DNA from: Flavobacterium turcicum
Lineage (GTDB): Bacteria > Bacteroidota > Bacteroidia > Flavobacteriales > Flavobacteriaceae
Reading direction: 5' to 3'
NCBI RefSeq assembly: GCF_011365745.1
Contig: NZ_JAAOBY010000003.1
Span: 248,001 to 312,000, forward strand
DNA: 64,000 nucleotides
The notes under the pieces: generated by a model
Told to the model about the DNA's origin: nothing
The model's input: the letters and a program-made list of their open reading frames with translations, nothing else
Database searches by the model: none
Translations under genes and position numbers: made by a program
Shown: positions 1-64,000 of the stretch, piece after piece
Position numbering within the stretch: position 1 is the stretch's first letter
How the letters are laid out: every line of letters starts with the position of its first letter

Positions 1-2982
1 CATGTGAATGTGGTTTATGCCAATTTGAATACTTTGAATTTCATGAAAGATGCCACTTCTATTTTTAAAGGTGATGTGGTTGTTAAAGCTTCGGGAAATT
101 CAATTGAAAACTTTCAAGGAAATATTTACATCAACAAAACTTCCTATCAAAACACAAAAGACACCTATAATTTTGATGATTTTACTATCAACTCTGTTTT
201 TGATCGAGACAAAGTGCGCACCATTACTGTAAATTCGCCAGATATTGTTCAAGGTGAAATAGTAGGTCGCTATGCTTTTAATCAAGTGCAAAGTTTGATT
301 AAAAACTCGTTGGGTAGTTTGTATACCAATTTTAAACCTATCAAAGTTAACAAAGGACAGTTTTTAAAATTCAATTTCTCTATTTACAACAAGATTATCG
401 AGATTTTTTATCCCGATGTAACTATTGGTGCTAATACTATTGTTAAAGGTGCAATTTCATCAGATAATCAAGATTTTAAATTAAATTTTAATTCGCCTCA
501 AATAAAAGCATCCAATATTGTTTTTGACAATATTAATGTAGCAATCGATAACAAAAATCCGTTGTACAATGCTTTTATTGAATTGGATAGTATCAAAACT
601 AAATACTATAAAATTCGAGATTTTAGTTTGATTAACGTTACCATGAAGGATACTTTGTTTTTTAGGTCTGAATTTAAGGGTGGTAATAAAGCTGAGGATT
701 ATTATAACCTTAACTTGTACCATACCATAAATAAGGACAATAACAATGTGGTAGGAATTAGCAAATCGGAGGTGAAATTTAAAGATTATCTCTGGTTTTT
801 GAATGAGCAAGAAGGTGCTGATAATCAAATTGTTTTTGACAAGTCGTTCAATAATTTCAAGTTGGATAATTTAATAATGTCTCATGAAAATCAATCGATT
901 ACCTTAGATGGGGCGTTTAATAATACTGATTTTAAAGATCTTAATCTCAGTTTTAAAGATGTCGATTTGAATCAAATTACGCCTGCTAGTAATAAGTTTG
1001 CTTTTTTCGGAAATATTAATGGTGAGGTCGACTTTAAGCAAGATAAAAATGTTTTTCAACCAACAGCATCGATTGTAATCGATAATTTGGTTATGAATAA
1101 AACGCCACTTGGAACACTAAATTTTGATATTGAAGGCGATCAAAGTTTGCGCAAATTTACAATTGACTCTAATTTAGAAAATGAAAATATTGACTCGTTT
1201 GTTGCTGATGGAAGTTTCGAGATTGTCAACAAAGAGACTATTCTTGATTTAAATTTAAAATTCGATAAATTCAAATTAGCAACACTTAATGCATTAGGTG
1301 GTGATGTACTTTCTAACATTCGTGGTTCCGTTGGAGGAAATGCTACAATCGAAGGTAATTTAAAAAAACCAGCAATTAATGGTCGACTTTTTCTAGATGG
1401 AGCAGGAGTTACGGTTCCGTATTTGAATGTGGATTATGCGCTTGAGGATAATTCTATTATTGATTTAACGGATGAAAAGTTTTTGTTTAGAAATAACAGT
1501 CTTACCGACACAAAATACGATACCAACGGTAATTTAAGCGGGAGTATCGAGCACAATAATTTTGGCGATTGGAATCTTGATCTAGCTATAAGTTCTAATC
1601 GATTGGTGGCGCTAGATACCAAAGATACCGAGGATGCGGCCTATTACGGAACCGCTTTTATTGACGGAATGGCTACTATAAAAGGACCTACAAACGCCCT
1701 TTTTATAAAAGTAGATGCTAAATCAGAAAAAGGCACTGCCATTAAAATTCCGATAAATAATGCTGAGAGTGTAAGTGATAATGTGTTTATGCACTTTGTA
1801 ACCGAAAGAGAAAAATACAACCTAAAAAACGGAATTGTAGAGAATCTCAGAAATTATAACGGATTAGAATTAGAATTTGATTTTGATATCACACCAGATG
1901 CCGAAGTAGAGGTTATCCTAGACCGAAATACAGGTCATGGAATGAAAGGAAAAGGATTTGGATCGTTGTTATTTAAAATCAATACTTTAGGAAAATTCAA
2001 TATGTGGGGTGATTTTCAGGCTTATGAAGGGACCTACAATTTTAAATATGGTGGTTTAATTGATAAAAAATTTCAAGTTCGAAAAGGAGGATCGATCTCG
2101 TGGGAAGGTAACCCAATGCGTGCGCAATTGAATCTTGAGGCTGTATATAAAACTATTGCTAATCCTGCAGTTTTGTTAGATAACGCTTCATTCAACTCAA
2201 AGGTTCCAGTAGAGGTAGTAATTGGTGTTCGCGGTGATTTAACTAGTCCGGAGCCTGATTTTAATATCGAATTTCCAACGGTGAGTAATGTTCTAAAATC
2301 AGAGATTCAATACAAGTTGAATGACAAGGATGTGAGACAAACACAAGCTTTGTACTTATTGTCATCAGGGGGATTTTTAAGTCCTGAGGGTGTTAGTCAA
2401 TCTGACTTTTCAGGAAGTTTATTCGAAACGGCATCGAGTATTTTGGGTGGTATTATTCGCTCTGATGATGAGAAATTTAAAGTAGGGCTTAATTTTATTG
2501 GCGCTGACAGACGAATTGGTAAAGAAACCGATGGCCGATTTGTAGCTACAATTTCATCTAAAATTAATGAACGAGTAACTATTAATGGTAAATTGGGAGT
2601 ACCGTTTGGCGGAATTAATGAATCAGCAATCGTAGGTGATGTCGAAGTTTTATATCGTGTAAATGATGATGGAACTTTGAATTTGCGCTTGTTCAATAAG
2701 GAAAATGACATTAATTATGTTGGTCAAGGTATTGGCTATACTCAAGGATTAGGGGTTTCATACGAAGTTGATTTTGATACCTTTAAAGAGTTTGCTAATA
2801 AGATATTCAAAAATTTAAAAATCGAACGCTACACTGTGCCTGCAGCTGAAGATCAAGATTCTAACCTTTCACCAGAGTACATAAATTTCAACAGCGGTAA
2901 AAATAAAAAGTCTTCTAATCCACAAAAGCCTTCAATTCCTGTTAAGAAAAATCAAGAAAGCACACTTCCAGAGGAATATTAG
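1..2982 (+). CDS. tamB: Translocation/assembly module TamB, C-terminal part (5' end cut by window)
   Basis: The frame is open from the first base, so this is the 3' portion (about 990 residues) of a longer gene; the GTG at base 4 is not a convincing start. The protein is a long repetitive beta-rich chain ending in a DUF490/TamB C-terminal domain (roughly residues 600-930), followed by a Pro/Ser/Lys-rich tail. TamB homologs are inner-membrane-anchored, span the periplasm, and work with a TamA/BamA-type barrel in outer-membrane protein or lipid transport. Bacteroidota members usually exceed 1400 residues, so several hundred N-terminal residues should lie upstream. The family call rests on domain pattern and is fairly firm; the exact cargo is unknown. 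Confidence 0.85.
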   Translation, partial: HVNVVYANLNTLNFMKDATSIFKGDVVVKASGNSIENFQGNIYINKTSYQNTKDTYNFDDFTINSVFDRDKVRTITVNSPDIVQGEIVGRYAFNQVQSLIKNSLGSLYTNFKPIKVNKGQFLKFNFSIYNKIIEIFYPDVTIGANTIVKGAISSDNQDFKLNFNSPQIKASNIVFDNINVAIDNKNPLYNAFIELDSIKTKYYKIRDFSLINVTMKDTLFFRSEFKGGNKAEDYYNLNLYHTINKDNNNVVGISKSEVKFKDYLWFLNEQEGADNQIVFDKSFNNFKLDNLIMSHENQSITLDGAFNNTDFKDLNLSFKDVDLNQITPASNKFAFFGNINGEVDFKQDKNVFQPTASIVIDNLVMNKTPLGTLNFDIEGDQSLRKFTIDSNLENENIDSFVADGSFEIVNKETILDLNLKFDKFKLATLNALGGDVLSNIRGSVGGNATIEGNLKKPAINGRLFLDGAGVTVPYLNVDYALEDNSIIDLTDEKFLFRNNSLTDTKYDTNGNLSGSIEHNNFGDWNLDLAISSNRLVALDTKDTEDAAYYGTAFIDGMATIKGPTNALFIKVDAKSEKGTAIKIPINNAESVSDNVFMHFVTEREKYNLKNGIVENLRNYNGLELEFDFDITPDAEVEVILDRNTGHGMKGKGFGSLLFKINTLGKFNMWGDFQAYEGTYNFKYGGLIDKKFQVRKGGSISWEGNPMRAQLNLEAVYKTIANPAVLLDNASFNSKVPVEVVIGVRGDLTSPEPDFNIEFPTVSNVLKSEIQYKLNDKDVRQTQALYLLSSGGFLSPEGVSQSDFSGSLFETASSILGGIIRSDDEKFKVGLNFIGADRRIGKETDGRFVATISSKINERVTINGKLGVPFGGINESAIVGDVEVLYRVNDDGTLNLRLFNKENDINYVGQGIGYTQGLGVSYEVDFDTFKEFANKIFKNLKIERYTVPAAEDQDSNLSPEYINFNSGKNKKSSNPQKPSIPVKKNQESTLPEEY

Positions 2983-3306
2983 TCGCTATTTATTTCAAAA
3001 ATGAGGTTTTTAACAAATCAATGAATCTCAATTTACTACTTTCTCTTTCCTTTTAAATTTTACAGAAAGTAGTACAAAATCACTTTTTCAAACACGGTCT
3101 TGATTACTTAAAAAAAGGAGCAAGTTGCTAATTGTTAAATTAAATGTATGCTTTTTTGAGTTTTGTTAAATAAAATGCAACTTTATTCACGAAACAAAAA
3201 ACTTATCAACGAAAACGTTTGAATTTCTATTTCGTTCTCAATTAAATAAAAACACTGTCTCATAAGTGGTTAATGTTTGCTAGTTTTACACTTTAATACT
3301 TAAATA
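2983..3306. other. Intergenic region between tamB and pfkA
   Basis: This 324-base gap holds no credible gene. It contains an 11-bp-stem hairpin (arms at 3034-3044 and 3064-3074, loop of 19) that lies about 50 bases after tamB and has no T-run directly after it. It also contains a perfect 8-bp palindrome AAACGTTT at 3213-3220 in the pfkA leader. The pfkA promoter must lie here, but I do not see a perfect TAnnTTTG box. Confidence 0.5.
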
Positions 3307-4293
3307 ATGCCAAAAACAATAAAAAAAGTTGGGGTTTTAACCTCCGGAGGTGATTCCCCTGGAATGAATGCTGCGATTCGATCAGTTGTACGAACGTGCG
3401 CATATCACAATATAGAATGTATAGGAATTTATAGAGGTTATCAAGGAATGATTGAAGGCGACTTCAAAGAAATGGGACCTCGAAGTGTAAATAATATTGT
3501 GAACAAAGGCGGTACCATATTAAAATCAGCCCGTTCACTAGAATTTAAAACTCCAGAAGGCAGAAAAAAAGCCCACGAAAATTTAACTAAAGCAGGAATT
3601 GATGCTCTAGTAGTTATTGGTGGAGACGGAACTTTTACAGGAGGATTACTTTTTAATTCTGAATTTAATTTTCCAGTAATGGGGATTCCAGGAACTATAG
3701 ATAATGATATTTTTGGAACAAGTCATACTTTAGGGTACGATACGGCTCTAAATACTGTTGTTGATGTAATTGATAAAATTAGAGATACAGCCAGTTCTCA
3801 TAACAGATTATTCTTTGTAGAAGTAATGGGACGCGATGCCGGTCATATTGCATTAAACGCAGGTATTGGCGCAGGAGCAGAAGAAATTTTAATTCCAGAG
3901 GAAGATTTAGGTCTAGATCGTTTACTAGAATCTTTGCAAAAAAGTAAAGCATCAGGAAAATCATCAAGTATTGTGGTTATTGCAGAGGGCGATAAAATTG
4001 GTAAAAACGTATTTGAATTGAAAGATTATGTTGAGGCCAATTTACCAGAATATGATGTGCGTGTTTCAGTACTAGGCCACATGCAGCGTGGTGGTTCACC
4101 ATCTTGTTTTGACCGTGTGCTTGCAAGCCGATTGGGTGTAAAAGCAGTAGAATCCTTGATAGATGGTAAATCAAATTACATGGTAGGATTGCAAAACGAT
4201 CAAGTAGCACTTACACCACTAGAGCAAGCTATTAAAGGGAAAACGATGATTGATCGTGAATTATTGAGAGTATCAGACATTATGTCTACATAA
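3307..4293 (+). CDS. pfkA: ATP-dependent 6-phosphofructokinase
   Basis: The product phosphorylates fructose 6-phosphate to fructose 1,6-bisphosphate in cytosolic glycolysis. Its 328 residues match bacterial PfkA. The nucleotide loop GGDSPGMNA is at residues 14-22, GGDGT at 105-109 (a Gly after GGD is typical of ATP-type rather than PPi-type enzymes), and the catalytic PGTIDNDI at 128-135. The effector/substrate segment VLGHMQRGG lies near residue 258. It starts at ATG and is followed 72 bases later by gap, which suggests a shared glycolytic transcript. A LacI-type palindrome in the leader may be regulatory. Confidence 0.97.
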   Translation: MPKTIKKVGVLTSGGDSPGMNAAIRSVVRTCAYHNIECIGIYRGYQGMIEGDFKEMGPRSVNNIVNKGGTILKSARSLEFKTPEGRKKAHENLTKAGIDALVVIGGDGTFTGGLLFNSEFNFPVMGIPGTIDNDIFGTSHTLGYDTALNTVVDVIDKIRDTASSHNRLFFVEVMGRDAGHIALNAGIGAGAEEILIPEEDLGLDRLLESLQKSKASGKSSSIVVIAEGDKIGKNVFELKDYVEANLPEYDVRVSVLGHMQRGGSPSCFDRVLASRLGVKAVESLIDGKSNYMVGLQNDQVALTPLEQAIKGKTMIDRELLRVSDIMST

Positions 4294-4359
4294 ATAATTA
4301 AAGTTTATTGTGAGGAAATTAGACTTTAGGAAGAGCGAAGTAAAATAAACAAAAATTAA

Positions 4360-5370
<1,011 letters not shown>

Positions 5371-5386
5371 TAATTTATATATTTAC

Positions 5387-5426
5387 AAATCCCGTTATGT
5401 ACATGTATAGCGGGATTTTATTTTTA
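5387..5426 (+). terminator. Rho-independent terminator after gap
   Basis: The arms AAATCCCG (5387-5394) and CGGGATTT (5411-5418) form an 8-bp stem, and a T-rich run follows on the plus strand, 16 bases after the gap stop codon. Confidence 0.8.
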
Positions 5427-5498
5427 ACGCTTTGCGGATTTTAACCTTAATGTTTTAATTGATCAAAGTGTGGCCAAACCAAAATAAACCAATAGAAA

Positions 5499-6350
5499 AT
5501 GAGATTAATAGTTGATAGTGGTTCTACAAAAGCCGATTGGATTGCGATTGATGATAATGGTAAAATATTATTTACTACCCAAACACTAGGTCTAAATCCA
5601 GAAGTTCTGGAGGAAGATGAAATTATTGAGCGGTTAAATGACCGTTTTGATATTTTACACAATAAGAAAAATGCAACACATTTGTTTTTTTACGGTGCCG
5701 GATGTGGAACCGAAAAAATGAAAGTGACGCTTTCGCAGGTTTTTCAAAAGTATTTTGTTAACGCTATTATAGATGTTCGTGAGGATACCTATGCTGCTGT
5801 ATACGCTACAACTCCTGTTGGCGAAAAAGCTATAGTTTCTATTTTGGGAACAGGATCTAATTGTAGTTATTTTGATGGCAAAGAGTTGTTCCAAAAAGTA
5901 CAATCATTAGGCTACATTGCTATGGATGATTGCAGCGGAAACGTATTTGGGAAAGAATTGATCAGAAAGTATTATTTCAACAAAATGCCAAAAGAATTGG
6001 CTGAGGCGTTCGAGAAAGAATACGATTTAGACCCAGATGCAATTAAAAGCAAATTGTACAAAGAGCCTAATCCTAATGCTTATTTAGCAACTTTTGCTAA
6101 ATTTTTAATTCAACATAAAGATTCTGAGTTTTGTAGAAAAATCATTTTTAAAGGAATGAAATCTTTTGTAAAGAACTACATCAAGCAATACGAGAACCAC
6201 AAAGAAGTTCCAGTTCATTTTGTTGGATCAATTGCTTTTTACTTAAAAGAGGAATTACAAGAAACTTTTGATAAATACGAATTACAATTAGGGAACGTAT
6301 TGCGCAGACCTATCGATGGTTTGATTGCTTATCATAACCTGAACAAATAG
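5499..6350 (+). CDS. BadF/BadG/BcrA-type ATPase, probable N-acetylglucosamine kinase
   Basis: The 283-residue protein belongs to the actin-like ATPase superfamily. The N-terminal phosphate-1 motif reads VDSGSTKADW (residues 5-14), a second ATP-binding stretch SILGTGSNCSY lies near residues 113-123, and an MDDCSGNVFG segment follows. This arrangement is typical of the eukaryotic-type N-acetylglucosamine kinase family, so a role in amino-sugar or peptidoglycan recycling is likely but inferred. It follows the gap terminator and starts at ATG, and a strong convergent terminator separates it from ridA. Confidence 0.85.
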   Translation: MRLIVDSGSTKADWIAIDDNGKILFTTQTLGLNPEVLEEDEIIERLNDRFDILHNKKNATHLFFYGAGCGTEKMKVTLSQVFQKYFVNAIIDVREDTYAAVYATTPVGEKAIVSILGTGSNCSYFDGKELFQKVQSLGYIAMDDCSGNVFGKELIRKYYFNKMPKELAEAFEKEYDLDPDAIKSKLYKEPNPNAYLATFAKFLIQHKDSEFCRKIIFKGMKSFVKNYIKQYENHKEVPVHFVGSIAFYLKEELQETFDKYELQLGNVLRRPIDGLIAYHNLNK

Positions 6351-6372
6351 GCCCTTTCAAAATAATTCGCAT

Positions 6373-6414
6373 AAAAAAACACTATTTTCTCATTTGAGAA
6401 AATAGTGTTTTTTT
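6373..6414. terminator. Bidirectional terminator between the BadF-type kinase gene and ridA
   Basis: A long A/T-flanked stem has arms CACTATTTTCTC and GAGAAAATAGTG separated by four bases. It has A-runs on one side and T-runs on the other, so it can stop transcription from both converging genes. Confidence 0.9.
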
Positions 6415-6434
6415 ATTTTAGCATCGCTAGTGTT

Positions 6435-6815
6435 TTACAAAACAGCAATCATCGAAATTTCAACATTCACATTTTTTGGTAAGCAAGCCACTTGCACAGT
6501 TTCTCTAGCTGGAGCGGTTTCTTCGTTAAAGTAAGCGCCATAAACGCTATTGATTGCTCCAAAATCATTCATATCCATAATGAAGATGGTTGATTTGACC
6601 ACGTGATCAAAAGTCATTCCTGCAGCAGCTAAAACTGCTTTCATATTTTGCATTACTTGCTCTGCTTCTTCTTGAATGTTAGCAGTTACTAATTCGCCAG
6701 TTTCAGGGTGTAATGCAATTTGTCCTGATGTATATAAGGTGTTTCCAGATAATACAGCTTGACTATATGGTCCTATAGGAGCCGGTGCAGCAGTTGTAAA
6801 TATTACTTTTTTCAT
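6435..6815 (-). CDS. ridA: RidA family reactive intermediate/imine deaminase
   Basis: The 126-residue protein is full length for the RidA/YjgF/YER057c/UK114 family. These cytosolic trimers hydrolyse reactive enamine/imine intermediates such as 2-aminoacrylate. Visible signatures are IGPYSQAV near residues 15-22, TSGQIALHP near 30-38, and the C-terminal VQVACLPKNVNVEISMIAV, which contains the usual family signature before a Glu. An Arg in APARETVQV matches the substrate-binding Arg. It lies 58 bases downstream of lptD on the same strand and is probably co-transcribed with it. Confidence 0.95.
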   Translation of the reverse strand: MKKVIFTTAAPAPIGPYSQAVLSGNTLYTSGQIALHPETGELVTANIQEEAEQVMQNMKAVLAAAGMTFDHVVKSTIFIMDMNDFGAINSVYGAYFNEETAPARETVQVACLPKNVNVEISMIAVL

Positions 6816-6873
6816 AAAAATAGTTTTGTTTTTGAATATAGAATTAAAGTTAAGAAATTTAAAAGAAGAGTTC

Positions 6874-9624
6874 TTAACGATTTATTACACTTCTTTTATC
6901 CCATTTAATATCACTAAGGATTCCTGATTTAATACCAATAAAAAATCCCCAGTTGGCATTTTCTCCAAACGGAGACCAATTAAAATCCATTCTCCAACTT
7001 AGCAAATCTCTTTCAAAACGAAGTTGTGTAAATGTGACACCTTTTTGAACAAAATCGTATCCTGTTGATATTCCTGCTTTCCATTTTGGGGTCAAATCTG
7101 CATTAGCAGAAATCATAATGGAATTGCCAATAATTTGATTTTCTCGATTGTTATTTCCGTAAGTAAGGGAGTAAGCAAAAGTCATATCCCAAGGTAACTT
7201 TGCATTAAAAAACTCTGCAATTTTGTCTTCGCCTTCGTCTTCTTCTTCATCATCAAATTGACTTTTTCGGCTGTCTCCCAAGTCCGTATTGGTACCAAAC
7301 AAGTCATCTTCTCGACCACCATTTCGTTGACTTAATGAATTCTTGTCTTTCTTCTTCTTATCTTTTCCTTGGCTTGATAAAGAATAATTAATGGTCATAT
7401 TTGAGCTGGTCATTCTAAACAAACTACCGCCATTGTTAATGTTAAAGACATTAATTCTGTTTCCAGAATTATCAATTGCGTATGGATCGAGTGTAGCTCC
7501 AAAATTGACGTTCATCTTGTTGTCAAATAAATTCGTTCCGCCACTTACACGAATAGGAGCAAAGGCAAGTGAGGTCACTCCATCAGCATCTAAATTATAT
7601 GATGTTGAAAGGTTTAAATTATTCAATAACATGATTTTTTTAGGTTCTACCTTGGTGCTGTCTTTATCAGTTACTTTAGCCTCAAATGTATTGCTCAAAT
7701 CAAATCCAAGTGTGTTTGCATTATTCAGTCCAGGAGCTCCGTAAAGACCGTTTTCAAAACGAGTGTATTGCTGGCGCATTGTTCCTGATGCATCGGTAGC
7801 ATAAGTGTCGTAGTATTTTTCAAAGCTTGGAGTATACCCGTATGATACAGAAGGACGCATGACGTGACGTATCGATTTAATTTTTTTATTTTCTCCAAAA
7901 TTAAAAGTCCCGTAAATTGTAGTACCAATGCTAGTTGAAAAATTATATGTTCTAAATGCATCGAATTCGTTAACCGTTTTGTCAACTACTTGACTTTGGT
8001 CAACATCAAAACTTCTTTCAATTGTTTTAGTAGTCCAAATTTCTTCATAATTTATGGAGCTAGTAGCACTAAAATATTTGAACAATTTAAAGTTGGTGCT
8101 TAACGGAATACTGTGTTGAAAACCAACTCTGGCATCGCGGAACATTTGCGGCTTAAAGAATAGCGAGTCGTTAGTCACAATACTATTACGACCGTTTAAG
8201 TTGTATTGTAAATTTATGTTTTTAATAAATCCCTTACGAGGTCCATCTTTACTTGAAAAAGGGTAAATACGATCAACACTCACTTGCAAAGTAGGCAGCG
8301 TCATGTTGATCTCTTGCGTTTGTGTGTTTTGCGAATGCGTAGCTGTTAATGACATGCGCAATTGCGGAACCGTATTGAATGTTTTTGAGTAAGATACCGA
8401 AGAACTTAAGGTATTATTTAAGTTAGAACCAATATTTACTTGATTAATAGATTGTTGAAAATAGCGACTACTTCCTAAGTTTACAGATGCTGAAAAGGTA
8501 GAATTTGGATTAGCTTTACTGTCTTTAGCGTGTGACCACTGAATGTTATAGATGTTCTGTTTTGAATAATCAGGATAACCTCTTTCGCTGGTGATTAGGT
8601 TTTCAAAACGAACATTGATGTTTCCTCTGTAGCTGTATCTTTTTGCGTAAGCCGATTCGAAACGCATACCGTAACTACCATTCGTGTAATAATCACCCAG
8701 AACGGTCAAATCGTAATTATCGCTCAAGGCAAAATAATAGCCTAAGTTTTGTAATGAGAATCCTCTCGTATTAGAGTCGTTATAGCTTGGTAAAATCAAA
8801 CCCGAAACGCTGTTTTCTTTACTCATCGGAAAAAAAGCGAATGGCAATGCAATAGGAGTGGGTACATTGGCAATAACCATATTTGTTAAGCCTGTGACTA
8901 CTTTTTTGCCAGGAATAAATTTTACTTTATTGGTTTGAAAGTAATATTCAGGATTATCAACATCTTTTGATGTAGTAAAACGTGCTCCTTTTAAAAAGTA
9001 TACTGAATCATTTTCTTTTTTGGTTACGGCAGCCTTAATTTTAAACTCTCCTTGATCTGATCTTGAATTCCAAATCAATGCTTTTTTTGTTTTAAAATTG
9101 AATCGAATCGAGTCGGGTTCCACGACATTGGCACCTTGTTTAAAATTCGGATATTGCGTGTAAGCTCCCGTCGAATCTTTTAATCTACCGGCATAGACTT
9201 CGTTTTTTTCGTAGTCCATGATAATTTTTCCCGACTTTAGTTCAACGTCTTCATAATACAATTCGGCTTGATCGTATAAAGTGATTTGTTTTTTCTTTTG
9301 ATCTATTTTAACGTAGTGCTCCGCTTTATAGCGTACTTTTCCATCTAAAAAAGCTTTCTTAGGTTTTAAACTATCTTTTTTTATACTGTCGGTAGCTACT
9401 ACGACCACTGGTTTTGGAGTAATAACGGGTACAGAAGGATTAGTTGCAGTACTTTTTTTAGTAGGAGCTTGTATAGCGGCTTTCTTTTTGACGATATCTT
9501 GCGAATATAATTTACCAGAACCCAGAGAAAGGAATAATGATAATAAAACGATATTAAATAAGTTTGTATGCAACGGTATAAATGCTATTTTTGTAAAATT
9601 ATGGCCTGTTTTTTGACACGTCAA
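6874..9624 (-). CDS. lptD: Putative LPS assembly protein LptD (Bacteroidota type)
   Basis: This is an outer-membrane barrel protein of about 900 residues with an N-terminal OstA/LptA-like periplasmic domain (roughly residues 100-290, containing the LYDQAELYYED and MDYEKNEVYA strands) and a long C-terminal barrel. In Bacteroidota it is the presumed LPS/lipid A translocon. An acidic/charged insertion of about 30 residues (EEEDEGEDK) lies near residue 800. The coordinates give the longest frame, which starts at TTG 9624. A TTG at 9573 fits better as the start, because it opens directly into a signal peptide (HTNLFNIVLLSLFL...LYSQ) and a TAAGTTTG promoter box (9622-9629) overlaps the upstream TTG. 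It is divergent from the amidase gene. Confidence 0.88.
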   Translation of the reverse strand: MTCQKTGHNFTKIAFIPLHTNLFNIVLLSLFLSLGSGKLYSQDIVKKKAAIQAPTKKSTATNPSVPVITPKPVVVVATDSIKKDSLKPKKAFLDGKVRYKAEHYVKIDQKKKQITLYDQAELYYEDVELKSGKIIMDYEKNEVYAGRLKDSTGAYTQYPNFKQGANVVEPDSIRFNFKTKKALIWNSRSDQGEFKIKAAVTKKENDSVYFLKGARFTTSKDVDNPEYYFQTNKVKFIPGKKVVTGLTNMVIANVPTPIALPFAFFPMSKENSVSGLILPSYNDSNTRGFSLQNLGYYFALSDNYDLTVLGDYYTNGSYGMRFESAYAKRYSYRGNINVRFENLITSERGYPDYSKQNIYNIQWSHAKDSKANPNSTFSASVNLGSSRYFQQSINQVNIGSNLNNTLSSSVSYSKTFNTVPQLRMSLTATHSQNTQTQEINMTLPTLQVSVDRIYPFSSKDGPRKGFIKNINLQYNLNGRNSIVTNDSLFFKPQMFRDARVGFQHSIPLSTNFKLFKYFSATSSINYEEIWTTKTIERSFDVDQSQVVDKTVNEFDAFRTYNFSTSIGTTIYGTFNFGENKKIKSIRHVMRPSVSYGYTPSFEKYYDTYATDASGTMRQQYTRFENGLYGAPGLNNANTLGFDLSNTFEAKVTDKDSTKVEPKKIMLLNNLNLSTSYNLDADGVTSLAFAPIRVSGGTNLFDNKMNVNFGATLDPYAIDNSGNRINVFNINNGGSLFRMTSSNMTINYSLSSQGKDKKKKDKNSLSQRNGGREDDLFGTNTDLGDSRKSQFDDEEEDEGEDKIAEFFNAKLPWDMTFAYSLTYGNNNRENQIIGNSIMISANADLTPKWKAGISTGYDFVQKGVTFTQLRFERDLLSWRMDFNWSPFGENANWGFFIGIKSGILSDIKWDKRSVINR

Positions 9625-9629
9625 ACTTA
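9622..9629 (-). promoter_or_regulatory. Candidate -7 element for lptD
   Basis: The minus strand reads TAAGTTTG, an exact match to the Bacteroidota TAnnTTTG element. I do not see a TTTG at the ideal distance upstream. If the element is used, translation must begin downstream of the first TTG, at 9573. Confidence 0.4.
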
Positions 9630-9707
9630 CATATTATTTTTTGTCAAAAATAGTCAATTAAATAATTTTATAACTGTAGTCTTTTAATAAAATTAACGAA
9701 TAGCTTT

Positions 9708-10934
9708 ATGCACATTTCTAGTAAAATCAAATTCTTTTTACCAATATGTCTTGCCTTATTTTCCGTGGTAGGATATGGTCAAACTAATGCTTTTAAAGTC
9801 ACGCTTGATGCGGGACATGGAGCACATGATTTTGGTGCTGTTTACGAAGGTCGAATTGAAAAAAATATAGCCTTAGCAGTGGTTCTCAAGGTTGGTAAAA
9901 TTCTAGAAGCTACGCCACAAATGCAGGTCAATTATACTCGTAAGACAGATGTTTTTATTGATTTGATTGAAAGAGCAAATATTGCCAATCGCGTTAATGC
10001 TCATATTTTTGTATCTATTCATTGTAACGCAAATAGAAACACTGTTGCTGATGGTACTGAAACTTATGTAATGGGTTTGAGTAAAGTAGCTTCCAATTTA
10101 GATGCTGCAAAGAAGGAAAACTCGGTAGTAACTTTAGAGAAAGATTACAAAGAAAAATACGAAGGTTTTGATCCAAATTCTCCAGAAACGATGATTGGTA
10201 TGACCTTAATGCAAGAAGAATATTTAGAAAATAGTATTGCATTGGCCAGTAAAGTCGAAGAAGCTTTTGGTGATTTAGGAAAAAAAATTCGTGGAGAGGG
10301 AGTAAAGCAAGCTCCGTTCATGGTTTTGCACAAAGCATACATGCCAAGAGTCCTTATTGAAATGGGATTCATATCAAATACTGTTGAAGGTAATCGACTA
10401 AACTCTGAAGAAGGTCAAGATGAAATTGCAAAAGCAATTGCTGGCGCTATTGTAAGTTATAAGAAAGAGTATTTTGGAGAGGGCGAAGTTGAAGCACCTG
10501 CTGAGACTCCTTCTGAAAAAATGATTGAAAATAGTAAAAATGAAATGCAATCAGGGACTCCGGTTAACAACGATGCCGCATCTGCATTGCAAACTGTGGC
10601 TCCTGTTGCTGCAGCGGTTGTTGTTCCCAAAGTCGTTGCGCCAGTTGTTACACCAGCTTTAGCAGTGACAACTACCAATCCAGGCGTAGTTTTTAAAGTA
10701 CAACTGATTGCAAGCTCCAAAAAAATTGACTTGTTGGCACAAAACTTCAATGGATTGTCTGATGTATCCGTATTATACGAGGATCGAGTGTACAAATACT
10801 TATATGGTAATGCAAATAACTTTGAGGCTGCAAAAAAAGACTTGAAGCAAGCCAAAGAGAAAGGCTATAATTCTTCTTTTTTAATTGCATTTAAACAAGG
10901 AAAAAAGATAAACATTCAAGAAGCAATTCAATAA
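9708..10934 (+). CDS. N-acetylmuramoyl-L-alanine amidase with C-terminal SPOR-like domain (paralog 1)
   Basis: This exported zinc amidase cleaves the MurNAc-L-Ala bond of peptidoglycan. After a signal peptide ending near VGYGQ (residues 1-24), the Amidase_3 domain shows DAGHGAHD with the first His ligand (residues 34-41), GRIEKNIAL with the Glu ligand, VSIHCNA with the second His, and the catalytic IEMGFISN near residue 220. A low-complexity Ala/Val/Pro/Thr linker (about residues 255-325) leads to a C-terminal domain of about 80 residues resembling SPOR-type peptidoglycan-binding modules. A close paralog follows after 33 bases. Confidence 0.93.
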   Translation: MHISSKIKFFLPICLALFSVVGYGQTNAFKVTLDAGHGAHDFGAVYEGRIEKNIALAVVLKVGKILEATPQMQVNYTRKTDVFIDLIERANIANRVNAHIFVSIHCNANRNTVADGTETYVMGLSKVASNLDAAKKENSVVTLEKDYKEKYEGFDPNSPETMIGMTLMQEEYLENSIALASKVEEAFGDLGKKIRGEGVKQAPFMVLHKAYMPRVLIEMGFISNTVEGNRLNSEEGQDEIAKAIAGAIVSYKKEYFGEGEVEAPAETPSEKMIENSKNEMQSGTPVNNDAASALQTVAPVAAAVVVPKVVAPVVTPALAVTTTNPGVVFKVQLIASSKKIDLLAQNFNGLSDVSVLYEDRVYKYLYGNANNFEAAKKDLKQAKEKGYNSSFLIAFKQGKKINIQEAIQ

Positions 10935-10967
10935 TATTGCAACACAATTTCTATTCCCACCCTTATT

Positions 10968-12110
10968 TTGAAAATTACATTACACCCTTGTCGTATCTTT
11001 TTAGTTCTTTTAGCTCTCATTGTTACTGTGCCGATTCTGGCCCAATCAAAAAATAAGTTCGTCATAATTTTAGATGCCGGCCACGGTGGAAAAGACCCTG
11101 GGAACTCTTACCACGGTTTTGTAGAGAAAGAAATCGCGCTCAAAACTTCCTTAAAATTGGAGCAATTTTTAAAAAAACACAAAGACATTCAAATTGTCTA
11201 CACTAGAGAAAGTGATGTTTTTATTCCTCTTAAAGATCGTCCTCGCAAAGCCAATTCCCTTCGTGCCAATTTGTTTGTTTCCGTGCATTGCAATTCTGTA
11301 ACTAATCCTGAGCCATACGGGACAGAAACTTTCGTGATGGGACTATCTAGAAGTAAAGGAAATTTAGAAATTGCTAAACAAGAGAATTCGGTAATATTAC
11401 TCGAAAAAGATTATAAGAGTGCCTATAAAGGTTTTGATCCAAAAAATCCGCTAGGAATGGTAGGTTTGCAAATGCTTCAAGAAGATTATATGAACAGAAG
11501 TATTGCATTGGCATCAAAAATACAGAATAATTTTGTGAAGCAATTAAATCGAAAGTCAAGAGGTATTAAGCAAACTCCTCTATGGGTTTTAGATGCGGTA
11601 TTTATGCCAAGTGTTTTAATTGAGTTGGGTTTTTTGAGTAATAAAAGCGAGGGTTTGTATCTGAATTCAGATGCGGGTCAAAGCCAAATGGCTGAAGCAA
11701 TTGCAACTGCTATTGTGGATTACAAAAGAGAATATTTTGACGATAGAATTACGTCTGTAACAAATGATGATAGCAAAAACGCTGATAAAGAAGTTACGAA
11801 AAATGAAAGCAATGGTAAAGGAACAAGCTCTAGTAAAAGCACAAGTGAAAATGATAAAGTTTCGTTTTTAGTGCAATTTGCTGCTGGAACCAGAGAATTA
11901 AAATTAGTTCCATCAAACTTTAAAGGCTTAAAAGACGTATCTGTATTAGCAACTAGTGGTAAATTGTTTAATTACAGATACGGTAATACAACAAGTTACG
12001 AAATTGCTAAGCAAAACTTAAAGGTCGTACAAGATAAAGGTTACACGTCGGCATACATAATTGCAGTGAAAAACGGACAAACGATTAGTCTTAAAGAAGC
12101 ATTGAAATAA
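10968..12110 (+). CDS. N-acetylmuramoyl-L-alanine amidase with C-terminal SPOR-like domain (paralog 2)
   Basis: The 380-residue product is a full-length paralog of the upstream amidase. It has a signal peptide ending near PILAQ, DAGHGGKDPG, an EKEIAL Glu ligand, VSVHCNS and IELGFLSN. A Lys/Ser/Asn-rich linker replaces the Ala/Val/Pro linker of paralog 1, and the C-terminal domain of about 80 residues is shared. The start is TTG at 10968; no in-frame ATG would keep the signal peptide. It sits 33 bases after paralog 1 and 50 bases before the MCE gene, so the three are probably one transcript. Confidence 0.92.
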   Translation: MKITLHPCRIFLVLLALIVTVPILAQSKNKFVIILDAGHGGKDPGNSYHGFVEKEIALKTSLKLEQFLKKHKDIQIVYTRESDVFIPLKDRPRKANSLRANLFVSVHCNSVTNPEPYGTETFVMGLSRSKGNLEIAKQENSVILLEKDYKSAYKGFDPKNPLGMVGLQMLQEDYMNRSIALASKIQNNFVKQLNRKSRGIKQTPLWVLDAVFMPSVLIELGFLSNKSEGLYLNSDAGQSQMAEAIATAIVDYKREYFDDRITSVTNDDSKNADKEVTKNESNGKGTSSSKSTSENDKVSFLVQFAAGTRELKLVPSNFKGLKDVSVLATSGKLFNYRYGNTTSYEIAKQNLKVVQDKGYTSAYIIAVKNGQTISLKEALK

Positions 12111-12160
12111 TTATTACAAGTCGATTTTTTTATATTAAATTTGTACAAAATACAGAAATT

Positions 12161-13132
12161 TTGAAAATAACTAGAGAAATAAAAGCAGCAGTTCTCGTAA
12201 TTGCATCGATATTATTGTTTATTTGGGGATATAGTTTTTTAAAGGGCAAAGACCTTTTTGGTAACTATAAAACCTTTTATGTTGAATATAAAAGTGTTGA
12301 AGGTTTAGCAAAATCTGCTCCTGTGACACTTAACGGGTTGGTAATTGGAAAGGTTAATGAAATAGCAATTGATGAAAATACAGGCGCTTTGCTGGTAGAA
12401 TTGCAATTACAAACAGATTTTCCTATTTCGAAATCAAGTGCTGCCATGATTTATGAGCCGGGTTTTATTGGTGGAAAACAAATTGCAATTGTACCTAATT
12501 TTAATGACAAGACGTTAGCCGAAGACGGACAACGATTGTTAGCAACTACTAAAATGGGACTAGCAGACAAAGTAGGCGATCAATTAGCTCCTTTACAAGA
12601 AAAATTAGAAAAATTGCTTGGCAGTAGTGATAAGCTTATTTCGGGTCTTAACAACGTTTTGGATCAAAAAGGACAGCAAGATTTAAAGCTAACCCTATCG
12701 GAAATGAGTCAAACCGTAGCGGAGTTTCACAAGCTTTCTGTTAGTGTGAATGAGTTGCTAAACACCAATAAATCACAGTTAAACGGTGTGGTATCAAACT
12801 TTGGTAAAATTTCTAGTAATTTCTCTAAAATTTCGGATTCCTTGGTAAAAGCTGATTTAGGTAAATCGGTTAAAAATTTAAATGCTACTTTGGGTCGTGT
12901 TGATGGTATCATGAAAAAGCTTGAAGAAGGTAAAGGCTCTATGGGCAAATTGTTGCAAGACGAAGCTTTTTACAATAACATTAAAGCATCTACAAAAGAA
13001 TTAGAGTTGTTGCTACAAGACGTACGCTTGTATCCTACACGATATGTAAATATTTCTTTGTTTGGTAAAAAAAACAAGCCTTATACAGGTCCGCAAAATG
13101 ATTCTATCCCTCAAGACAAAATAAATAAATAA
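12161..13132 (+). CDS. MCE/MlaD family lipid-transport protein
   Basis: The 323-residue protein has one N-terminal membrane helix (VLVIASILLFIWGYSFL, about residues 10-27), then an MCE domain (about residues 35-115, with SVEGLAKSAPVTLNGLVIGKV), and then a helical, coiled-coil-prone C-terminal region. MlaD-type proteins form hexameric rings that move phospholipids between membranes with an MlaE/MlaF ABC transporter; I see no such transporter in this window. The start is TTG at 12161. A TAAATTTG element at 12136-12143 could provide an internal promoter. The next gene begins one base after its stop. Confidence 0.88.
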   Translation: MKITREIKAAVLVIASILLFIWGYSFLKGKDLFGNYKTFYVEYKSVEGLAKSAPVTLNGLVIGKVNEIAIDENTGALLVELQLQTDFPISKSSAAMIYEPGFIGGKQIAIVPNFNDKTLAEDGQRLLATTKMGLADKVGDQLAPLQEKLEKLLGSSDKLISGLNNVLDQKGQQDLKLTLSEMSQTVAEFHKLSVSVNELLNTNKSQLNGVVSNFGKISSNFSKISDSLVKADLGKSVKNLNATLGRVDGIMKKLEEGKGSMGKLLQDEAFYNNIKASTKELELLLQDVRLYPTRYVNISLFGKKNKPYTGPQNDSIPQDKINK

Positions 13133-13133
13133 T

Positions 13134-14465
13134 ATGAGTTATCTAGACAACATTTTATTTGCCGTTTTATTGGCAGTTGGTTTTGGTTATTTTTTTAATA
13201 ACGTAAAAAAATTAAGGAGAAACATCAATCTGGGTACAAACGTCGATCGTATCGACAATCCAAAAGCAAGATGGACTAATATGGCCATGATTGCTCTTGG
13301 GCAATCAAAAATGGTAAAGCGTCCTATTGCAGGAATCTTGCATATCATTGTTTATGTAGGTTTTGTAATTATCAATATTGAGTTACTCGAAATTATTATC
13401 GACGGACTTTTTGGAACGCACAGAGTATTTGCGTTTATTGGAGTTACTTATGATGTTTTAATAGCATCTTTTGAAATTTTAGCAGGTTTGGTGCTTTTTG
13501 CAGTTTTTGCATTTTGGACAAGAAGAAACGTGATTAAGTTGAAACGTTTTGTTAGCAGCGATCTTAAAGGTTGGCCAAAAAACGATGCTAATTACATCTT
13601 GTATTTTGAGGTGGTATTGATGACATTATTTTTGCTAATGAATGCAACCGATTTACATTTACAAAATGTACCGGGTGGCTACTCTCATTTTATCCAAGCA
13701 GGTTCATTCCCAATAAGTCAGTTTATTGCGCCACTATTTGATGGTGTTTCTAATGAGTTAGTGATGTTACTTTCGGAATTATTCTGGTGGTTGCACATTG
13801 TGGGTATTTTGATTTTTATGAACTACTTGTATTACTCTAAGCATTTACACATTTTGCTAGCGTTTCCTAATACCTATTTTGCTAATTTGAATCCGCAAGG
13901 CGAGTTTGATAACTTAGCTTCGGTGACTAAAGAGGTGAAGTTAATGATGGATCCAAATGCTGATCCTTTTGCAGCAGCACCAGTTGATGAGAATGCGGTT
14001 CCGAGTAAATTTGGAGCTAGTGATGTTCAAGATTTGAATTGGGTGCAACTTTTAAATGCCTACACCTGTACTGAATGTGGACGTTGCACATCATCGTGCC
14101 CTGCGAATATTACTGGAAAGAAATTGTCTCCACGTAAAATTATGATGGCTACCAGAGATAGACTAGAAGAAGTAGGTCGTAATATTGATGCAAACAAAGG
14201 TATTTTTATTCCAGATAACAAAACATTATTAAACGATTACATCACCCCTGAGGAATTGTGGGCATGTACTTCATGTAATGCGTGTGTCGAAGAATGTCCA
14301 GTAAACATAAGTCCTTTATCTATTATTTTAGATATGCGTCGTTACTTGGTTATGGAACAAAGTGCTGCACCAATGCCTCTAAACGCTATGATGACTAACA
14401 TTGAAAACAATGGTGCGCCATGGCAGTACAATCAACAAGACCGTTTGAACTGGAAAAACGAGTAG
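13134..14465 (+). CDS. Membrane-bound haem b/[4Fe-4S] oxidoreductase subunit (HdrE/HdrD-like)
   Basis: The 443-residue protein has about five to six N-terminal membrane helices (residues 1-240) with His residues inside helices (GILHIIVYVGF, WWLHIVGILIF, SKHLHILL) that could bind haem b. A cytosolic ferredoxin-like part follows, with two cluster motifs: CTECGRCTSSCP near residue 312 and CTSCNACVEECP near residue 378. This layout resembles membrane Fe-S oxidoreductases of the heterodisulfide reductase/DsrM/GlpC group. Its partner with CCG domains lies 66 bases downstream. Quinone-linked electron transfer is an inference; the physiological donor is unknown. Confidence 0.85.
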   Translation: MSYLDNILFAVLLAVGFGYFFNNVKKLRRNINLGTNVDRIDNPKARWTNMAMIALGQSKMVKRPIAGILHIIVYVGFVIINIELLEIIIDGLFGTHRVFAFIGVTYDVLIASFEILAGLVLFAVFAFWTRRNVIKLKRFVSSDLKGWPKNDANYILYFEVVLMTLFLLMNATDLHLQNVPGGYSHFIQAGSFPISQFIAPLFDGVSNELVMLLSELFWWLHIVGILIFMNYLYYSKHLHILLAFPNTYFANLNPQGEFDNLASVTKEVKLMMDPNADPFAAAPVDENAVPSKFGASDVQDLNWVQLLNAYTCTECGRCTSSCPANITGKKLSPRKIMMATRDRLEEVGRNIDANKGIFIPDNKTLLNDYITPEELWACTSCNACVEECPVNISPLSIILDMRRYLVMEQSAAPMPLNAMMTNIENNGAPWQYNQQDRLNWKNE

Positions 14466-14531
14466 TTTTTTTGGCGAAAGCAAAAATGAATTGAGTTCAA
14501 ATTATACTATAACCCTATCAATATATAGAGT

Positions 14532-15323
14532 ATGTCAGAAAATTTAATAGTGCCTACAATGGCCGAAATGTTGGCCCAAGGAAAACAACCAGAGGTTTTG
14601 TTTTGGGTAGGTTGTGCAGGAAGTTTTGATGATAGAGCTAAAAAAATAACTAAAGCTTTTGTACGTATTTTAAACCGTGCTAAAGTGGAATTTGCGGTGC
14701 TTGGTACGGAAGAAAGTTGTACTGGCGATCCAGCAAAAAGAGCCGGTAATGAGTTTTTGTTTCAAATGCAAGCCATGATGAACATCGAGGTTTTAAATGC
14801 CTATGAAGCAAAAAAAATTGTAACAGCTTGCCCGCATTGTTTCAATACCCTTAAAAATGAGTATCCTGAATTAGGTGGTCAATATGAAGTAATTCATCAT
14901 ACTGAATTTTTAAAATCATTGCTTGACGATGGAAGGTTGACTATTGAAGGTGGTCAATTTAAAGGAAAACGTATTACTTTTCATGATCCTTGTTATTTAG
15001 GTCGTGCCAATAATGTGTACGAAGCACCAAGAGAGTTAATTTCTAAATTGGATGCTGCGTTGGTCGAAATGAAACGCTCCAAAGCAAACGGATTGTGTTG
15101 TGGTGCAGGTGGAGCGCAAATGTTCAAAGATGCCGAAAACGGAAATAAAGAGGTAAATATCGAGCGTACTGAAGATGCACTTGAGACACAACCAGAAATT
15201 ATTGCTGCAGGTTGTCCGTTTTGTAACACGATGATGACTGACGGAATTAAGAATAAAGAAAAAGAAGGTGAGGTAAAAGTCATGGATATTGCGGAGCTTA
15301 TTGCTAATGCTCAAGATCTGTAA
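14532..15323 (+). CDS. CCG-domain (Fe-S)-binding protein, HdrB/LutA/GlpC-like
   Basis: The 263-residue soluble protein has two cysteine-rich CCG-type repeats: an N-terminal WVGCAGSFDDR with ESCTGDPAKR and ACPHC, and a C-terminal HDPCYLGR with LCCGAGG and AAGCPFC. Such repeats bind the noncubane or [4Fe-4S] cofactors of heterodisulfide reductase HdrB, lactate utilisation LutA and glycerol-3-phosphate dehydrogenase GlpC. Together with the upstream membrane subunit it probably forms a two-part respiratory oxidoreductase. The substrate cannot be read from the sequence. Confidence 0.88.
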   Translation: MSENLIVPTMAEMLAQGKQPEVLFWVGCAGSFDDRAKKITKAFVRILNRAKVEFAVLGTEESCTGDPAKRAGNEFLFQMQAMMNIEVLNAYEAKKIVTACPHCFNTLKNEYPELGGQYEVIHHTEFLKSLLDDGRLTIEGGQFKGKRITFHDPCYLGRANNVYEAPRELISKLDAALVEMKRSKANGLCCGAGGAQMFKDAENGNKEVNIERTEDALETQPEIIAAGCPFCNTMMTDGIKNKEKEGEVKVMDIAELIANAQDL

Positions 15324-15453
15324 TATGAATTAAAAATCGGTTACAGCGAAGTAGAACTTTTAGATGTGAAAACAAATGAATTTCGCTATTTTAAAATTAT
15401 AAACAATATAGAAAAACAGTAAATCATTCTGTATCTATCATAAAACAATAACT

Positions 15454-15936
15454 ATGTACGTTCCTTTTGAAAATTTAACTGAAGAATCTCGCATTTGGAT
15501 TTACCAATCTAATAGAAAGTTTTCAGACGCGGAATTTGCTGAAATTGAAACCGCAGTTCAATCTTTCTTAAATGAATGGGCTGCACATGGTACAAGTCTT
15601 GAAGCATCGTACCAACTAAAGTATAATAGATTTATCATTCTTGCAGTAAATCAAGACGTTCAAATGGCTACAGGCTGTTCTATAGACGCCTCAGTTGAAT
15701 TCATTCAAAGTCTTGAAAAAAAATATTCGGTTGATTTGTTAGACAAAATGAACGTAACTTTTAAACTTGGCGAGCACATTGCTCACAAACCATTGCTTGA
15801 TTTTAAAAAAATGGTTAAAGATAAAGCCGTTACCGAGAATACTATTGTGTTTAATAATTTGGTTAATAACGTACAAGAATTCAATGAATCTTGGGAGGTA
15901 GCTGCTGCCGATAGCTGGCACAGTCGTTTCTTTTAA
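15454..15936 (+). CDS. Conserved 160-residue protein commonly labelled 'ABC transporter ATPase'
   Basis: The protein begins MYVPFENL and is compact, soluble and conserved in Flavobacteriaceae (from memory of the family). Databases often name it 'ABC transporter ATPase', but I see no Walker A (GxxxxGKS/T), no LSGGQ signature and no Walker B, and it is too short for a nucleotide-binding domain. The name should not be trusted. It follows the Fe-S gene by 130 bases and has a terminator downstream. Its function is unknown. Confidence 0.8.
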   Translation: MYVPFENLTEESRIWIYQSNRKFSDAEFAEIETAVQSFLNEWAAHGTSLEASYQLKYNRFIILAVNQDVQMATGCSIDASVEFIQSLEKKYSVDLLDKMNVTFKLGEHIAHKPLLDFKKMVKDKAVTENTIVFNNLVNNVQEFNESWEVAAADSWHSRFF

Positions 15937-16001
15937 CTTTAATTATTACAACAATTTTTAATCTCAATTTGATTTTAACAAAATTAAATTAGAAGCTATA
16001 T

Positions 16002-16047
16002 GCAGCAGCGTTCTATTATATAAAATAGAAGTTGCTGTTTTTTTTAT
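16002..16047 (+). terminator. Terminator after the 160-residue protein gene
   Basis: An imperfect stem pairs GCAGC and TTCTATT with AATAGAA and GCTG, and a run of eight T follows on the plus strand. Confidence 0.75.
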
Positions 16048-16194
16048 TTTTGATTATTCCATTTTTTGAACTATAACTGGCTAGTTTTTTAAGTTATCAA
16101 ATTGTAATTTTTCCTTTTTTTAAGAGCTATTTAGTACTTTAAATTAAGCTTTCCATTTCAAATTTTAGTACATTCGTAGCATTAAATTACATAC

Positions 16195-17328
16195 ATGAAA
16201 ATTGCAATTGTTTGTTATCCTACTTTTGGAGGTAGCGGTGTTGTCGCAACAGAGCTTGGTTTAGAATTGGCACGTCGTGGCCATGAAATTCATTTTATTA
16301 CATATAGGCAACCGGTTCGATTGGCTCTTTTAAGTCCAAATGTGCATTACCACGAAGTAAATGTTCCTGAATATCCTTTGTTTCATTACCAACCTTATGA
16401 ATTAGCGCTTTCGAGCAAATTGGTAGATATGGTAAAATTGTACAACATAGAATTATTGCATGTACATTATGCCATTCCGCATGCCTACGCAGGATACATG
16501 GCCAAGCAAATGTTAAAAGATGAAGGGATTAATATTCCTATGGTTACCACTTTGCACGGTACCGATATTACTTTGGTAGGAAATCACCCTTTTTACAAGC
16601 CAGCTGTTACTTTTAGCATCAATAAATCAGATGTGGTTACTTCTGTTTCTCAAAGTTTAAAAGAGGATACTTTGAAACTTTTTAATATAAAAAATGAGAT
16701 TGAAGTTATCCCGAACTTTATTGAGCTTGAAAAAACAGTTAAAGAAGGAGGTTTGCCTTGCCAACGTTCAGTAATGGCAAATCCAAATGAACGCATCATA
16801 ACACACATTAGTAATTTTAGAAAAGTAAAACGAATTCCTGATGTAGTTCAGGTTTTTTATAATATTCAAAAAGAAATTCCTGCCAAATTGATGATGGTAG
16901 GTGATGGACCTGAAAAAGAAAAAGCCGAGCAATTGTGCCAAGAATTAGGTATAATGGATAAAGTAATCTTTTTTGGAAACAGTAATGAAATTGATAAAAT
17001 TTTGTGTTTTACTGATTTGTTTTTGTTGCCTTCGCAAACCGAAAGTTTTGGTTTAGCTGCACTTGAGGCAATGGCCTGCAGTGTGCCTGTGATTTCAAGT
17101 AACTCGGGAGGATTACCAGAAGTGAATTTTGAGGGTATTTCTGGATTCTTAAGTGATGTTGGAAATACTGAAGAAATGGCTCAAAATGCCTTGAAAATTC
17201 TTAAAGATGATGCTACTTTGGCAAGTTTTAAGGCCAATGCATTTCAAGTGGCACAGCAGTTTGATATTAAGAATATTTTACCTTTGTACGAAGCGCTTTA
17301 CGAAAAAGCCATTCAAAAATACAAGTAA
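16195..17328 (+). CDS. bshA: N-acetyl-alpha-D-glucosaminyl L-malate synthase BshA
   Basis: This GT4-family glycosyltransferase joins UDP-GlcNAc to L-malate, the first step of bacillithiol synthesis. The 377-residue protein begins MKIAIVCYPTFGGSGVVATELG, the characteristic BshA N-terminus with the glycine-rich donor-site loop. It also has LHGTDITLVG near residue 120, HISNFRKVKR near 203 (phosphate-binding Arg/Lys) and the GT4 E-x7-E segment ESFGLAALEAM near 283. It implies bacillithiol as a low-molecular-weight thiol, consistent with the redox regulators elsewhere in the window. The start is ATG. Confidence 0.96.
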   Translation: MKIAIVCYPTFGGSGVVATELGLELARRGHEIHFITYRQPVRLALLSPNVHYHEVNVPEYPLFHYQPYELALSSKLVDMVKLYNIELLHVHYAIPHAYAGYMAKQMLKDEGINIPMVTTLHGTDITLVGNHPFYKPAVTFSINKSDVVTSVSQSLKEDTLKLFNIKNEIEVIPNFIELEKTVKEGGLPCQRSVMANPNERIITHISNFRKVKRIPDVVQVFYNIQKEIPAKLMMVGDGPEKEKAEQLCQELGIMDKVIFFGNSNEIDKILCFTDLFLLPSQTESFGLAALEAMACSVPVISSNSGGLPEVNFEGISGFLSDVGNTEEMAQNALKILKDDATLASFKANAFQVAQQFDIKNILPLYEALYEKAIQKYK

Positions 17329-17344
17329 TACAAAACCAAGATTC

Positions 17345-17773
17345 ATGAAAAGATTAGTAGGCTCATTTATCGCAGTAGTTCTTTTTTCTTGTGGTACTAC
17401 AAATACAAAAAATCAAAGTTCTAATTCGCTTTACGAAGTTTTAACTCAACAAAGTAACGGTGGTGCTGCCATTCGTTTTTTTGAAATTTTAACTGCTCCC
17501 AATGAAATTACGATGTTACAAAACGATGAGCTGTTAAAAAACAAAGTTACTGCTGCTGATGTACAACGTGCAAATTTTGTAATTTTAAACCTTGGTGAAA
17601 AATCTAGTGGTGGTTATTCTATTGGAGTTGAAAACGTGGTTGAAACAGATACAAATATTATTGTAACTGTAAAAGAGCAAGCTCCAGAACCAGGAAGTAT
17701 GGTGATACAATCAATTTCAAATCCGTTTTGTGTTTTGAAAATTAATTCAAAAAAACCAATTCTTTTTAAATAA
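17345..17773 (+). CDS. PrcB-like C-terminal domain lipoprotein
   Basis: The 142-residue product starts at ATG 17345, 17 bases after bshA. The frame is open further upstream inside bshA, but only this start gives a lipoprotein signal (MKRLVGSFIAVVLFSCG, with Cys16 as lipidation site). The C-terminal half (SSGGYSIGVENV ... VTVKEQAPEPGSM ... NPFCVLKI) matches the PrcB_C domain, named after a Treponema dentilisin-complex protein. It is probably a periplasm-facing protein of unknown role. A strong bidirectional terminator follows. Confidence 0.82.
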   Translation: MKRLVGSFIAVVLFSCGTTNTKNQSSNSLYEVLTQQSNGGAAIRFFEILTAPNEITMLQNDELLKNKVTAADVQRANFVILNLGEKSSGGYSIGVENVVETDTNIIVTVKEQAPEPGSMVIQSISNPFCVLKINSKKPILFK

Positions 17774-17774
17774 C

Positions 17775-17812
17775 AAAAAGGCCATTCTAAAGTGAGAATG
17801 GCCTTTTTTTTT
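17775..17812. terminator. Bidirectional terminator
   Basis: The 11-bp perfect stem AAGGCCATTCT/AGAATGGCCTT (17778-17788 and 17795-17805) is flanked by an A-run and a T-run. It serves the PrcB-like gene and the convergent outer-membrane protein gene. Confidence 0.93.
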
Positions 17813-17824
17813 GTCAATTATTGA

Positions 17825-18310
17825 TTAAAATCTGTAGCGAATGCTCAAAGCTAAATCAGGACCAAAATTATCCGTTCTATATCCATCAGAGTTAAAATAT
17901 AATTCTGGACGGATGTCAAGTGCTAATTGAATTGGAGCTTCTTCAAAATTGTACTCAATTCCTAAGTCACCTGCTGCAAATAAGAAAGTACCGCTATCAT
18001 CAATTCTGTTGTTACTCCAAGATCCAAGTCCACCACCAACACCAGCGTACCAATTGAATCCACCGTCAATATTCCATACCCATTGGTAAAGTCCAGCAAC
18101 TTTAAAAGCATCAAAATTATCATTGTTTCTAAACCCCAAATCTAATTCTAATCTATTATTGTCTCCTAAGCCTCTTTGGTATGAGATTTCTCCACCAAAA
18201 CCATCATTATCACCCAAACGTAGACCTAAAGCATTTTTAGATATGTCTTGTGCTTGAGCAGTAAATGCTAACCCCATTAGCATAATCGCTGATAAAATAA
18301 TCTTTTTCAT
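17825..18310 (-). CDS. Small outer-membrane beta-barrel protein
   Basis: The 161-residue protein has a signal peptide (MKKIILSAIMLMGLAFTAQAQ) followed by alternating amphipathic strands rich in Gly, Asn, Asp and aromatics. It ends in SIRYRF, a terminal Phe that fits BAM-dependent outer-membrane insertion. The length suggests an eight-stranded barrel of the OmpA/OmpW/PagP size class. The function is unknown. A TATCTTTG -7 element lies 24 bases upstream of the ATG. Confidence 0.82.
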   Translation of the reverse strand: MKKIILSAIMLMGLAFTAQAQDISKNALGLRLGDNDGFGGEISYQRGLGDNNRLELDLGFRNNDNFDAFKVAGLYQWVWNIDGGFNWYAGVGGGLGSWSNNRIDDSGTFLFAAGDLGIEYNFEEAPIQLALDIRPELYFNSDGYRTDNFGPDLALSIRYRF

Positions 18311-18333
18311 AAATTGTTTCTTTTTTGTTTTTA

Positions 18334-18341
18334 CAAAGATA
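18334..18341 (-). promoter_or_regulatory. Candidate -7 element of the barrel gene
   Basis: The minus strand reads TATCTTTG, an exact TAnnTTTG match placed 24 bases before the ATG. No clear TTTG is seen at 18-20 bases upstream. Confidence 0.45.
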
Positions 18342-18583
18342 GATCATAAGTTGGCGGATGCTTTATATCATTTTTGATATTTCTTATATAATCTAATGTA
18401 GTCGTTTTAAAATCTCAAATCTTCACTTTACAACTATTTTTTATTAATTTTCAGTTTTTGTAGGATACAGGTTGTAATAGAATTCGGGACTTCTTATTAC
18501 TCTTTTTGATTTTGTAAAGTCCCTTTTCATTAATTTTTACAACAATAAATGTCCTCTTTGGTCTAAAACTTTAAACACTAAAC

Positions 18584-18614
18584 TTTTGAACTTTAAAGTA
18601 AAATGGTACTTTTG
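18584..18614 (+). promoter_or_regulatory. aroC promoter, Bacteroidota type
   Basis: TTTTG at 18584-18588 and TACTTTTG at 18607-18614 are separated by 18 bases, matching both boxes of the Bacteroidota sigma-A promoter. The -7 box ends 16 bases before the aroC ATG, so the leader is very short. Confidence 0.75.
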
Positions 18615-18630
18615 TTAAAAACTAACTACA

Positions 18631-19689
18631 ATGGCAGGGAATAGCTACGGAACCTTATTTAAATTAACAACTTTTGGAGAATCTCATGGTGAAGCGTTAG
18701 GAGGTATTATCGATGGATGCCCCCCAGGAATCACCATTGATCTTGAAGCAATTCAAGCTGAAATGGCGCGCAGAAAACCAGGACAATCAGCAATTGTCAC
18801 TCAGCGAAAAGAACCAGATGATGTACAGTTTTTATCTGGTCTTTTTGAAGGTAAAACTACAGGTACGCCAATTGGTTTTATTATTCCCAATACCAATCAA
18901 AAATCAGATGATTATTCACATATAAAGGATAATTACCGCCCGAGTCATGCGGATTATGTTTATGATCAAAAATATGGTTTTCGTGATTATCGCGGTGGCG
19001 GCAGAAGTTCAGCTCGTGAAACGGCTAGTAGAGTAGTTGCAGGAGCTATTGCAAAACAAATGCTTCCCGAAATTAAAATCCACGCTTATGTTTCTGCAGT
19101 TGGACCAATAACTTTAGATATTCCATATCAAGAATTAGATTTTAATTCGATTGAAAATAATCCAGTTCGCTGTCCAGATGCTGCGACTGCTGCCGATATG
19201 GAAGCTTACATAAAAGACATACGCAAGCAAGGTGATACTGTAGGAGGTGTAGTAACTTGTGTTGTTAAAAACGTTCCAGTAGGTTTAGGAGAGCCAGTTT
19301 TTGATAAACTACATGCTGAATTAGGTAAAGCAATGTTATCAATCAATGCCGTAAAAGGTTTTGAATATGGGAGTGGTTTTGAAGGTGCTAAAATGAAAGG
19401 CAGTGAGCACAACGACTTGTATCACGCTGATGGTACTACCAAAACCAATCGTTCAGGAGGAATTCAAGGCGGGATTAGTAACGGAATGGATATTTACTTC
19501 AATGTAGCTTTCAAACCTGTAGCAACGATCATGCAAAAACAAGAATCTTTAGATAACAAAGGAGAAATCACAGAGATGACCGGTAAAGGTCGTCATGACC
19601 CTTGTGTGGTACCTCGTGCAGTTCCAATTGTTGAAGCAATGGCGGCAATAGTTATTGCTGATTTTTATTTGATAAATAAAATATATTAA
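18631..19689 (+). CDS. aroC: Chorismate synthase
   Basis: The enzyme converts 5-enolpyruvylshikimate 3-phosphate to chorismate using reduced FMN, the last shikimate pathway step. The 352-residue protein shows all family signatures: GESHG near residues 14-18, the [17 protein letters not shown] block near residues 118-134, and [18 protein letters not shown] near the C-terminus. The conserved His residues of the active site are present. Chorismate is also the substrate of the isochorismate synthase gene that begins at the right edge of the window. Confidence 0.98.
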
Positions 19690-19787
19690 ACCTATTTTTA
19701 CAGTTAATTTAAGCATTGTTACATTTATTAATATTTAAATAGTCGAGCTTAAAACATTGTTATTTTTATAAATTTTAAAACTTTTTA

Positions 19788-21068
19788 ATGGATAATACAA
19801 CCACAAAAAAAGCATCTTTTTTTTCAGGATTAACAGGACAAATTTTGGTAGCCATGATACTTGGAGCCATTTTAGGAATTGTTATTCATAATAATATTGA
19901 TGCAGAATCTGCTCAAGCTTTTAGTACAAAAATTAAAATTTTAGCTACTGTTTTTATTCGCTTGGTGCAAATGATTATCTCGCCATTAGTTTTCACAACG
20001 CTAGTTGTTGGAATTGCTAAATTAGGCGATATCAAAGCGGTTGGTCGCATTGGTGGTAAAGCTATGGGATGGTTTTTTACGGCCTCATTCATATCTTTAT
20101 TGCTAGGAATGTTTTTTGTAAACATTCTTGAGCCTGGTGTTGGTTTAAATTTATCAAATGTTGAATTAGGCTCTGTTGCAGAGGTTACAGCAAAAACACA
20201 AAACATTTCATTTGAAAATTTTATTGAGCATATTGTTCCTAAAAGTATTTTCGAAGCAATGGCAACCAATGAGATTTTACAAATTGTAATCTTTTCTATT
20301 TTTTTTGGTTTAGCTGCAGCTTCTCTGGGTGATTACGTAAAGCCAGTAATTAACGCGCTTGATAAAACCTCGCACATAGTTTTAAAAATGGTTAATTATG
20401 TGATGAAATTTGCTCCAATTGGTGTATTTGGTGCTATCGCAGGTGTGTTTGCAGTACGTGATTTTCAGGAATTAGCAATTACTTATTTTAAGTTTTTTGG
20501 ATCGTTTCTTGTCGGAATTTCTTCTTTATGGGTTGTTTTAATTGCTGTTGGTTTTATCTTTCTAAAAAGCAGAATGTCCGTTTTGCTTAAACGAATTGTG
20601 AGCCCTTTAATTATCGCTTTTGGTACAACAAGTAGCGAAGCTGTTTTTCCTAAATTGACTGAAGAATTAGAACGTTTTGGGGTTAAGGATAGAATTGTAT
20701 CATTTATGTTGCCATTAGGCTACTCATTCAACCTTGATGGAAGTATGATGTATATGACTTTTGCAAGTATTTTTATTGCGCAAGCCTACGGAATAGATTT
20801 AGATTTAGGTACACAAATGACCATGTTGTTAGTGCTAATGCTTACCAGTAAAGGTATTGCAGGAGTTCCAAGAGCTAGTTTGGTTGTGGTAGCTGCAACT
20901 TGCGGTATGTTTGATATTCCAATTGAAGGAATAGCTTTGATTTTGCCAATTGACCATTTTTGTGATATGTTTCGAAGTGCTACTAATGTTTTAGGGAATG
21001 CACTTGCAACTTCTGTGGTAGGTAAATGGGAAGCTGATGGAGAGGTAGAAGAAGTATTAGAAGCTTAA
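19788..21068 (+). CDS. Dicarboxylate/amino acid:cation symporter (DAACS family)
   Basis: This 426-residue inner-membrane protein resembles GltP/DctA, which take up glutamate, aspartate or C4-dicarboxylates with H+ or Na+. The re-entrant loop motif AFGTTSSEAVFPKL (near residues 281-294), the NLDGSMMYM segment near residue 310 and the RSATNVLGNALAT segment near residue 397 are the transport-site signatures. Substrate choice between glutamate/aspartate and C4-dicarboxylates cannot be settled by eye. A bidirectional terminator follows. Confidence 0.93.
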   Translation: MDNTTTKKASFFSGLTGQILVAMILGAILGIVIHNNIDAESAQAFSTKIKILATVFIRLVQMIISPLVFTTLVVGIAKLGDIKAVGRIGGKAMGWFFTASFISLLLGMFFVNILEPGVGLNLSNVELGSVAEVTAKTQNISFENFIEHIVPKSIFEAMATNEILQIVIFSIFFGLAAASLGDYVKPVINALDKTSHIVLKMVNYVMKFAPIGVFGAIAGVFAVRDFQELAITYFKFFGSFLVGISSLWVVLIAVGFIFLKSRMSVLLKRIVSPLIIAFGTTSSEAVFPKLTEELERFGVKDRIVSFMLPLGYSFNLDGSMMYMTFASIFIAQAYGIDLDLGTQMTMLLVLMLTSKGIAGVPRASLVVVAATCGMFDIPIEGIALILPIDHFCDMFRSATNVLGNALATSVVGKWEADGEVEEVLEA

Positions 21069-21107
21069 AAAAAATAAAATATTTTTTCAAGTTCAGTTTA
21101 CAGCAAT

Positions 21108-21140
21108 AAAAAAGCTCCGATTTTAATCGGAGCTTTTTTT
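21108..21140. terminator. Bidirectional terminator
   Basis: The stem AAAGCTCCGAT/ATCGGAGCTTT is flanked by A and T runs and lies between the symporter gene and the convergent methyltransferase gene. Confidence 0.93.
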
Positions 21141-21158
21141 ATATTGAATAAAAATTAA

Positions 21159-22373
21159 TTACGCTTTTCTCTCCATCAATGCCATGTAGAATCCGTCAAA
21201 TCCTGAATCAGAAGCTAAAATTTTATGTTCTTTTACAAAGGTAAATTGCTTTCCAATTTCGGTAGTTAAAAAACGTTTTACTTGCTCTTGATTTTCTGAT
21301 GGTAATATAGAGCAAGTGGCATAAACAAGTTTCCCACCTGGTTTTACAATTTTTGAATAGCTTTCCAAAACTTCCGATTGTACTTTGCGAATGTTATCAA
21401 TAAATTCGGGTTTAAGTTTCCATTTTGCATCCGGGTTTCTTTTTAAAACGCCTAAACCACTGCAAGGTGCATCAATTAATACGCGATCTGCTCTCTCGTG
21501 AAGTTTTTTAATCACTTTTGTCGAATCGATAATGCGGTATTCAATATTGAACGCTCCGTCTCTTTTCGCTCTAATTTTCAATTGCTTTAATTTACTTTCG
21601 TACAAGTCCATTGCAATTAATTGCCCTTTGTTTTCCATCAAGGAGGCAATGTGTAATGTTTTTCCGCCGGCACCAGCACAAGTATCAACAACACGCATTC
21701 CTGGCTTCACATCTAAAAAGGCGGCAACAAGTTGCGAATTGGCATCTTGAACCTCAAATAAACCTTGCTTGAAAGCATCTGTTAAAAACACATTTGCTCT
21801 CTCTTTTAAAACTAAAGCATCAGGTTGTGCCTTTAAGGTTTCAGTTTCAATGTTCAAGTCCATCAAAATAGCACGTAATGCTTCACGAGTAGTTTTTAGT
21901 GTGTTTACACGTAAAATAACACGAGCAGGTTGGTTTTGTGCTGCAATTTCAGTAGCCCAAACTTTTTCACCAAGTTCTTTTACGCCCAATTCGTCCATCC
22001 AATCTGGAATAGATTCTTTAATTGCACGAACTTTTGATAATTCATCAAAACGACCTTTAATTTTTCTTTCTGGTGTTCCTTCTAATTGACGCCAATCAGG
22101 AATAGGATAACCTCTTAAAACTGCCCATACAGAGAACATTCTCCATAAGTTGTCTCTGTCAAAAGGCTCTTTAACCTCTGCGATTTCAGAGTATAATCGT
22201 TTCCAACGAACGATTTCGTATATTGTTTCGGCGACAAACTTTCTGTCTGAACTGCCCCATCTTTTGTCTTTTTTAAGGGATCGGGCTACTACTTTATCAG
22301 CATATTCGCCTTCGTTAAAAATAGCATTTAAGGCGTCTATTGTAGTGTAAACTAAATTTCTGTGTAATCTCAT
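21159..22373 (-). CDS. RsmB/NOP family rRNA (cytosine-C5) methyltransferase
   Basis: The 404-residue SAM-dependent enzyme has an N-terminal NusB-like RNA-binding region (residues 1-150) and a class I methyltransferase domain. Visible motifs are the SAM loop VDTCAGAGGKTLHIA (near residue 230), DAPCSGLGVLKRNPD carrying the motif-IV Cys, and VYATCSILPSENQEQV carrying the catalytic motif-VI Cys. By family it should make m5C in rRNA; the exact position (m5C967-type for RsmB) is inferred. The start is ATG, with a TACCTTTG box just upstream. Confidence 0.93.
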   Translation of the reverse strand: MRLHRNLVYTTIDALNAIFNEGEYADKVVARSLKKDKRWGSSDRKFVAETIYEIVRWKRLYSEIAEVKEPFDRDNLWRMFSVWAVLRGYPIPDWRQLEGTPERKIKGRFDELSKVRAIKESIPDWMDELGVKELGEKVWATEIAAQNQPARVILRVNTLKTTREALRAILMDLNIETETLKAQPDALVLKERANVFLTDAFKQGLFEVQDANSQLVAAFLDVKPGMRVVDTCAGAGGKTLHIASLMENKGQLIAMDLYESKLKQLKIRAKRDGAFNIEYRIIDSTKVIKKLHERADRVLIDAPCSGLGVLKRNPDAKWKLKPEFIDNIRKVQSEVLESYSKIVKPGGKLVYATCSILPSENQEQVKRFLTTEIGKQFTFVKEHKILASDSGFDGFYMALMERKA

Positions 22374-22390
22374 TTTAAATAATTGAGGTG

Positions 22391-22398
22391 CAAAGGTA
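22391..22398 (-). promoter_or_regulatory. Candidate -7 element of the methyltransferase gene
   Basis: The minus strand reads TACCTTTG, a perfect TAnnTTTG box 18 bases before the ATG. The -33 element is not obvious. Confidence 0.45.
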
Positions 22399-22459
22399 CT
22401 ATTTATTGACTTTAATGTATTGTTTTTAAATACCGATTATTGTATTTTAATTTTTATCC

Positions 22460-22493
22460 AAAAAAAAACACCGTATAAATACAATGTTTTTTA
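22460..22493 (-). terminator. Terminator after kup
   Basis: On the minus strand ACATTGTAT pairs with ATACGGTGT (two G-U pairs in RNA), and a run of nine or more T follows, shortly after the kup stop codon. Confidence 0.65.
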
Positions 22494-22512
22494 ATAGATA
22501 AGTGAGAAAAAA

Positions 22513-24474
22513 TTATTTCACTCGCGTTAATCCTATGTTTTCAGGTGCATGTAACACCATTGGAAATTTTTCTATTTTAACAGAACTACTATCTAATCCA
22601 AAGGCTCTTTCTTCTGATAGACTAAGTTTTTTTATAAAGAAGTAAGAGTTCATTACTATTTTTTCGTGCCATCTTAAATCGCTGTCATTAGACAGGAATT
22701 TTTCAGATAATACAAATTTGAAATCCCCTATAATGTTGTTTTTATTCAATGATTCATAACGACTTGTAATATCTACTTCACCTTTTTTAACCATGTCGCG
22801 AATCACTTCTCTAAACATCAAATTAATTTTCGTAGGTTCTCTAAAACCTAAATTAAAGTCGACGCGGTACAAATCATCTTTTACAATTTCGGTAACTTTA
22901 TATTCTGTTTTGTAAGGTTCCGTTAAAATGTTCACATGAACAAACCAATAGATATCGGCTCTCTTAGGTCTTTTTTGTAAGATAGAGTACATTACTTTTT
23001 CTTCAATTTCATCAACTCTTCCGGCGTTAGTCATATAAACCAAATGGGTAGCGTATTTTGGAATAGAAAGGTCAGCGCTTAGCTCAACAAGTACTTTTTT
23101 GTAATCTTCAATCTTAACGATTTTTGTGTAGCTCTTATTGATTTTTTTAGCCACATACCAAATAGTCATTACAGAAATGAGTGCAATTGCAATGAATAAT
23201 GTTACGTAACCACCTTCGGCAAATTTTGTGATGTTTGCTGCTAAGAAACTAAATTCAATCATCAAGTAAACAGTAATTAGCGGTACGATAAAGTACAAGG
23301 GCACACGTTTCATTATCAAGTAATAATTTAGCAAAATTGTAGTCATGATCATACACAAAATAATTGCCAAACCATAGGCATGTTCCATGTTGCTAGATTC
23401 TTCAAAATGCAAAACGATGCCAACGCAACCAATAAATAGCAACCAATTAATCGATGGTATATATAATTGTCCTTTTAATTCTGTTGGATATTTGATTTTT
23501 ACTTTAGGCCAGAAATTTAGCCTCATAGCTTCATTTATCAATGTAAATGAGCCACTTATTAATGCTTGAGATGCAATTACAGCAGCAAGTGTAGCTACTA
23601 CAATTCCTATGGGTTGAAACCAATCTGGCATAATGAGGTAAAACGGATTTCCATTTTTTCCACCAATACTTTGAAGAGTTGCACCTTCATGTTGCATTAG
23701 ATATGCTCCTTGTCCGAAATAGTTTAGGACTAAAGCAATTTTTACGAAAATCCAACTGATACGGATGTTTTTTCGTCCACAATGTCCCATATCAGAATAT
23801 AATGCTTCGGCACCAGTTGTACATAAAAATACGAATCCAAGAACAAAAAATCCTTCAGGATGAATGCTCAGTAAATGGTAAGCATAGTATGGGTTTATTG
23901 CGTTTAAAACACTAGTGTTTAGCATTATTTGAGATACTCCTAAGGTAGCAAGCATTGCAAACCATACGAACATCATTGGTGCAAAAAACTTCCCAACAAG
24001 TTTTGTTCCGAATTGCTGAATTGCAAATAGTACAAACAAAATACTGATCACGATTGGAATCGTGTTTATTTCCGGATAATACGTTCTGATTCCTTCAACT
24101 GCTGAAGACACCGAGATTGGTGGTGTAATGATTCCGTCAGCGAGTAAGGCGCTACCTCCGATAATTGCGGGAACAATTAACCATTTGATTTTAGTTTTTT
24201 TGACCAAAGCATAAAGAGCAAATATTCCGCCTTCTCCATGATTGTCTGCACTTAAAGTGATAATTACATATTTGATCGTAGTTTGTAAAGTTAACGTCCA
24301 AAATACGCAAGAGATACCTCCTAAAACAATATCTGCGTTGATGAGATGTGTGCCTAATATGGCTTTCATTACATACAAAGGGGATGTGCCAATATCTCCG
24401 TAAATGATTCCTAATGAAATTAATAATCCACCTAATGTCCATTTACTATGGAGGTCTTTGTGTGAAGTGCTCAT
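22513..24474 (-). CDS. kup: KUP family low-affinity potassium transporter
   Basis: The 653-residue inner-membrane protein takes up K+, probably with H+. The signature GIIYGDIGTSPLYV lies at residues 18-31, about twelve hydrophobic helices follow to residue 440, and a soluble C-terminal domain of about 200 residues completes it, the usual Kup layout. The start ATG at 24474 is preceded by a TAAATTTG box, and a hairpin terminator lies after the stop. Confidence 0.96.
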   Translation of the reverse strand: MSTSHKDLHSKWTLGGLLISLGIIYGDIGTSPLYVMKAILGTHLINADIVLGGISCVFWTLTLQTTIKYVIITLSADNHGEGGIFALYALVKKTKIKWLIVPAIIGGSALLADGIITPPISVSSAVEGIRTYYPEINTIPIVISILFVLFAIQQFGTKLVGKFFAPMMFVWFAMLATLGVSQIMLNTSVLNAINPYYAYHLLSIHPEGFFVLGFVFLCTTGAEALYSDMGHCGRKNIRISWIFVKIALVLNYFGQGAYLMQHEGATLQSIGGKNGNPFYLIMPDWFQPIGIVVATLAAVIASQALISGSFTLINEAMRLNFWPKVKIKYPTELKGQLYIPSINWLLFIGCVGIVLHFEESSNMEHAYGLAIILCMIMTTILLNYYLIMKRVPLYFIVPLITVYLMIEFSFLAANITKFAEGGYVTLFIAIALISVMTIWYVAKKINKSYTKIVKIEDYKKVLVELSADLSIPKYATHLVYMTNAGRVDEIEEKVMYSILQKRPKRADIYWFVHVNILTEPYKTEYKVTEIVKDDLYRVDFNLGFREPTKINLMFREVIRDMVKKGEVDITSRYESLNKNNIIGDFKFVLSEKFLSNDSDLRWHEKIVMNSYFFIKKLSLSEERAFGLDSSSVKIEKFPMVLHAPENIGLTRVK

Positions 24475-24496
24475 GAAAAATATTTATAAAAGTGCT

Positions 24497-24504
24497 CAAA
24501 TTTA
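24497..24504 (-). promoter_or_regulatory. Candidate -7 element of kup
   Basis: The minus strand reads TAAATTTG, with an imperfect -33 box (TTC instead of TTG) 19 bases further upstream. It lies 22 bases before the kup ATG. Confidence 0.5.
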
Positions 24505-24535
24505 CACTTTTTAAATAAATTAAGAACTCTTTAAG

Positions 24536-24567
24536 AAAAAAAACACGGCTGGAAGGCCGTGTTTTTA
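24536..24567 (-). terminator. Terminator of the Arg/Ser/Asn-rich protein gene
   Basis: The stem AAACACGGC/GCCGTGTTT with a six-base loop is followed on the minus strand by a run of eight T. It separates this gene from kup downstream. Confidence 0.88.
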
Positions 24568-24584
24568 ACAATTTGGTAGTTTTA

Positions 24585-25880
24585 CTAAGATCTTCTGTTC
24601 TCGCCTCTCCCTGAATTACTTCTTTGGTTTTCTGTTCGTTGCGGTACGTTAGCTCTGCCATTTTCGCGCGGTGCAGGAGTTGCATTTGTGCTTCTGCTAG
24701 AAGAACTGTTTTCTACTCTGTTTTGTGAAAATGTTCTATTTTGACCTCTTTCTCCTATTGAATTACGTTCATCGCGATTAGGACTGGAACTGCGATTTTC
24801 GATTCTTCCTGATCTAGGGATGCCTGCGCGGCTATCAACTGATGAACTTCCATTTTCTTGTCCTCTCGATGGGAAACTACGATTACTTGTCATGTTCCTT
24901 GTTTCGTAGGAGTTTCGGGTACCTCTATTTGGTACATCAACTCTTGAGGTACGACCAACCTCATCTGTAGTTCTGTTTGATCGATTAGAGTACGAGCCAT
25001 TTGCTGTTGACCTATCGTTTGAAGATCCTCTAGGTGTAGCAATTCGGTCTATTCCTTGTGTGTTGCGACTTGCATTCGTATTGTATCGATTCTCTGTACT
25101 TGTTCGTCGGTTTGCATAGGATACATTACCTCGTGAAGACCTTTGTCTATCTAATTCATAGCGGTTGGTAACCGTTGCGTTTCGGTGCGAAAAAGAATAA
25201 TGTGGGTGTTGTCTTTCATAACCATTAGATCGTCTCGAATTATATAAAACTATTGCTTGGTTGCTGCGTCTATAATTGACATAGTTGTAGTTATTGTTGA
25301 AATTTAAGCTGATATTGATGTTATTTCTATATCTAAAAACTGGAAATGGATTCCATGCTCTGTAGTAACTTGGGTAATAACCCCAGTTCCAAGTTGAACA
25401 GTAAGGTCTATAAGATGGTCTCCAAAAAGAGGCATATAAAACGGGTGTACTGTAATATACCGGCTCATAAATGTAATTGGCTCCATACAAATAAGTATCT
25501 CCAACCACTTGTACATGTACCTTATTGTATTGATCTTTTTCAACATCAATTGTGGCAACGTCTTGGTATACATCGCGATCTAAAACTGCTTGTACAATAA
25601 TAAGATGTGTTCTGTTTTCTACAGTTTCGATTACGCGCAGGTAATCAACTTCTTGGTCATCGTTCAAGTCAAGATTTGAAATTTGTGCATCAGGATCGTT
25701 AAGGCGTCGTTCAAAATCTTGTAAGTCGCGCGCTTCTCCAAAAATAGAAGCTACCGCTCGTAGATCTAGATTATCACTGATTTCCGAACTTGTTGCTTGC
25801 ACAGAAGATCGATTTTGCGCTTGCAATTGAATACTGAAAACAGGAATCAGTAGGGCAAGTAAAAGTACTTTCGTTTTCAT
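24585..25880 (-). CDS. Secreted protein with low-complexity Arg/Ser/Asn-rich C-terminus
   Basis: The 431-residue product has a signal peptide ending at LQLQAQ. Residues 35-130 form a compact domain (FGEARDLQDFERRLND, LDLNDDQEVDYLRVIE, LIIVQAVLDRDVYQDVATI) that I recognise as recurrent in Flavobacteriaceae hypothetical proteins. A Tyr/Trp/Pro/Asn-rich stretch (about 150-215) follows, and then some 200 residues dominated by Arg, Ser, Asn, Gly and Thr. The basic tail suggests interaction with nucleic acid or acidic polysaccharide, but that is speculation. The function is unknown. Confidence 0.75.
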   Translation of the reverse strand: MKTKVLLLALLIPVFSIQLQAQNRSSVQATSSEISDNLDLRAVASIFGEARDLQDFERRLNDPDAQISNLDLNDDQEVDYLRVIETVENRTHLIIVQAVLDRDVYQDVATIDVEKDQYNKVHVQVVGDTYLYGANYIYEPVYYSTPVLYASFWRPSYRPYCSTWNWGYYPSYYRAWNPFPVFRYRNNINISLNFNNNYNYVNYRRSNQAIVLYNSRRSNGYERQHPHYSFSHRNATVTNRYELDRQRSSRGNVSYANRRTSTENRYNTNASRNTQGIDRIATPRGSSNDRSTANGSYSNRSNRTTDEVGRTSRVDVPNRGTRNSYETRNMTSNRSFPSRGQENGSSSVDSRAGIPRSGRIENRSSSPNRDERNSIGERGQNRTFSQNRVENSSSSRSTNATPAPRENGRANVPQRTENQRSNSGRGENRRS

Positions 25881-25945
25881 TTTGTATCATTTTAGGTTTT
25901 TCTTTTTTTGAAGAACCAATTACTGTGCCAATATATTTTATTAGG

Positions 25946-25976
25946 TTTGCTGCTCTCTTTTAAAATTGTATTTTAG
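25946..25976 (+). promoter_or_regulatory. Promoter of the interrupted YCF48-like gene
   Basis: TTTG (25946-25949), exactly 19 bases, then TATTTTAG (25969-25976), one mismatch from TAnnTTTG. The ATG follows 17 bases later. Confidence 0.6.
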
Positions 25977-25993
25977 CCTTAAAATAAAAATCT

Positions 25994-27049
25994 ATGATGA
26001 TAAATAAACTATTGATTTTGTTGCTTTTGACAAGTTGTTTAGCTTGTAATATAAGTAAAAATACTGTATTGAAAAATACTTTTAGTTCGGTAAAAATTGA
26101 TACTCTTTTTAAAGATAAAATTAGTATTCGTGCTATTGAAATTGATGGTGATGTAGTCTGGTACGCTGCAGATAAAGGTCGTTTTGGCTCATTTGATCTC
26201 AATAAAAATGAGCGTAAAGAGCAATTAATTGCTAACGGTAAAGCTCCACTAGAATTTAGAAGTATCGCTCAAAATAAAAAGTCTGTGTTTATTGTAAATG
26301 TGGGTAATCCTGCATTTTTATATAAAATTCCAAAAAAATCACTTGTACCTAAACTAGTTTATCAAGAAAGTAATGAAAAAGTTTTTTTCGACAGCATGCG
26401 TTTTTGGGATGCCAACGAGGGTATTGCAATGGGGGATCCTGTAGCTGATTGTTTAAATATTATTATAACCAGAGACGGAGGTGCTACTTGGTCTAAAATT
26501 CCAGCCTCTGTTTTACCCACTATCAAACAAGGCGAGGCAGCTTTTGCTGCAAGCAATACAAATATAATTGTTAAAGGGAATGATACTTAGATTGTTTCAG
26601 GTGGAACACAATCGAGAGTGTTTTATTCTGGTGATCGCGGACGAAGTTGGACTGTTTACAAAACACCAATTGTACAAGGACGTGCTATGACTGGAATTTT
26701 TACTGCTGATTTTTACAACAGTAAAATCGGGTTTATCTCGGGTGGAGACTATGAAAATAGAAATCAAAATTTTGGTAATAAAGCAATAACACTAGACGGA
26801 GGGAAAACTTGGAATTTGGTTGCCGAGAATCAAGGGTTTGGCTATGCTTCTTGTGTACAATTTGTGCCGGGAGGTGCTGGTAAAGAATTGGTTTCAGTAG
26901 GTTTTTCTGGTTTGTATTATTCCAGTGACTCAGGCCAAAGTTGGAAATTACTTTTTTCAGATCCAACTTTAAATACTATTCGATTCATAAGTAGAACGAC
27001 CGCTATTGCCGCTGGTCAACAAAAAATGATTCGAATTCAGTTCCAGTAA
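25994..27049 (+). pseudogene. YCF48/BNR-repeat beta-propeller lipoprotein interrupted by one in-frame TAG
   Basis: The frame runs 25994-26587 (198 codons), hits TAG at 26588-26590, and continues in the same frame to a natural stop at 27047-27049, giving about 351 codons in total. The first half has a lipoprotein-type signal (MMINKLLILLLLTSCLAC) and BNR-type motifs (TRDGGATWSKI); the second half has YSGDRGRSWTVY, LDGGKTWNLV and SSDSGQSWKLL. Related propellers have Trp at the stop (consensus TWIVSGG, from memory), so TGG to TAG by one G-to-A change at 26589 explains it. No other damage is visible, so the lesion is recent or an assembly error. The intact family is predicted as periplasmic or surface-exposed, of unclear function. 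Confidence 0.85.
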
Positions 27050-27050
27050 A

Positions 27051-27090
27051 AAAAAACACACCCTAGTTTTAAAATTAGGGTGTGTTTTTT
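27051..27090. terminator. Bidirectional terminator
   Basis: The stem AACACACCCTA/TAGGGTGTGTT with a ten-base loop is flanked by A-runs and T-runs, immediately after the YCF48-like frame and before the convergent Spy-like gene. Confidence 0.93.
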
Positions 27091-27108
27091 GAATTAATAA
27101 TGAAAATT

Positions 27109-27567
27109 TTACTTTCGAGATCCGTTGTTGCGGTATTGCTGTAATAGCTTTCGGTTAAAATCTTCCTCGGCCTTTTTTAATTTTACAATTTTTATAGCAG
27201 GTAAAATGGTTCGAACATTTTGCATGAATTTTTTACGAACTAAAAAAAGTTCTTCTTCTGTATCATCAATTTGTGCCAAAAAAATGTTAGCTTCTTTCTC
27301 AGTAATTTTATCCAAAGATCCGTCATTCATTCTTCGAACATAACTTTTCATCTTTTGATGTCTTAGTTCAAATTGTTTATCGTCGTAAGCATTGTAAACT
27401 GGCCAAAAGCGGGCTGCTTCACTACTTGAAAAATTAAGTTCAGTAGTAAAAAATGCAACTTTTAAAGCTTTTATTTGCTCTCTTTTTTCTTTCATGCTTT
27501 CGCCTTGCCCGTAAAACTGGAGCGAAATCATTAAAAAGAGTAGTGGGAATAATTGTTTTAATTTCAT
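27109..27567 (-). CDS. Spy/CpxP-like periplasmic helical protein of the ECF operon
   Basis: The 152-residue product starts at ATG 27567 (MKLKQLFPLLFLMISLQFYGQ is a good signal peptide; eight extra codons upstream would spoil it). The mature part is charged and helical, with KREQIKALKVAFFTTELNFSSSEAARFWPVYN, a pattern seen in periplasmic heavy-metal-sensor/Spy-like proteins and in Flavobacterium proteins labelled 'sensor of ECF-type sigma factor'. It is the last gene of a sigma factor, membrane protein and periplasmic protein set, so an envelope-stress sensor or chaperone role is plausible. Confidence 0.78.
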   Translation of the reverse strand: MKLKQLFPLLFLMISLQFYGQGESMKEKREQIKALKVAFFTTELNFSSSEAARFWPVYNAYDDKQFELRHQKMKSYVRRMNDGSLDKITEKEANIFLAQIDDTEEELFLVRKKFMQNVRTILPAIKIVKLKKAEEDFNRKLLQQYRNNGSRK

Positions 27568-27609
27568 TGTAATTAATTTTAATTGTAACAAATTTGGAGG
27601 TGGTGTGCT

Positions 27610-28023
27610 TTACTCCAAGATTAAATTTTCTAGATTGGCATTTGTAGAAAAGTGTTCTTCAATACTTTCGTCCTCTAAAACTATCGATGTGTTGATTTTT
27701 TCTAAATCCTCAGCGTCTAAATTATTCAGTAAATCATATTGGTTTACAGAAGATTGGTACGTAATATAGTTTTCTAAAGCAACAGGATCTATTTTTGCAG
27801 CCATTGGATCCGAAGTATAAAAAACAGGAATCATTAACGCCATCACTAAAACTGCTGCAATCATCATTAAAACTTTTTTTCTTTTTGAGAATAATGAAAT
27901 TACTTTAGTTTCTTCGGGTGGTAATTGAGCCAATAATTTACTTGAAAAAGTATCAAAATAAGCATCTGGTACTTTAAATCCAGCATCAATTTTCGGTTCG
28001 TTATCTAGTTTAAATGTCTTCAT
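27610..28023 (-). CDS. Single-pass membrane protein, putative anti-sigma factor
   Basis: The 137-residue protein has a cytosolic N-terminus (about 50 residues, with FKVPDAYFDTFSSKLL), one membrane helix (VLMMIAAVLVMALMIPVFY, about residues 50-70) and an acidic periplasmic C-terminus. It lies 32 bases downstream of an ECF sigma factor gene, the standard position for an anti-sigma factor. It lacks recognisable zinc-binding HxxxCxxC or FecR motifs, so the assignment rests on topology and context. Confidence 0.7.
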   Translation of the reverse strand: MKTFKLDNEPKIDAGFKVPDAYFDTFSSKLLAQLPPEETKVISLFSKRKKVLMMIAAVLVMALMIPVFYTSDPMAAKIDPVALENYITYQSSVNQYDLLNNLDAEDLEKINTSIVLEDESIEEHFSTNANLENLILE

Positions 28024-28055
28024 AATGAGTTTAGACCGTTTAATTTATAAAAGGT

Positions 28056-28598
28056 TTAATTGTTGGCCACAAAAGCCTCTATTTTTTTTACAGCTAAATG
28101 GTAGGAAGCTTTTAAACCTCCAACCGATGTTCCGAGTATTTCAGATATTTCTTCGTATTTCAGTTCTTCAAAATATTTCATTTTAAAAACTAATTGTTGT
28201 TTTTCGGGCAACTGCGCGATTGCTTTTTGTAGCTTTAATTGCATCTCGTTACCATCAAAAAAAACATCTGCTTCGAGATTTTCAATAGTTTTGTTTTGTA
28301 ATGCCTCAGATGTTATGTGATTTGCTTTTGCCTTTTGTTTCAAAAAAGTTAATGCCTCGTTTGTAGCTATACGATACATCCATGAAAAAAGTTTGCTTTC
28401 GCCTTTAAAGTTTTTTAGATGCTGAAATATTTTTATGAAACAATTTTGCAATACATCATCAGCATCATCATGATTTAAAACTATCAATCTGATGTGATTG
28501 TATAAAGGTCTTTGATACTCCGAAAGCAGACGCTGAAACGCAATATTTTGCGTTTTAGGGTTAAGCAATTGGTTTATAAATTCCTGTTCTTCTTGCAA
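28056..28598 (-). CDS. ECF-type RNA polymerase sigma-70 factor
   Basis: The 180-residue protein has region 2 (about residues 25-95, with DADDVLQNCFIKIF and FKGESKLFSWMYRIATNEAL) and region 4 (about 125-175, with LPEKQQLVFKMKYFEELKYEEISEILGTSVGGLKASYH), the complete ECF layout. The start codon is TTG at 28598; no ATG precedes it in frame. It leads an operon with a putative anti-sigma factor and a Spy-like protein, and probably controls its own operon. The inducing signal is unknown. Confidence 0.93.
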   Translation of the reverse strand: MQEEQEFINQLLNPKTQNIAFQRLLSEYQRPLYNHIRLIVLNHDDADDVLQNCFIKIFQHLKNFKGESKLFSWMYRIATNEALTFLKQKAKANHITSEALQNKTIENLEADVFFDGNEMQLKLQKAIAQLPEKQQLVFKMKYFEELKYEEISEILGTSVGGLKASYHLAVKKIEAFVANN

Positions 28599-28641
28599 AA
28601 TGGTTTCTTTAATTTTAAAGTGCTTCCTAATTAAAAGTTAT

Positions 28642-29769
28642 CTAGAATTCAGATAAGTCTTGTTCTTTTACAGCTTTTGGTTGAACTGATTTTGGAGTTG
28701 TTGTTGCTGAAGTTTCCTGTTCAATTGGATTGGTAGTCGGAATTTCAACAACTTTAGGCATCATTGGAATGTAAATTTCAGTTTCCCATTTGGATGGGTT
28801 TTTAATTTCAAATCGACTTTTATTCAATACTTCAAGCTTTAAAAATTGGTTTCCTACAGCGATTTTGTTAGTGTTGATGTAATTTTTAGATTTTAAATAA
28901 GCCTTATTTAAGTGTACATAATCACCCAGTAAAGTAGTTTTTACTGCATCAAAAGTTTCTAATTTATCAACTAAAATATCACTTCCCATGCTTGTAGCGA
29001 TCTGATATTTGATGGGAACGCAAAAAGAAATTTTTGCCACATCTCTTGAGCTGTCGTAGGCATGAAATATTAAAAATGGCTTTCCGTTTAATTCAATATT
29101 GTTTTGCTTACAAAACGTATTTAGTTTGTAAATAATGATACGAGCGTTTTTATAAATCTGAGCAGTTTTTGTAGATATAGTATGCTTTAGATAAAAAGTT
29201 CCTGCTTTTTTCACTATTCCGTTTGAGGTTGCGGCAAACGTTTTTAACTCGTAGTTCAAGGTTTTGTTTAAGTTTGCCAAGCTTTTTTCGTATAAACTTC
29301 CTATCAGTTTTTCGGCACCGCCATTAAAAGTGGCATAAATTTTCATCGAGAAGCTCATTTTTCCTTGAGATTTCCACGTAACTTTAGTTCCTCCTAAAGT
29401 GTCTTTAAATTTTATCGTTACATCAGTTTCAGTACCATCATAGTCCATTTTTTGTGCAATACTATCATTTTCCTTTGTAGTTACATTGCGTATGCTTCCG
29501 GCTTTACTGCTGTTGCTCCAACTGTACGACGCACCAGGTCCGGCACTTGTAGGTGAGTATGAAAATGTTGTTTCGGGTTGATCAATAGTCCAAGAGGTAA
29601 AATCTTCCCAGTTTTTTAAATCGTTGATATAATTAAAAACAGTATTTCTTGGAGTTGGAATTACCTGACTTCTTTCGACAACAAAATTTCCCTTTTGTGT
29701 AGCTACAAAAACTGTTGCTGCAACAAAACTGAGTAGCAATAAAAGAAACAAGTATTTTAAAATTCTCAT
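28642..29769 (-). CDS. Membrane-anchored SRPBCC (START-like) and GyrI-like domain fusion
   Basis: The 375-residue protein begins with a single membrane anchor or signal (MRILKYLFLLLLLSFVAATVFVA). A polyketide-cyclase/START-like domain follows (about residues 30-175, with PRNTVFNYINDLKNWEDF and TWKSQGKM), then a GyrI/effector-binding-like domain (about 190-345, with AKISFCVPI and GDYVHLNKAY), and a Thr/Pro-rich tail. Both domains bind small ligands in other proteins, and here they are probably extracytoplasmic. It lies 43 bases upstream of the ECF gene in the same direction and may share transcription with it. The ligand is unknown. Confidence 0.8.
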   Translation of the reverse strand: MRILKYLFLLLLLSFVAATVFVATQKGNFVVERSQVIPTPRNTVFNYINDLKNWEDFTSWTIDQPETTFSYSPTSAGPGASYSWSNSSKAGSIRNVTTKENDSIAQKMDYDGTETDVTIKFKDTLGGTKVTWKSQGKMSFSMKIYATFNGGAEKLIGSLYEKSLANLNKTLNYELKTFAATSNGIVKKAGTFYLKHTISTKTAQIYKNARIIIYKLNTFCKQNNIELNGKPFLIFHAYDSSRDVAKISFCVPIKYQIATSMGSDILVDKLETFDAVKTTLLGDYVHLNKAYLKSKNYINTNKIAVGNQFLKLEVLNKSRFEIKNPSKWETEIYIPMMPKVVEIPTTNPIEQETSATTTPKSVQPKAVKEQDLSEF

Positions 29770-29965
29770 AGTAATACGGGTTTAATTGGCTTAAGTTCAA
29801 ATAATATTTTAATTGCTTTTTGGTTGAGATTTTTATGAATTGGTAAACAATTATTGTCAATGTTTTGTGTTTTCTTTAAACAAAATACTTAACTGCACGT
29901 TCTGTAGTATGCAATACTCCACAAAAATGCCCACAATATAGTAGACATTTTTTGTATATGTTTAA

Positions 29966-30154
29966 TTATCTTTTAAAAAATACTTTAATTATAAACAAAA
30001 TGGCAATAAATGCAAGAAAACCAATGAGTATTTTATAGTTTCCTTTATAAAACTGCTTGTGAATATTGATGTCTTTGCGATAGGAGTAGACCGCTGCAAT
30101 AATAAATGATATAAAAAATAAGACCGCAAATACGAGTTGACCTTTACTGAACAT
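29966..30154 (-). CDS. Small two-helix membrane protein
   Basis: The 62-residue protein has two hydrophobic helices (LVFAVLFFISFIIAAVYSY, and ILIGFLAFIAILFIIKVFF) joined by a basic loop (RKDINIHKQFYKGNYK) and ends KRR-like (FFKR). The composition and the two-helix hairpin support a real gene. It is divergent from the pyrophosphohydrolase gene. The function is unknown. Confidence 0.7.
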   Translation of the reverse strand: MFSKGQLVFAVLFFISFIIAAVYSYRKDINIHKQFYKGNYKILIGFLAFIAILFIIKVFFKR

Positions 30155-30235
30155 AGTTAATTTTATTTTTGGTAAATTTAGGTAATAGTTTAGAAATAGT
30201 TACTAATTTGCTCTTGCAATTAACAAATTTTAAGG

Positions 30236-30625
30236 ATGAAAAAACAAATTGATGCAGTAAAAGAATTTCATACTGCTTATAGACTTGGTTACAGTGATAC
30301 GCCTGTTGCGGTTCTGGCAAACAAAAAACAAGAACTTCGGTTTGAGCTTATGAAGGAAGAAAACGAAGAGTATCTTCAGGCGGCAAAAAATGGTGACTTA
30401 GTTGAGATTGCTGATGCTTTAGGTGATATGCTTTACATTTTATGTGGAACCATTATTGAGCATGGTTTACAGGATAAAATAGAAGCTGTTTTTGATGAAA
30501 TCCAGCGAAGTAACATGAGTAAACTTGATGAAAATGGACAGCCAATTTATCGTGAAGATGGTAAAGTTTTAAAGGGCCCAAACTATTTTAAGCCTGATTT
30601 TTCATTGATTTTTGGTAATAAATAG
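30236..30625 (+). CDS. MazG-like nucleoside triphosphate pyrophosphohydrolase
   Basis: The 129-residue all-alpha protein carries the metal-binding signature of the MazG/HisE/dUTPase superfamily: KEENEEYLQAAKNGD (Glu cluster, about residues 38-52) followed by EIADALGDMLYILCG (about 55-69, ExxD pair). Members hydrolyse NTPs to NMP and PPi, often as house-cleaning enzymes; HisE-like activity is less likely because no his genes are nearby. The start is ATG, and a strong bidirectional terminator follows. Confidence 0.88.
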   Translation: MKKQIDAVKEFHTAYRLGYSDTPVAVLANKKQELRFELMKEENEEYLQAAKNGDLVEIADALGDMLYILCGTIIEHGLQDKIEAVFDEIQRSNMSKLDENGQPIYREDGKVLKGPNYFKPDFSLIFGNK

Positions 30626-30648
30626 AGAATATCTTAGATGGGTTTTAT

Positions 30649-30685
30649 AAAAAAAGCGATTTTCACGGAGAAAATCGCTTTTTTT
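30649..30685. terminator. Bidirectional terminator
   Basis: The stem AAAAAGCGATTTTC/GAAAATCGCTTTTT with a five-base loop lies between the pyrophosphohydrolase gene and convergent ilvE. Confidence 0.95.
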
Positions 30686-30708
30686 AATGTCCTAATTTGG
30701 AAGTATAA

Positions 30709-31776
30709 TTAAATTTTAACGGTCCACCCAAAAGTATCTTCTTCTAATTTGTTTTGAATGTTTGTTAATTTCTCTTTTAACTGAGAAGCTACAGTTGTTT
30801 CAGATTTTGGTAACTCAAAATATTCGTCTTTATAAGAAAATCCAGATATAGGGCTCACAACCGCTGCTGTACCTGCTCCAAAAATCTCTTGTAAGCTTCC
30901 GTCTTTTGCCGCTGCAACAAGTTCATCAACTAGTACAGAGCGTACCTCTACGTTAATACCTTCGCTTTTTGCTAACTCAATTAAGGTTTTTCTAGTTACA
31001 CCATCCAAAATACGCTCGCTGACAGGAGCTGTAAGAAGTGTATTGTTGATTCTGAAAAACACGTTCATAGTTCCAGCTTCTTCTAACTTTGTATGTGTAG
31101 CATCGTCGGTCCAAATTACTTGTTGGAATCCTTGCTGGTTGGCAAGAGTTGTTGGGTAAAATTGTGCACCGTAATTTCCAGCCGCTTTTGCCGCTCCAAT
31201 TCCGCCATTGGCTGCGCGACTGTAGTGTTCCGCGATAAGTACTTTAACGTCACCTGCGTAATAAGACGTTACTGGCGACAAAATGATCATGAATTTATAA
31301 TCATCTGATGGATTTGCAATAACACCAGTCCCATTTGCAATCATAAACGGTCTAATATACATAGCGTTTCCTTTGCCTTTTTTTATCCAAGCTTCATCAA
31401 GGTGCAGTAATTGTTGTAGACCATTCATGAAAATGTCCTCTGGTACTTCAGGCATTGCCATTCGTACCGCTGATTTATTAAATCGATTATAATTTTCATC
31501 AGGTCTAAAAAGCCAAATTTCGTCTGCTTCATTTTTATAGGCTTTCATTCCTTCAAATATAGCTTGTCCATAATGAAACACTCTAGTTGATGGATCTATT
31601 AAAAATGGTGCATAAGGTTTTATAACGGGTTGTTGCCATTCACCGTTTTTAAAATCACATTCAAATAAGTGATCCGTAAATACTGAACCAAAGCTTAGGT
31701 TGTTAAAATCTACTTCATTAATTTTAGTTGTCGTAGCTTTTATAATTTCAATTTGCGTTGTTTGAGTAGCACTCAT
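30709..31776 (-). CDS. ilvE: Branched-chain amino acid aminotransferase
   Basis: The class IV PLP aminotransferase of 355 residues interconverts Leu, Ile and Val with their 2-oxo acids. The PLP lysine lies in AAKAAGNYG (about residues 197-205), followed by IWTDDATHTKLEEAGTMN and the C-terminal GTAAVVSPIS phosphate-binding loop. The length and the long N-terminal domain match the eukaryotic/Bacteroidota BCAT subgroup. A purine-rich AGGTAGGAGG lies about 35 bases upstream of the ATG in the leader. No linked ilv/leu operon is present. Confidence 0.95.
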   Translation of the reverse strand: MSATQTTQIEIIKATTTKINEVDFNNLSFGSVFTDHLFECDFKNGEWQQPVIKPYAPFLIDPSTRVFHYGQAIFEGMKAYKNEADEIWLFRPDENYNRFNKSAVRMAMPEVPEDIFMNGLQQLLHLDEAWIKKGKGNAMYIRPFMIANGTGVIANPSDDYKFMIILSPVTSYYAGDVKVLIAEHYSRAANGGIGAAKAAGNYGAQFYPTTLANQQGFQQVIWTDDATHTKLEEAGTMNVFFRINNTLLTAPVSERILDGVTRKTLIELAKSEGINVEVRSVLVDELVAAAKDGSLQEIFGAGTAAVVSPISGFSYKDEYFELPKSETTVASQLKEKLTNIQNKLEEDTFGWTVKI

Positions 31777-32016
31777 AGTTGTATACTGTTTTTGTTTTTT
31801 AGTAAACCTCCTACCTTTCCATTTTAGGGTAATACGGCTTTATAGAATGTTTGCAAAATTAAATAAAAATCAGTAAAATTGTTATCAATAAAATATTAAT
31901 TATGCGATTTTGGTGAGATTTGTTTATTTTGTAATAAATCAACCGTAAGTTGTTTGTTTTATTGGAGATTTGTACAAAAATCAAATAAAAAATAAGGCTT
32001 TCGAAGTAGTTTTATC

Positions 32017-32024
32017 TAATTTTG
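32017..32024 (+). promoter_or_regulatory. Candidate -7 element of mnmD
   Basis: TAATTTTG is an exact TAnnTTTG match 44 bases before the TTG start; no convincing -33 element is seen. Confidence 0.4.
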
Positions 32025-32068
32025 AAAGTTCGAGTGAGGTAAATAACCTGCAATAAAAAATTTAAACA

Positions 32069-32731
32069 TTGAAAAGAGAAATAATTCAAACACTTGATGG
32101 ATCAACAACCATTCATTTAACGGATTGGGACGAATGTTACCACTCCAAGCACGGCGCCATTCAAGAGGCACAGCATGTATTTATTAAAAATGGGTTGGCT
32201 TTATTTCCTGATCAAAAAGTAGCGCTTTTAGAAATTGGTTTTGGAACAGGTTTAAATGCTTTTATTACGGTTTTAGAATCTGAAAAAAGAAATCAAATAA
32301 TAGATTATGTTGGCGTAGAGGCTTATCCAGTTGCTGCTGAAGAAGTTTTACAAATGAATTATGTAGCCGAGTTAAACGCCAATGATCAATTAGAGATTTT
32401 TCAAAAAATGCACGAGAGTAATTGGGAGGAAAAAACAGTTTTGACAAGTCATTTTACTTTAACTAAGAGAGAGCAGTTCTTTGAAAATATTGATGATGAA
32501 GATTGTTATGATTTAATTTATTTTGATGCTTTTGGTTACCGCGTTCAACCGGAACTGTGGAGTACTGCCGTTTTTGAAAAAATGTACAAAGCCTTAAGAG
32601 TAGGTGGTGTCTTAGTAACTTATGCAGCGCGTGGAGTTGTAAAACGAAGTATGATTGAGGTTGGTTTTACAGTCGAAAAATTAGCAGGGCCACCTGGCAA
32701 AAGAGAAATGTTTAGAGCATTTAAAAAGTAA
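32069..32731 (+). CDS. mnmD: tRNA 5-methylaminomethyl-2-thiouridine methyltransferase MnmD
   Basis: The 220-residue SAM-dependent methyltransferase completes mnm5s2U34 in the tRNA wobble position. The N-terminus DGSTTIHLTDWDECYHSKHGA is the DUF752 signature, followed by the SAM loop LEIGFGTGLNAF (near residue 55) and YFDAFGYRVQPELW (near residue 150). It is a stand-alone MnmD without the FAD-dependent MnmC oxidase half, as is usual outside gammaproteobacteria. The start is TTG at 32069. Confidence 0.92.
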   Translation: MKREIIQTLDGSTTIHLTDWDECYHSKHGAIQEAQHVFIKNGLALFPDQKVALLEIGFGTGLNAFITVLESEKRNQIIDYVGVEAYPVAAEEVLQMNYVAELNANDQLEIFQKMHESNWEEKTVLTSHFTLTKREQFFENIDDEDCYDLIYFDAFGYRVQPELWSTAVFEKMYKALRVGGVLVTYAARGVVKRSMIEVGFTVEKLAGPPGKREMFRAFKK

Positions 32732-32865
32732 TTAGTGTACCAGTTGTTTACAATGAATTAGCATACTAAAAAAGCTAATACAACGTTAAAATTAATATCA
32801 GCTAATTAAATTGTAGTATTTTTACAAAAAAAACAATCAAAATATCAATTAAATCTTCATTTACT

Positions 32866-33063
32866 ATGTCGAAAATCATGTATGATTATACAAAATCAAT
32901 TTTGGAAAGAGTAAGTTTTGATCCCACCTTATTTTGTAAAGAGTTAGAAAAAGCAATTAAAACGCTTCTTCCTTATGAGTTGGAACAATTGCGTGAATGG
33001 CTTTTGAATTTTACGGTTGAGAAACCAGAATTAAAACAATGTTTGATTTTGGTCAATTCGTAA
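32866..33063 (+). CDS. Conserved small hypothetical protein (65 residues)
   Basis: The product (start ATG 32866 or 32878) is soluble, helical and amphipathic, with FCKELEKAIKTLLPYELEQL and WLLNFTVEKPELKQCL. I recall near-identical short proteins in other Flavobacterium genomes, which supports it being coding. It is followed by a strong terminator shared with oxyR. No function can be assigned. Confidence 0.72.
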   Translation: MSKIMYDYTKSILERVSFDPTLFCKELEKAIKTLLPYELEQLREWLLNFTVEKPELKQCLILVNS

Positions 33064-33088
33064 ACATTACAAAAAAATATTAAAGTAT

Positions 33089-33121
33089 AAAAAAAGTCGG
33101 AATCAAATTCCGACTTTTTTT
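33089..33121. terminator. Bidirectional terminator
   Basis: The stem AAAAAGTCGGAAT/ATTCCGACTTTTT with a three-base loop lies between the 65-residue gene and convergent oxyR. Confidence 0.95.
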
Positions 33122-33124
33122 ATG

Positions 33125-34066
33125 TTATTTTTTTGGCATTGAACTGATGATTTCTATATTCTGAAATACAATTGCGCCTTTGATAACCCCTGCAATCGTG
33201 CTACGCAATGCATCTATAATTTGAATTTTTAATTCGTTTTTCGGAAAGATAAGACTTACCTCGCGTGCCGGTTTTGGTTCTTTAAAATGACGAAGTTTTA
33301 ATTTGTCTTTTTCTTTTAAATCTAAAGTGTGCAAGTAAGGCAGTAGCGTGGTGCCCAAACCTTCATCAGCTAACTTTATTAGAGTTTCAAAACTGCCACT
33401 TTCAATTTGAAAATGACTAATTTCATTGCGGTCACCAGTTTTGCATAAGTTGAGTATGCCATCCCTAAAGCAATGTCCGTCTTGCAAGAGTAAAATTTCA
33501 TCTAAATTTAAATCAGCTACTTCAATTTCATTTTTTAGAAAATGATGATGGCTTTCCGGGATGTAAGCCACAAATGGCTCATAATAAAGAACTATTTCCT
33601 TGATTTTTTCTTCAAGAAGTGGAGTTGCTGCTATTCCAGCGTCAAGATGGCCGTTATTCAATTTAGTAATAATCTCTGAAGTGTTTAATTCCTCAATGAT
33701 CAATTTTACTTTAGGATACTTTTTGATAAAGTTGTTTAAAAACATCGGAAGGAGAGTAGGCATGATGGTTGGAATTATACCAAGCCTGAACTCACCACCT
33801 ATAAATCCTTTTTGTTGCTCTACAATATCTTGAATACGATCTGCTTCAACAACTATATTTTTAGCTTGATTAACAATTTTTTGACCAATATCAGTTAACT
33901 GAATTGGTTTTTTAGTTCTATCAAAAATTTGAATACTGAGTTCTTCTTCAATTTTTTGAATTTGCATACTCAAAGTAGGTTGTGTAACAAAGCACTTTTC
34001 AGCCGCGAGAGTGAAATTCTTATATTCGGCTACAGCCAAAACGTATTTTAATTGCGTAATTGTCAT
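33125..34066 (-). CDS. oxyR: LysR-type peroxide sensor OxyR
   Basis: The 313-residue regulator has an N-terminal winged helix-turn-helix (MTITQLKYVLAVAEYKNFTLAAEKCFVTQPTLS) and a LysR effector domain. The segment GHCFRDGILNLC places Cys at residues 199 and 208, the same spacing and numbering as the peroxide-sensing Cys pair of E. coli OxyR, so H2O2-dependent disulfide switching is very likely. It is divergent from a 95-residue gene and a SulP operon, and a TATCTTTG box lies 20 bases upstream. Usual targets (katG, ahpC, dps) are not in the window. Confidence 0.93.
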   Translation of the reverse strand: MTITQLKYVLAVAEYKNFTLAAEKCFVTQPTLSMQIQKIEEELSIQIFDRTKKPIQLTDIGQKIVNQAKNIVVEADRIQDIVEQQKGFIGGEFRLGIIPTIMPTLLPMFLNNFIKKYPKVKLIIEELNTSEIITKLNNGHLDAGIAATPLLEEKIKEIVLYYEPFVAYIPESHHHFLKNEIEVADLNLDEILLLQDGHCFRDGILNLCKTGDRNEISHFQIESGSFETLIKLADEGLGTTLLPYLHTLDLKEKDKLKLRHFKEPKPAREVSLIFPKNELKIQIIDALRSTIAGVIKGAIVFQNIEIISSMPKK

Positions 34067-34085
34067 TGAATAATAAAATTTTATA

Positions 34086-34093
34086 CAAAGATA
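34086..34093 (-). promoter_or_regulatory. Candidate -7 element of oxyR
   Basis: The minus strand reads TATCTTTG, a perfect TAnnTTTG box 20 bases before the oxyR ATG. Confidence 0.45.
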
Positions 34094-34201
34094 AAAACTA
34101 TCGATTTAATTTATATGTTTTTTAACTTCTAAAAACTTAATTATTTTTAGTATTTTAGTTAAAAAATATAAAATGATGTGTCATTTTTCTTAACTAAAAG
34201 A

Positions 34202-34209
34202 TATTTTTG
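34202..34209 (+). promoter_or_regulatory. Candidate -7 element very close to the 95-residue gene
   Basis: TATTTTTG is a perfect TAnnTTTG box that ends only four bases before the ATG at 34214, which would make the mRNA leaderless or nearly so. Confidence 0.4.
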
Positions 34210-34213
34210 CGCC

Positions 34214-34501
34214 ATGAAGTCAGTAGCTCCTATTTTGCTTTTCTTTTTTATTGCTTTTTTATTAACGCCAACTGTAGTGAGTTTGATAGAAAATGATGCT
34301 GATATTCATATGTTTTACAGTTTTTCTGAAGAAGAAATTATTAAAAATTTTCAGGAAATAAAAGTAGATTTGAAGCAGAATTTTGATTATCCTATTTTAG
34401 TTACTGAATCTCAATTAAGTTCTAAAATTATTTCAGAAAATTTATCTCGTCACGACACTGTTTTAGAAAAAATATTTTCTCCACCGCCAGAATTTGTTTA
34501 A
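34214..34501 (+). CDS. Small exported or membrane-anchored protein upstream of SulP gene
   Basis: The 95-residue product starts at ATG 34214 (MKSVAPILLFFFIAFLLTPTVVSLI, a signal peptide or anchor); twelve more upstream codons are open but weaken the signal. The rest is polar and acidic (FSEEEIIKNFQEIKVDLKQNF) and ends SPPPEFV. It lies 62 bases upstream of the SulP transporter gene on the same strand, so it may be an accessory factor. I do not recognise the family. Confidence 0.6.
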   Translation: MKSVAPILLFFFIAFLLTPTVVSLIENDADIHMFYSFSEEEIIKNFQEIKVDLKQNFDYPILVTESQLSSKIISENLSRHDTVLEKIFSPPPEFV

Positions 34502-34563
34502 TTCATATTTGTTCGTTTTCAAATTTTTTGAAAACTAGTTTAATGTTTAAATAATTTATTGGT

Positions 34564-36168
34564 ATGACCAAAAAAATCAATCTTTTTGCGAACTTAAAAT
34601 CTGATTTTTCGTCAGGTTTAGTAGTTTTTCTTGTGGCTTTGCCACTGTGTCTCGGTATTGCTTTGGCAAGTGGGGCACCTTTATTTTCGGGTATTATTTC
34701 AGGAGTTATAGGTGGGATAGTTGTTGGCTATTTAAGTCAATCTCATGTATCCGTTTCTGGTCCCGCAGCGGGTTTAACAGCAATTGTTTTAACAGCAATT
34801 ACTGATTTGGGTTCGTTTAATTCCTTTCTTCTAGCGGTGTTAATTGCTGGAATTATTCAGTTAATTCTAGGATTTGTAAAAGCGGGAACAATTTCAAATT
34901 ATTTTCCAAACAATGTTATTGAAGGAATGCTAGCTGGTATTGGTGTGATTATCATTCTCAAACAAATTCCTCATGCGTTTGGATATGATCCAGATTTTGA
35001 AGGAGATGAAGCCTTTTTTCAGCTAGATGGCGAAAATTCATTTTCTGAAATATTTCAAGTTGTAAATCATGTTCAGTTAGGCTCTATAATTATAGCCTTG
35101 ATATCATTATCAATTTTGATACTTTGGAATAAAATTGCCTTTTTAAAAAGTATAAAGCTAGTTCCGCCAGCTTTAGTTGCGGTAATAGTGAGTATTTTAT
35201 TAAATGAATTTTTTATTCAGTCTGGCAGTAATTTAGCTATTTTAAAAGAACATTTGGTAAGTCTTCCTGTTCCAACCTCGTTAGAAGAATTTAAAAACAT
35301 TATTGTTACACCAGATTTTAGTGCTATTTCAAATTCTAAAGTTTGGATTATTGCTATAACAATTGCCGTTGTGGCATCTATTGAAACTTTATTGTGTATT
35401 GAAGCTTCTGATAGAATGGATGCTTTAAAACGATATACCAATACGAATGTGGAGTTGAAAGCACAAGGTATTGGTAATATTTTAAGTGCTCTTTTGGGTG
35501 GTTTGCCAATGACATCAGTAGTTGTTAGAACTACTGCTAATAATACTGCAGGAGCAAAATCAAAAATGTCTACAATCATTCATGGTTGTCTATTACTGGT
35601 AAGTGTTTTGGCAATTCCAACTGTATTGAATAAAATTCCCCTGGCAACACTGGCAGCCGTGTTATTAATGGTTGGTTATAAACTAGCAAATCCAGCAACG
35701 GTGAAGCATTTTTGGGAAAAAGGGAAATATCAATTCATACCATTTATAGCAACATTTGGAGCTGTAGTATTCACAGATTTGCTAAAAGGAGTTGCTTTAG
35801 GGATGATAATTAGTGTTATTTTTGTTTTAAAAGGAAACATGAAACGCGCTTATAATTTTAGAAAAGAACAATACCAAGATGGAGATGTTATTCATATTGA
35901 TTTGGCCCAAGAGGTTTCGTTTTTGAATAAAGCAGCTATTAAAGAAACAATTGCATCTATTCCTTCAAATTCAAAAGTGGTTATCAATGCATCTGATACG
36001 GTTTATATAGCGCATGATGTTTTAGATTTAATAAAAGAATTCAAGAAAATTAGATCAAAAGAAGAAAATATTAAAGTAAAATTAGTTGGATTTAAAGAAG
36101 CCTATGATCTTGAAAATAGTGGTGAAGATGAAAAACACGTTTTTGTAGAATCAAAAAAAAATAATTAA
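34564..36168 (+). CDS. SulP family inorganic anion transporter (probable bicarbonate)
   Basis: The 534-residue inner-membrane protein has the SulP N-terminal signature (GLVVFLVALPLCLGIALASGAPL, with ISGVIGGIVVGY and SGPAAGLTAI), 10-14 hydrophobic helices, and a short C-terminal STAS domain (about residues 440-525). SulP members carry sulfate, bicarbonate or dicarboxylates. A beta-carbonic anhydrase gene follows after 14 bases and another after a terminator, which favours bicarbonate/CO2 handling, as in BicA-type systems. The substrate is therefore a context inference. Confidence 0.9.
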   Translation: MTKKINLFANLKSDFSSGLVVFLVALPLCLGIALASGAPLFSGIISGVIGGIVVGYLSQSHVSVSGPAAGLTAIVLTAITDLGSFNSFLLAVLIAGIIQLILGFVKAGTISNYFPNNVIEGMLAGIGVIIILKQIPHAFGYDPDFEGDEAFFQLDGENSFSEIFQVVNHVQLGSIIIALISLSILILWNKIAFLKSIKLVPPALVAVIVSILLNEFFIQSGSNLAILKEHLVSLPVPTSLEEFKNIIVTPDFSAISNSKVWIIAITIAVVASIETLLCIEASDRMDALKRYTNTNVELKAQGIGNILSALLGGLPMTSVVVRTTANNTAGAKSKMSTIIHGCLLLVSVLAIPTVLNKIPLATLAAVLLMVGYKLANPATVKHFWEKGKYQFIPFIATFGAVVFTDLLKGVALGMIISVIFVLKGNMKRAYNFRKEQYQDGDVIHIDLAQEVSFLNKAAIKETIASIPSNSKVVINASDTVYIAHDVLDLIKEFKKIRSKEENIKVKLVGFKEAYDLENSGEDEKHVFVESKKNN

Positions 36169-36182
36169 GAAAATCAAACAAT

Positions 36183-36827
36183 ATGAAAGCACATAATAGA
36201 GAATCACAAGCTCAAATGACGCCACAAAAAGCTTTAGATTATTTAAAAGAAGGAAATCAAAGATTTATGAGTAATTTAAAAGCTCATAGAGATTTGTTAG
36301 AACAAGCTAATGCAACCGTTGACGGTCAATGGCCATTTGCAACCATTTTGAGTTGTATTGACAGTAGAACATCGGCCGAGCTAATTTTTGATCAAGGTTT
36401 AGGCGATGTTTTCTCAGTTAGAATAGCGGGTAATGTTGTGAATACTGATATTTTAGGAAGTATGGAATTTGCTTGTAAAGTTGCCGGTTCTAAGCTTATT
36501 GTCGTCTTGGGGCATACCAAATGTGGCGCAATAAAAGGAGCTTGTGATCACGTAGAAATGGGGAATTTGACCGAATTATTGTCTAAAATTCAACCATCAG
36601 TTTATCAAGAAAGTGAAACAATAACAGAAAGAAGTTCAAAAAATGCAACTTTCGTTGAAAACGTATCTCAAATCAATGTAAAAAGAAATGTAAACAGCAT
36701 TATAGAGCGTAGCCCAATCTTAAAGCAAATGATTGAAAATGGCGAAATTGGTATTGTTGGGGCAATGCATAATTTAGAAACAGGTGAAGTTACTTTTTAT
36801 GAAGACGCTTCTTTTATCAATAACTAA
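36183..36827 (+). CDS. Beta-carbonic anhydrase (SulP-linked)
   Basis: The 214-residue enzyme interconverts CO2 and bicarbonate. Zinc ligands are visible as Cys58 and Asp60 in SCIDSR, and His111 and Cys114 in GHTKCGA, with Arg62 completing the Asp-Arg dyad. No signal peptide is seen, so it is cytosolic. The 14-base spacing from the SulP gene implies one transcript and functional coupling. It is clearly distinct in sequence from the next carbonic anhydrase, not a recent duplicate. Confidence 0.93.
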   Translation: MKAHNRESQAQMTPQKALDYLKEGNQRFMSNLKAHRDLLEQANATVDGQWPFATILSCIDSRTSAELIFDQGLGDVFSVRIAGNVVNTDILGSMEFACKVAGSKLIVVLGHTKCGAIKGACDHVEMGNLTELLSKIQPSVYQESETITERSSKNATFVENVSQINVKRNVNSIIERSPILKQMIENGEIGIVGAMHNLETGEVTFYEDASFINN

Positions 36828-36846
36828 ATAATTTAACTTTAATAGT

Positions 36847-36881
36847 AAAAACCATTAATTAATTAGATTAATGGTTTTTTT
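36847..36881 (+). terminator. Terminator between the two carbonic anhydrase genes
   Basis: The stem ACCATTAAT/ATTAATGGT with a seven-base loop is followed by a seven-T run on the plus strand. Confidence 0.88.
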
Positions 36882-36903
36882 ATTTTGAAGATCAAAAAAT
36901 ATC

Positions 36904-37539
36904 ATGAACGAATACTATCAAAAATTACTTGAAAATAACAAAGTATGGGTAGAGAGTCAATTGGCCATTGATAAAGATTTTTTTAAAGATTTGGCAAAGG
37001 GACAAAATCCGCAATTGTTGTGGATAGGCTGCTCTGATAGTCGCGTTCCTGCAAACGAAATTGTAGGTGCAAAACCCGGTGAAGTTTTTGTACACAGAAA
37101 TATTGCCAATATGGTGGTTCATTCTGATATGAATATGTTGTCTGTTTTAGATTATGCCGTAAATGTTCTCAAAGTGAAACACGTTATTGTTTGCGGACAC
37201 TATGGTTGCGGAGGTATAAAAGCTGCAATGGGAAATCAATCTATTGGAATTATTGACAACTGGATCCGTCATATTAAAGATGTGTATCGTTTACATCATG
37301 CGCATTTAGACTCCATTGAAGATGAAACTACTCGTTTTAATACTTTCGTAGAATTGAACGTGAAAGAACAAGTTTTTGATTTAGCCAAAACATCAATCGT
37401 TCAAGGAGCATGGAGTAATGGTCAAGATTTAACCCTACATGGTTGGGTTTATGGTTTAAATTCGGGTTTTGTAACTGATTTAGAGGTAAACATCAGTTCT
37501 GAAAAAGATCTAGATGATGTGTACCAACTTAAATTTTAA
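36904..37539 (+). CDS. can: Beta-carbonic anhydrase (Can type)
   Basis: The 211-residue enzyme shows zinc ligands Cys43 and Asp45 (GCSDSRVPANEI) and His99 and Cys102 (CGHYGCGG), with the HRNIANMV segment typical of the E. coli Can clade. It lies just downstream of the SulP operon but behind its terminator, so it is probably transcribed separately. It ends 27 bases from the convergent LETM1-related gene with no clear hairpin between them. Confidence 0.95.
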   Translation: MNEYYQKLLENNKVWVESQLAIDKDFFKDLAKGQNPQLLWIGCSDSRVPANEIVGAKPGEVFVHRNIANMVVHSDMNMLSVLDYAVNVLKVKHVIVCGHYGCGGIKAAMGNQSIGIIDNWIRHIKDVYRLHHAHLDSIEDETTRFNTFVELNVKEQVFDLAKTSIVQGAWSNGQDLTLHGWVYGLNSGFVTDLEVNISSEKDLDDVYQLKF

Positions 37540-37566
37540 AAAAAAAAGTCACTTTCAGCGTTTTTT

Positions 37567-38766
37567 TTACTCAGAATCTAAATTTTCATTAAACGCCGAA
37601 GGCAATAATTTAGGTATAAATTTAACTAAGATAGGCAACAACAAACTACCGCCAGGAAGCAAAAATATTGTCAGTGAAGGAATTGTTTTACATATTTCTA
37701 ATAGTTGTTTTTTTACCTTTCTCTTTTCTTTTTCGTCTAAATCGCGGTGTGTAGAATGGGCTAATAACACCATTAATTCTTTGCTTTGCAGCAATTCTTT
37801 TAATAATCTATTCTTATTGCGGCTTATGAGTGTTACAACACTTTGCGTTGTTTGATCATAAAAATGTTTTACAGGATTAGAGTATTTAAAATAAGGAATT
37901 TCTTTTTTGTATCGTGCAATAAAATCATGTGCATTTTTGACACTTTCTTCTACAAATTCTTCTGACACCTCAAGTGTAGTACCTAAGGAATGTAAAAAAT
38001 AGGCTTCGTCATTTTCGATTTCTTGATCACTCCACAAAGCCATTCCTACCAAATCAATGAAGTATTTTTTTTCCAACTCGTGTGTAAAGTACTCGAGTTG
38101 CAATGCATCAATACTTTGAGCTGTTACTTTCGAAAATTTACTGTATCTGATGGAAGCCTCAAATAATTTGATCAACAAATCATCATATTGTGATTTTGTA
38201 GATTTTATTTTTAAAGCTAGAGTAACCAAATTTACAATGGTTTCTTCAATTTTTTTTAGGTATTTCTCAGGAATTTCACCATGAACTAAATATTGTCTAA
38301 AAGCCAAAACATCAATAAAAAGTAGGGCATTAGTAACCAAGTGAGAAAAATTCTTGCTTATAATACTGTCATTGGTTTGTACTCGTTGGTCAATAATTTT
38401 TTCTAAAGTTAGTGACGTAGAGTTTTTTGGAAGTATTTTTTTTAATAAGCTAAACCCTTCTGGATTCATTTCGTTGTAAAAAGCAACTGCTCGTTGTGCA
38501 AAAATGCTGGTATCCATTGCAGTTGTACTGAGGCAAAAAACGCTATATAGCGCATTGAGTAAAGCTACTTTTGAGATTTCCTCTTTAAACCAACCTTTGG
38601 TTTCAATTGGATTTGGAATATCAAAATCAATAATATGGCCGTAAATAAATCCAGTTGCTCGCACTTTTTTATAAAAGCTAGCATTATCAACCGAAACAAT
38701 TGCAGTGCTAAAATGCTGATCGGAGAAAAATTTATCGATCCAACCTGATGTTGATGGGTTAATCAT
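37567..38766 (-). CDS. LETM1-related biofilm-associated protein
   Basis: The 399-residue product begins MINPSTSGWIDKFF, as in Flavobacteriaceae proteins labelled 'LETM1-related biofilm-associated protein'. It is mostly helical, and its C-terminus has a LETM1-like segment (EKRKVKKQLLEICKTIPSLTIFLLPGGSLLLPILVKFIPKLLP) with one hydrophobic helix, resembling the ribosome-binding-like part of mitochondrial LETM1. The family name derives from a biofilm phenotype in relatives (from memory); the mechanism is unknown. A TAGCTTTG promoter box lies at 38785-38792. Confidence 0.82.
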   Translation of the reverse strand: MINPSTSGWIDKFFSDQHFSTAIVSVDNASFYKKVRATGFIYGHIIDFDIPNPIETKGWFKEEISKVALLNALYSVFCLSTTAMDTSIFAQRAVAFYNEMNPEGFSLLKKILPKNSTSLTLEKIIDQRVQTNDSIISKNFSHLVTNALLFIDVLAFRQYLVHGEIPEKYLKKIEETIVNLVTLALKIKSTKSQYDDLLIKLFEASIRYSKFSKVTAQSIDALQLEYFTHELEKKYFIDLVGMALWSDQEIENDEAYFLHSLGTTLEVSEEFVEESVKNAHDFIARYKKEIPYFKYSNPVKHFYDQTTQSVVTLISRNKNRLLKELLQSKELMVLLAHSTHRDLDEKEKRKVKKQLLEICKTIPSLTIFLLPGGSLLLPILVKFIPKLLPSAFNENLDSE

Positions 38767-38784
38767 TGTTTAATTTTGAGACTG

Positions 38785-38792
38785 CAAAGCTA
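38785..38792 (-). promoter_or_regulatory. Candidate -7 element of the LETM1-related gene
   Basis: The minus strand reads TAGCTTTG, a perfect TAnnTTTG box 18 bases before the ATG; the -33 element is unclear. Confidence 0.45.
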
Positions 38793-38911
38793 TACTATTT
38801 TAGATTAGTTTTTGAACCTACTTTTTTAGTTTAACAAACAAATTGCAATTAGTTGAAAAGGAATGTAGTTCCAAGTATTTTTTTAATAATTTCGACAAAT
38901 AAATCAAATAA

Positions 38912-38943
38912 CACAAAAGCTCCTAAACAATCGTCTAGGAGCT
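38912..38943 (-). terminator. Terminator of the superoxide dismutase gene
   Basis: The stem AGCTCCTA/TAGGAGCT with a ten-base loop is followed by TTTTGTGTT on the minus strand, 25 bases past the stop codon. Confidence 0.8.
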
Positions 38944-38967
38944 ATGGTAATGCTTTTTAAATCTAAT

Positions 38968-39735
38968 TTAAGATTTGAATAACTTTTCAGCTTCTTCCCA
39001 ATTAACTAAATTCCAAAATGAAGCAATGTAATCTGCTCTACGGTTTTGATTTTTTAGGTAATACGCGTGTTCCCAAACGTCAAGAGCCAAAACAGGTTTC
39101 CCTTTCAGTCCATTTCCTTTCAAACGCATCAAAGGATTATCCTGATTGGCTGTAGAACCAATAACAAGTTTACCATCTTTAACAACTAACCAAGCCCAAC
39201 CTGAACCAAATCGCTTGGTTGCTGCATCTGTAAATTGTTTTTTAAACTCTTCAAATGAGCCAAAACTAGAATTTATAGCTGTAGCAAGCGTACCTTGAGG
39301 TACTCCGCCCCCTTTTGGACTCAATGAATTCCAAAATAATGAGTGATTGTAATGGCCACCTGCGTTATTGCGTATTCCTTCCGGAAATTTATTGATGTTT
39401 TCAAAAATAGATTCTAATGAGTTACTCATTCCAATCAAATTTTTATCAATGGTCTCTAGCCCTTTATTTAAGTTGTTTACATAAGCCTGGTGGTGCTTGC
39501 TATGGTGAATTTCCATTGTTGCTTTATCAAAATGAGGCTCCAAGGCATCATAGGTATAGGCCAGTTTTGGTAAAGAATACGCTCCCATAACATCGATTAC
39601 AGTTTCATTTTGAGGGAAGATGACATTTTTTTCATTCGCAAAAGTTTGACTTAACAAACTAGATCCTAGAATTGTTCCTGTAGATAATAGAGCTGTTTGT
39701 TTTAAAAAGCTTCTTCGGCTATTGTTGTTTTCCAT
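38968..39735 (-). CDS. Fe/Mn superoxide dismutase with twin-arginine signal
   Basis: The 255-residue protein starts with a Tat signal ([15 protein letters not shown]), so it should be exported folded with its metal. The mature part is a complete Fe/Mn SOD. Ligand regions are [13 protein letters not shown] (first His), [10 protein letters not shown] (second His) and [19 protein letters not shown] (Asp and last His). It dismutates superoxide outside the cytoplasm. It stands alone between its own terminator and a long upstream gap. Fe versus Mn preference cannot be read safely. Confidence 0.94.
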
Positions 39736-39919
39736 GACGGTTTATTTTTTATACTAATTAGGGTTGTATTTTAATCCTTAAAATTAGTTCTTTAAATAGT
39801 ATTTCAAGTTAAGAATCACTTAAATTTTTATGATTCAACTACTATAATATTGCGTTGTAAATTATGGTTTTAAGTGTAATTATATAAAAAACTGAAATAA
39901 AAGCAATTGTTTTAGTTCG

Positions 39920-39927
39920 TAAATTTG
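39920..39927 (+). promoter_or_regulatory. Candidate -7 element of the YihY/BrkB gene
   Basis: TAAATTTG is an exact TAnnTTTG match about 50 bases before the ATG; no matching -33 element is visible. Confidence 0.35.
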
Positions 39928-39976
39928 CTTCCTGAGTTAAAATTATCTTGTTGGTTTATCGAGTAAAAGTAAAACT

Positions 39977-40897
39977 ATGAATAAAAAAGAAATTGCAAAA
40001 AATGGCTGGACCATGCTGGTACAAACATTTGATGAGTTTAATACTGATAACGCTATAAAATTAAGTGCTTCCTTATCCTATTATACTATTTTTTCGCTGC
40101 CGCCTTTACTGATTATTATTTTGTCAGTTTTTAGTTTTTTCTTTGGTGAAGAGGCTGTTAACGGTAGGTTTTTTGGACAGATTAATGGTATGGTTGGTAA
40201 TCAAGCAGCTTTGCAAATTCAAGAAACGATTAGAAATATCGAATTATCTGACAGTAATGCATTTGCAGCTACATTTGGAGGAATAATGCTTTTGGTAGGA
40301 GCATCTGGGGTTTTTGCTGAGATTCAAAGTTCCATTAATTCAATTTGGGGTCTTAGAGCAAAACCCAATAAAGGCATTGTGAAATTTGTGAAAAACAGGC
40401 TCATGTCTTTTTCTATGATTGCTTCTGTGGGTTTTTTATTGATGGTAAGTTTAATGGTAAATACCGTTATGGATATCATAAATGCTAGATTGTTGGTTTA
40501 TTTTCCAGATACAACGGTGTACATTTTTTATATTTTTAATATTTTACTTCTCTTTTGTACCACTACAATTTTATTTGCTGTGATTTTTAAAACGTTACCA
40601 GATGGCGAAATTGTTTGGAAAGATGCTTTGATAGGTTCCAGTTTTACCTCACTTTTTTTTATGATTGGTAAGTTTGCGATTGGTTTTTATTTGGGCAGTT
40701 CTACCGTAGCCACTGTTTATGGTGCTGCTGGATCGGTAGTTATTATTTTAGTTTGGGTATATTACTCTGCTATCATTTTATATTTCGGTGCCGAGTTTAC
40801 TAAAGTTTATGCTAATTCTCATGGGAATAAAATAATTCCTAATGCCTATGCGGTTGCCATTAAAGTTGAAGTTTTGGAAGTTCCTAAGAGAATGTAA
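39977..40897 (+). CDS. YihY/BrkB family inner-membrane protein
   Basis: The 306-residue protein has about six membrane helices and the family signature near the N-terminus (KLSASLSYYTIFSLPPLLIIILSV) and middle (ASGVFAEIQSSINSIWGLR). The C-terminal GAAGSVVIILVWVYYSAIILYFGAEFT is also typical. It was historically called ribonuclease BN by mistake; BrkB affects serum resistance in Bordetella. The actual activity is unknown. Confidence 0.92.
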   Translation: MNKKEIAKNGWTMLVQTFDEFNTDNAIKLSASLSYYTIFSLPPLLIIILSVFSFFFGEEAVNGRFFGQINGMVGNQAALQIQETIRNIELSDSNAFAATFGGIMLLVGASGVFAEIQSSINSIWGLRAKPNKGIVKFVKNRLMSFSMIASVGFLLMVSLMVNTVMDIINARLLVYFPDTTVYIFYIFNILLLFCTTTILFAVIFKTLPDGEIVWKDALIGSSFTSLFFMIGKFAIGFYLGSSTVATVYGAAGSVVIILVWVYYSAIILYFGAEFTKVYANSHGNKIIPNAYAVAIKVEVLEVPKRM

Positions 40898-40924
40898 GTT
40901 GCTTTAATTCAAAAACTAAGACAT

Positions 40925-40962
40925 AAAAAAACCGCCTTGTTCTTTGAGGATCCAAGGCGGTT
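40925..40962 (-). terminator. Terminator of the marR-fad operon
   Basis: The ten-base arms AACCGCCTTG/CAAGGCGGTT are followed on the minus strand by TTTTTTATG, 25 bases after the fadE stop. The plus strand lacks a T-run after the stem, so it mainly serves the fad operon. Confidence 0.85.
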
Positions 40963-40987
40963 AAAAAAAAACTAAAAACTAAATTTA

Positions 40988-42793
40988 TTAGAAACAATAT
41001 TCGTTTTCGGCTACTAATTTTGCCGTAATTGTTTCTTTCAATGCCACTACGTTTGGCATATTGGTATATTTTGTAAAACGACGTAATCCCATAAGCATCA
41101 TGCGTTGTTCATCGCCTTCAGCAAAAGATATAATCGCTTCTTTTCCTTTTTGAGTAACAATATCTACTGCTTGGTACAAGTACAATTGTGCCATTGCAAT
41201 TTGCTCTTTTACTTTGTCCTCGCCTTCTTTTTTGGCTAATTTTTCAGTTCTAAGCAAAGTACTTTCTGCCATGTAAATCTCGATCAACATATCAGATGCA
41301 GACATCAAGATTTGTTGGTGCGAATCTAATTCAGTTCCAAATTTTTGAACAGCGCTTCCGGCAACCATCATGAATGCTTTTTTCAACTTCACGATCATCT
41401 CTTTTTCTTCAGCAAGTAATTCAGAGTAATCAGGAGTATCAAAAGATGGAATACCCATTAATTCTTCGCCAACTTTAGTAGCTGGACCTAATAAATCAAC
41501 GTGTCCTTTCATCGCTTTTTTAATCAACATTCCTACTGATAGCATTCTGTTGATTTCATTGGTTCCTTCGTAAATACGTGCAATACGTGCATCTCTCCAA
41601 GCGCTTTCCATTGGTGTATCTTCAGAGAAGCCCATTCCTCCAAAAATTTGAATTCCTTCGTCTGAACAATTTTGAACATCTTCAGAAACCGCTACTTTTA
41701 AGATAGAACATTCGATAGCATATTCTTCAACACCTTTTAATTCAGCTTCTTGGTGCGAAACTCCTGCAGCCTCACGCGCAATGATACGATCTTCAATATC
41801 TTTTGCAGCACGGTACGATGCGCTTTCTCCAGCATAACAGCTAGTTGCCATATCTGCTAATTTCGCACGAATTGCACCAAATTGAGAAATTGCAGTGTTA
41901 AATTGGATTCTTTCATTAGCATATTTAACTGCTCCAGTAATTACTCTACGTTGAGCATCCAAACAAGCAGCTGCCAATTTGATACGACCTACGTTAAGTG
42001 CATTCATTGCAATCTTGAAACCGTTACCTCTTTCAGATAACATGTTCTCTACAGGAACTTTTGTTTCGTTGAAGAATACTTGACGAGTAGAGGAAGCACG
42101 AATTCCTAATTTATGCTCTTCTTCGCCCATTGAAATTCCGTTATCTGGAGTGTTTTCTACAATAAAACCAGTAATGTTTTTGTCATCACCAATTCTTGCG
42201 AACACGATAAAAACGCTACAGAAACCTGCATTCGAAATCCACATTTTTTGACCAGTGATAGAGTAGTGGGTACCGTCTTCAGATAAAACTGCTTTCGTTT
42301 TTCCAGAATTGGCATCCGATCCAGCGCCTGGTTCTGTCAAACAGTAAGCACCAAACCATTCGCCAGAAGCTAATTTTGGTACATACTTTTGCTTTTGTTC
42401 TTCAGACCCATAAAGTGTAATTGGCATAGTTCCAATTCCGGTATGAGCTCCAAATGCAGTTGAGAAAGATCCTGTTGCTCCTGAAATATAATCACATACA
42501 AGCATTGTGGATACGAATCCCATTCCTAATCCGCCGTAAGCTTCAGGAACAGCTACTCCTAGCAATCCTAAATCCCCAGCTTTTTTCATCGTTTCTTGTG
42601 TGTACGCATAATCTTTTTTCTCAAAACGATCTTTGTGTGCCCACAACTCTTTGTCTACAAACTCCTTTACAGAGTCGCGCATCATTAATTGTTCTTCTGT
42701 GAAATCTTCTGGTGTGAAAATATCTTCACATTTTGTTTCTTTTACTAAAAACTGACCACCACGGGTTACGTCTTTTTCTATTGTATCTGCCAT
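40988..42793 (-). CDS. fadE: Acyl-CoA dehydrogenase (FadE type, ~600 residues)
   Basis: The 601-residue flavoenzyme performs the first beta-oxidation step, acyl-CoA to trans-2-enoyl-CoA. It has the N-terminal helical domain, the FAD-binding CLTEPGAGSDANS and WISNAGF segments (about residues 150-190), the catalytic base region (QIFGGMGFSEDTPMESAWRDARIARIYEGTNEI, about 395-430), and an extra C-terminal domain as in B. subtilis FadE. It is the last gene of a marR-fadN-fadA-fadE operon. The electron acceptor (ETF) genes are not in the window. Confidence 0.95.
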   Translation of the reverse strand: MADTIEKDVTRGGQFLVKETKCEDIFTPEDFTEEQLMMRDSVKEFVDKELWAHKDRFEKKDYAYTQETMKKAGDLGLLGVAVPEAYGGLGMGFVSTMLVCDYISGATGSFSTAFGAHTGIGTMPITLYGSEEQKQKYVPKLASGEWFGAYCLTEPGAGSDANSGKTKAVLSEDGTHYSITGQKMWISNAGFCSVFIVFARIGDDKNITGFIVENTPDNGISMGEEEHKLGIRASSTRQVFFNETKVPVENMLSERGNGFKIAMNALNVGRIKLAAACLDAQRRVITGAVKYANERIQFNTAISQFGAIRAKLADMATSCYAGESASYRAAKDIEDRIIAREAAGVSHQEAELKGVEEYAIECSILKVAVSEDVQNCSDEGIQIFGGMGFSEDTPMESAWRDARIARIYEGTNEINRMLSVGMLIKKAMKGHVDLLGPATKVGEELMGIPSFDTPDYSELLAEEKEMIVKLKKAFMMVAGSAVQKFGTELDSHQQILMSASDMLIEIYMAESTLLRTEKLAKKEGEDKVKEQIAMAQLYLYQAVDIVTQKGKEAIISFAEGDEQRMMLMGLRRFTKYTNMPNVVALKETITAKLVAENEYCF

Positions 42794-42829
42794 TTTTTAT
42801 TTTTTATATGTTTTATTTTAAATCTAAGC

Positions 42830-44011
42830 TTACAAAAGTTCGAAAACACCCGCAGAACCTTGACCAGTTCCTACGCACATAGAAACAATTCCGTATTTGC
42901 TACCGCGGCGTTGCATTTCGTCAAATAATTGAACAGAAAGTTTAGCACCTGTACATCCTAGAGGATGACCTAATGCAATTGCTCCACCATTCACGTTAAT
43001 AATTTCTGGGTTCAAATCAAGTTCACGAGTTACAGCTAATGCTTGAGATGCAAAAGCTTCATTAAGCTCAATTAAATCAATATCATTAATTGTTAAACCT
43101 GCTTGTTTTAAAACTTTTGGAATTGCTTTTACTGGTCCAATACCCATAATTCTTGGCTCTACGCCAGCTGATGCAAAATTTACTAATCGTGCAATTGGTG
43201 TAATGTTCAATTCTTTCACCATTTCTTCGCTCATGATCAAAACAAAAGCAGCTCCATCACTCATTTGTGATGAATTTCCTGCAGTAACACTACCATTTGC
43301 TTCAAAAACAGGACGCAATCCAGCCAAAGCTTCTTTTGATGTACCAGCTCTTGGACCTTCGTCTTTATTTACAACGTATGATTTGGTTTCTTTTTTTCCA
43401 TTTTCATTTAAATACGTTTGCTCTACAGTAATTGGTACAATTTGTTTGTCAAATTTTCCGTCTGCTTGTGCTTGCAATGCTTTCATGTGAGAGTTGTAAG
43501 CAAACTCATCCTGGTCTTCACGAGATACTTTAAACTGTTGTGCTACAGCTTCGGCAGTTAATCCCATTCCCCAGTAGTAGTCTTCGTTTCCTGCTTTTGC
43601 TACAGCATAATCAGGAGTTGGCTTGTAACCTCCCATTGGAATAAAACTCATGCTTTCTGCTCCACCTGCAATAATGCAGTGTGCCATTCCTGATTGGATT
43701 TTAGCAGTCGCCATTCCAATTGTTTCAAGACCAGAGGCACAATATCTATTTACAGTAACTCCAGGAACATCCTCTACTTTTAATCCCATTAAGGAAATTA
43801 ATCGAGCTACGTTTAAACCTTGTTCAGCTTCCGGCATGGCATTACCTACCATTACGTCATCGATGCGTGTTTTATCAAAATCAGGCAACTCGTTCATCAT
43901 GAATTCGATGGTTTCTGCTGCCAATTCATCAGGTCTTTTAAATCTAAAAACTCCCTTTGGTGCTTTACCAACTGCAGTTCTGTATGCTTTTACGATATAG
44001 GCTGTTTTCAT
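42830..44011 (-). CDS. fadA: Acetyl-CoA C-acyltransferase (3-ketoacyl-CoA thiolase)
   Basis: The 393-residue thiolase cleaves 3-ketoacyl-CoA to acetyl-CoA. The start is ATG 44011 (MKTAYIVKAYRTAVG); a further 12 codons upstream are open but not conserved-looking. The nucleophilic Cys lies in NRYCASGLETI (about residue 90), with the C-terminal ALGHPLGCTGAK and CVGTGQG holding the His and Cys acid/base residues. It sits between fadN and fadE with short gaps, in the same order as the B. subtilis fadNAE operon. Confidence 0.96.
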   Translation of the reverse strand: MKTAYIVKAYRTAVGKAPKGVFRFKRPDELAAETIEFMMNELPDFDKTRIDDVMVGNAMPEAEQGLNVARLISLMGLKVEDVPGVTVNRYCASGLETIGMATAKIQSGMAHCIIAGGAESMSFIPMGGYKPTPDYAVAKAGNEDYYWGMGLTAEAVAQQFKVSREDQDEFAYNSHMKALQAQADGKFDKQIVPITVEQTYLNENGKKETKSYVVNKDEGPRAGTSKEALAGLRPVFEANGSVTAGNSSQMSDGAAFVLIMSEEMVKELNITPIARLVNFASAGVEPRIMGIGPVKAIPKVLKQAGLTINDIDLIELNEAFASQALAVTRELDLNPEIINVNGGAIALGHPLGCTGAKLSVQLFDEMQRRGSKYGIVSMCVGTGQGSAGVFELL

Positions 44012-44092
44012 AAGTATTATTTTGAATTTTGACTGATAAACTCTCAATGCATTACATTTTTTATTTATCAGTCATAATTTTTTAAGTTAAAA

Positions 44093-46483
44093 TTAATTAC
44101 GTAGCGGTTTCCCTTTAGTTAGCATAAATTGGATGCGCTCTAAAGTTTTTCTCTCTGTACAAAGTGATAAAAAGGCTTCTCTCTCAATGTCTAACAAGTA
44201 TTGCTCGCTTACTAAAGTTGGCTCAGATAAATCTCCTCCGGCCATTACGTAAGCTAATTTGTTAGCGATTTTTTTATCGTGTTCAGAGATGTACTTACCT
44301 GCTTGCATCTGATCTGTTCCTACTAAGAACATTCCTAATGCCTGCTTACCTAATACTTTAATGTCTTTACGTTGAATAGGTTGTGTGTAACCTGCTTCGG
44401 CCATTAACAATGCGTGTTTTTTAGCTTCAGCGATCTGACGATCTTTGTTTACTACAATGATGTCTTTACCATGTTGTAACAATCCTGTATCAAAAGCCTC
44501 ATAACCAGAAGTAGATACTTTTGCCATAGCAATCGTCAAGAAGTACTCTTGTAATACATTCAACTCCACGTCGTTTTTATGAAATAAATCAGCAGCACGT
44601 AATGTCAATTCTTTTGATCCACCACCACCAGGAATAACACCTACACCAAACTCTACAAGTCCCATGTAAGTCTCTGCCGCAGCAACAACTTTGTCAGCAT
44701 GCAAACTCATTTCGCAACCACCACCAAACGTCATTCCGTGAGGAGCAACTACAACTGGAATTCCAGAGTAACGCACGCGCATCATGGTGTCTTGGAACAT
44801 TTTGATTGCCATATTCAACTCATCATACTCTTGCTCTACAGCCATCATGAAAATCATACCAATATTTGCTCCAACTGAGAAATTGGCAGCTTGATTTCCA
44901 ATAACCAAACCTTGATATTCTTTTTCAGCTAAATCAATCCCTTTATTGATAGCTTGTAAAACATCGCCACCAATAGTATTCATTTTTGATTGGAATTCTA
45001 GGTTTAAAATTCCGTCTCCTAAATCTTGAATAATGGCTCCGCTGTTGCTCCAAACTTTTTTGCTTTCGCGAATGTTGTTCAAAATGATAAATGCATCTTG
45101 TCCAGGAACTTTGATCTGATTTTTGGTAGGAATGTTGTAAAAGTAAGTAGCACCTTCTTTTACAGTATAAAAACTGTTGCTTCCAGAAGCTAACATTTCT
45201 TCAACCCAAGCAGCAGGAGTTACACCTTCCGCTTTCATGATTTCAATTCCATCTGCAACACCAATTGCATCCCAAATTTCGAATGGACCATTTTCCCATC
45301 CAAAACCTGCTTTCATTGCATCGTCTATCTTGTACAATTCGTCTGCTATTTCAGGAATACGGTTTGAAACGTAAGCAAATAAACCTGCAAAACTCTTTCT
45401 ATAAAATTCCCCAGCTTTGTCTTTTCCTTTTACTAAAACTTTAAAACGGTTGATTGGTTTATCAATAGTTTTAGTTAACTCTAAAGTTCCAAATGATGCT
45501 TTTTTAGCAGCTCTGTAGGTTAAAGTATCTAAATCAAGTGTAAGGATTTCTTTTCCTTCTTTTTTGTAAAAACCTTGACCAGTTTTACTACCTAGCCATT
45601 TGTTTTCCATCATTTTGCTTACAAATGTCGGCAGTTTAAACAAATCATGTTGCTCATCGGTTGGGCAGTTTTCATAAATACCGTTGGCAACGTGTACCAG
45701 AGTATCCAAGCCAACAACATCAACAGTTCTAAAAGTTGCTGATTTTGGTCGACCAATAACTGGTCCAGTCAATTTATCAACTTCTTCAATGGTTAATCCC
45801 ATTTCCTGAACTAGGTGGAATAAACTTTGGATGCCGTAAATACCAATTCTATTTCCAATAAATGCTGGTGTATCTTTAGCAAGAACCGACGTTTTTCCTA
45901 AAAATTTCTCTCCATAAATAGTTAAGAAGTCAAGAACTTCAGTTGAAGTGTGAGGCCCTGGAATAATTTCGAATAATTTTAAGTAACGCGCAGGGTTGAA
46001 AAAGTGAGTTCCACAAAAATGTTTCTGGAAATCTTCACTACGACCTTCACTCATAAAATGAATCGGAATACCAGATGTGTTTGAAGTAACCAATGTACCT
46101 GGTTTTCTGAATTTTTCAATTTGCTCAAAAACAAGTTTTTTAACATCCAATCGCTCCACAACTACTTCAATAATCCAATCAACACCAGCAATTTTTGCCA
46201 TGTCATCAGTCGTATTTCCAGTTGTAATGCGGCTTGCAAATTTTTGACTGTAAATAGGGGATGGTTTCGATTTTAACGAATTGGCTAGACTATCATTTAC
46301 CAAACGATTTCTAACAATTTTACTCTCTAATGTCAAGCCTTTTTTTGCTTCGGCCTCCGTTAATTCTCTCGGCACGATATCCAAGAGTAAAACTTCAACT
46401 CCGATGTTAGCAAAATGGCAAGCAATTCCAGAACCCATGATTCCAGACCCAATTACTGCAACTTTTTTAATGGTGCGTTTCAT
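44093..46483 (-). CDS. fadN: 3-hydroxyacyl-CoA dehydrogenase/enoyl-CoA hydratase fusion (FadN type)
   Basis: The 796-residue bifunctional protein has the NAD-binding 3-hydroxyacyl-CoA dehydrogenase first (VIGSGIMGSGIACHFA at residues 10-25, HFFNPARY near 160) and the crotonase domain last (GMTFGGGCEMSLHAD and GVGVIPGGGGSKEL, about residues 580-630). This order is opposite to E. coli FadB/FadJ and matches B. subtilis FadN. It catalyses hydration and NAD-dependent oxidation in beta-oxidation and is followed by fadA and fadE. Confidence 0.95.
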   Translation of the reverse strand: MKRTIKKVAVIGSGIMGSGIACHFANIGVEVLLLDIVPRELTEAEAKKGLTLESKIVRNRLVNDSLANSLKSKPSPIYSQKFASRITTGNTTDDMAKIAGVDWIIEVVVERLDVKKLVFEQIEKFRKPGTLVTSNTSGIPIHFMSEGRSEDFQKHFCGTHFFNPARYLKLFEIIPGPHTSTEVLDFLTIYGEKFLGKTSVLAKDTPAFIGNRIGIYGIQSLFHLVQEMGLTIEEVDKLTGPVIGRPKSATFRTVDVVGLDTLVHVANGIYENCPTDEQHDLFKLPTFVSKMMENKWLGSKTGQGFYKKEGKEILTLDLDTLTYRAAKKASFGTLELTKTIDKPINRFKVLVKGKDKAGEFYRKSFAGLFAYVSNRIPEIADELYKIDDAMKAGFGWENGPFEIWDAIGVADGIEIMKAEGVTPAAWVEEMLASGSNSFYTVKEGATYFYNIPTKNQIKVPGQDAFIILNNIRESKKVWSNSGAIIQDLGDGILNLEFQSKMNTIGGDVLQAINKGIDLAEKEYQGLVIGNQAANFSVGANIGMIFMMAVEQEYDELNMAIKMFQDTMMRVRYSGIPVVVAPHGMTFGGGCEMSLHADKVVAAAETYMGLVEFGVGVIPGGGGSKELTLRAADLFHKNDVELNVLQEYFLTIAMAKVSTSGYEAFDTGLLQHGKDIIVVNKDRQIAEAKKHALLMAEAGYTQPIQRKDIKVLGKQALGMFLVGTDQMQAGKYISEHDKKIANKLAYVMAGGDLSEPTLVSEQYLLDIEREAFLSLCTERKTLERIQFMLTKGKPLRN

Positions 46484-46559
46484 ACTTATTTTAATTTGTT
46501 TCTGAGCTGTAGTCTATTGCAGTTTTTTCTGAATTTCCTACAAACCCTATTAATGTTGT

Positions 46560-47045
46560 TTATGATTGTGTTTGGTTTACCAATTCACCCTTAGCTTCTG
46601 AATGTTCAATTGTTGTGAAAATATTTTTGTCGACAATCAGTTCATTGATAATCTCAGCTACTTCTATAAAATGCTGTAATTTTTCGTCTGAAACATGCGC
46701 TTTTACAGCTTCATTAAATTTCAGAACAGTATTTTTTGATAAATCTCTTTTTTCTTTTCCAAAAGGAGTCAAATAAATTAATACACCACGGCCATCCTCT
46801 GGATTTTTTTTCCTAATGATTAGTCCTTTCTCTTCCATAGATTTTAATGTTCTGGTTAAGCTAGTGGCTTCCATTCCCATTTTTGGTCCCAAAGAAGTAG
46901 AGGGTGTGCCACCTTCCTTATCTATACTCAACAAAGCAAAACCTGTTGCCATACTAGCATCGTACTTCGAAGCCTCTTCGTTGTACATTCTTGCAACGGC
47001 TTGCCAAGTGGCACGTAAAATATAATCTATCGTTTTTTCTTTCAT
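46560..47045 (-). CDS. MarR family regulator of the fad operon
   Basis: The 161-residue winged-helix protein has the MarR DNA-binding core (LTRTLKSMEEKGLIIRKKNPEDGRGVLIYLTPFGKEKRD, about residues 64-105). It leads the operon with fadN, fadA and fadE, separated from fadN by 76 bases. A palindrome TATGCACGCATA upstream overlaps its own promoter, so autoregulation with release by an acyl-CoA ligand is plausible. Ligand and sign of control are inferred from context. Confidence 0.9.
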   Translation of the reverse strand: MKEKTIDYILRATWQAVARMYNEEASKYDASMATGFALLSIDKEGGTPSTSLGPKMGMEATSLTRTLKSMEEKGLIIRKKNPEDGRGVLIYLTPFGKEKRDLSKNTVLKFNEAVKAHVSDEKLQHFIEVAEIINELIVDKNIFTTIEHSEAKGELVNQTQS

Positions 47046-47063
47046 GTGTAACTATATCGATTT

Positions 47064-47096
47064 CAAATATAATAAAAATAATACTATGCACGCATA
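47064..47096 (-). promoter_or_regulatory. Promoter and candidate MarR operator of the fad operon
   Basis: The minus strand has a perfect TATATTTG -7 box (47064-47071). The perfect palindrome TATGC-AC-GCATA (47085-47096) covers the place where the -33 box should be. A repressor bound here would block RNA polymerase. The palindrome lies 40 bases before the marR ATG. Confidence 0.55.
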
Positions 47097-47180
47097 ATAT
47101 ATTTGATTTTTTTTTCAAAAATAATTTTGCACTTACAAAATTGTAGTTGTAAATCAGTCAAGTAACTATTTTTCGTCTTA

Positions 47181-47280
47181 GGGCATGTCCCTTTGGGTCG
47201 GGCTATTCGTTTTATCTTTTATATCGTGACTTGAAATAAGTCACGATATAAAAGGATATCACTGCTATCCCTCATGCCGG
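47181..47280. repeat. Imperfect palindromic intergenic element with 17-bp perfect hairpin
   Basis: The core is a perfect 17-bp inverted repeat CTTTTATATCGTGACTT (47216-47232) and its complement (47238-47254), with a five-base loop. Outer inverted ends GGCATG (47182-47187) and CATGCC (47273-47278) mark a unit of about 100 bases with smaller nested stems (GGGCATGTCCC, CCCTTTGGG). The segments GGGTCGGGCT and CACTGCTATCCCTCA resemble, from memory, a dispersed intergenic repeat of Flavobacterium genomes. It is probably a REP/MITE-like non-autonomous element. Confidence 0.65.
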
Positions 47281-47328
47281 AATTAATTACTTAGTAGACG
47301 TTTAAATTTTTAAAAATAATGTAAAAAT

Positions 47329-47362
47329 AAAAAGCACCTATGAAAAAACATAAGTGCCTTTT
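47329..47362 (-). terminator. Probable terminator for the nitroreductase/MRJP transcript
   Basis: AAAGCAC and TATG pair with CATA and GTGC around a six-A loop with one mismatch. The minus strand then reads TTTTTATTTTT. It lies about 215 bases beyond the nitroreductase stop. Confidence 0.5.
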
Positions 47363-47576
47363 AGCAGTGTTCATGATGACTTACCACAAATTAAGTCAAA
47401 GTTTTTTTTGATTTCCATCACAATTAACTAGTAGTTTCGATTTGCAAGCACATAGTAAGCGAGCAATTCTTTTACAAGAAAAGGATTTACTTGTGGTTTA
47501 TATTGCTAGTTCATTGGATTAAACAGCTTTTGCAAAGTATCATATCACTTGAGCTGAATTTTTTATTTCGAACGAA

Positions 47577-48176
47577 CTAAATAGCCTCGATAACATCTAC
47601 AATTTCTAATCTACTTTTAGGTTTGCGGTCTGGTTGGTTGGAGTCATTTTCATCTCTGAGTCCTATAGCAACTGCAAATACAGCAGAGTAGTCCTTTAAT
47701 TTTAAAATAGCGTTGTATTCCTTACTATTTATTCCTTCCATGGGCGTAGAATCAATAGACATACTAGCACATGCACTCAAGAAAAAGCCTAGAGAGAGAT
47801 ATACTTGATTGTGAAACCATGATTTTATAGCGTCCTCAGGTAATGGTTTTATGAACTGATTGTAATAGCCAATTGCTCCTTCTGGAAGGTTAGTGTTGAT
47901 TTGATTTTCAAATTTTGAAATAGTATCGATGGCACAAAAAACTATCAAGTGACTTGCCTCTTTAATTTTTTGCTCATTAAAGAAGGAGACTTTCGCCAGT
48001 TGACTTTTGATTTCTTCGTTGGATATAAAAACAAATTTCCAAGGCTGACTATTGATAGAGGAAGGACTCAATCGCAGAATTTCTTGTAATTGTTCTATTT
48101 TACTATCAGATATTTTTTGTGCTGCGTTATACTTTTTAGTTGTATATCTATTTTTTGCTAAAGATGTAAATTCCAT
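47577..48176 (-). CDS. NAD(P)H-dependent nitroreductase/oxidoreductase (NfsB-like)
   Basis: The 199-residue FMN-binding protein has the nitroreductase fold. The N-terminus KNRYTTKKYNAAQKISDSKIEQLQEILRLSPSSINSQPWKFVFIS contains the conserved FMN-contacting RxTxKxY and SSxNxQPW motifs, and the C-terminal GLRDENDSNQPDRKPKSRLEIVDVIE closes the FMN site. Family members reduce quinones, nitroaromatics or related electrophiles. It lies 68 bases downstream of an MRJP-like gene, divergent from an HxlR regulator, an arrangement consistent with electrophile-induced detoxification. Confidence 0.92.
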   Translation of the reverse strand: MEFTSLAKNRYTTKKYNAAQKISDSKIEQLQEILRLSPSSINSQPWKFVFISNEEIKSQLAKVSFFNEQKIKEASHLIVFCAIDTISKFENQINTNLPEGAIGYYNQFIKPLPEDAIKSWFHNQVYLSLGFFLSACASMSIDSTPMEGINSKEYNAILKLKDYSAVFAVAIGLRDENDSNQPDRKPKSRLEIVDVIEAI

Positions 48177-48244
48177 TTTTATTATGTTTTATTTTTTTTA
48201 CTAATGAAGAAGATTCATTTTAGTGTCCTTTTTTTAAAACTGAC

Positions 48245-49324
48245 TTATTCTATTTTGAACTTGTATATGTAATATGGCGCTTTTCCTAAATCGGTTGTGC
48301 CAGTAAAAGCTACTGTTTTGTGTAATTGATTAACAGCAATGTAAAGATATTGTCCTTGGATACTAACGTTGTCTGGCCATAGTAACCTATTGTCGCGAAT
48401 CAACATTTGTAGTTTTTTGGTTTTAGTATTCCATTTATCAATACCCTTATCGTTTAAATTTGTAAAATAATGATCGCCATTTCTGCTGGTTGTTGCTCCA
48501 TCGGAAATAGGTTTTTTGCCTATTTTTTTTACCGTAGCCAAAATTTCTTTGTCACTTTTATTAGCTCTAATTGCTTTAGCAGAAATGCTGTACCAAGTTT
48601 TTCCATTCATAGCTCCGTAAAATATTGTTTCTTTATCCTCAGATATTGAAATTGGGTCAACTGCTACTCGAGATGGTTTGCCACCAAAATAAATGAATTC
48701 AGAGTCAATGACGGTGTTTACGTCCTCACTTAAAAAAGAGGGATGTTGTTGCAAACGTTTTGCTTCTTTGGTATTTAAGTTTAAAACTATTAAACCAGGA
48801 TTTGCAATATCTGCAAGGTATACAAAGCCATTTTTAATATCGACTACCAAATCTTGAACAAATGAATTGGGAGGTGCAATTGTAGTAGGAAAAGTAAATG
48901 TCAAAATGTTTTCTTTTGTAACTGGATCAAAAGCAAATAATCTGGTTTTACCAAAATTTACTCCCATGTCAATTACCCAAATATTGCCATTAACATCAGT
49001 TGTAATTCCTAAGGGTGTATCAAAGGTTTTTTCAGTAGGAGCTTGTCCATCTTTGCGTTGCCAACTTTGGTTTGGGAATGCTTCATACGTTGTTTTATCT
49101 TTTACAACAATTAACTGCATTGAGTGATTCCCAAAGGGGTGAATCGTTGAGAAAATCAAGCCTTTATTATTTACTGCAACGTTACCTGGTCGCATATTCA
49201 TTTCTAAAACGACTTCTAATTGATCTTCAACATTTTTTTTTTGTTGTGCGTATACATAATTTGTTGTGGATGTGAATATTGCTATTGCACCTACAAGAAA
49301 CGGAATTAAACTGGTTTTCTTCAT
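48245..49324 (-). CDS. Secreted major royal jelly/yellow-like beta-propeller protein
   Basis: The 359-residue product has a signal peptide (to VYAQ) and an MRJP/yellow-type six-bladed propeller: MRPGNVAVNNKGLIFSTIHPFG, PLGITTDVNGNIWVIDMG, VQDLVVDIKNGFVYLADIANPGLIV, and WPDNVSIQGQYLYIAVNQLH. In bacteria such proteins are often labelled 'L-dopachrome tautomerase-related'. The substrate is unknown. It is immediately divergent from hxlR, shares a promoter region with it, and is followed by a nitroreductase gene. Confidence 0.85.
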   Translation of the reverse strand: MKKTSLIPFLVGAIAIFTSTTNYVYAQQKKNVEDQLEVVLEMNMRPGNVAVNNKGLIFSTIHPFGNHSMQLIVVKDKTTYEAFPNQSWQRKDGQAPTEKTFDTPLGITTDVNGNIWVIDMGVNFGKTRLFAFDPVTKENILTFTFPTTIAPPNSFVQDLVVDIKNGFVYLADIANPGLIVLNLNTKEAKRLQQHPSFLSEDVNTVIDSEFIYFGGKPSRVAVDPISISEDKETIFYGAMNGKTWYSISAKAIRANKSDKEILATVKKIGKKPISDGATTSRNGDHYFTNLNDKGIDKWNTKTKKLQMLIRDNRLLWPDNVSIQGQYLYIAVNQLHKTVAFTGTTDLGKAPYYIYKFKIE

Positions 49325-49329
49325 TTTAT

Positions 49330-49346
49330 ACTATATTCTTTATAGT
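49330..49346. promoter_or_regulatory. Inverted repeat near the divergent promoters (candidate HxlR operator)
   Basis: ACTATA and TATAGT are separated by five bases, between the MRJP -7 box and its ATG. The half-site TATAG recurs around 49359, 49394 and 49411 across the hxlR-MRJP intergenic region. Confidence 0.4.
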
Positions 49347-49348
49347 TA

Positions 49349-49379
49349 CAAAATTAGGTATAGTTGTTTAACTTTGCAA
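49349..49379 (-). promoter_or_regulatory. Promoter of the MRJP-nitroreductase pair
   Basis: The minus strand reads TTG (49377-49379), 20 bases, then TAATTTTG (49349-49356), both matching the Bacteroidota consensus. The MRJP ATG lies 25 bases downstream. Confidence 0.7.
49369..49376 (+). promoter_or_regulatory. -7 element of hxlR overlapping the divergent promoter
   Basis: TAACTTTG is an exact TAnnTTTG match. It abuts the -33 box of the opposite promoter, and an imperfect -33 box (TTAC) lies 19 bases upstream. Confidence 0.55.
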
Positions 49380-49404
49380 TAACGGATAAAATGTATAGTA
49401 GTAG

Positions 49405-49749
49405 ATGTATTGTATAGATAATAAAGAATTTCCTTGTAGCACAAGCTTGACAATGAAATATATAGGTGGCAAATGGAAGGCTGTAATTCTTATTCACTTA
49501 ATTGAAAAAAAAAGGTATAATGAACTCCGAAAAGAACTTTCAATGGTTACGGAGCGAACAATCAGTCTTCAATTAAAGGAATTAGAAGCCGATGGTTTAG
49601 TAATTCGAACTGTTCATACTGCCAAACCACCTCTAAAAGTAGAGTATGAATTGACAGATTTTGGTAGAACATTAATTCCTTTACTTACCGCTATTGCAAA
49701 TTGGGGTGAAGATGCCGCGCGGAATAACAATCAAATTCAGATACTTTAA
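49405..49749 (+). CDS. HxlR family winged-helix regulator, probable redox/electrophile sensor
   Basis: The 114-residue protein is a complete HxlR domain (IGGKWKAVILIHL near residues 20-32, RYNELRKELSMVTERTISLQLKELEADGLVIR, DFGRTLIPLL). Cys11 (in FPCSTSL) is at the N-terminal position used by thiol-sensing members such as YodB/CatR/HypR, and a second Cys is at residue 3. It is divergent from the MRJP and nitroreductase genes with overlapping promoters, so it probably regulates both sides. Control of nitroreductases by HxlR regulators is known in Bacillus. Confidence 0.92.
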   Translation: MYCIDNKEFPCSTSLTMKYIGGKWKAVILIHLIEKKRYNELRKELSMVTERTISLQLKELEADGLVIRTVHTAKPPLKVEYELTDFGRTLIPLLTAIANWGEDAARNNNQIQIL

Positions 49750-49755
49750 TTAAAA

Positions 49756-49793
49756 GAGTAAGCCGCCAAAGATTTTTCTGAGGCGGCTTGCTC
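49756..49793. terminator. Hairpin after hxlR (possible terminator)
   Basis: The stem GAGtAAGCCGCC/GGCGGCTTgCTC (one G-T pair) begins seven bases after the hxlR stop. It lacks a strong T-run on the plus strand; the minus strand has TTTTAATT after the stem, so it might also serve the convergent acyl-CoA synthetase gene. Confidence 0.5.
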
Positions 49794-49910
49794 ATGGATT
49801 TAATTTATTTTTAAGTGCGAAACTATATCTCGATTAGATATTAAACTTTATTGAGGAAAGCAATTTATCATTTGTAAATTATACATCTTTCTCTTTTCTT
49901 TAATTGGTAA

Positions 49911-51686
49911 TTAGCTGTAAATTTTATCAAACAAGTCAGCATATTTTTGTAGCAAAATTTTACGTTTTAATTTTAGAGTTGGCGTAAGCTCTCCACCTTC
50001 AATAGACCACACATCTGAGGTCAATTCAAAGCGTTTGATTTTTTCCCAATTTCCAAATTTCTCATTCAAAGAGTCTACTTCTTCTTGAATGCGCTCAATT
50101 ACTTGTGCATTTGTACTAATCTCTTTGTTGGTTTTACCAATATCGATTTTGTGTATATTTGCCCATTCGCGTAAAAAGTCAAAACTTGGTTGAATGAAAG
50201 CACCAGGCATTTTTTGGCCATCACCAATTACCATAATTTGCTCTATAAAGCGAGATTGCTTCATGGTATTTTCGATAGATTGTGGTGCAATGTATTTTCC
50301 TCCTGAAGTTTTAAACATTTCTTTTTTTCTATCGGTAATTTTTAAAAACCCATCGGAGTCAAATTCACCTATATCACCAGTATGAAAATAACCATCAATA
50401 ATTACCTCGTTGGTCAATGTTTCGTCTTTGTAATAGCCCATCATTACATTTTTACCTTTACATAGTATTTCACCATCCTCAGCTATTTTAACAGAAAGGT
50501 TCACAATTGGTTTTCCTACGGTACCTACACGAAAACCTTTGTTTCGAATATCGTTTACTGAGATTACAGGAGACGTTTCGGTTAAACCATAACCTTCCAT
50601 AACAGGAATTTGTGCTGCCGCAAATATTCTGGCTAGGCGTGGTTGTAATGCAGCACTACCAGAAACCATCAAATCGAGTTTTCCGCCAAGGCCTTCTTTC
50701 CATTTACTGAAAATTAGTTTTCTTGCAATTCCAAGTTGTAATTCGTACCAAATGCCGTTTTTACCGTAAGGTTGGTATTCTAAACCTAAATCAATAGCCC
50801 AGAAAAATAGTTTTTTCTTGATTCCAGTTAACTCAGTTCCTTTAGCATAAATTTTATCATATACTTTTTCGAGTAATCTAGGTACAGCAGTTATTACAGT
50901 AGGTTGTACCTCTTTAATATTATCACTAATTTTTTCGATAGATTCTCCAAAATAAATAGACACTCCATAATATTGATAGAGATACAAAATCATTCGTTCG
51001 AAAATGTGACAGATTGGTAAAAAACTCAAAGCCCTACTTTTACCTGCTTCGAAAGGGATACGAGGTGCGCTATCTAAAACATTTGAAACAATATTTTGAT
51101 GCGATAACATTACACCTTTTGGTTTTCCTGTAGTTCCTGAGGTATATATTATTGTAGCTAATTCCTCGGTAGTCACATTGTTTTTTCTTTCCTCTACTTC
51201 GTTTTGATTACCAGTATCGGAACCTAAATCAAGTACTGCCGTCCAATGTGCACTACCTTCAATAGTATTAAAGGAGTAAACTTCTTTTAACAAAGGAACT
51301 TTGTGTTTAATTAAATTTACTTTTCGTAACACCTCTAGATCTGAAACAAAACAATATATAACACCAGAATGGTTTAAAATATACTCGTAATCATCCTCAG
51401 AAATAGTAGGATAAATGGGTACGGTTTGCGCTCCTGTTTGTAGGACACCAATATCCATAATATTCCATTCTGTGCGATTGTTGGATGAAATCAGTGCAAT
51501 TTTATCGTTTTTCTGTACCCCAAGACGCAAAAGTCCTCGGGAAATGGCGTTTGCTTTGGCAATGTATTCTTGTGTTGAAGTTTTAATCCAGGTACCATCT
51601 TGCTTGCTTACTAAGGCATCTGGGATAGAATTGTATTTTTCCTGCTGATAATACGGAAAATCAAAGAGGCGTGTGATATTTATCAT
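49911..51686 (-). CDS. Long-chain acyl-CoA synthetase (AMP-forming)
   Basis: The 591-residue adenylate-forming enzyme activates long-chain fatty acids to acyl-CoA. Motifs are the P-loop YTSGTTGKPKGVMLSH (about residues 186-201), MEGYGLTETSP near 357, FHTGDIGEFDSDGFLKITDRKKEMFKTSGGKY (about 432-463) containing the hinge, and no C-terminal extension. The length and architecture match the FadD15-type, membrane-associated group common in Bacteroidota. It probably feeds the fadNAE products at 41-46 kb but is transcribed separately. Confidence 0.94.
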   Translation of the reverse strand: MINITRLFDFPYYQQEKYNSIPDALVSKQDGTWIKTSTQEYIAKANAISRGLLRLGVQKNDKIALISSNNRTEWNIMDIGVLQTGAQTVPIYPTISEDDYEYILNHSGVIYCFVSDLEVLRKVNLIKHKVPLLKEVYSFNTIEGSAHWTAVLDLGSDTGNQNEVEERKNNVTTEELATIIYTSGTTGKPKGVMLSHQNIVSNVLDSAPRIPFEAGKSRALSFLPICHIFERMILYLYQYYGVSIYFGESIEKISDNIKEVQPTVITAVPRLLEKVYDKIYAKGTELTGIKKKLFFWAIDLGLEYQPYGKNGIWYELQLGIARKLIFSKWKEGLGGKLDLMVSGSAALQPRLARIFAAAQIPVMEGYGLTETSPVISVNDIRNKGFRVGTVGKPIVNLSVKIAEDGEILCKGKNVMMGYYKDETLTNEVIIDGYFHTGDIGEFDSDGFLKITDRKKEMFKTSGGKYIAPQSIENTMKQSRFIEQIMVIGDGQKMPGAFIQPSFDFLREWANIHKIDIGKTNKEISTNAQVIERIQEEVDSLNEKFGNWEKIKRFELTSDVWSIEGGELTPTLKLKRKILLQKYADLFDKIYS

Positions 51687-52182
51687 TATTGGGATATTGG
51701 ATTTTTATGCAAATTAAAATAAAAATAGTTATAAAATTTTAAAATATGTAATTATATATTGATTTTACCGCCAAATAAACCATAAACAAAGTATAGTTAT
51801 ACTGAGTAGTTTTATCAAATTGTTTTTTTTGAAAGATCTAATTTGAGAATGAAGAGGTGCGCTAAATATGATTTTAAAAATGGAATTACTTCGCTTAGTC
51901 AAATTTGGTTTCAACTAAGCGATGTAATAGTGCCTCCGTGGTGGTATTGTTCTAAAATTTGGTTACTAATTCAAAATAGTAGAAAATGATGCGCAAGAGA
52001 GCACTAATTTGACCTTAAAAAAGGTAGTAATTCCGATATGTGTAGTATTTTACATAAAAATCAATATTATTGTTTGTATTTTTTTAATAATATGAATGTT
52101 TAATTCATTACTTTGTTAAAAATAAGAATTATTTTTTATTAATTTGTATTTATATTTTTAATAATAATCATAAGAATATTTT
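51687..52182. other. Long intergenic region with an unexplained stable hairpin
   Basis: This 496-base gap separates the acyl-CoA synthetase and LysR genes, which diverge. There is no credible gene. It holds a 15-base near-perfect inverted repeat (51885-51899 and 51914-51928) and a shorter ACCTT/AAGGT stem near 52013-52028; the last 150 bases before the LysR gene are extremely AT-rich. I see no clear promoter pair. Confidence 0.5.
51885..51928. repeat. Long inverted repeat, candidate structured RNA or element remnant
   Basis: The arms ATTACTTCGCTTAGT and ACTAAGCGATGTAAT pair at 14 of 15 positions around a 14-base loop. There is no flanking T-run, so it is not a standard terminator. Confidence 0.55.
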
Positions 52183-53106
52183 ATGAATTACACATTGCAT
52201 CAATTACAGATATTTTTAAAAGTGGTCAAAACACAAAGTATCACCAAAGCAGCAGAAGAATTGCATTTAACACAACCGGCGGTATCAATTCAGCTCCGAA
52301 ATTTTCAGGATCAATTTGATGTGCCTTTGACTGAAATTGTAGGCAGAAAATTATATGTTACTGATTTTGGTCAAGAAATTGCACAAGTTGCTCAAACGAT
52401 TATTCAACAAGTCGAGACTATTAACTATAAAACAAGAGCTTATAAGGGTCAATTAAGTGGTAGGTTAAAAGTAACTATTGTGTCAACTGGTAAATATGTA
52501 ATGCCTTATTTTTTAGCTGATTTTGTTAAAAAAAATGTTGGAATTGATTTGCAAATGGATGTTACAAATAAAAGCAGAGTCCTGAGTAGTTTAGAAAATA
52601 ATGAGGTAGATTTTGCATTAGTTTCTGTATTGCCAAGTGGTTTGAATGTGGATCAGTTAGATTTAATGCAAAATAGATTGTATTTGGTGGCTAATTCTAA
52701 TTTAAAATTAAAACGCGGCGCAGATTCCTCTTCTATATTTAACGATATGCCTCTTATTTTTCGTGAAAAAGGTTCTGGTACGCGACAAGTTATGGAGGAA
52801 TTTATTCAGAGTAACGGTATTTTTATTCCCAAAAAAATGGAGCTTACCTCAAACGAAGCTGTGAAACAAGCTGTTATTGCTGGTATAGGTTGCTCTATTA
52901 TGCCATTGATAGGTATCAAAAATGAATTGCTGAACCATGAACTACAGATAATACCTTATGCAGGGCTGCCAGTTACTACAACTTGGAGTTTAATTTGGCC
53001 TAAAGGGAAAAAACATTCACCTGTTGCCACTTCATTTTTAAATTATATGAGAAAAGAACGCGATAATATTGTATCCAAAAAGTTCAGTTGGTCTGAAGAT
53101 TTTTAA
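52183..53106 (+). CDS. LysR family transcriptional regulator
   Basis: The 307-residue regulator has the N-terminal helix-turn-helix (LHQLQIFLKVVKTQSITKAAEELHLTQPAVSIQLRNFQ) and a LysR substrate-binding domain (about residues 92-300). The overall pattern resembles the CbbR/CysB-like branch (EIVGRKLYVTDFG, REKGSGTRQVMEEF). It has no OxyR-type Cys pair. The divergent neighbour is an acyl-CoA synthetase gene across a 496-base gap, and purL converges downstream; neither gives a secure clue to its target. Confidence 0.9.
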   Translation: MNYTLHQLQIFLKVVKTQSITKAAEELHLTQPAVSIQLRNFQDQFDVPLTEIVGRKLYVTDFGQEIAQVAQTIIQQVETINYKTRAYKGQLSGRLKVTIVSTGKYVMPYFLADFVKKNVGIDLQMDVTNKSRVLSSLENNEVDFALVSVLPSGLNVDQLDLMQNRLYLVANSNLKLKRGADSSSIFNDMPLIFREKGSGTRQVMEEFIQSNGIFIPKKMELTSNEAVKQAVIAGIGCSIMPLIGIKNELLNHELQIIPYAGLPVTTTWSLIWPKGKKHSPVATSFLNYMRKERDNIVSKKFSWSEDF

Positions 53107-53154
53107 GTTTATAAATTTTGTTCCGAAATACAATGTCGACTTTTGTTTTCAAAA

Positions 53155-53186
53155 AAAAAATCAGCTTTTTTAAAAGCTGATTTTTA
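53155..53186. terminator. Bidirectional terminator between the LysR gene and purL
   Basis: The stem AAAAATCAGCTTTT/AAAAGCTGATTTTT with a two-base loop sits between the two convergent stop codons. Confidence 0.93.
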
Positions 53187-53189
53187 ATA

Positions 53190-56100
53190 TTATTTTTTAT
53201 TTCCTACCCATTTTCGGGCATTTACGAAGGCTTCTAACCAAGGGGAAACTTCGTCTTTTTGATCTCTGTCTGGATAATTAGCCCAGTTCCAAGGGAAAGT
53301 AGAACGTTCTATGTGTGGCATCATTACTAAATGTCTTCCTGTTGTGTCGCACATCATGGCAGTGTTGTAGTCTGATCCATTTGGATTGGCAGGATAACCT
53401 TCGTACCCATATTTAGCTACAATACTATAGTTTTCTTCCGCCATTGGTAAGTTGAATTTTCCTTCACCATGTGAAATCCAAACCCCTAAAGTTGCACCTT
53501 CTAAACTAGAAAGCATAACCGAATTATTTTTCTGAATTTTTACAGATGTAAATCCGCTTTCATGTTTGTGTGAATCGTTATGTTTCATTTTTCCATGCAC
53601 TTCATGTTCCGGAGTAATCAATTCTAATTCCATCATTAACTGACAACCATTACAAATTCCGACAGAAAGTGTGTCTTCTCTTTTGAAGAAGTTTTTCAAA
53701 GCAGTATTCGCTTTTTCGTTGTATAAAAAGGCACCTGCCCAACCTTTTGCCGAACCTAAAACATCTGAATTAGAGAATCCACCAACGGCTCCAATAAATT
53801 GAATGTCTTCTAACGTTTCTCTTCCCGAAATTAAATCGGTCATGTGAACGTCTTTTACATCAAAACCAGCCAAATACATAGCGTTCGCCATTTCACGCTC
53901 TGAATTACTTCCTTTTTCACGAATAATTGCTGCTTTTGGTCTGTTCGTATGGGAAACTACTGGTAATTTTCCATCAAAATGAGATGGAAAAGTAAACGAT
54001 AAAGGTTGATTTGCGAAATTTTCAAAACGCTCCAAAGATTTACCATTTTTAGTTTGTTTCTGATCTAATAAGAAAGATGTTTCAAACCAAATTTCTCTGT
54101 ATTTTTTTGAAGAAAATTCAAATGTATCTTCATGATTTACAATAGAAATGGTATCCGCATTCGTAACCGTTCCAATATTGAAAATTTCAATTCCGTTAGC
54201 TTCAAAAATCGCTTCAACTTCCGCATCAGCTTGGAAAACAACCGCAATATTTTCTGAAAACAGTAATTTAGTAGAATCGATTTCATTGATAGCAGTTAAG
54301 TCGAAATTCGCACCTAAATTCACATCTGCAAAACACATTTCTAATAAAGTTGTGATTAATCCACCGCTTCCAATATCGTGTCCGGCTTTGATTTTTCTAT
54401 CTTTAATTAAATCTTGTAACGTATTGAATGCTGTTTTAAAGAAGGCAGCATTTTTGATAGTTGGTGTTTCATTACCCACTTTATTTTGAGTTTGATTGAA
54501 TGAAGAACCTCCTAATTTAAACGAATCTTGCGATAAGTTTAAGTAGTAAATATTTCCACCATTTCGTTTCAAAACAGGTTCTACAGCTTTTGTAATATTG
54601 GAACAATTTCCAGCTGCTGAAATGATCACTGTTCCTGGTGCAATTACCTCATCATTCGGATATTTTTGCTTCATCGAAAGCGAATCTTTTCCAGTTGGAA
54701 TGTTGATGCCTAATTCGATAGCGAAATCTGAACAACTTTGAACAGCTTCATATAAACGCGCATCTTCACCTTCATTTTTACAAGCCCACATCCAGTTTGC
54801 GGATAATGAAACTGAATCTAAACCATCTTTTAATGGTGCCCAAACTAAGTTAGAAAGCGATTCTGCAATAGCATTTCTTGTTCCAGCAACCGGATCAATT
54901 AAGGATGAAATAGGAGCGTGGCCAATTGAAGTGGCAATTCCTTCTTTTCCTTTAAAATCTAAAGCCATTACGCCGACATTATTTAAAGGTAATTGTAAAG
55001 GTCCAGTGCATTGTTGTTTGGCCACTTTTCCACCTACACAACGGTCAACTTTATTTGTTAACCAATCTTTACAAGCCACAGCTTCAAGTTGTAAAACTTG
55101 TTCTAAATAGGTTGGAATTTCGTTTGAGTTATATTCAGAATTACTATAATTTCTAGCAATTGTTTGGTCTGTCATGATAGTTTTTGGGGAACTACCGAAG
55201 AAGTCTTCCAAAGCGTAATCCATAGGTTTTAAACCTGTAGTTTTCGATTCGAATGTAAATCTATGATCGTTGGTAACATCACCTACTTGATACATAGGTG
55301 AACGTTCTCTATCTGCTATTCTTTGTAAAATATCAATGTCTTTTTCACCAATGACTAAGCCCATTCTTTCTTGCGATTCGTTTCCGATGATTTCTTTAGC
55401 AGAAAGTGTTGGATCGCCAACCGGTAATTTATCTAAATCGATTAATCCACCGGTTTCTTCTACTAATTCAGACAAACAATTTAAATGTCCACCCGCACCA
55501 TGATCATGAATAGAGACAATCGGATTGTGATCGCTTTCTACCAAACCACGAATGGCATTAGCGGCACGTTTTTGCATTTCTGGATTAGAACGTTGAATGG
55601 CGTTTAATTCAATTCCTGAACCAAAAGCTCCTGTATCTGCTGAGGAAACCGCAGCGCCACCCATTCCAATTCTATAATTTTCTCCACCAAGAATGACAAT
55701 TTTATCGCCTTCTTGTGGTTTCTTTTTTATGGCTTGATCTAATTTTCCGTAACCAATTCCACCCGCTTGCATGATTACTTTATCGTATCCTAATTTACGA
55801 GCTTGCACTGAGCCTGTCGAAGTGTTTTCTTCATGTTCGAAAGTTAAAACCGAACCTGTAATTAACGGTTGACCGAATTTATTTCCGAAATCCGATGCTC
55901 CATTTGAGGCTTTTATCAGGATATCCATTGGTGTTTGATACAACCAAGGACGTTCTGCCATTGCTTCTTCGTGCTTGCGATTGTTAGTTAATCTCGAATA
56001 AGAAGTCATATAAACTGCCGTTCCAGCTAATGGTAATGAACCTTGTCCACCAGCCAATCGGTCACGAATTTCTCCTCCAGAACCTGTTGCCGCTCCGTTA

Positions 56101-56873
56101 AAAGGCTCAACTGTTGTCGGGAAATTATGTGTTTCTGCTTTTAAAGAAAGAACCGATTCAAATTCTTTTTCTTCGTAAAAATCAGGTTTGTCTGCACTTT
56201 TTGGTGCGAATTGAGTCACTTTTGGACCTTTTACAAAAGCCACATTATCTTTGTAAGCTGAAACGATATCGTTAGGGTTTTCTTGAGATGTTTTTTTGAT
56301 TAATTTGAATAAAGAAGTTGGTTTTTCTTCTCCATCCACCACAAAAGTTCCATTGAATATTTTATGGCGACAGTGTTCTGAATTGGCTTGTGAGAAAGCA
56401 AAAATTTCAGAATCTGTTAGTTTTCTTCCTAGTTTAGTAGCTAAATTATCTAGATATTCTACTTCTTCTAAACTTAAAGCTAGACCCTCTTGTTGGTTAT
56501 AGGCATCGATATCTTCAATTTCTAAAATAGCTTCCGGTTCAATATTTACTGTAAATATATCTTGATGTAATTCAGCATATTTTTGAAGTAACATCGGATC
56601 GAAATCAGTAAAATCTGAATCTATTTTCTCAAATTCTTCAATTCTAACAATTCCTGTAATTCCCATATTTTGGGTAATTTCAACGGCATTGGTACTCCAT
56701 GGCGTAACCATAGCGGCACGTGGTCCAACAAAAAAATCCGTAAGTACGGATTTTTCTAGGATATGTGCATCGGCAAAAAGCCAATTGAGTTTTGAAATGT
56801 CTTGAGCCGAGATTTCGTTTTGCGTTTGTACTGCAAAAACGGTTTTACTTTGGTTTTCAAAGAAATGAATCAT
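53190..56873 (-). CDS. purL: Phosphoribosylformylglycinamidine synthase, single-chain large type
   Basis: The 1227-residue enzyme makes FGAM from FGAR, ATP and glutamine in purine synthesis. The start is ATG 56873 (MIHFFENQSKTVF); ten open codons upstream are not needed. It contains an N-terminal PurS-like region, a linker, two AIRS-like halves (LKAETHNFPTTVEPFNGAATGSGGEIRDR about residue 255; GHDIGSGGLITTLLEM about residue 815) and a C-terminal glutamine amidotransferase with nucleophilic Cys in GICNGCQLMMEL (about residue 1075). This is the proteobacterial/eukaryotic-type fusion rather than split PurS/L/Q. Confidence 0.97.
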   Translation of the reverse strand: MIHFFENQSKTVFAVQTQNEISAQDISKLNWLFADAHILEKSVLTDFFVGPRAAMVTPWSTNAVEITQNMGITGIVRIEEFEKIDSDFTDFDPMLLQKYAELHQDIFTVNIEPEAILEIEDIDAYNQQEGLALSLEEVEYLDNLATKLGRKLTDSEIFAFSQANSEHCRHKIFNGTFVVDGEEKPTSLFKLIKKTSQENPNDIVSAYKDNVAFVKGPKVTQFAPKSADKPDFYEEKEFESVLSLKAETHNFPTTVEPFNGAATGSGGEIRDRLAGGQGSLPLAGTAVYMTSYSRLTNNRKHEEAMAERPWLYQTPMDILIKASNGASDFGNKFGQPLITGSVLTFEHEENTSTGSVQARKLGYDKVIMQAGGIGYGKLDQAIKKKPQEGDKIVILGGENYRIGMGGAAVSSADTGAFGSGIELNAIQRSNPEMQKRAANAIRGLVESDHNPIVSIHDHGAGGHLNCLSELVEETGGLIDLDKLPVGDPTLSAKEIIGNESQERMGLVIGEKDIDILQRIADRERSPMYQVGDVTNDHRFTFESKTTGLKPMDYALEDFFGSSPKTIMTDQTIARNYSNSEYNSNEIPTYLEQVLQLEAVACKDWLTNKVDRCVGGKVAKQQCTGPLQLPLNNVGVMALDFKGKEGIATSIGHAPISSLIDPVAGTRNAIAESLSNLVWAPLKDGLDSVSLSANWMWACKNEGEDARLYEAVQSCSDFAIELGINIPTGKDSLSMKQKYPNDEVIAPGTVIISAAGNCSNITKAVEPVLKRNGGNIYYLNLSQDSFKLGGSSFNQTQNKVGNETPTIKNAAFFKTAFNTLQDLIKDRKIKAGHDIGSGGLITTLLEMCFADVNLGANFDLTAINEIDSTKLLFSENIAVVFQADAEVEAIFEANGIEIFNIGTVTNADTISIVNHEDTFEFSSKKYREIWFETSFLLDQKQTKNGKSLERFENFANQPLSFTFPSHFDGKLPVVSHTNRPKAAIIREKGSNSEREMANAMYLAGFDVKDVHMTDLISGRETLEDIQFIGAVGGFSNSDVLGSAKGWAGAFLYNEKANTALKNFFKREDTLSVGICNGCQLMMELELITPEHEVHGKMKHNDSHKHESGFTSVKIQKNNSVMLSSLEGATLGVWISHGEGKFNLPMAEENYSIVAKYGYEGYPANPNGSDYNTAMMCDTTGRHLVMMPHIERSTFPWNWANYPDRDQKDEVSPWLEAFVNARKWVGNKK

Positions 56874-56900
56874 TGTTGTGTAGTTTGTTGTATTGCGATG

Positions 56901-56930
56901 CAAATTTAGGTAATTAAGATTAAATTACCT
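56901..56930 (-). promoter_or_regulatory. purL promoter with overlapping inverted repeat
   Basis: The minus strand has TAAATTTG (56901-56908), 28 bases before the ATG. Directly upstream, where the -33 box would be, lies an inverted repeat AGGTAATT (56908-56915) / AATTACCT (56923-56930), a candidate operator. Confidence 0.5.
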
Positions 56931-56966
56931 GCATAAAAAAAGCGGCAATTTTGCCGCTTTTTTTGT
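56931..56966 (-). terminator. Terminator of the 66-residue membrane protein gene
   Basis: The stem AAAAAGCGGCAA/TTGCCGCTTTTT is followed by a T-run in both directions. It lies between the small gene and the purL promoter. The same 32 bases recur at 57597-57628. Confidence 0.88.
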
Positions 56967-57101
56967 TGAAATTCGATTGCAATTAAGTAGTACTAATTAA
57001 AGACTTGAAGTAGTAAATTTTAATTCAAATCATAAAACAATATTCTGTGATGTCATAGCTAAAATAGTACTAATCTTTTTGGGCAAATTTTATTAAAATT
57101 A

Positions 57102-57302
57102 TCAGTTGGTTACTTTTTGTTTTTTTAAAAGAAAAAAAGAAAGTAGTCCAATAATAGGAACGCACCAAAGGAAAATAAGCAGTAGTGTTTTTTCTTGTAA
57201 ATTCACAGAGCTTCTTAAAATCTTAATAGTCAAAACAAGATACAATAAAAAAATGACAATAATTATTAAGATAATAGAGCTTTCTGAAAGGGTTAAATTC
57301 AT
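57102..57302 (-). CDS. Small PLDc_N-like membrane protein
   Basis: The 66-residue protein has two membrane helices. The second, LLIFLWCVPIIGLLSFFLLKKQK, resembles the short PLDc_N domain (a Trp, then Pro and Gly in the second helix, then a basic end), found alone in many small proteins and in front of phospholipase D. A matching terminator lies downstream. The role is unknown. Confidence 0.65.
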   Translation of the reverse strand: MNLTLSESSIILIIIVIFLLYLVLTIKILRSSVNLQEKTLLLIFLWCVPIIGLLSFFLLKKQKVTN

Positions 57303-57631
57303 AATGTTTTGATTAAAGATTAAAGTTCCGATAACAAATACAATTTGGAAGCAAAATAGTATTATTTTTCTTATTTACAAAATCTTCAATAGGTCAAATG
57401 ATTTTTAAATTATCACGAATGCTCAAATTGCATTTAGTTTGAATAAATAATTGATTTAATTTTCTGATTTCAATTGAAAAAAATAATCTTTATTTTTTAC
57501 TATTTACCATCTTTGTATTGATTTAAAAGCAATTCAAAATTAAATCAGATTACGATTAAAAGACAATACTATCAAGTGAACAATGATGAAAGACTTGCAT
57601 AAAAAAAGCGGCAATTTTGCCGCTTTTTAAT
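57303..57631. other. Intergenic region without a gene
   Basis: This 329-base AT-rich gap holds the upstream region of the 66-residue gene and, at its right end, the terminator of the first endonuclease I gene. I find no open frame, clear two-box promoter or other repeat. Confidence 0.5.
57597..57629 (-). terminator. Terminator of endonuclease I gene (copy 1)
   Basis: The stem AGCGGCAA/TTGCCGCT lies directly past the stop codon, with TTTTTTT following on the minus strand. It is identical over 32 bases to the hairpin at 56931-56962. Confidence 0.9.
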
Positions 57632-59470
57632 CTAATCTATAACAATTTTTTGTGCGAAGTTTTCGGTTCCGATTTCAATTCTGATCAAGTAAGTGCCCTT
57701 TGAAATATTTGGTATTGCAATTTCAGATTGAGTTCTGTTCTGAGCGCTGTATATTTTTTGACCTAGGATAGAATAAATCTCTACATTATAAGGTTTTTCA
57801 GCATTATTAATGTAAAAAGTTCCGCGCGATGGATTTGGATATATAACAAGTGGTTCTGCTATGTTTGAATTTGCTGTTTTTTTGGTACTGGTTGTTCGAC
57901 TTCCAAGGTTTGAGCAACTGTCTAAAGCAAATACATCCCATTGAGTAGCTTTGTTGAAAGTAGTTGAAGGTGCCGTTACTGTCGCTTTTCTACGAATGGT
58001 TTCGTCAATTGAAAAATTAGCAGATCCACCATTAAAAGTTCCAATGATATCAATAAGAACTCCGTTTTTAAATAAGCCTACGGCATCATTTCCGTTGAAA
58101 GTCATTTCGGTTGCGGATGTAGACAAGTTTGCTGAACCAGTAGGATAACAACTAGAAGCCATTAGACTATTAACGATAGTATATTTTCCACCGCTACTAA
58201 TTGTTCCTGATAAAGTTAAACCAGCACTCCATGCTCCAGCACCGTTAGTTTGTCTTTTGATGCTATATGCCGAAAGGTTAATAGCTGCACTTGTTTTATT
58301 TGCAATTTCTAAAGCTTTGTTATTTGATGTACCTTCAATGTATTCGGAGAACATTAATTCAGTTGAAGTACTATTTGAACTGGTAACAACGGTCAAAGCA
58401 TTACTGGTTGCAGATAAGTTTCCTACTGCGTCTCTAGCTCTTACAGTAAAAGTGTAACTAGTAGCTGCTGTTAAGCTACTAACCACCATGTTTAGTGTTG
58501 TTACTGTAGTTCTTAAAACACCATTAACATATACATTATAACCAGTTACGCCTACGTTATCAGTTGAAGCATTCCACGCAAGTGTTACAGAGGTTGTAGT
58601 TTTAGCTGTCGAAGTTAGCGATGTAGGCGTGCTAGGAGCAGTAGTATCTGTAGTACCACCGCCAATAGTTCCGCCCCATATGGCGTTAACATAAGACGGA
58701 TTGTCTATAAACGGATTTCTATTGCCTTGGCGTGCATATATTGCATTATTTCTTTCAATTTCTCTGGCGCTCACCGGATCATTAGCGTGCCAAGAAAGAA
58801 GCAGGTTTAAAAAAGCAGTTGTAAATACTTGATTACTCGTTCCGTTGAACATAGCGTATGGATAACCAGCTACCGTGTTTTCATAACGAGTAGCAAAATA
58901 AAAATACATGCGAGCTATATCACCTTTAAAAGCTGCTGCTGGTTCAAATACTGTTCCTGTATATCCAGATACAGCACTTGTACCAAGTTTACTTCCGTTA
59001 AGTGTAGTTGTTGATGCTGTTGCAACGTTACCGTGCGGAAAACTTGAACGTAAGCCATTTACTTTTCCATCGGTTGGAGGAATAAAATGTGCATCAGAAA
59101 CCATAGGCGCTGCTGAATTAAATGTAGATTGTGGAATTACGTGCTCTCTATTGTAGCAATCACCTTCTACAGCATACGTTCCACATTGATTTGTAGTTAA
59201 CGTATAATTGTACGGATCTGTTCCGTTTTGATTTTCAGAATATAAATCGAAGATCGTGTTGTCATTCTCATTTTGATGATCTCTGTCAGATGTAGCATAG
59301 GTTGTCCATAATCCAGAGTAACCCTGATCGGTATGACCCTTAATAATGTTGTAAAGCTGTGTTTTGAGCGTGTAGCCGGAACCCGTTGCCGTGCTGTAAT
59401 AACCGCTAGGCGCTTGTGCTTGACTTACAAAAATTACAAGTAGCATTACTGCAATGTAAAGTTTTTTCAT
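57632..59470 (-). CDS. Secreted endonuclease I with FN3, LTD and type IX sorting domain (copy 1)
   Basis: The 612-residue protein has a signal peptide (to VSQAQ) and a bacterial extracellular nuclease domain of the endonuclease I/NucM family (about residues 20-270, with EGDCYNREHVIPQS and MVSDAHFIPPTDGKVNGLRS carrying the His-Asn metal-finger residues). A fibronectin type III domain (about 280-365), a lamin-tail domain (about 370-520, ELMFSEYIEGTSNNKALEI) and a type A T9SS C-terminal domain (LVIYPNPSRGTFYI to the end) follow. It should be exported through PorU/type IX secretion and degrade extracellular DNA or RNA. Confidence 0.94.
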   Translation of the reverse strand: MKKLYIAVMLLVIFVSQAQAPSGYYSTATGSGYTLKTQLYNIIKGHTDQGYSGLWTTYATSDRDHQNENDNTIFDLYSENQNGTDPYNYTLTTNQCGTYAVEGDCYNREHVIPQSTFNSAAPMVSDAHFIPPTDGKVNGLRSSFPHGNVATASTTTLNGSKLGTSAVSGYTGTVFEPAAAFKGDIARMYFYFATRYENTVAGYPYAMFNGTSNQVFTTAFLNLLLSWHANDPVSAREIERNNAIYARQGNRNPFIDNPSYVNAIWGGTIGGGTTDTTAPSTPTSLTSTAKTTTSVTLAWNASTDNVGVTGYNVYVNGVLRTTVTTLNMVVSSLTAATSYTFTVRARDAVGNLSATSNALTVVTSSNSTSTELMFSEYIEGTSNNKALEIANKTSAAINLSAYSIKRQTNGAGAWSAGLTLSGTISSGGKYTIVNSLMASSCYPTGSANLSTSATEMTFNGNDAVGLFKNGVLIDIIGTFNGGSANFSIDETIRRKATVTAPSTTFNKATQWDVFALDSCSNLGSRTTSTKKTANSNIAEPLVIYPNPSRGTFYINNAEKPYNVEIYSILGQKIYSAQNRTQSEIAIPNISKGTYLIRIEIGTENFAQKIVID

Positions 59471-59538
59471 AGTGTTGTTGTGGTTTTTGTTAAAATTTGC
59501 TTTTCGTTTTTACTTACAATGATGTTTGTAATCCGCAG

Positions 59539-59546
59539 CAAATTTA
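59539..59546 (-). promoter_or_regulatory. Candidate -7 element of endonuclease I gene (copy 1)
   Basis: The minus strand reads TAAATTTG, an exact TAnnTTTG match about 70 bases before the ATG; no TTG lies at the ideal distance. Confidence 0.4.
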
Positions 59547-59680
59547 AAACTTAAAGAGTTCCTAATGTTAAGTTAATGTGAATTTAATCATTGATTATTG
59601 AATTTTTTTCTTAATAAAATAAGAATTTAGCTAAAAAAATTAAACAAATCTTATTTTGCATTAAAGTAAAGCGCAAAAAA

Positions 59681-59703
59681 AAGCGGCACATTGTGCCGCT
59701 TGA
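59681..59703 (-). terminator. Terminator of endonuclease I gene (copy 2)
   Basis: The stem AAGCGGCAC/GTGCCGCTT with a three-base loop is followed by eight T on the minus strand. The stem is similar but not identical to the other two GCGGC terminators. Confidence 0.88.
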
Positions 59704-59723
59704 TACGTTTTTCATCGTAAAAT

Positions 59724-61562
59724 TTAATTTACAATCAATTTTTTGGTTACTGTAGCTGTTTCGGATGATACTTTTACTAGATAAACACCATTACTTAAAT
59801 TACCAATTGATGCTGTGTTGGTATTATCAAAATCTTTTTCAAAAACTTTTTGTCCGATTAGTGAGAAAACTTGAACTGTATGTTTTTCGTTTGAGTTTTC
59901 AAAATTGATTTTCACATTTCCATTTGAAGGATTTGGATACATTGTAAAGCCGTTTTTTTCAAAATCAGGACTTGAAAGATTTGAAATAGCATGTGCTCCA
60001 AGTCCATCACAAGTGTTACTAGCAAATGAATCCCATTCTGCTGTTTTGTCAAAAGTTGTATTTGGAGCAGTAATGCTTGCTTTTCTCCTTAAAGTAACAT
60101 TTTCACCAAACTTAGCTGTACCCCCATTAAAAGTACCAATAATATCAATCAATACCCCATTTTTGAACAATCCCATTGGATCATCCCCATTAAACGATTC
60201 TTGTGCAGATGATAAATTTGCACTAGTGACTGGATAGCAGGTTGTTGCCATTTGCGGATCTACTAATACAAATACAGCACCAGTATTTAATGTACCAGTT
60301 AAGTTGAGTCCAGTAGTCCATGGTCCGGCACCATTTGTTTGTTTTCTGATTGAATAACCAGTTAAGTCTATTGCTGCTCCTGTGAAATTTGCAATTTCTA
60401 TAGCTTTATTGAAGCTGCTTCCTTCTACATACTCTGAAAAGAAAAGTTCTTTTGCACCAGCTCCGCCTGTGGATGCTGCAGTTGTTGTTCCTTCTACATT
60501 TGTACTGGCAACAGATGAGTTTCTTGCATCATCACGAGTAATGATATAAAAAGTGTATGTTGTAGAAGCTACTAAGCCTGTTACAACAGTTGTTAGCTCT
60601 TTTGTCGTAGTTTTTAATGAACCATTCATGTAAACATCATAAGTGGTTACAGCAACATTATCTGTGGCGGCTGTCCAAGTTAGTGTTATTGCATTTGAAC
60701 TTGTTGTACTTACGGTTAAATTATTTACAGCTGTTGGTGCTTGCGTATCTGCTGGCTCGGTTGTCCAAACGGCAGCAACATAGCTAGGATTGTCAATGTA
60801 AGGGTTGCGATTGTTTTGTCTTGCATAAATAGCATTGTTTCTGGCAATTTCTCTCTCACTTACAGGATCTTGGTTGTGCCAAGTAATTAATTGTGCTAAA
60901 AAGCTATCAGTAAAAACCTTTCCTGTAGAATTGTTAAACATAGGGTAGTTATAGCCTGCAACTGTATTTTCATATCGTGTTGCAAAATAGAAATACATCC
61001 TTGCAATATCACCTTTAAATTCATCAATTGGTTCAAAAACTTGTCCAGTATATCCGGCTATTGAACCAGTTCCAAGCTTACTTCCGTTGCGGGTGATTTC
61101 ACTAACAACTGTTACATTGGCATGTGGGAAATTAGAACGAATTCCGTTTACCTTACCATCTGTTGGAGTGATAAAATGAGCATCAGATACCATTGGAGAT
61201 TGTTCATTAAAAATTGACTGTGGAATAATATGTTCTCTGTTATAGCAATCTCCTTCAACAGAGTAGTTTCCGCACCTTTTTGTTGCTGTAATAGCATAAT
61301 TATAAGGATCGACTCCGGCTGGATTTTCAGAATACATGTCTAATACCGAACCATCTTTTTCAAAAAAGTTGTCAACGTCAGATGTTTCGTAGGTTACATA
61401 CAAATCCCCGTAAGATAGCGTTGTATGTCCTTTAATAATGTTGTACAATTGCGTTTTTAAAGTATAGCCTGTTCCCGTTGCAGTAGAATAGTATCCTGCG
61501 GGGGCTTGTGCTAAAACTGAAGTGCAAATAAATAAAAATAGAAATTTGTAAAGTTGTTTCAT
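59724..61562 (-). CDS. Secreted endonuclease I with FN3, LTD and type IX sorting domain (copy 2)
   Basis: The product has exactly the same length (612 residues) and domain order as the adjacent copy: signal peptide, endonuclease I domain (EGDCYNREHIIPQS, MVSDAHFITPTDGKVNGIRS), FN3, lamin-tail domain (ELFFSEYVEGSSFNKAIEI) and T9SS sorting domain (FTMYPNPSNGNVKINF to the end). Differences are spread along the whole chain, with more in the FN3 and tail regions, so the duplication is not recent. It has its own well-formed promoter and its own terminator, so the two copies are separate transcription units. Confidence 0.94.
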   Translation of the reverse strand: MKQLYKFLFLFICTSVLAQAPAGYYSTATGTGYTLKTQLYNIIKGHTTLSYGDLYVTYETSDVDNFFEKDGSVLDMYSENPAGVDPYNYAITATKRCGNYSVEGDCYNREHIIPQSIFNEQSPMVSDAHFITPTDGKVNGIRSNFPHANVTVVSEITRNGSKLGTGSIAGYTGQVFEPIDEFKGDIARMYFYFATRYENTVAGYNYPMFNNSTGKVFTDSFLAQLITWHNQDPVSEREIARNNAIYARQNNRNPYIDNPSYVAAVWTTEPADTQAPTAVNNLTVSTTSSNAITLTWTAATDNVAVTTYDVYMNGSLKTTTKELTTVVTGLVASTTYTFYIITRDDARNSSVASTNVEGTTTAASTGGAGAKELFFSEYVEGSSFNKAIEIANFTGAAIDLTGYSIRKQTNGAGPWTTGLNLTGTLNTGAVFVLVDPQMATTCYPVTSANLSSAQESFNGDDPMGLFKNGVLIDIIGTFNGGTAKFGENVTLRRKASITAPNTTFDKTAEWDSFASNTCDGLGAHAISNLSSPDFEKNGFTMYPNPSNGNVKINFENSNEKHTVQVFSLIGQKVFEKDFDNTNTASIGNLSNGVYLVKVSSETATVTKKLIVN

Positions 61563-61591
61563 TTTTGTTTGTTTTGGAAAATTTTCGTGGA

Positions 61592-61621
61592 CAAAAATAG
61601 TTTTTTCCGTTGATTTTCAAA
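61592..61621 (-). promoter_or_regulatory. Promoter of endonuclease I gene (copy 2)
   Basis: The minus strand reads TTTG (61618-61621), 18 bases, then TATTTTTG (61592-61599), a full match to the Bacteroidota promoter consensus. The ATG lies 29 bases downstream. Confidence 0.75.
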
Positions 61622-61657
61622 CGTTATGAAATCTTTAAATTTCAGTTTTTTACGGTT

Positions 61658-63187
61658 TTACGTTTTTGGAAAAGGTTTGTTTTGATAGGCACCTAAGTCT
61701 GGTGGCAAACTACGGCTAAATCCTAAAATGTCCTGAGGCACCACAAATAAAGAGTTTCCTTTACCAAAAGCAGCTGATTTTTCATCAATGTTTAGCTTGT
61801 TTTGTCCAACATTAAAAAATAAAGGATCTTTATTTAATAGAATTGATGTGTAATGTGTTGGATCAGAATTGAATTGATATAATGGATTATTTTGTACTTG
61901 AGTAGAGTTAATGTCAAACTTTATCAAACAACTATTAAATTGGTATTCGAATGCGGCACCTTCTTTCTTGTTCAAACTCATCTCTGTGTTGTAAGGACCG
62001 AAAATGATACAGTTGTTGAAAATTGCTTTAGTTAGGTTTTTAACTTCTGGCACGGCTCCTTGTAAATTATTACTTATGAGTAACGCTAATTGTTCAGAGC
62101 TATTCCAATTATTATTAATCGTGCAATGGGTAAAGGTATAGTCTCCTCCGTAGGTACACGCTACACTTGCAGTTCCTGCTGTGTTTACAACAAGATTTTC
62201 GGCATTAATTTTGGCAGTTTGTGCCAAAATCCCAAAATTACTATTATTGTAAATTTGACTATTTTTGAGTTGAACGGTCGTGTTATCATTGTTTTGAATG
62301 AGTAAGCCGATTGTAGCATTTTTAATAGTCAAATGATTAATACTATTATTTGTACTGCCATCAGTAAGCCAGATTGTTCCCCATTGCCCAGGAATATTAT
62401 CAAATTCGGGTTCTAATCGATCGCCTTCAAAAATTACTTCGTTCTCTAATTGTGGTGTCAAAGAGGTTTTTCCATCAACCAAAATTGAGGCTTTATTTGC
62501 TACTATTATACCGGAGTTCGCATGAAAATGTACGCGACTACCCGCTTGAAAAAGGACTGTTTTACTGGGTGGTACCGCTGCATAACCATAAATAACGTAA
62601 GGTTTTTTATTTGTAAAAATGAGTTCATTACCATTGATAGGATCGTTTTCATCTAGATAAAATCCCTCAATTTTATCTGAACCAATTGGTAATGTTTCGG
62701 TTGTACCATCAGCAAAACGTTGTGGATATAAAAAAACAGCATCTTGAATCAAGGTAACGAGTTCTACTTTTTGTAGATTTTCGCCACTATCAAATTGAAT
62801 GAAATCGGTGTATAAAAAATCGGACGGATTTGCATCTTTAATAGAGGCAGTTGTTTCGATAAAAATAAACATACTGTCTTTTGCTAAAAGCGTAACATCT
62901 GTAAAAATTTTACCATTGTTGCCTTGCATTCCATCAACAGTCATGCGGTATTTTGAATTCAAACCTTTGCCCAATTGTACCATTGGAATCGTAATGTCTT
63001 TTTTACTTCTGTTGTACACTTTTAATTGGTAAGTACTTGATCCAATATTAGAAAAAACGGTGTCCAAATACACTGTATCTCTTGAAAATTCAAGTTCGCC
63101 AGTACTAGCAACAGTTTCAAAATCAGTTCTACAAGCGGACAAACTGGCAACAATTCCGATGAAAATCAAAAGTACTCTAAGGCGCAT
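61658..63187 (-). CDS. Beta-helix lipoprotein
   Basis: The 509-residue protein has a lipoprotein signal (MRLRVLLIFIGIVASLSAC, lipidated Cys19). An N-terminal immunoglobulin-like part follows (FSRDTVYLDTVFSNIGSSTYQLKVYNRS). The middle (about residues 200-440) has repeated short strands typical of a right-handed parallel beta-helix (NNSINHLTIKNATIGLLIQNN, NSNFGILAQTAKINAENLVVN). It ends DLGAYQN, common at the end of surface beta-helix proteins. It is probably outer-membrane or surface-exposed and of unknown ligand. Confidence 0.8.
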   Translation of the reverse strand: MRLRVLLIFIGIVASLSACRTDFETVASTGELEFSRDTVYLDTVFSNIGSSTYQLKVYNRSKKDITIPMVQLGKGLNSKYRMTVDGMQGNNGKIFTDVTLLAKDSMFIFIETTASIKDANPSDFLYTDFIQFDSGENLQKVELVTLIQDAVFLYPQRFADGTTETLPIGSDKIEGFYLDENDPINGNELIFTNKKPYVIYGYAAVPPSKTVLFQAGSRVHFHANSGIIVANKASILVDGKTSLTPQLENEVIFEGDRLEPEFDNIPGQWGTIWLTDGSTNNSINHLTIKNATIGLLIQNNDNTTVQLKNSQIYNNSNFGILAQTAKINAENLVVNTAGTASVACTYGGDYTFTHCTINNNWNSSEQLALLISNNLQGAVPEVKNLTKAIFNNCIIFGPYNTEMSLNKKEGAAFEYQFNSCLIKFDINSTQVQNNPLYQFNSDPTHYTSILLNKDPLFFNVGQNKLNIDEKSAAFGKGNSLFVVPQDILGFSRSLPPDLGAYQNKPFPKT

Positions 63188-63305
63188 GGCTTCTTTTTTT
63201 GGTAAAAATAAGGAAAAACTATTTTCGAAATCAGAATTACAATCACAATATCCGTATTGTCTCTCTTCTTTTCGTTAATTTTACACTTTAAAAAAATATA
63301 CTAAA

Positions 63306-63743
63306 ATGACTTTTGATAAAGAAAAAATACTGCATTGGTGCAATCATGTTTCAAAAAACACTTTGATGGAAACACTTAACATCGTTTACACGGATGCTGG
63401 TGAAGATTTCTTGGTTGCCACCATGCCTGTTACACCTCATGTGCATCAACCGATGGGATTACTTCACGGTGGTGCGTCAGTTGCCTTGGCTGAAAGTGTT
63501 GGTAGTGCAGCCTCGATGCTATTTGTTAACTCAGAAGTAAGCGAAGTTCGAGGAATTGAAATTGCTGCCAACCATTTAAAAGCTAAGCGCGACGGAATGG
63601 TGACGGCAACGGCAAGATGTGTGCATAAGGGAAGAAGTATTCACTTATGGGAAATAAAAATTACAGACGAACGCGATCAATTAATTTCTTTGTGTAAGCT
63701 TACAAATATGATTCTCCCGAAAAGAAAAAGTGAAGAAAAATAA
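63306..63743 (+). CDS. menI: Hotdog-fold thioesterase, probable DHNA-CoA thioesterase
   Basis: The 145-residue protein has the PaaI/YdiI-type hotdog signature HQPMGLLHGGASVALAESVGS (about residues 47-67), with the catalytic Glu in AES and the substrate His in LLHGG. Its stop overlaps the start of an isochorismate synthase gene (TAATG), a pairing that points to menaquinone synthesis, where YdiI/MenI hydrolyses 1,4-dihydroxy-2-naphthoyl-CoA. The assignment as MenI rather than a generic acyl-CoA thioesterase rests on this context and on similarity to YdiI. Confidence 0.8.
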   Translation: MTFDKEKILHWCNHVSKNTLMETLNIVYTDAGEDFLVATMPVTPHVHQPMGLLHGGASVALAESVGSAASMLFVNSEVSEVRGIEIAANHLKAKRDGMVTATARCVHKGRSIHLWEIKITDERDQLISLCKLTNMILPKRKSEEK

Positions 63744-64000
63744 TGGAAAACCTACTGCGTAGAGCTCTAGAACAAAGGCAGGCTAATTTACCTTTTGTTT
63801 TATATCATAAGCCTCAAAGTGATGAGGTAATTGGCTTTTTTCAAAAAGACGATCATTTGTATCAAGTTGCTGACTTTACGGAAAATGGTTTTGTATTTGC
63901 ATCTTTTGATGGTTCTAAAAAGCATTTGATACCGGAAGAAGCTGCTGAAGTACTTACAATACCATTCGTGCCAAAAACAATACTTTCTGATGGATCTCAT
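63743..64000 (+). CDS. menF: Isochorismate synthase, N-terminal part (3' end cut by window)
   Basis: An ATG at 63743 overlaps the last base of the thioesterase stop codon, and the frame stays open through the window end (86 codons). The translation begins MENLLRRALEQRQANLPFVLYHKP and continues with GFFQKDDHLYQVADF and GFVFASFDG. I recognise this as the N-terminus of Flavobacteriaceae chorismate-binding isochorismate synthases (menaquinone or siderophore pathway). The catalytic domain lies beyond the window, so the call depends on the N-terminus and the menI neighbour. A 66-codon open frame on the other strand here is a shadow. Confidence 0.72.
   Translation, partial: MENLLRRALEQRQANLPFVLYHKPQSDEVIGFFQKDDHLYQVADFTENGFVFASFDGSKKHLIPEEAAEVLTIPFVPKTILSDGSH

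Follow-up and report, generated by a model that had tools for sequence, protein, structure and literature searches.

The locus described here raises the question of why a regulator of the HxlR family stands back to back with a propeller protein of the major royal jelly protein (MRJP)/yellow type and a nitroreductase, and which part of this arrangement forms the regulated unit. It lies in a window of 64,000 nucleotides (the whole stretch of Flavobacterium turcicum DNA that has been analysed, to which all positions refer) and comprises three genes:

47577 to 48176, minus strand: nitroreductase, NfsB-like (PF00881), second gene of the mrjp-ntr unit
48245 to 49324, minus strand: MRJP/yellow-type propeller, mrjp (PF03022), first gene of the mrjp-ntr unit
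49405 to 49749, plus strand: HxlR (DUF24/MarR-type) regulator with Cys3 and Cys11 (PF01638)

From an 80-bp divergent spacer, hxlR is read rightward, and mrjp followed by the nitroreductase gene leftward. The gene calls and coordinates of the original prediction hold, and all three proteins score above the cut-offs of their Pfam families (HxlR 89.1 bits with PF01638, cut-off 20.8; the propeller 91.5 bits with PF03022, cut-off 19.8; the nitroreductase 68.3 bits with PF00881). For the nitroreductase, the best NCBIfam model is NF008275 (oxygen-insensitive NAD(P)H nitroreductase), and the closest solved chains are oxygen-insensitive NAD(P)H nitroreductases and dihydropteridine reductases; its score of 148 bits falls short of the NfsB equivalog cut-off of 227, and the protein is classed as a member of PF00881.

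The sigma-A promoters of Bacteroidota carry a TTG element at −33. The flavobacterial −7 consensus has been given as TAnnTTTG, placed at −12 to −5 (PMC9723704), and within the spacer such a box together with a −33 element is found on each strand (counts refer to 29 aligned HxlR loci):

49346 to 49348, plus strand: −33 box of the predicted hxlR promoter, TTA here (TTG in 20 of 29 loci)
49349 to 49356, minus strand: −7 box of the predicted mrjp-ntr promoter, TAATTTTG (TAnnTTTG in 28 of 29 loci)
49369 to 49376, plus strand: −7 box of the predicted hxlR promoter, TAACTTTG (TAnnTTTG in 26 of 29 loci)
49377 to 49379, minus strand: −33 box (TTG; CAA on the plus strand) of the predicted mrjp-ntr promoter (kept in 28 of 29 loci)

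Setting TAnnTTTG at −12 to −5 predicts transcription starts at 49344 (minus strand) for mrjp and at 49381 (plus strand) for hxlR, and each −33 triplet then starts at −33. The promoter pair has been found to be mirror-symmetric, reading TTA-CAAAATTA ... TAACTTTG-CAA, with each −33 box touching the opposite −7 box. One of these contacts, in which the hxlR −7 box directly adjoins the CAA, had been described correctly in the original prediction, while the second one, of the hxlR −33 box against the mrjp −7 box, had been missed. Given this mutual contact, RNA polymerase would hardly be able to occupy both promoters simultaneously. Among the 29 loci, the nn positions of the −7 boxes take five different values on each side. 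Since the loci have been aligned by a loose pattern (5 substitutions allowed) that itself contains the inverted repeat described below and the ntr-side −7 box, the less biased conservation count is that of the hxlR side. Shuffling the 80-nt spacer 200,000 times has produced the paired boxes once and the inverted repeat 15 times, and the mirrored arrangement of −7 and −33 boxes exceeds chance. No TAnnTTTG occurs on the minus strand between 48520 and the start of the nitroreductase gene, a stretch that includes the 68-nt gap between the two leftward genes; mrjp and the nitroreductase gene are therefore probably co-transcribed.

Around these boxes, three further elements have been recognised:

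49330 to 49346, no strand assigned: inverted repeat ACTATA-N5-TATAGT, probable HxlR operator, unique in the genome and conserved in orthologous and paralogous HxlR loci
49358 to 49364, plus strand: GTATAGT half-site between both −7 boxes, its TATAGT part conserved in the consensus of 28 rows
49393 to 49399, plus strand: GTATAGT half-site in the predicted hxlR leader, ATAG conserved there in the consensus of 28 rows

The inverted repeat, overlooked before, runs from about −2 to +15 relative to the mrjp start predicted above and reaches the hxlR −33 box. In its exact form it occurs once in the 3.4 Mb of the genome. That the operator governs a wider regulon there has been considered and set aside: when one mismatch is tolerated, 10 places are found (among them the exact copy) against 39 for a reversed control, and the 10 thus look like background. 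The repeat-bearing spacer is conserved in the two relatives that share the three genes (G129 and G141) and in Pedobacter yonginense; it is conserved as well in F. davisii, which retains the operator but in which an hxlR frame has not been found. Training a 56-bp matrix on 25 MRJP-free HxlR loci gives scores of 63.2 in the window, 84.1 in G141, 77.6 in F. davisii and 61.4 in Pedobacter, and a maximum of −13.9 on five one-strand shuffles of the window. A search of 397 Flavobacteriaceae genomes with the operator as a DNA pattern has found 42 places, spread over 40 genomes, and none with the reversed pattern, and the mirrored promoter-operator is present in 35 of the 237 Flavobacteriaceae genera sampled, which makes the targets of the regulator directly searchable. 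By this comparison the predicted promoter-operator is well supported, and HxlR is the probable binding protein. The original suggestion that one protein could control both promoters gains weight in that the conserved predicted operator would span both.

What the operator stands beside has been read from several sets of loci. Among 299 genomes of the genus, 47 have HxlR orthologues (E ≤ 1e-30), at 49 places in all; 30 of these places have been examined and 29 were readable. In 26 of these 29 Flavobacterium loci the nitroreductase gene lies directly divergent from hxlR with no MRJP between them, and in three (the window, G129 and G141) an MRJP comes first and then the nitroreductase. From the family-wide operator search, 30 of the 42 places have been read, the window included; HxlR is on the expected side in 29 of them, 28 times within 400 bp and once (L173) with a frame that starts 425 bp away. 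The divergent gene codes for a nitroreductase in 21 of these loci, for a zinc-type dehydrogenase in six (three checked with Pfam and NCBIfam, three judged by eye), and once each for an SDR, an enoyl-CoA hydratase-like protein and an MRJP (the window). Another 20 regions, drawn from other genera or the window's own genome and sharing at least two loci (L174 and L175) with the preceding set, contain the repeat in eight cases, including seven of ten hxlR//nitroreductase pairs; it has not been found in the other three pairs or at two other HxlR genes of the same genome, all of other HxlR subfamilies, nor at L161, where the HxlR is of the right type. The hxlR//nitroreductase pair is an ordinary, widespread core unit. 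Of the three-gene cassette originally proposed, the association of HxlR with the nitroreductase has proved strong, whereas the triad is rare and has been rejected as a widespread unit.

For the locus as a whole, we propose a YodB/HypR-type HxlR repressor of electrophile/quinone detoxification that has been extended outside the cytoplasm by the propeller, a reading which we consider, on balance, probable. An HxlR (DUF24) repressor on the symmetric operator-promoter would hold down both hxlR and the divergent mrjp-nitroreductase unit; we infer repression rather than activation from the inverted repeat, whose position over the predicted mrjp start and against the hxlR −33 box suits it. A thiol-reactive signal (a quinone, a diamide-like oxidant, a reactive carbonyl or a hypochlorite-like oxidant) would modify Cys11, the putative sensor, whereupon HxlR would release the DNA and both transcripts would rise. 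The nitroreductase would reduce the electrophile in the cytoplasm, and the promoter-proximal, probably secreted propeller, made from the presumed shared transcript, may handle the same compound class or its products outside the cytoplasm.

The inducer of Bacillus subtilis HxlR is a reactive carbonyl or aldehyde, and a signal of this kind instead of a quinone may act here as well, which we regard as possible if rather doubtful. Zinc-type dehydrogenases and an SDR under the same operator agree with such an inducer, as do the glyoxalase-like (8 of 91 loci) and aldo-keto reductase (12 of 91) families that recur near MRJPs; the commonest target, however, is the nitroreductase (21 of 30), and for two of the three dehydrogenases checked, the best NCBIfam model is that of the PIG3 quinone oxidoreductase, with scores below its cut-off, the third one lying above the cut-off of a zinc-binding alcohol dehydrogenase family. 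That the operator precedes dehydrogenases of the zinc type, of which two out of the three checked resemble quinone reductases, fits the electrophile/quinone response that we prefer. Nitroreductases have been described to reduce quinones (PMC6798810), and the nitroreductase YodC is a target in the YodB system (PMC6943732).

The propeller carries an N-terminal signal-like stretch, read by eye, and is probably secreted. Its AlphaFold2 model (pLDDT 88, eight sequences) comes closest to 2qe8, an uncharacterised cyanobacterial structure (Z 43.7, 30% identity), followed by the Aedes dopachrome conversion enzyme (9w1k, Z 36.2), MRJP1 (5yyl, Z 35.8) and a sand fly salivary protein (Z 33.2); other propellers follow at Z 28.8 and below, and SMP-30-type lactonases also resemble the model with lower Z. 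As the best folds with a named function are those of yellow-family proteins, the assignment to the yellow/MRJP fold family is, judged by the model, correct. The earlier call of a yellow/dopachrome-type propeller agrees with this, since among solved structures of named function the insect dopachrome conversion enzyme and the royal jelly protein are the closest, at 15–18% identity to the insect proteins (16% to 9w1k). A bacterial source of the insect yellow/MRJP family has been proposed (PMC6678240), and the literature searched has yielded neither an active-site description for insect-type dopachrome activity nor an assigned function for any bacterial MRJP/yellow protein. Cupin-domain fusions occur in some MRJPs, including L039 and L099, which the tree places close to that of the window; other MRJPs have an adjoining cupin gene.

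MRJP genes are patchily distributed, being present in 35 of 299 Flavobacteriaceae genomes and in 19 of 296 genomes phylum-wide. Neighbour families have been counted at 91 MRJP loci with kinship ignored, and AraC proteins (21), zinc dehydrogenases (17), SDRs (17), nitroreductases (14) and HxlR proteins (12) recur there, besides the two families counted above. In the ~6-kb flanks of the ten nearest MRJP loci outside Bacteroidota (L026–L035), a profile search, from which L022 has been dropped as the same locus as L037, has found no HxlR or nitroreductase; this speaks against our main reading, as do the lack of a nitroreductase next to mrjp in Pedobacter yonginense and the hxlR loci in which the repeat is missing. 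At L034 two neighbours are a deacetylase-like protein and a GNAT protein.

Such variety among the neighbours of other bacterial MRJPs is what one would expect if the propeller were a passenger, an extracytoplasmic enzyme of lactonase or sugar type that landed by chance downstream of a regulated promoter and whose substrate has nothing to do with that of the nitroreductase. Its resemblance to SMP-30-type lactonases and the rarity of the triad within the genus, where an MRJP of at least 67% identity is found in 3 of 150 genomes, point in the same direction, and we hold this account to be conceivable and of rather low probability. It is opposed by the linkage of MRJP with nitroreductase genes, which lies above the uniform expectation: across 46 MRJP places in 34 Flavobacteriaceae genomes of other genera, a nitroreductase is within 6 kb in 9 cases (expected 0.62) and an HxlR gene in 4 (expected 0.48). 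These figures rely on hand-compiled place lists and assume uniform placement, and several of the nine nitroreductase hits are syntenic relatives, so that the P values are rough. It is further opposed by the persistence of the triad in G141, with an MRJP 67% identical to that of the window, and of hxlR, operator and mrjp in Pedobacter yonginense, with an MRJP 65% identical and no adjacent nitroreductase.

It is opposed, too, by a second, distant MRJP clade with members under the same operator. In a tree of 96 rows (the F. davisii MRJP, an open frame under 300 aa, has been left out), the eight operator-associated rows fall in two places. The first is the window's clade (L024, L036, L037 and L038; support 100/99). 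The second is a far clade with support 100/100, whose 12 rows comprise L071, L087, L095 and L111 together with rows where no operator has been found. As a single group, the operator-associated MRJPs have been recovered in none of 200 bootstrap trees; set against the ten rows labelled with a nearby nitroreductase only, the operator label needs five changes, and strongly supported branches force at least three. L095 and L071 have the order hxlR // nitroreductase-(dehydrogenase)-cupin-(DUF4437)-mrjp, L087 has the operator before nitroreductase-cupin-DUF4437-mrjp without an HxlR beside it, and in L111 the operator lies ~150 bp before mrjp, again without HxlR, whereas in the window's clade the MRJP sits between operator and nitroreductase. 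HxlR proteins elsewhere that are 82–83% identical to the window's face the nitroreductase directly, and the simplest reading would be that the hxlR//nitroreductase pair is older and the MRJP has been inserted.

Within the repressor reading, the regulator's only cysteines, Cys3 and Cys11, deserve a closer look. The closest solved chain is that of HypR/YybR (4a5m), and Cys11 aligns with HypR Cys14; all 29 readable orthologues from the genus have it, and only 7 of the 29 have Cys3. Cys49 of HypR is the second cysteine of its intersubunit disulfide, and in the window's HxlR it is faced, by count in the alignment, by Leu45. Six of the 29 orthologues (L119, L122–L125 and L127) have Cys45 at this place, so that sister proteins carry the full HypR cysteine pair and the likeness to HypR is strengthened. 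The sensing residues have been given as HypR Cys14, CatR Cys7 and YodB Cys6 (PMC6943732) and as QsrR Cys5, and positions 101/108 of YodB as the second cysteine for an intersubunit disulfide (both PMC6798810). Compared with this thiol-switch DUF24 group (YodB, CatR, HypR, QsrR), the N-terminal sensor cysteine is present as Cys11, and the second is absent, with no C-terminal cysteine like YodB 101/108 and Leu45 at the HypR Cys49 place. Any sensing by Cys11 would consequently follow a one-cysteine mechanism (alkylation or mixed disulfide) or involve the poorly conserved Cys3. The original placement of Cys11 at the sensor position stands by its alignment with HypR Cys14, but its use as a specific mark of YodB/CatR-like proteins has been rejected, since a cysteine stands there in 15 of 20 HxlR proteins drawn from several subfamilies, and the window's HxlR lacks the partner cysteines that YodB and HypR have.

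The HypR likeness also bears on the sign of control, which could be opposite because HypR, the nearest solved relative, has been described as activated rather than inactivated (PMC6943732). In that case modified HxlR, at the central half-site and the inverted repeat, would bring RNA polymerase to the mrjp-ntr promoter or reposition it there, in the manner of HypR at hypO. The complete cysteine pair of the six orthologues and the extra half-sites between the promoters and in the hxlR leader lend something to this alternative, but we judge it unlikely, as the inverted repeat covers the predicted start and follows the −7 box, a place where polymerase is normally blocked, and the second cysteine is missing in the window's HxlR.

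Returning to HxlR as a repressor, one may speculate further that it governs a thiol-sensing regulon with an extracytoplasmic arm, in which bacterial yellow-type propellers, often accompanied by a cupin and sometimes fused to one, turn over quinone- or catechol-like electrophiles on the outer side of the inner membrane and nitroreductases and quinone reductases take care of what enters, this arm having been recruited more than once under one operator; we offer this generalisation as a tentative and, for now, doubtful one. A regulon that ties an MRJP/yellow protein to nitroreductases and a redox-type regulator would provide concrete candidate inducers and substrates, and a propeller within a redox regulon hints at an unexplored extracellular step in the handling of reactive chemicals. 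In the open-access literature of PubMed Central, a paper on HxlR together with MRJP and nitroreductase has not been found. The combination of a DUF24 regulator with a nitroreductase is known, and here it is extended by a yellow-type propeller.

Compared with known systems, the window's nitroreductase resembles the NfsB-type oxygen-insensitive nitroreductases in its family (PF00881) and in its best solved chains, and differs from NfsB in scoring below the NCBIfam equivalog cut-off (148 versus 227 bits). The propeller shares PF03022 and, according to the model, the propeller fold with yellow, dopachrome conversion enzyme and the major royal jelly proteins, but it is only 15–18% identical to the insect proteins, and its nearest solved relative is the cyanobacterial 2qe8. 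With HypR-hypO and YodB-yodC of Bacillus subtilis and QsrR of Staphylococcus aureus, the locus has in common an HxlR/DUF24 regulator with a cysteine at the N-terminal sensor position and nitroreductase-type flavoenzymes as targets. In contrast to these systems, the second cysteine is missing in the window's HxlR, regulator and enzyme stand back to back at one mirrored promoter pair of the Bacteroidota −33/−7 type, and a propeller gene has been added.

MRJP/yellow-type propellers have been found in several loci from other genomes in close connection with cupins, and in four of them the propeller is fused in frame to an N-terminal cupin domain, as called by Pfam for L039 alone and from sequence for the others:

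L039, 5885-7306, cupin-MRJP fusion (Pfam)
L099, 5344-6756, cupin-MRJP fusion (sequence)
L040, 5971-7482, cupin-MRJP fusion (sequence)
L042, 5968-7455, cupin-MRJP fusion (sequence)

A separate cupin-like gene adjoins the MRJP gene in 8 further loci (L041, L055, L061, L071, L087, L089, L094 and L095), among which Pfam has been applied to L095 alone. A different single open frame has been observed at L063 (5155-7152), where the propeller is followed by a C-terminal part that by eye resembles a sugar-isomerase-type TIM barrel.

The predicted HxlR-type operator has also been seen at 7149-7204 in L111, 5' of the MRJP gene, and at 9264-9319 in L087, 5' of the MRJP operon, in both cases with no adjoining HxlR gene, which suggests that the regulator has been lost or acts in trans. 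The inverted repeat occurs twice in L071, in a longer spacer separating divergent hxlR and nitroreductase genes, and likewise twice in L149, L154 and L156.

Regarding the regulator, HxlR orthologues of L119, L122, L123, L124, L125 and L127 carry Cys45 at the place of HypR Cys49, so that, judging by these proteins, the two-cysteine arrangement is variable inside the HxlR clade. The cassette of F. davisii (L023) looks decayed: an hxlR open frame has not been found at the cassette locus, the propeller and nitroreductase frames are apparently broken, and the operator region retains a high score.

The window cassette is flanked on either side by minus-strand genes, as if it had been inserted into a fatty-acid degradation neighbourhood:

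42830-47045, minus strand, MarR/3-hydroxyacyl-CoA dehydrogenase/thiolase group (MarR by Pfam, other names from translations by eye)
49911-51686, minus strand, acyl-CoA ligase gene (named from its translation by eye)

Within an accessory region of Pantoea ananatis, the table for onion virulence region B shows an MRJP gene as a neighbour of an AraC-type regulator and of further small-molecule enzymes (PMC5817063).
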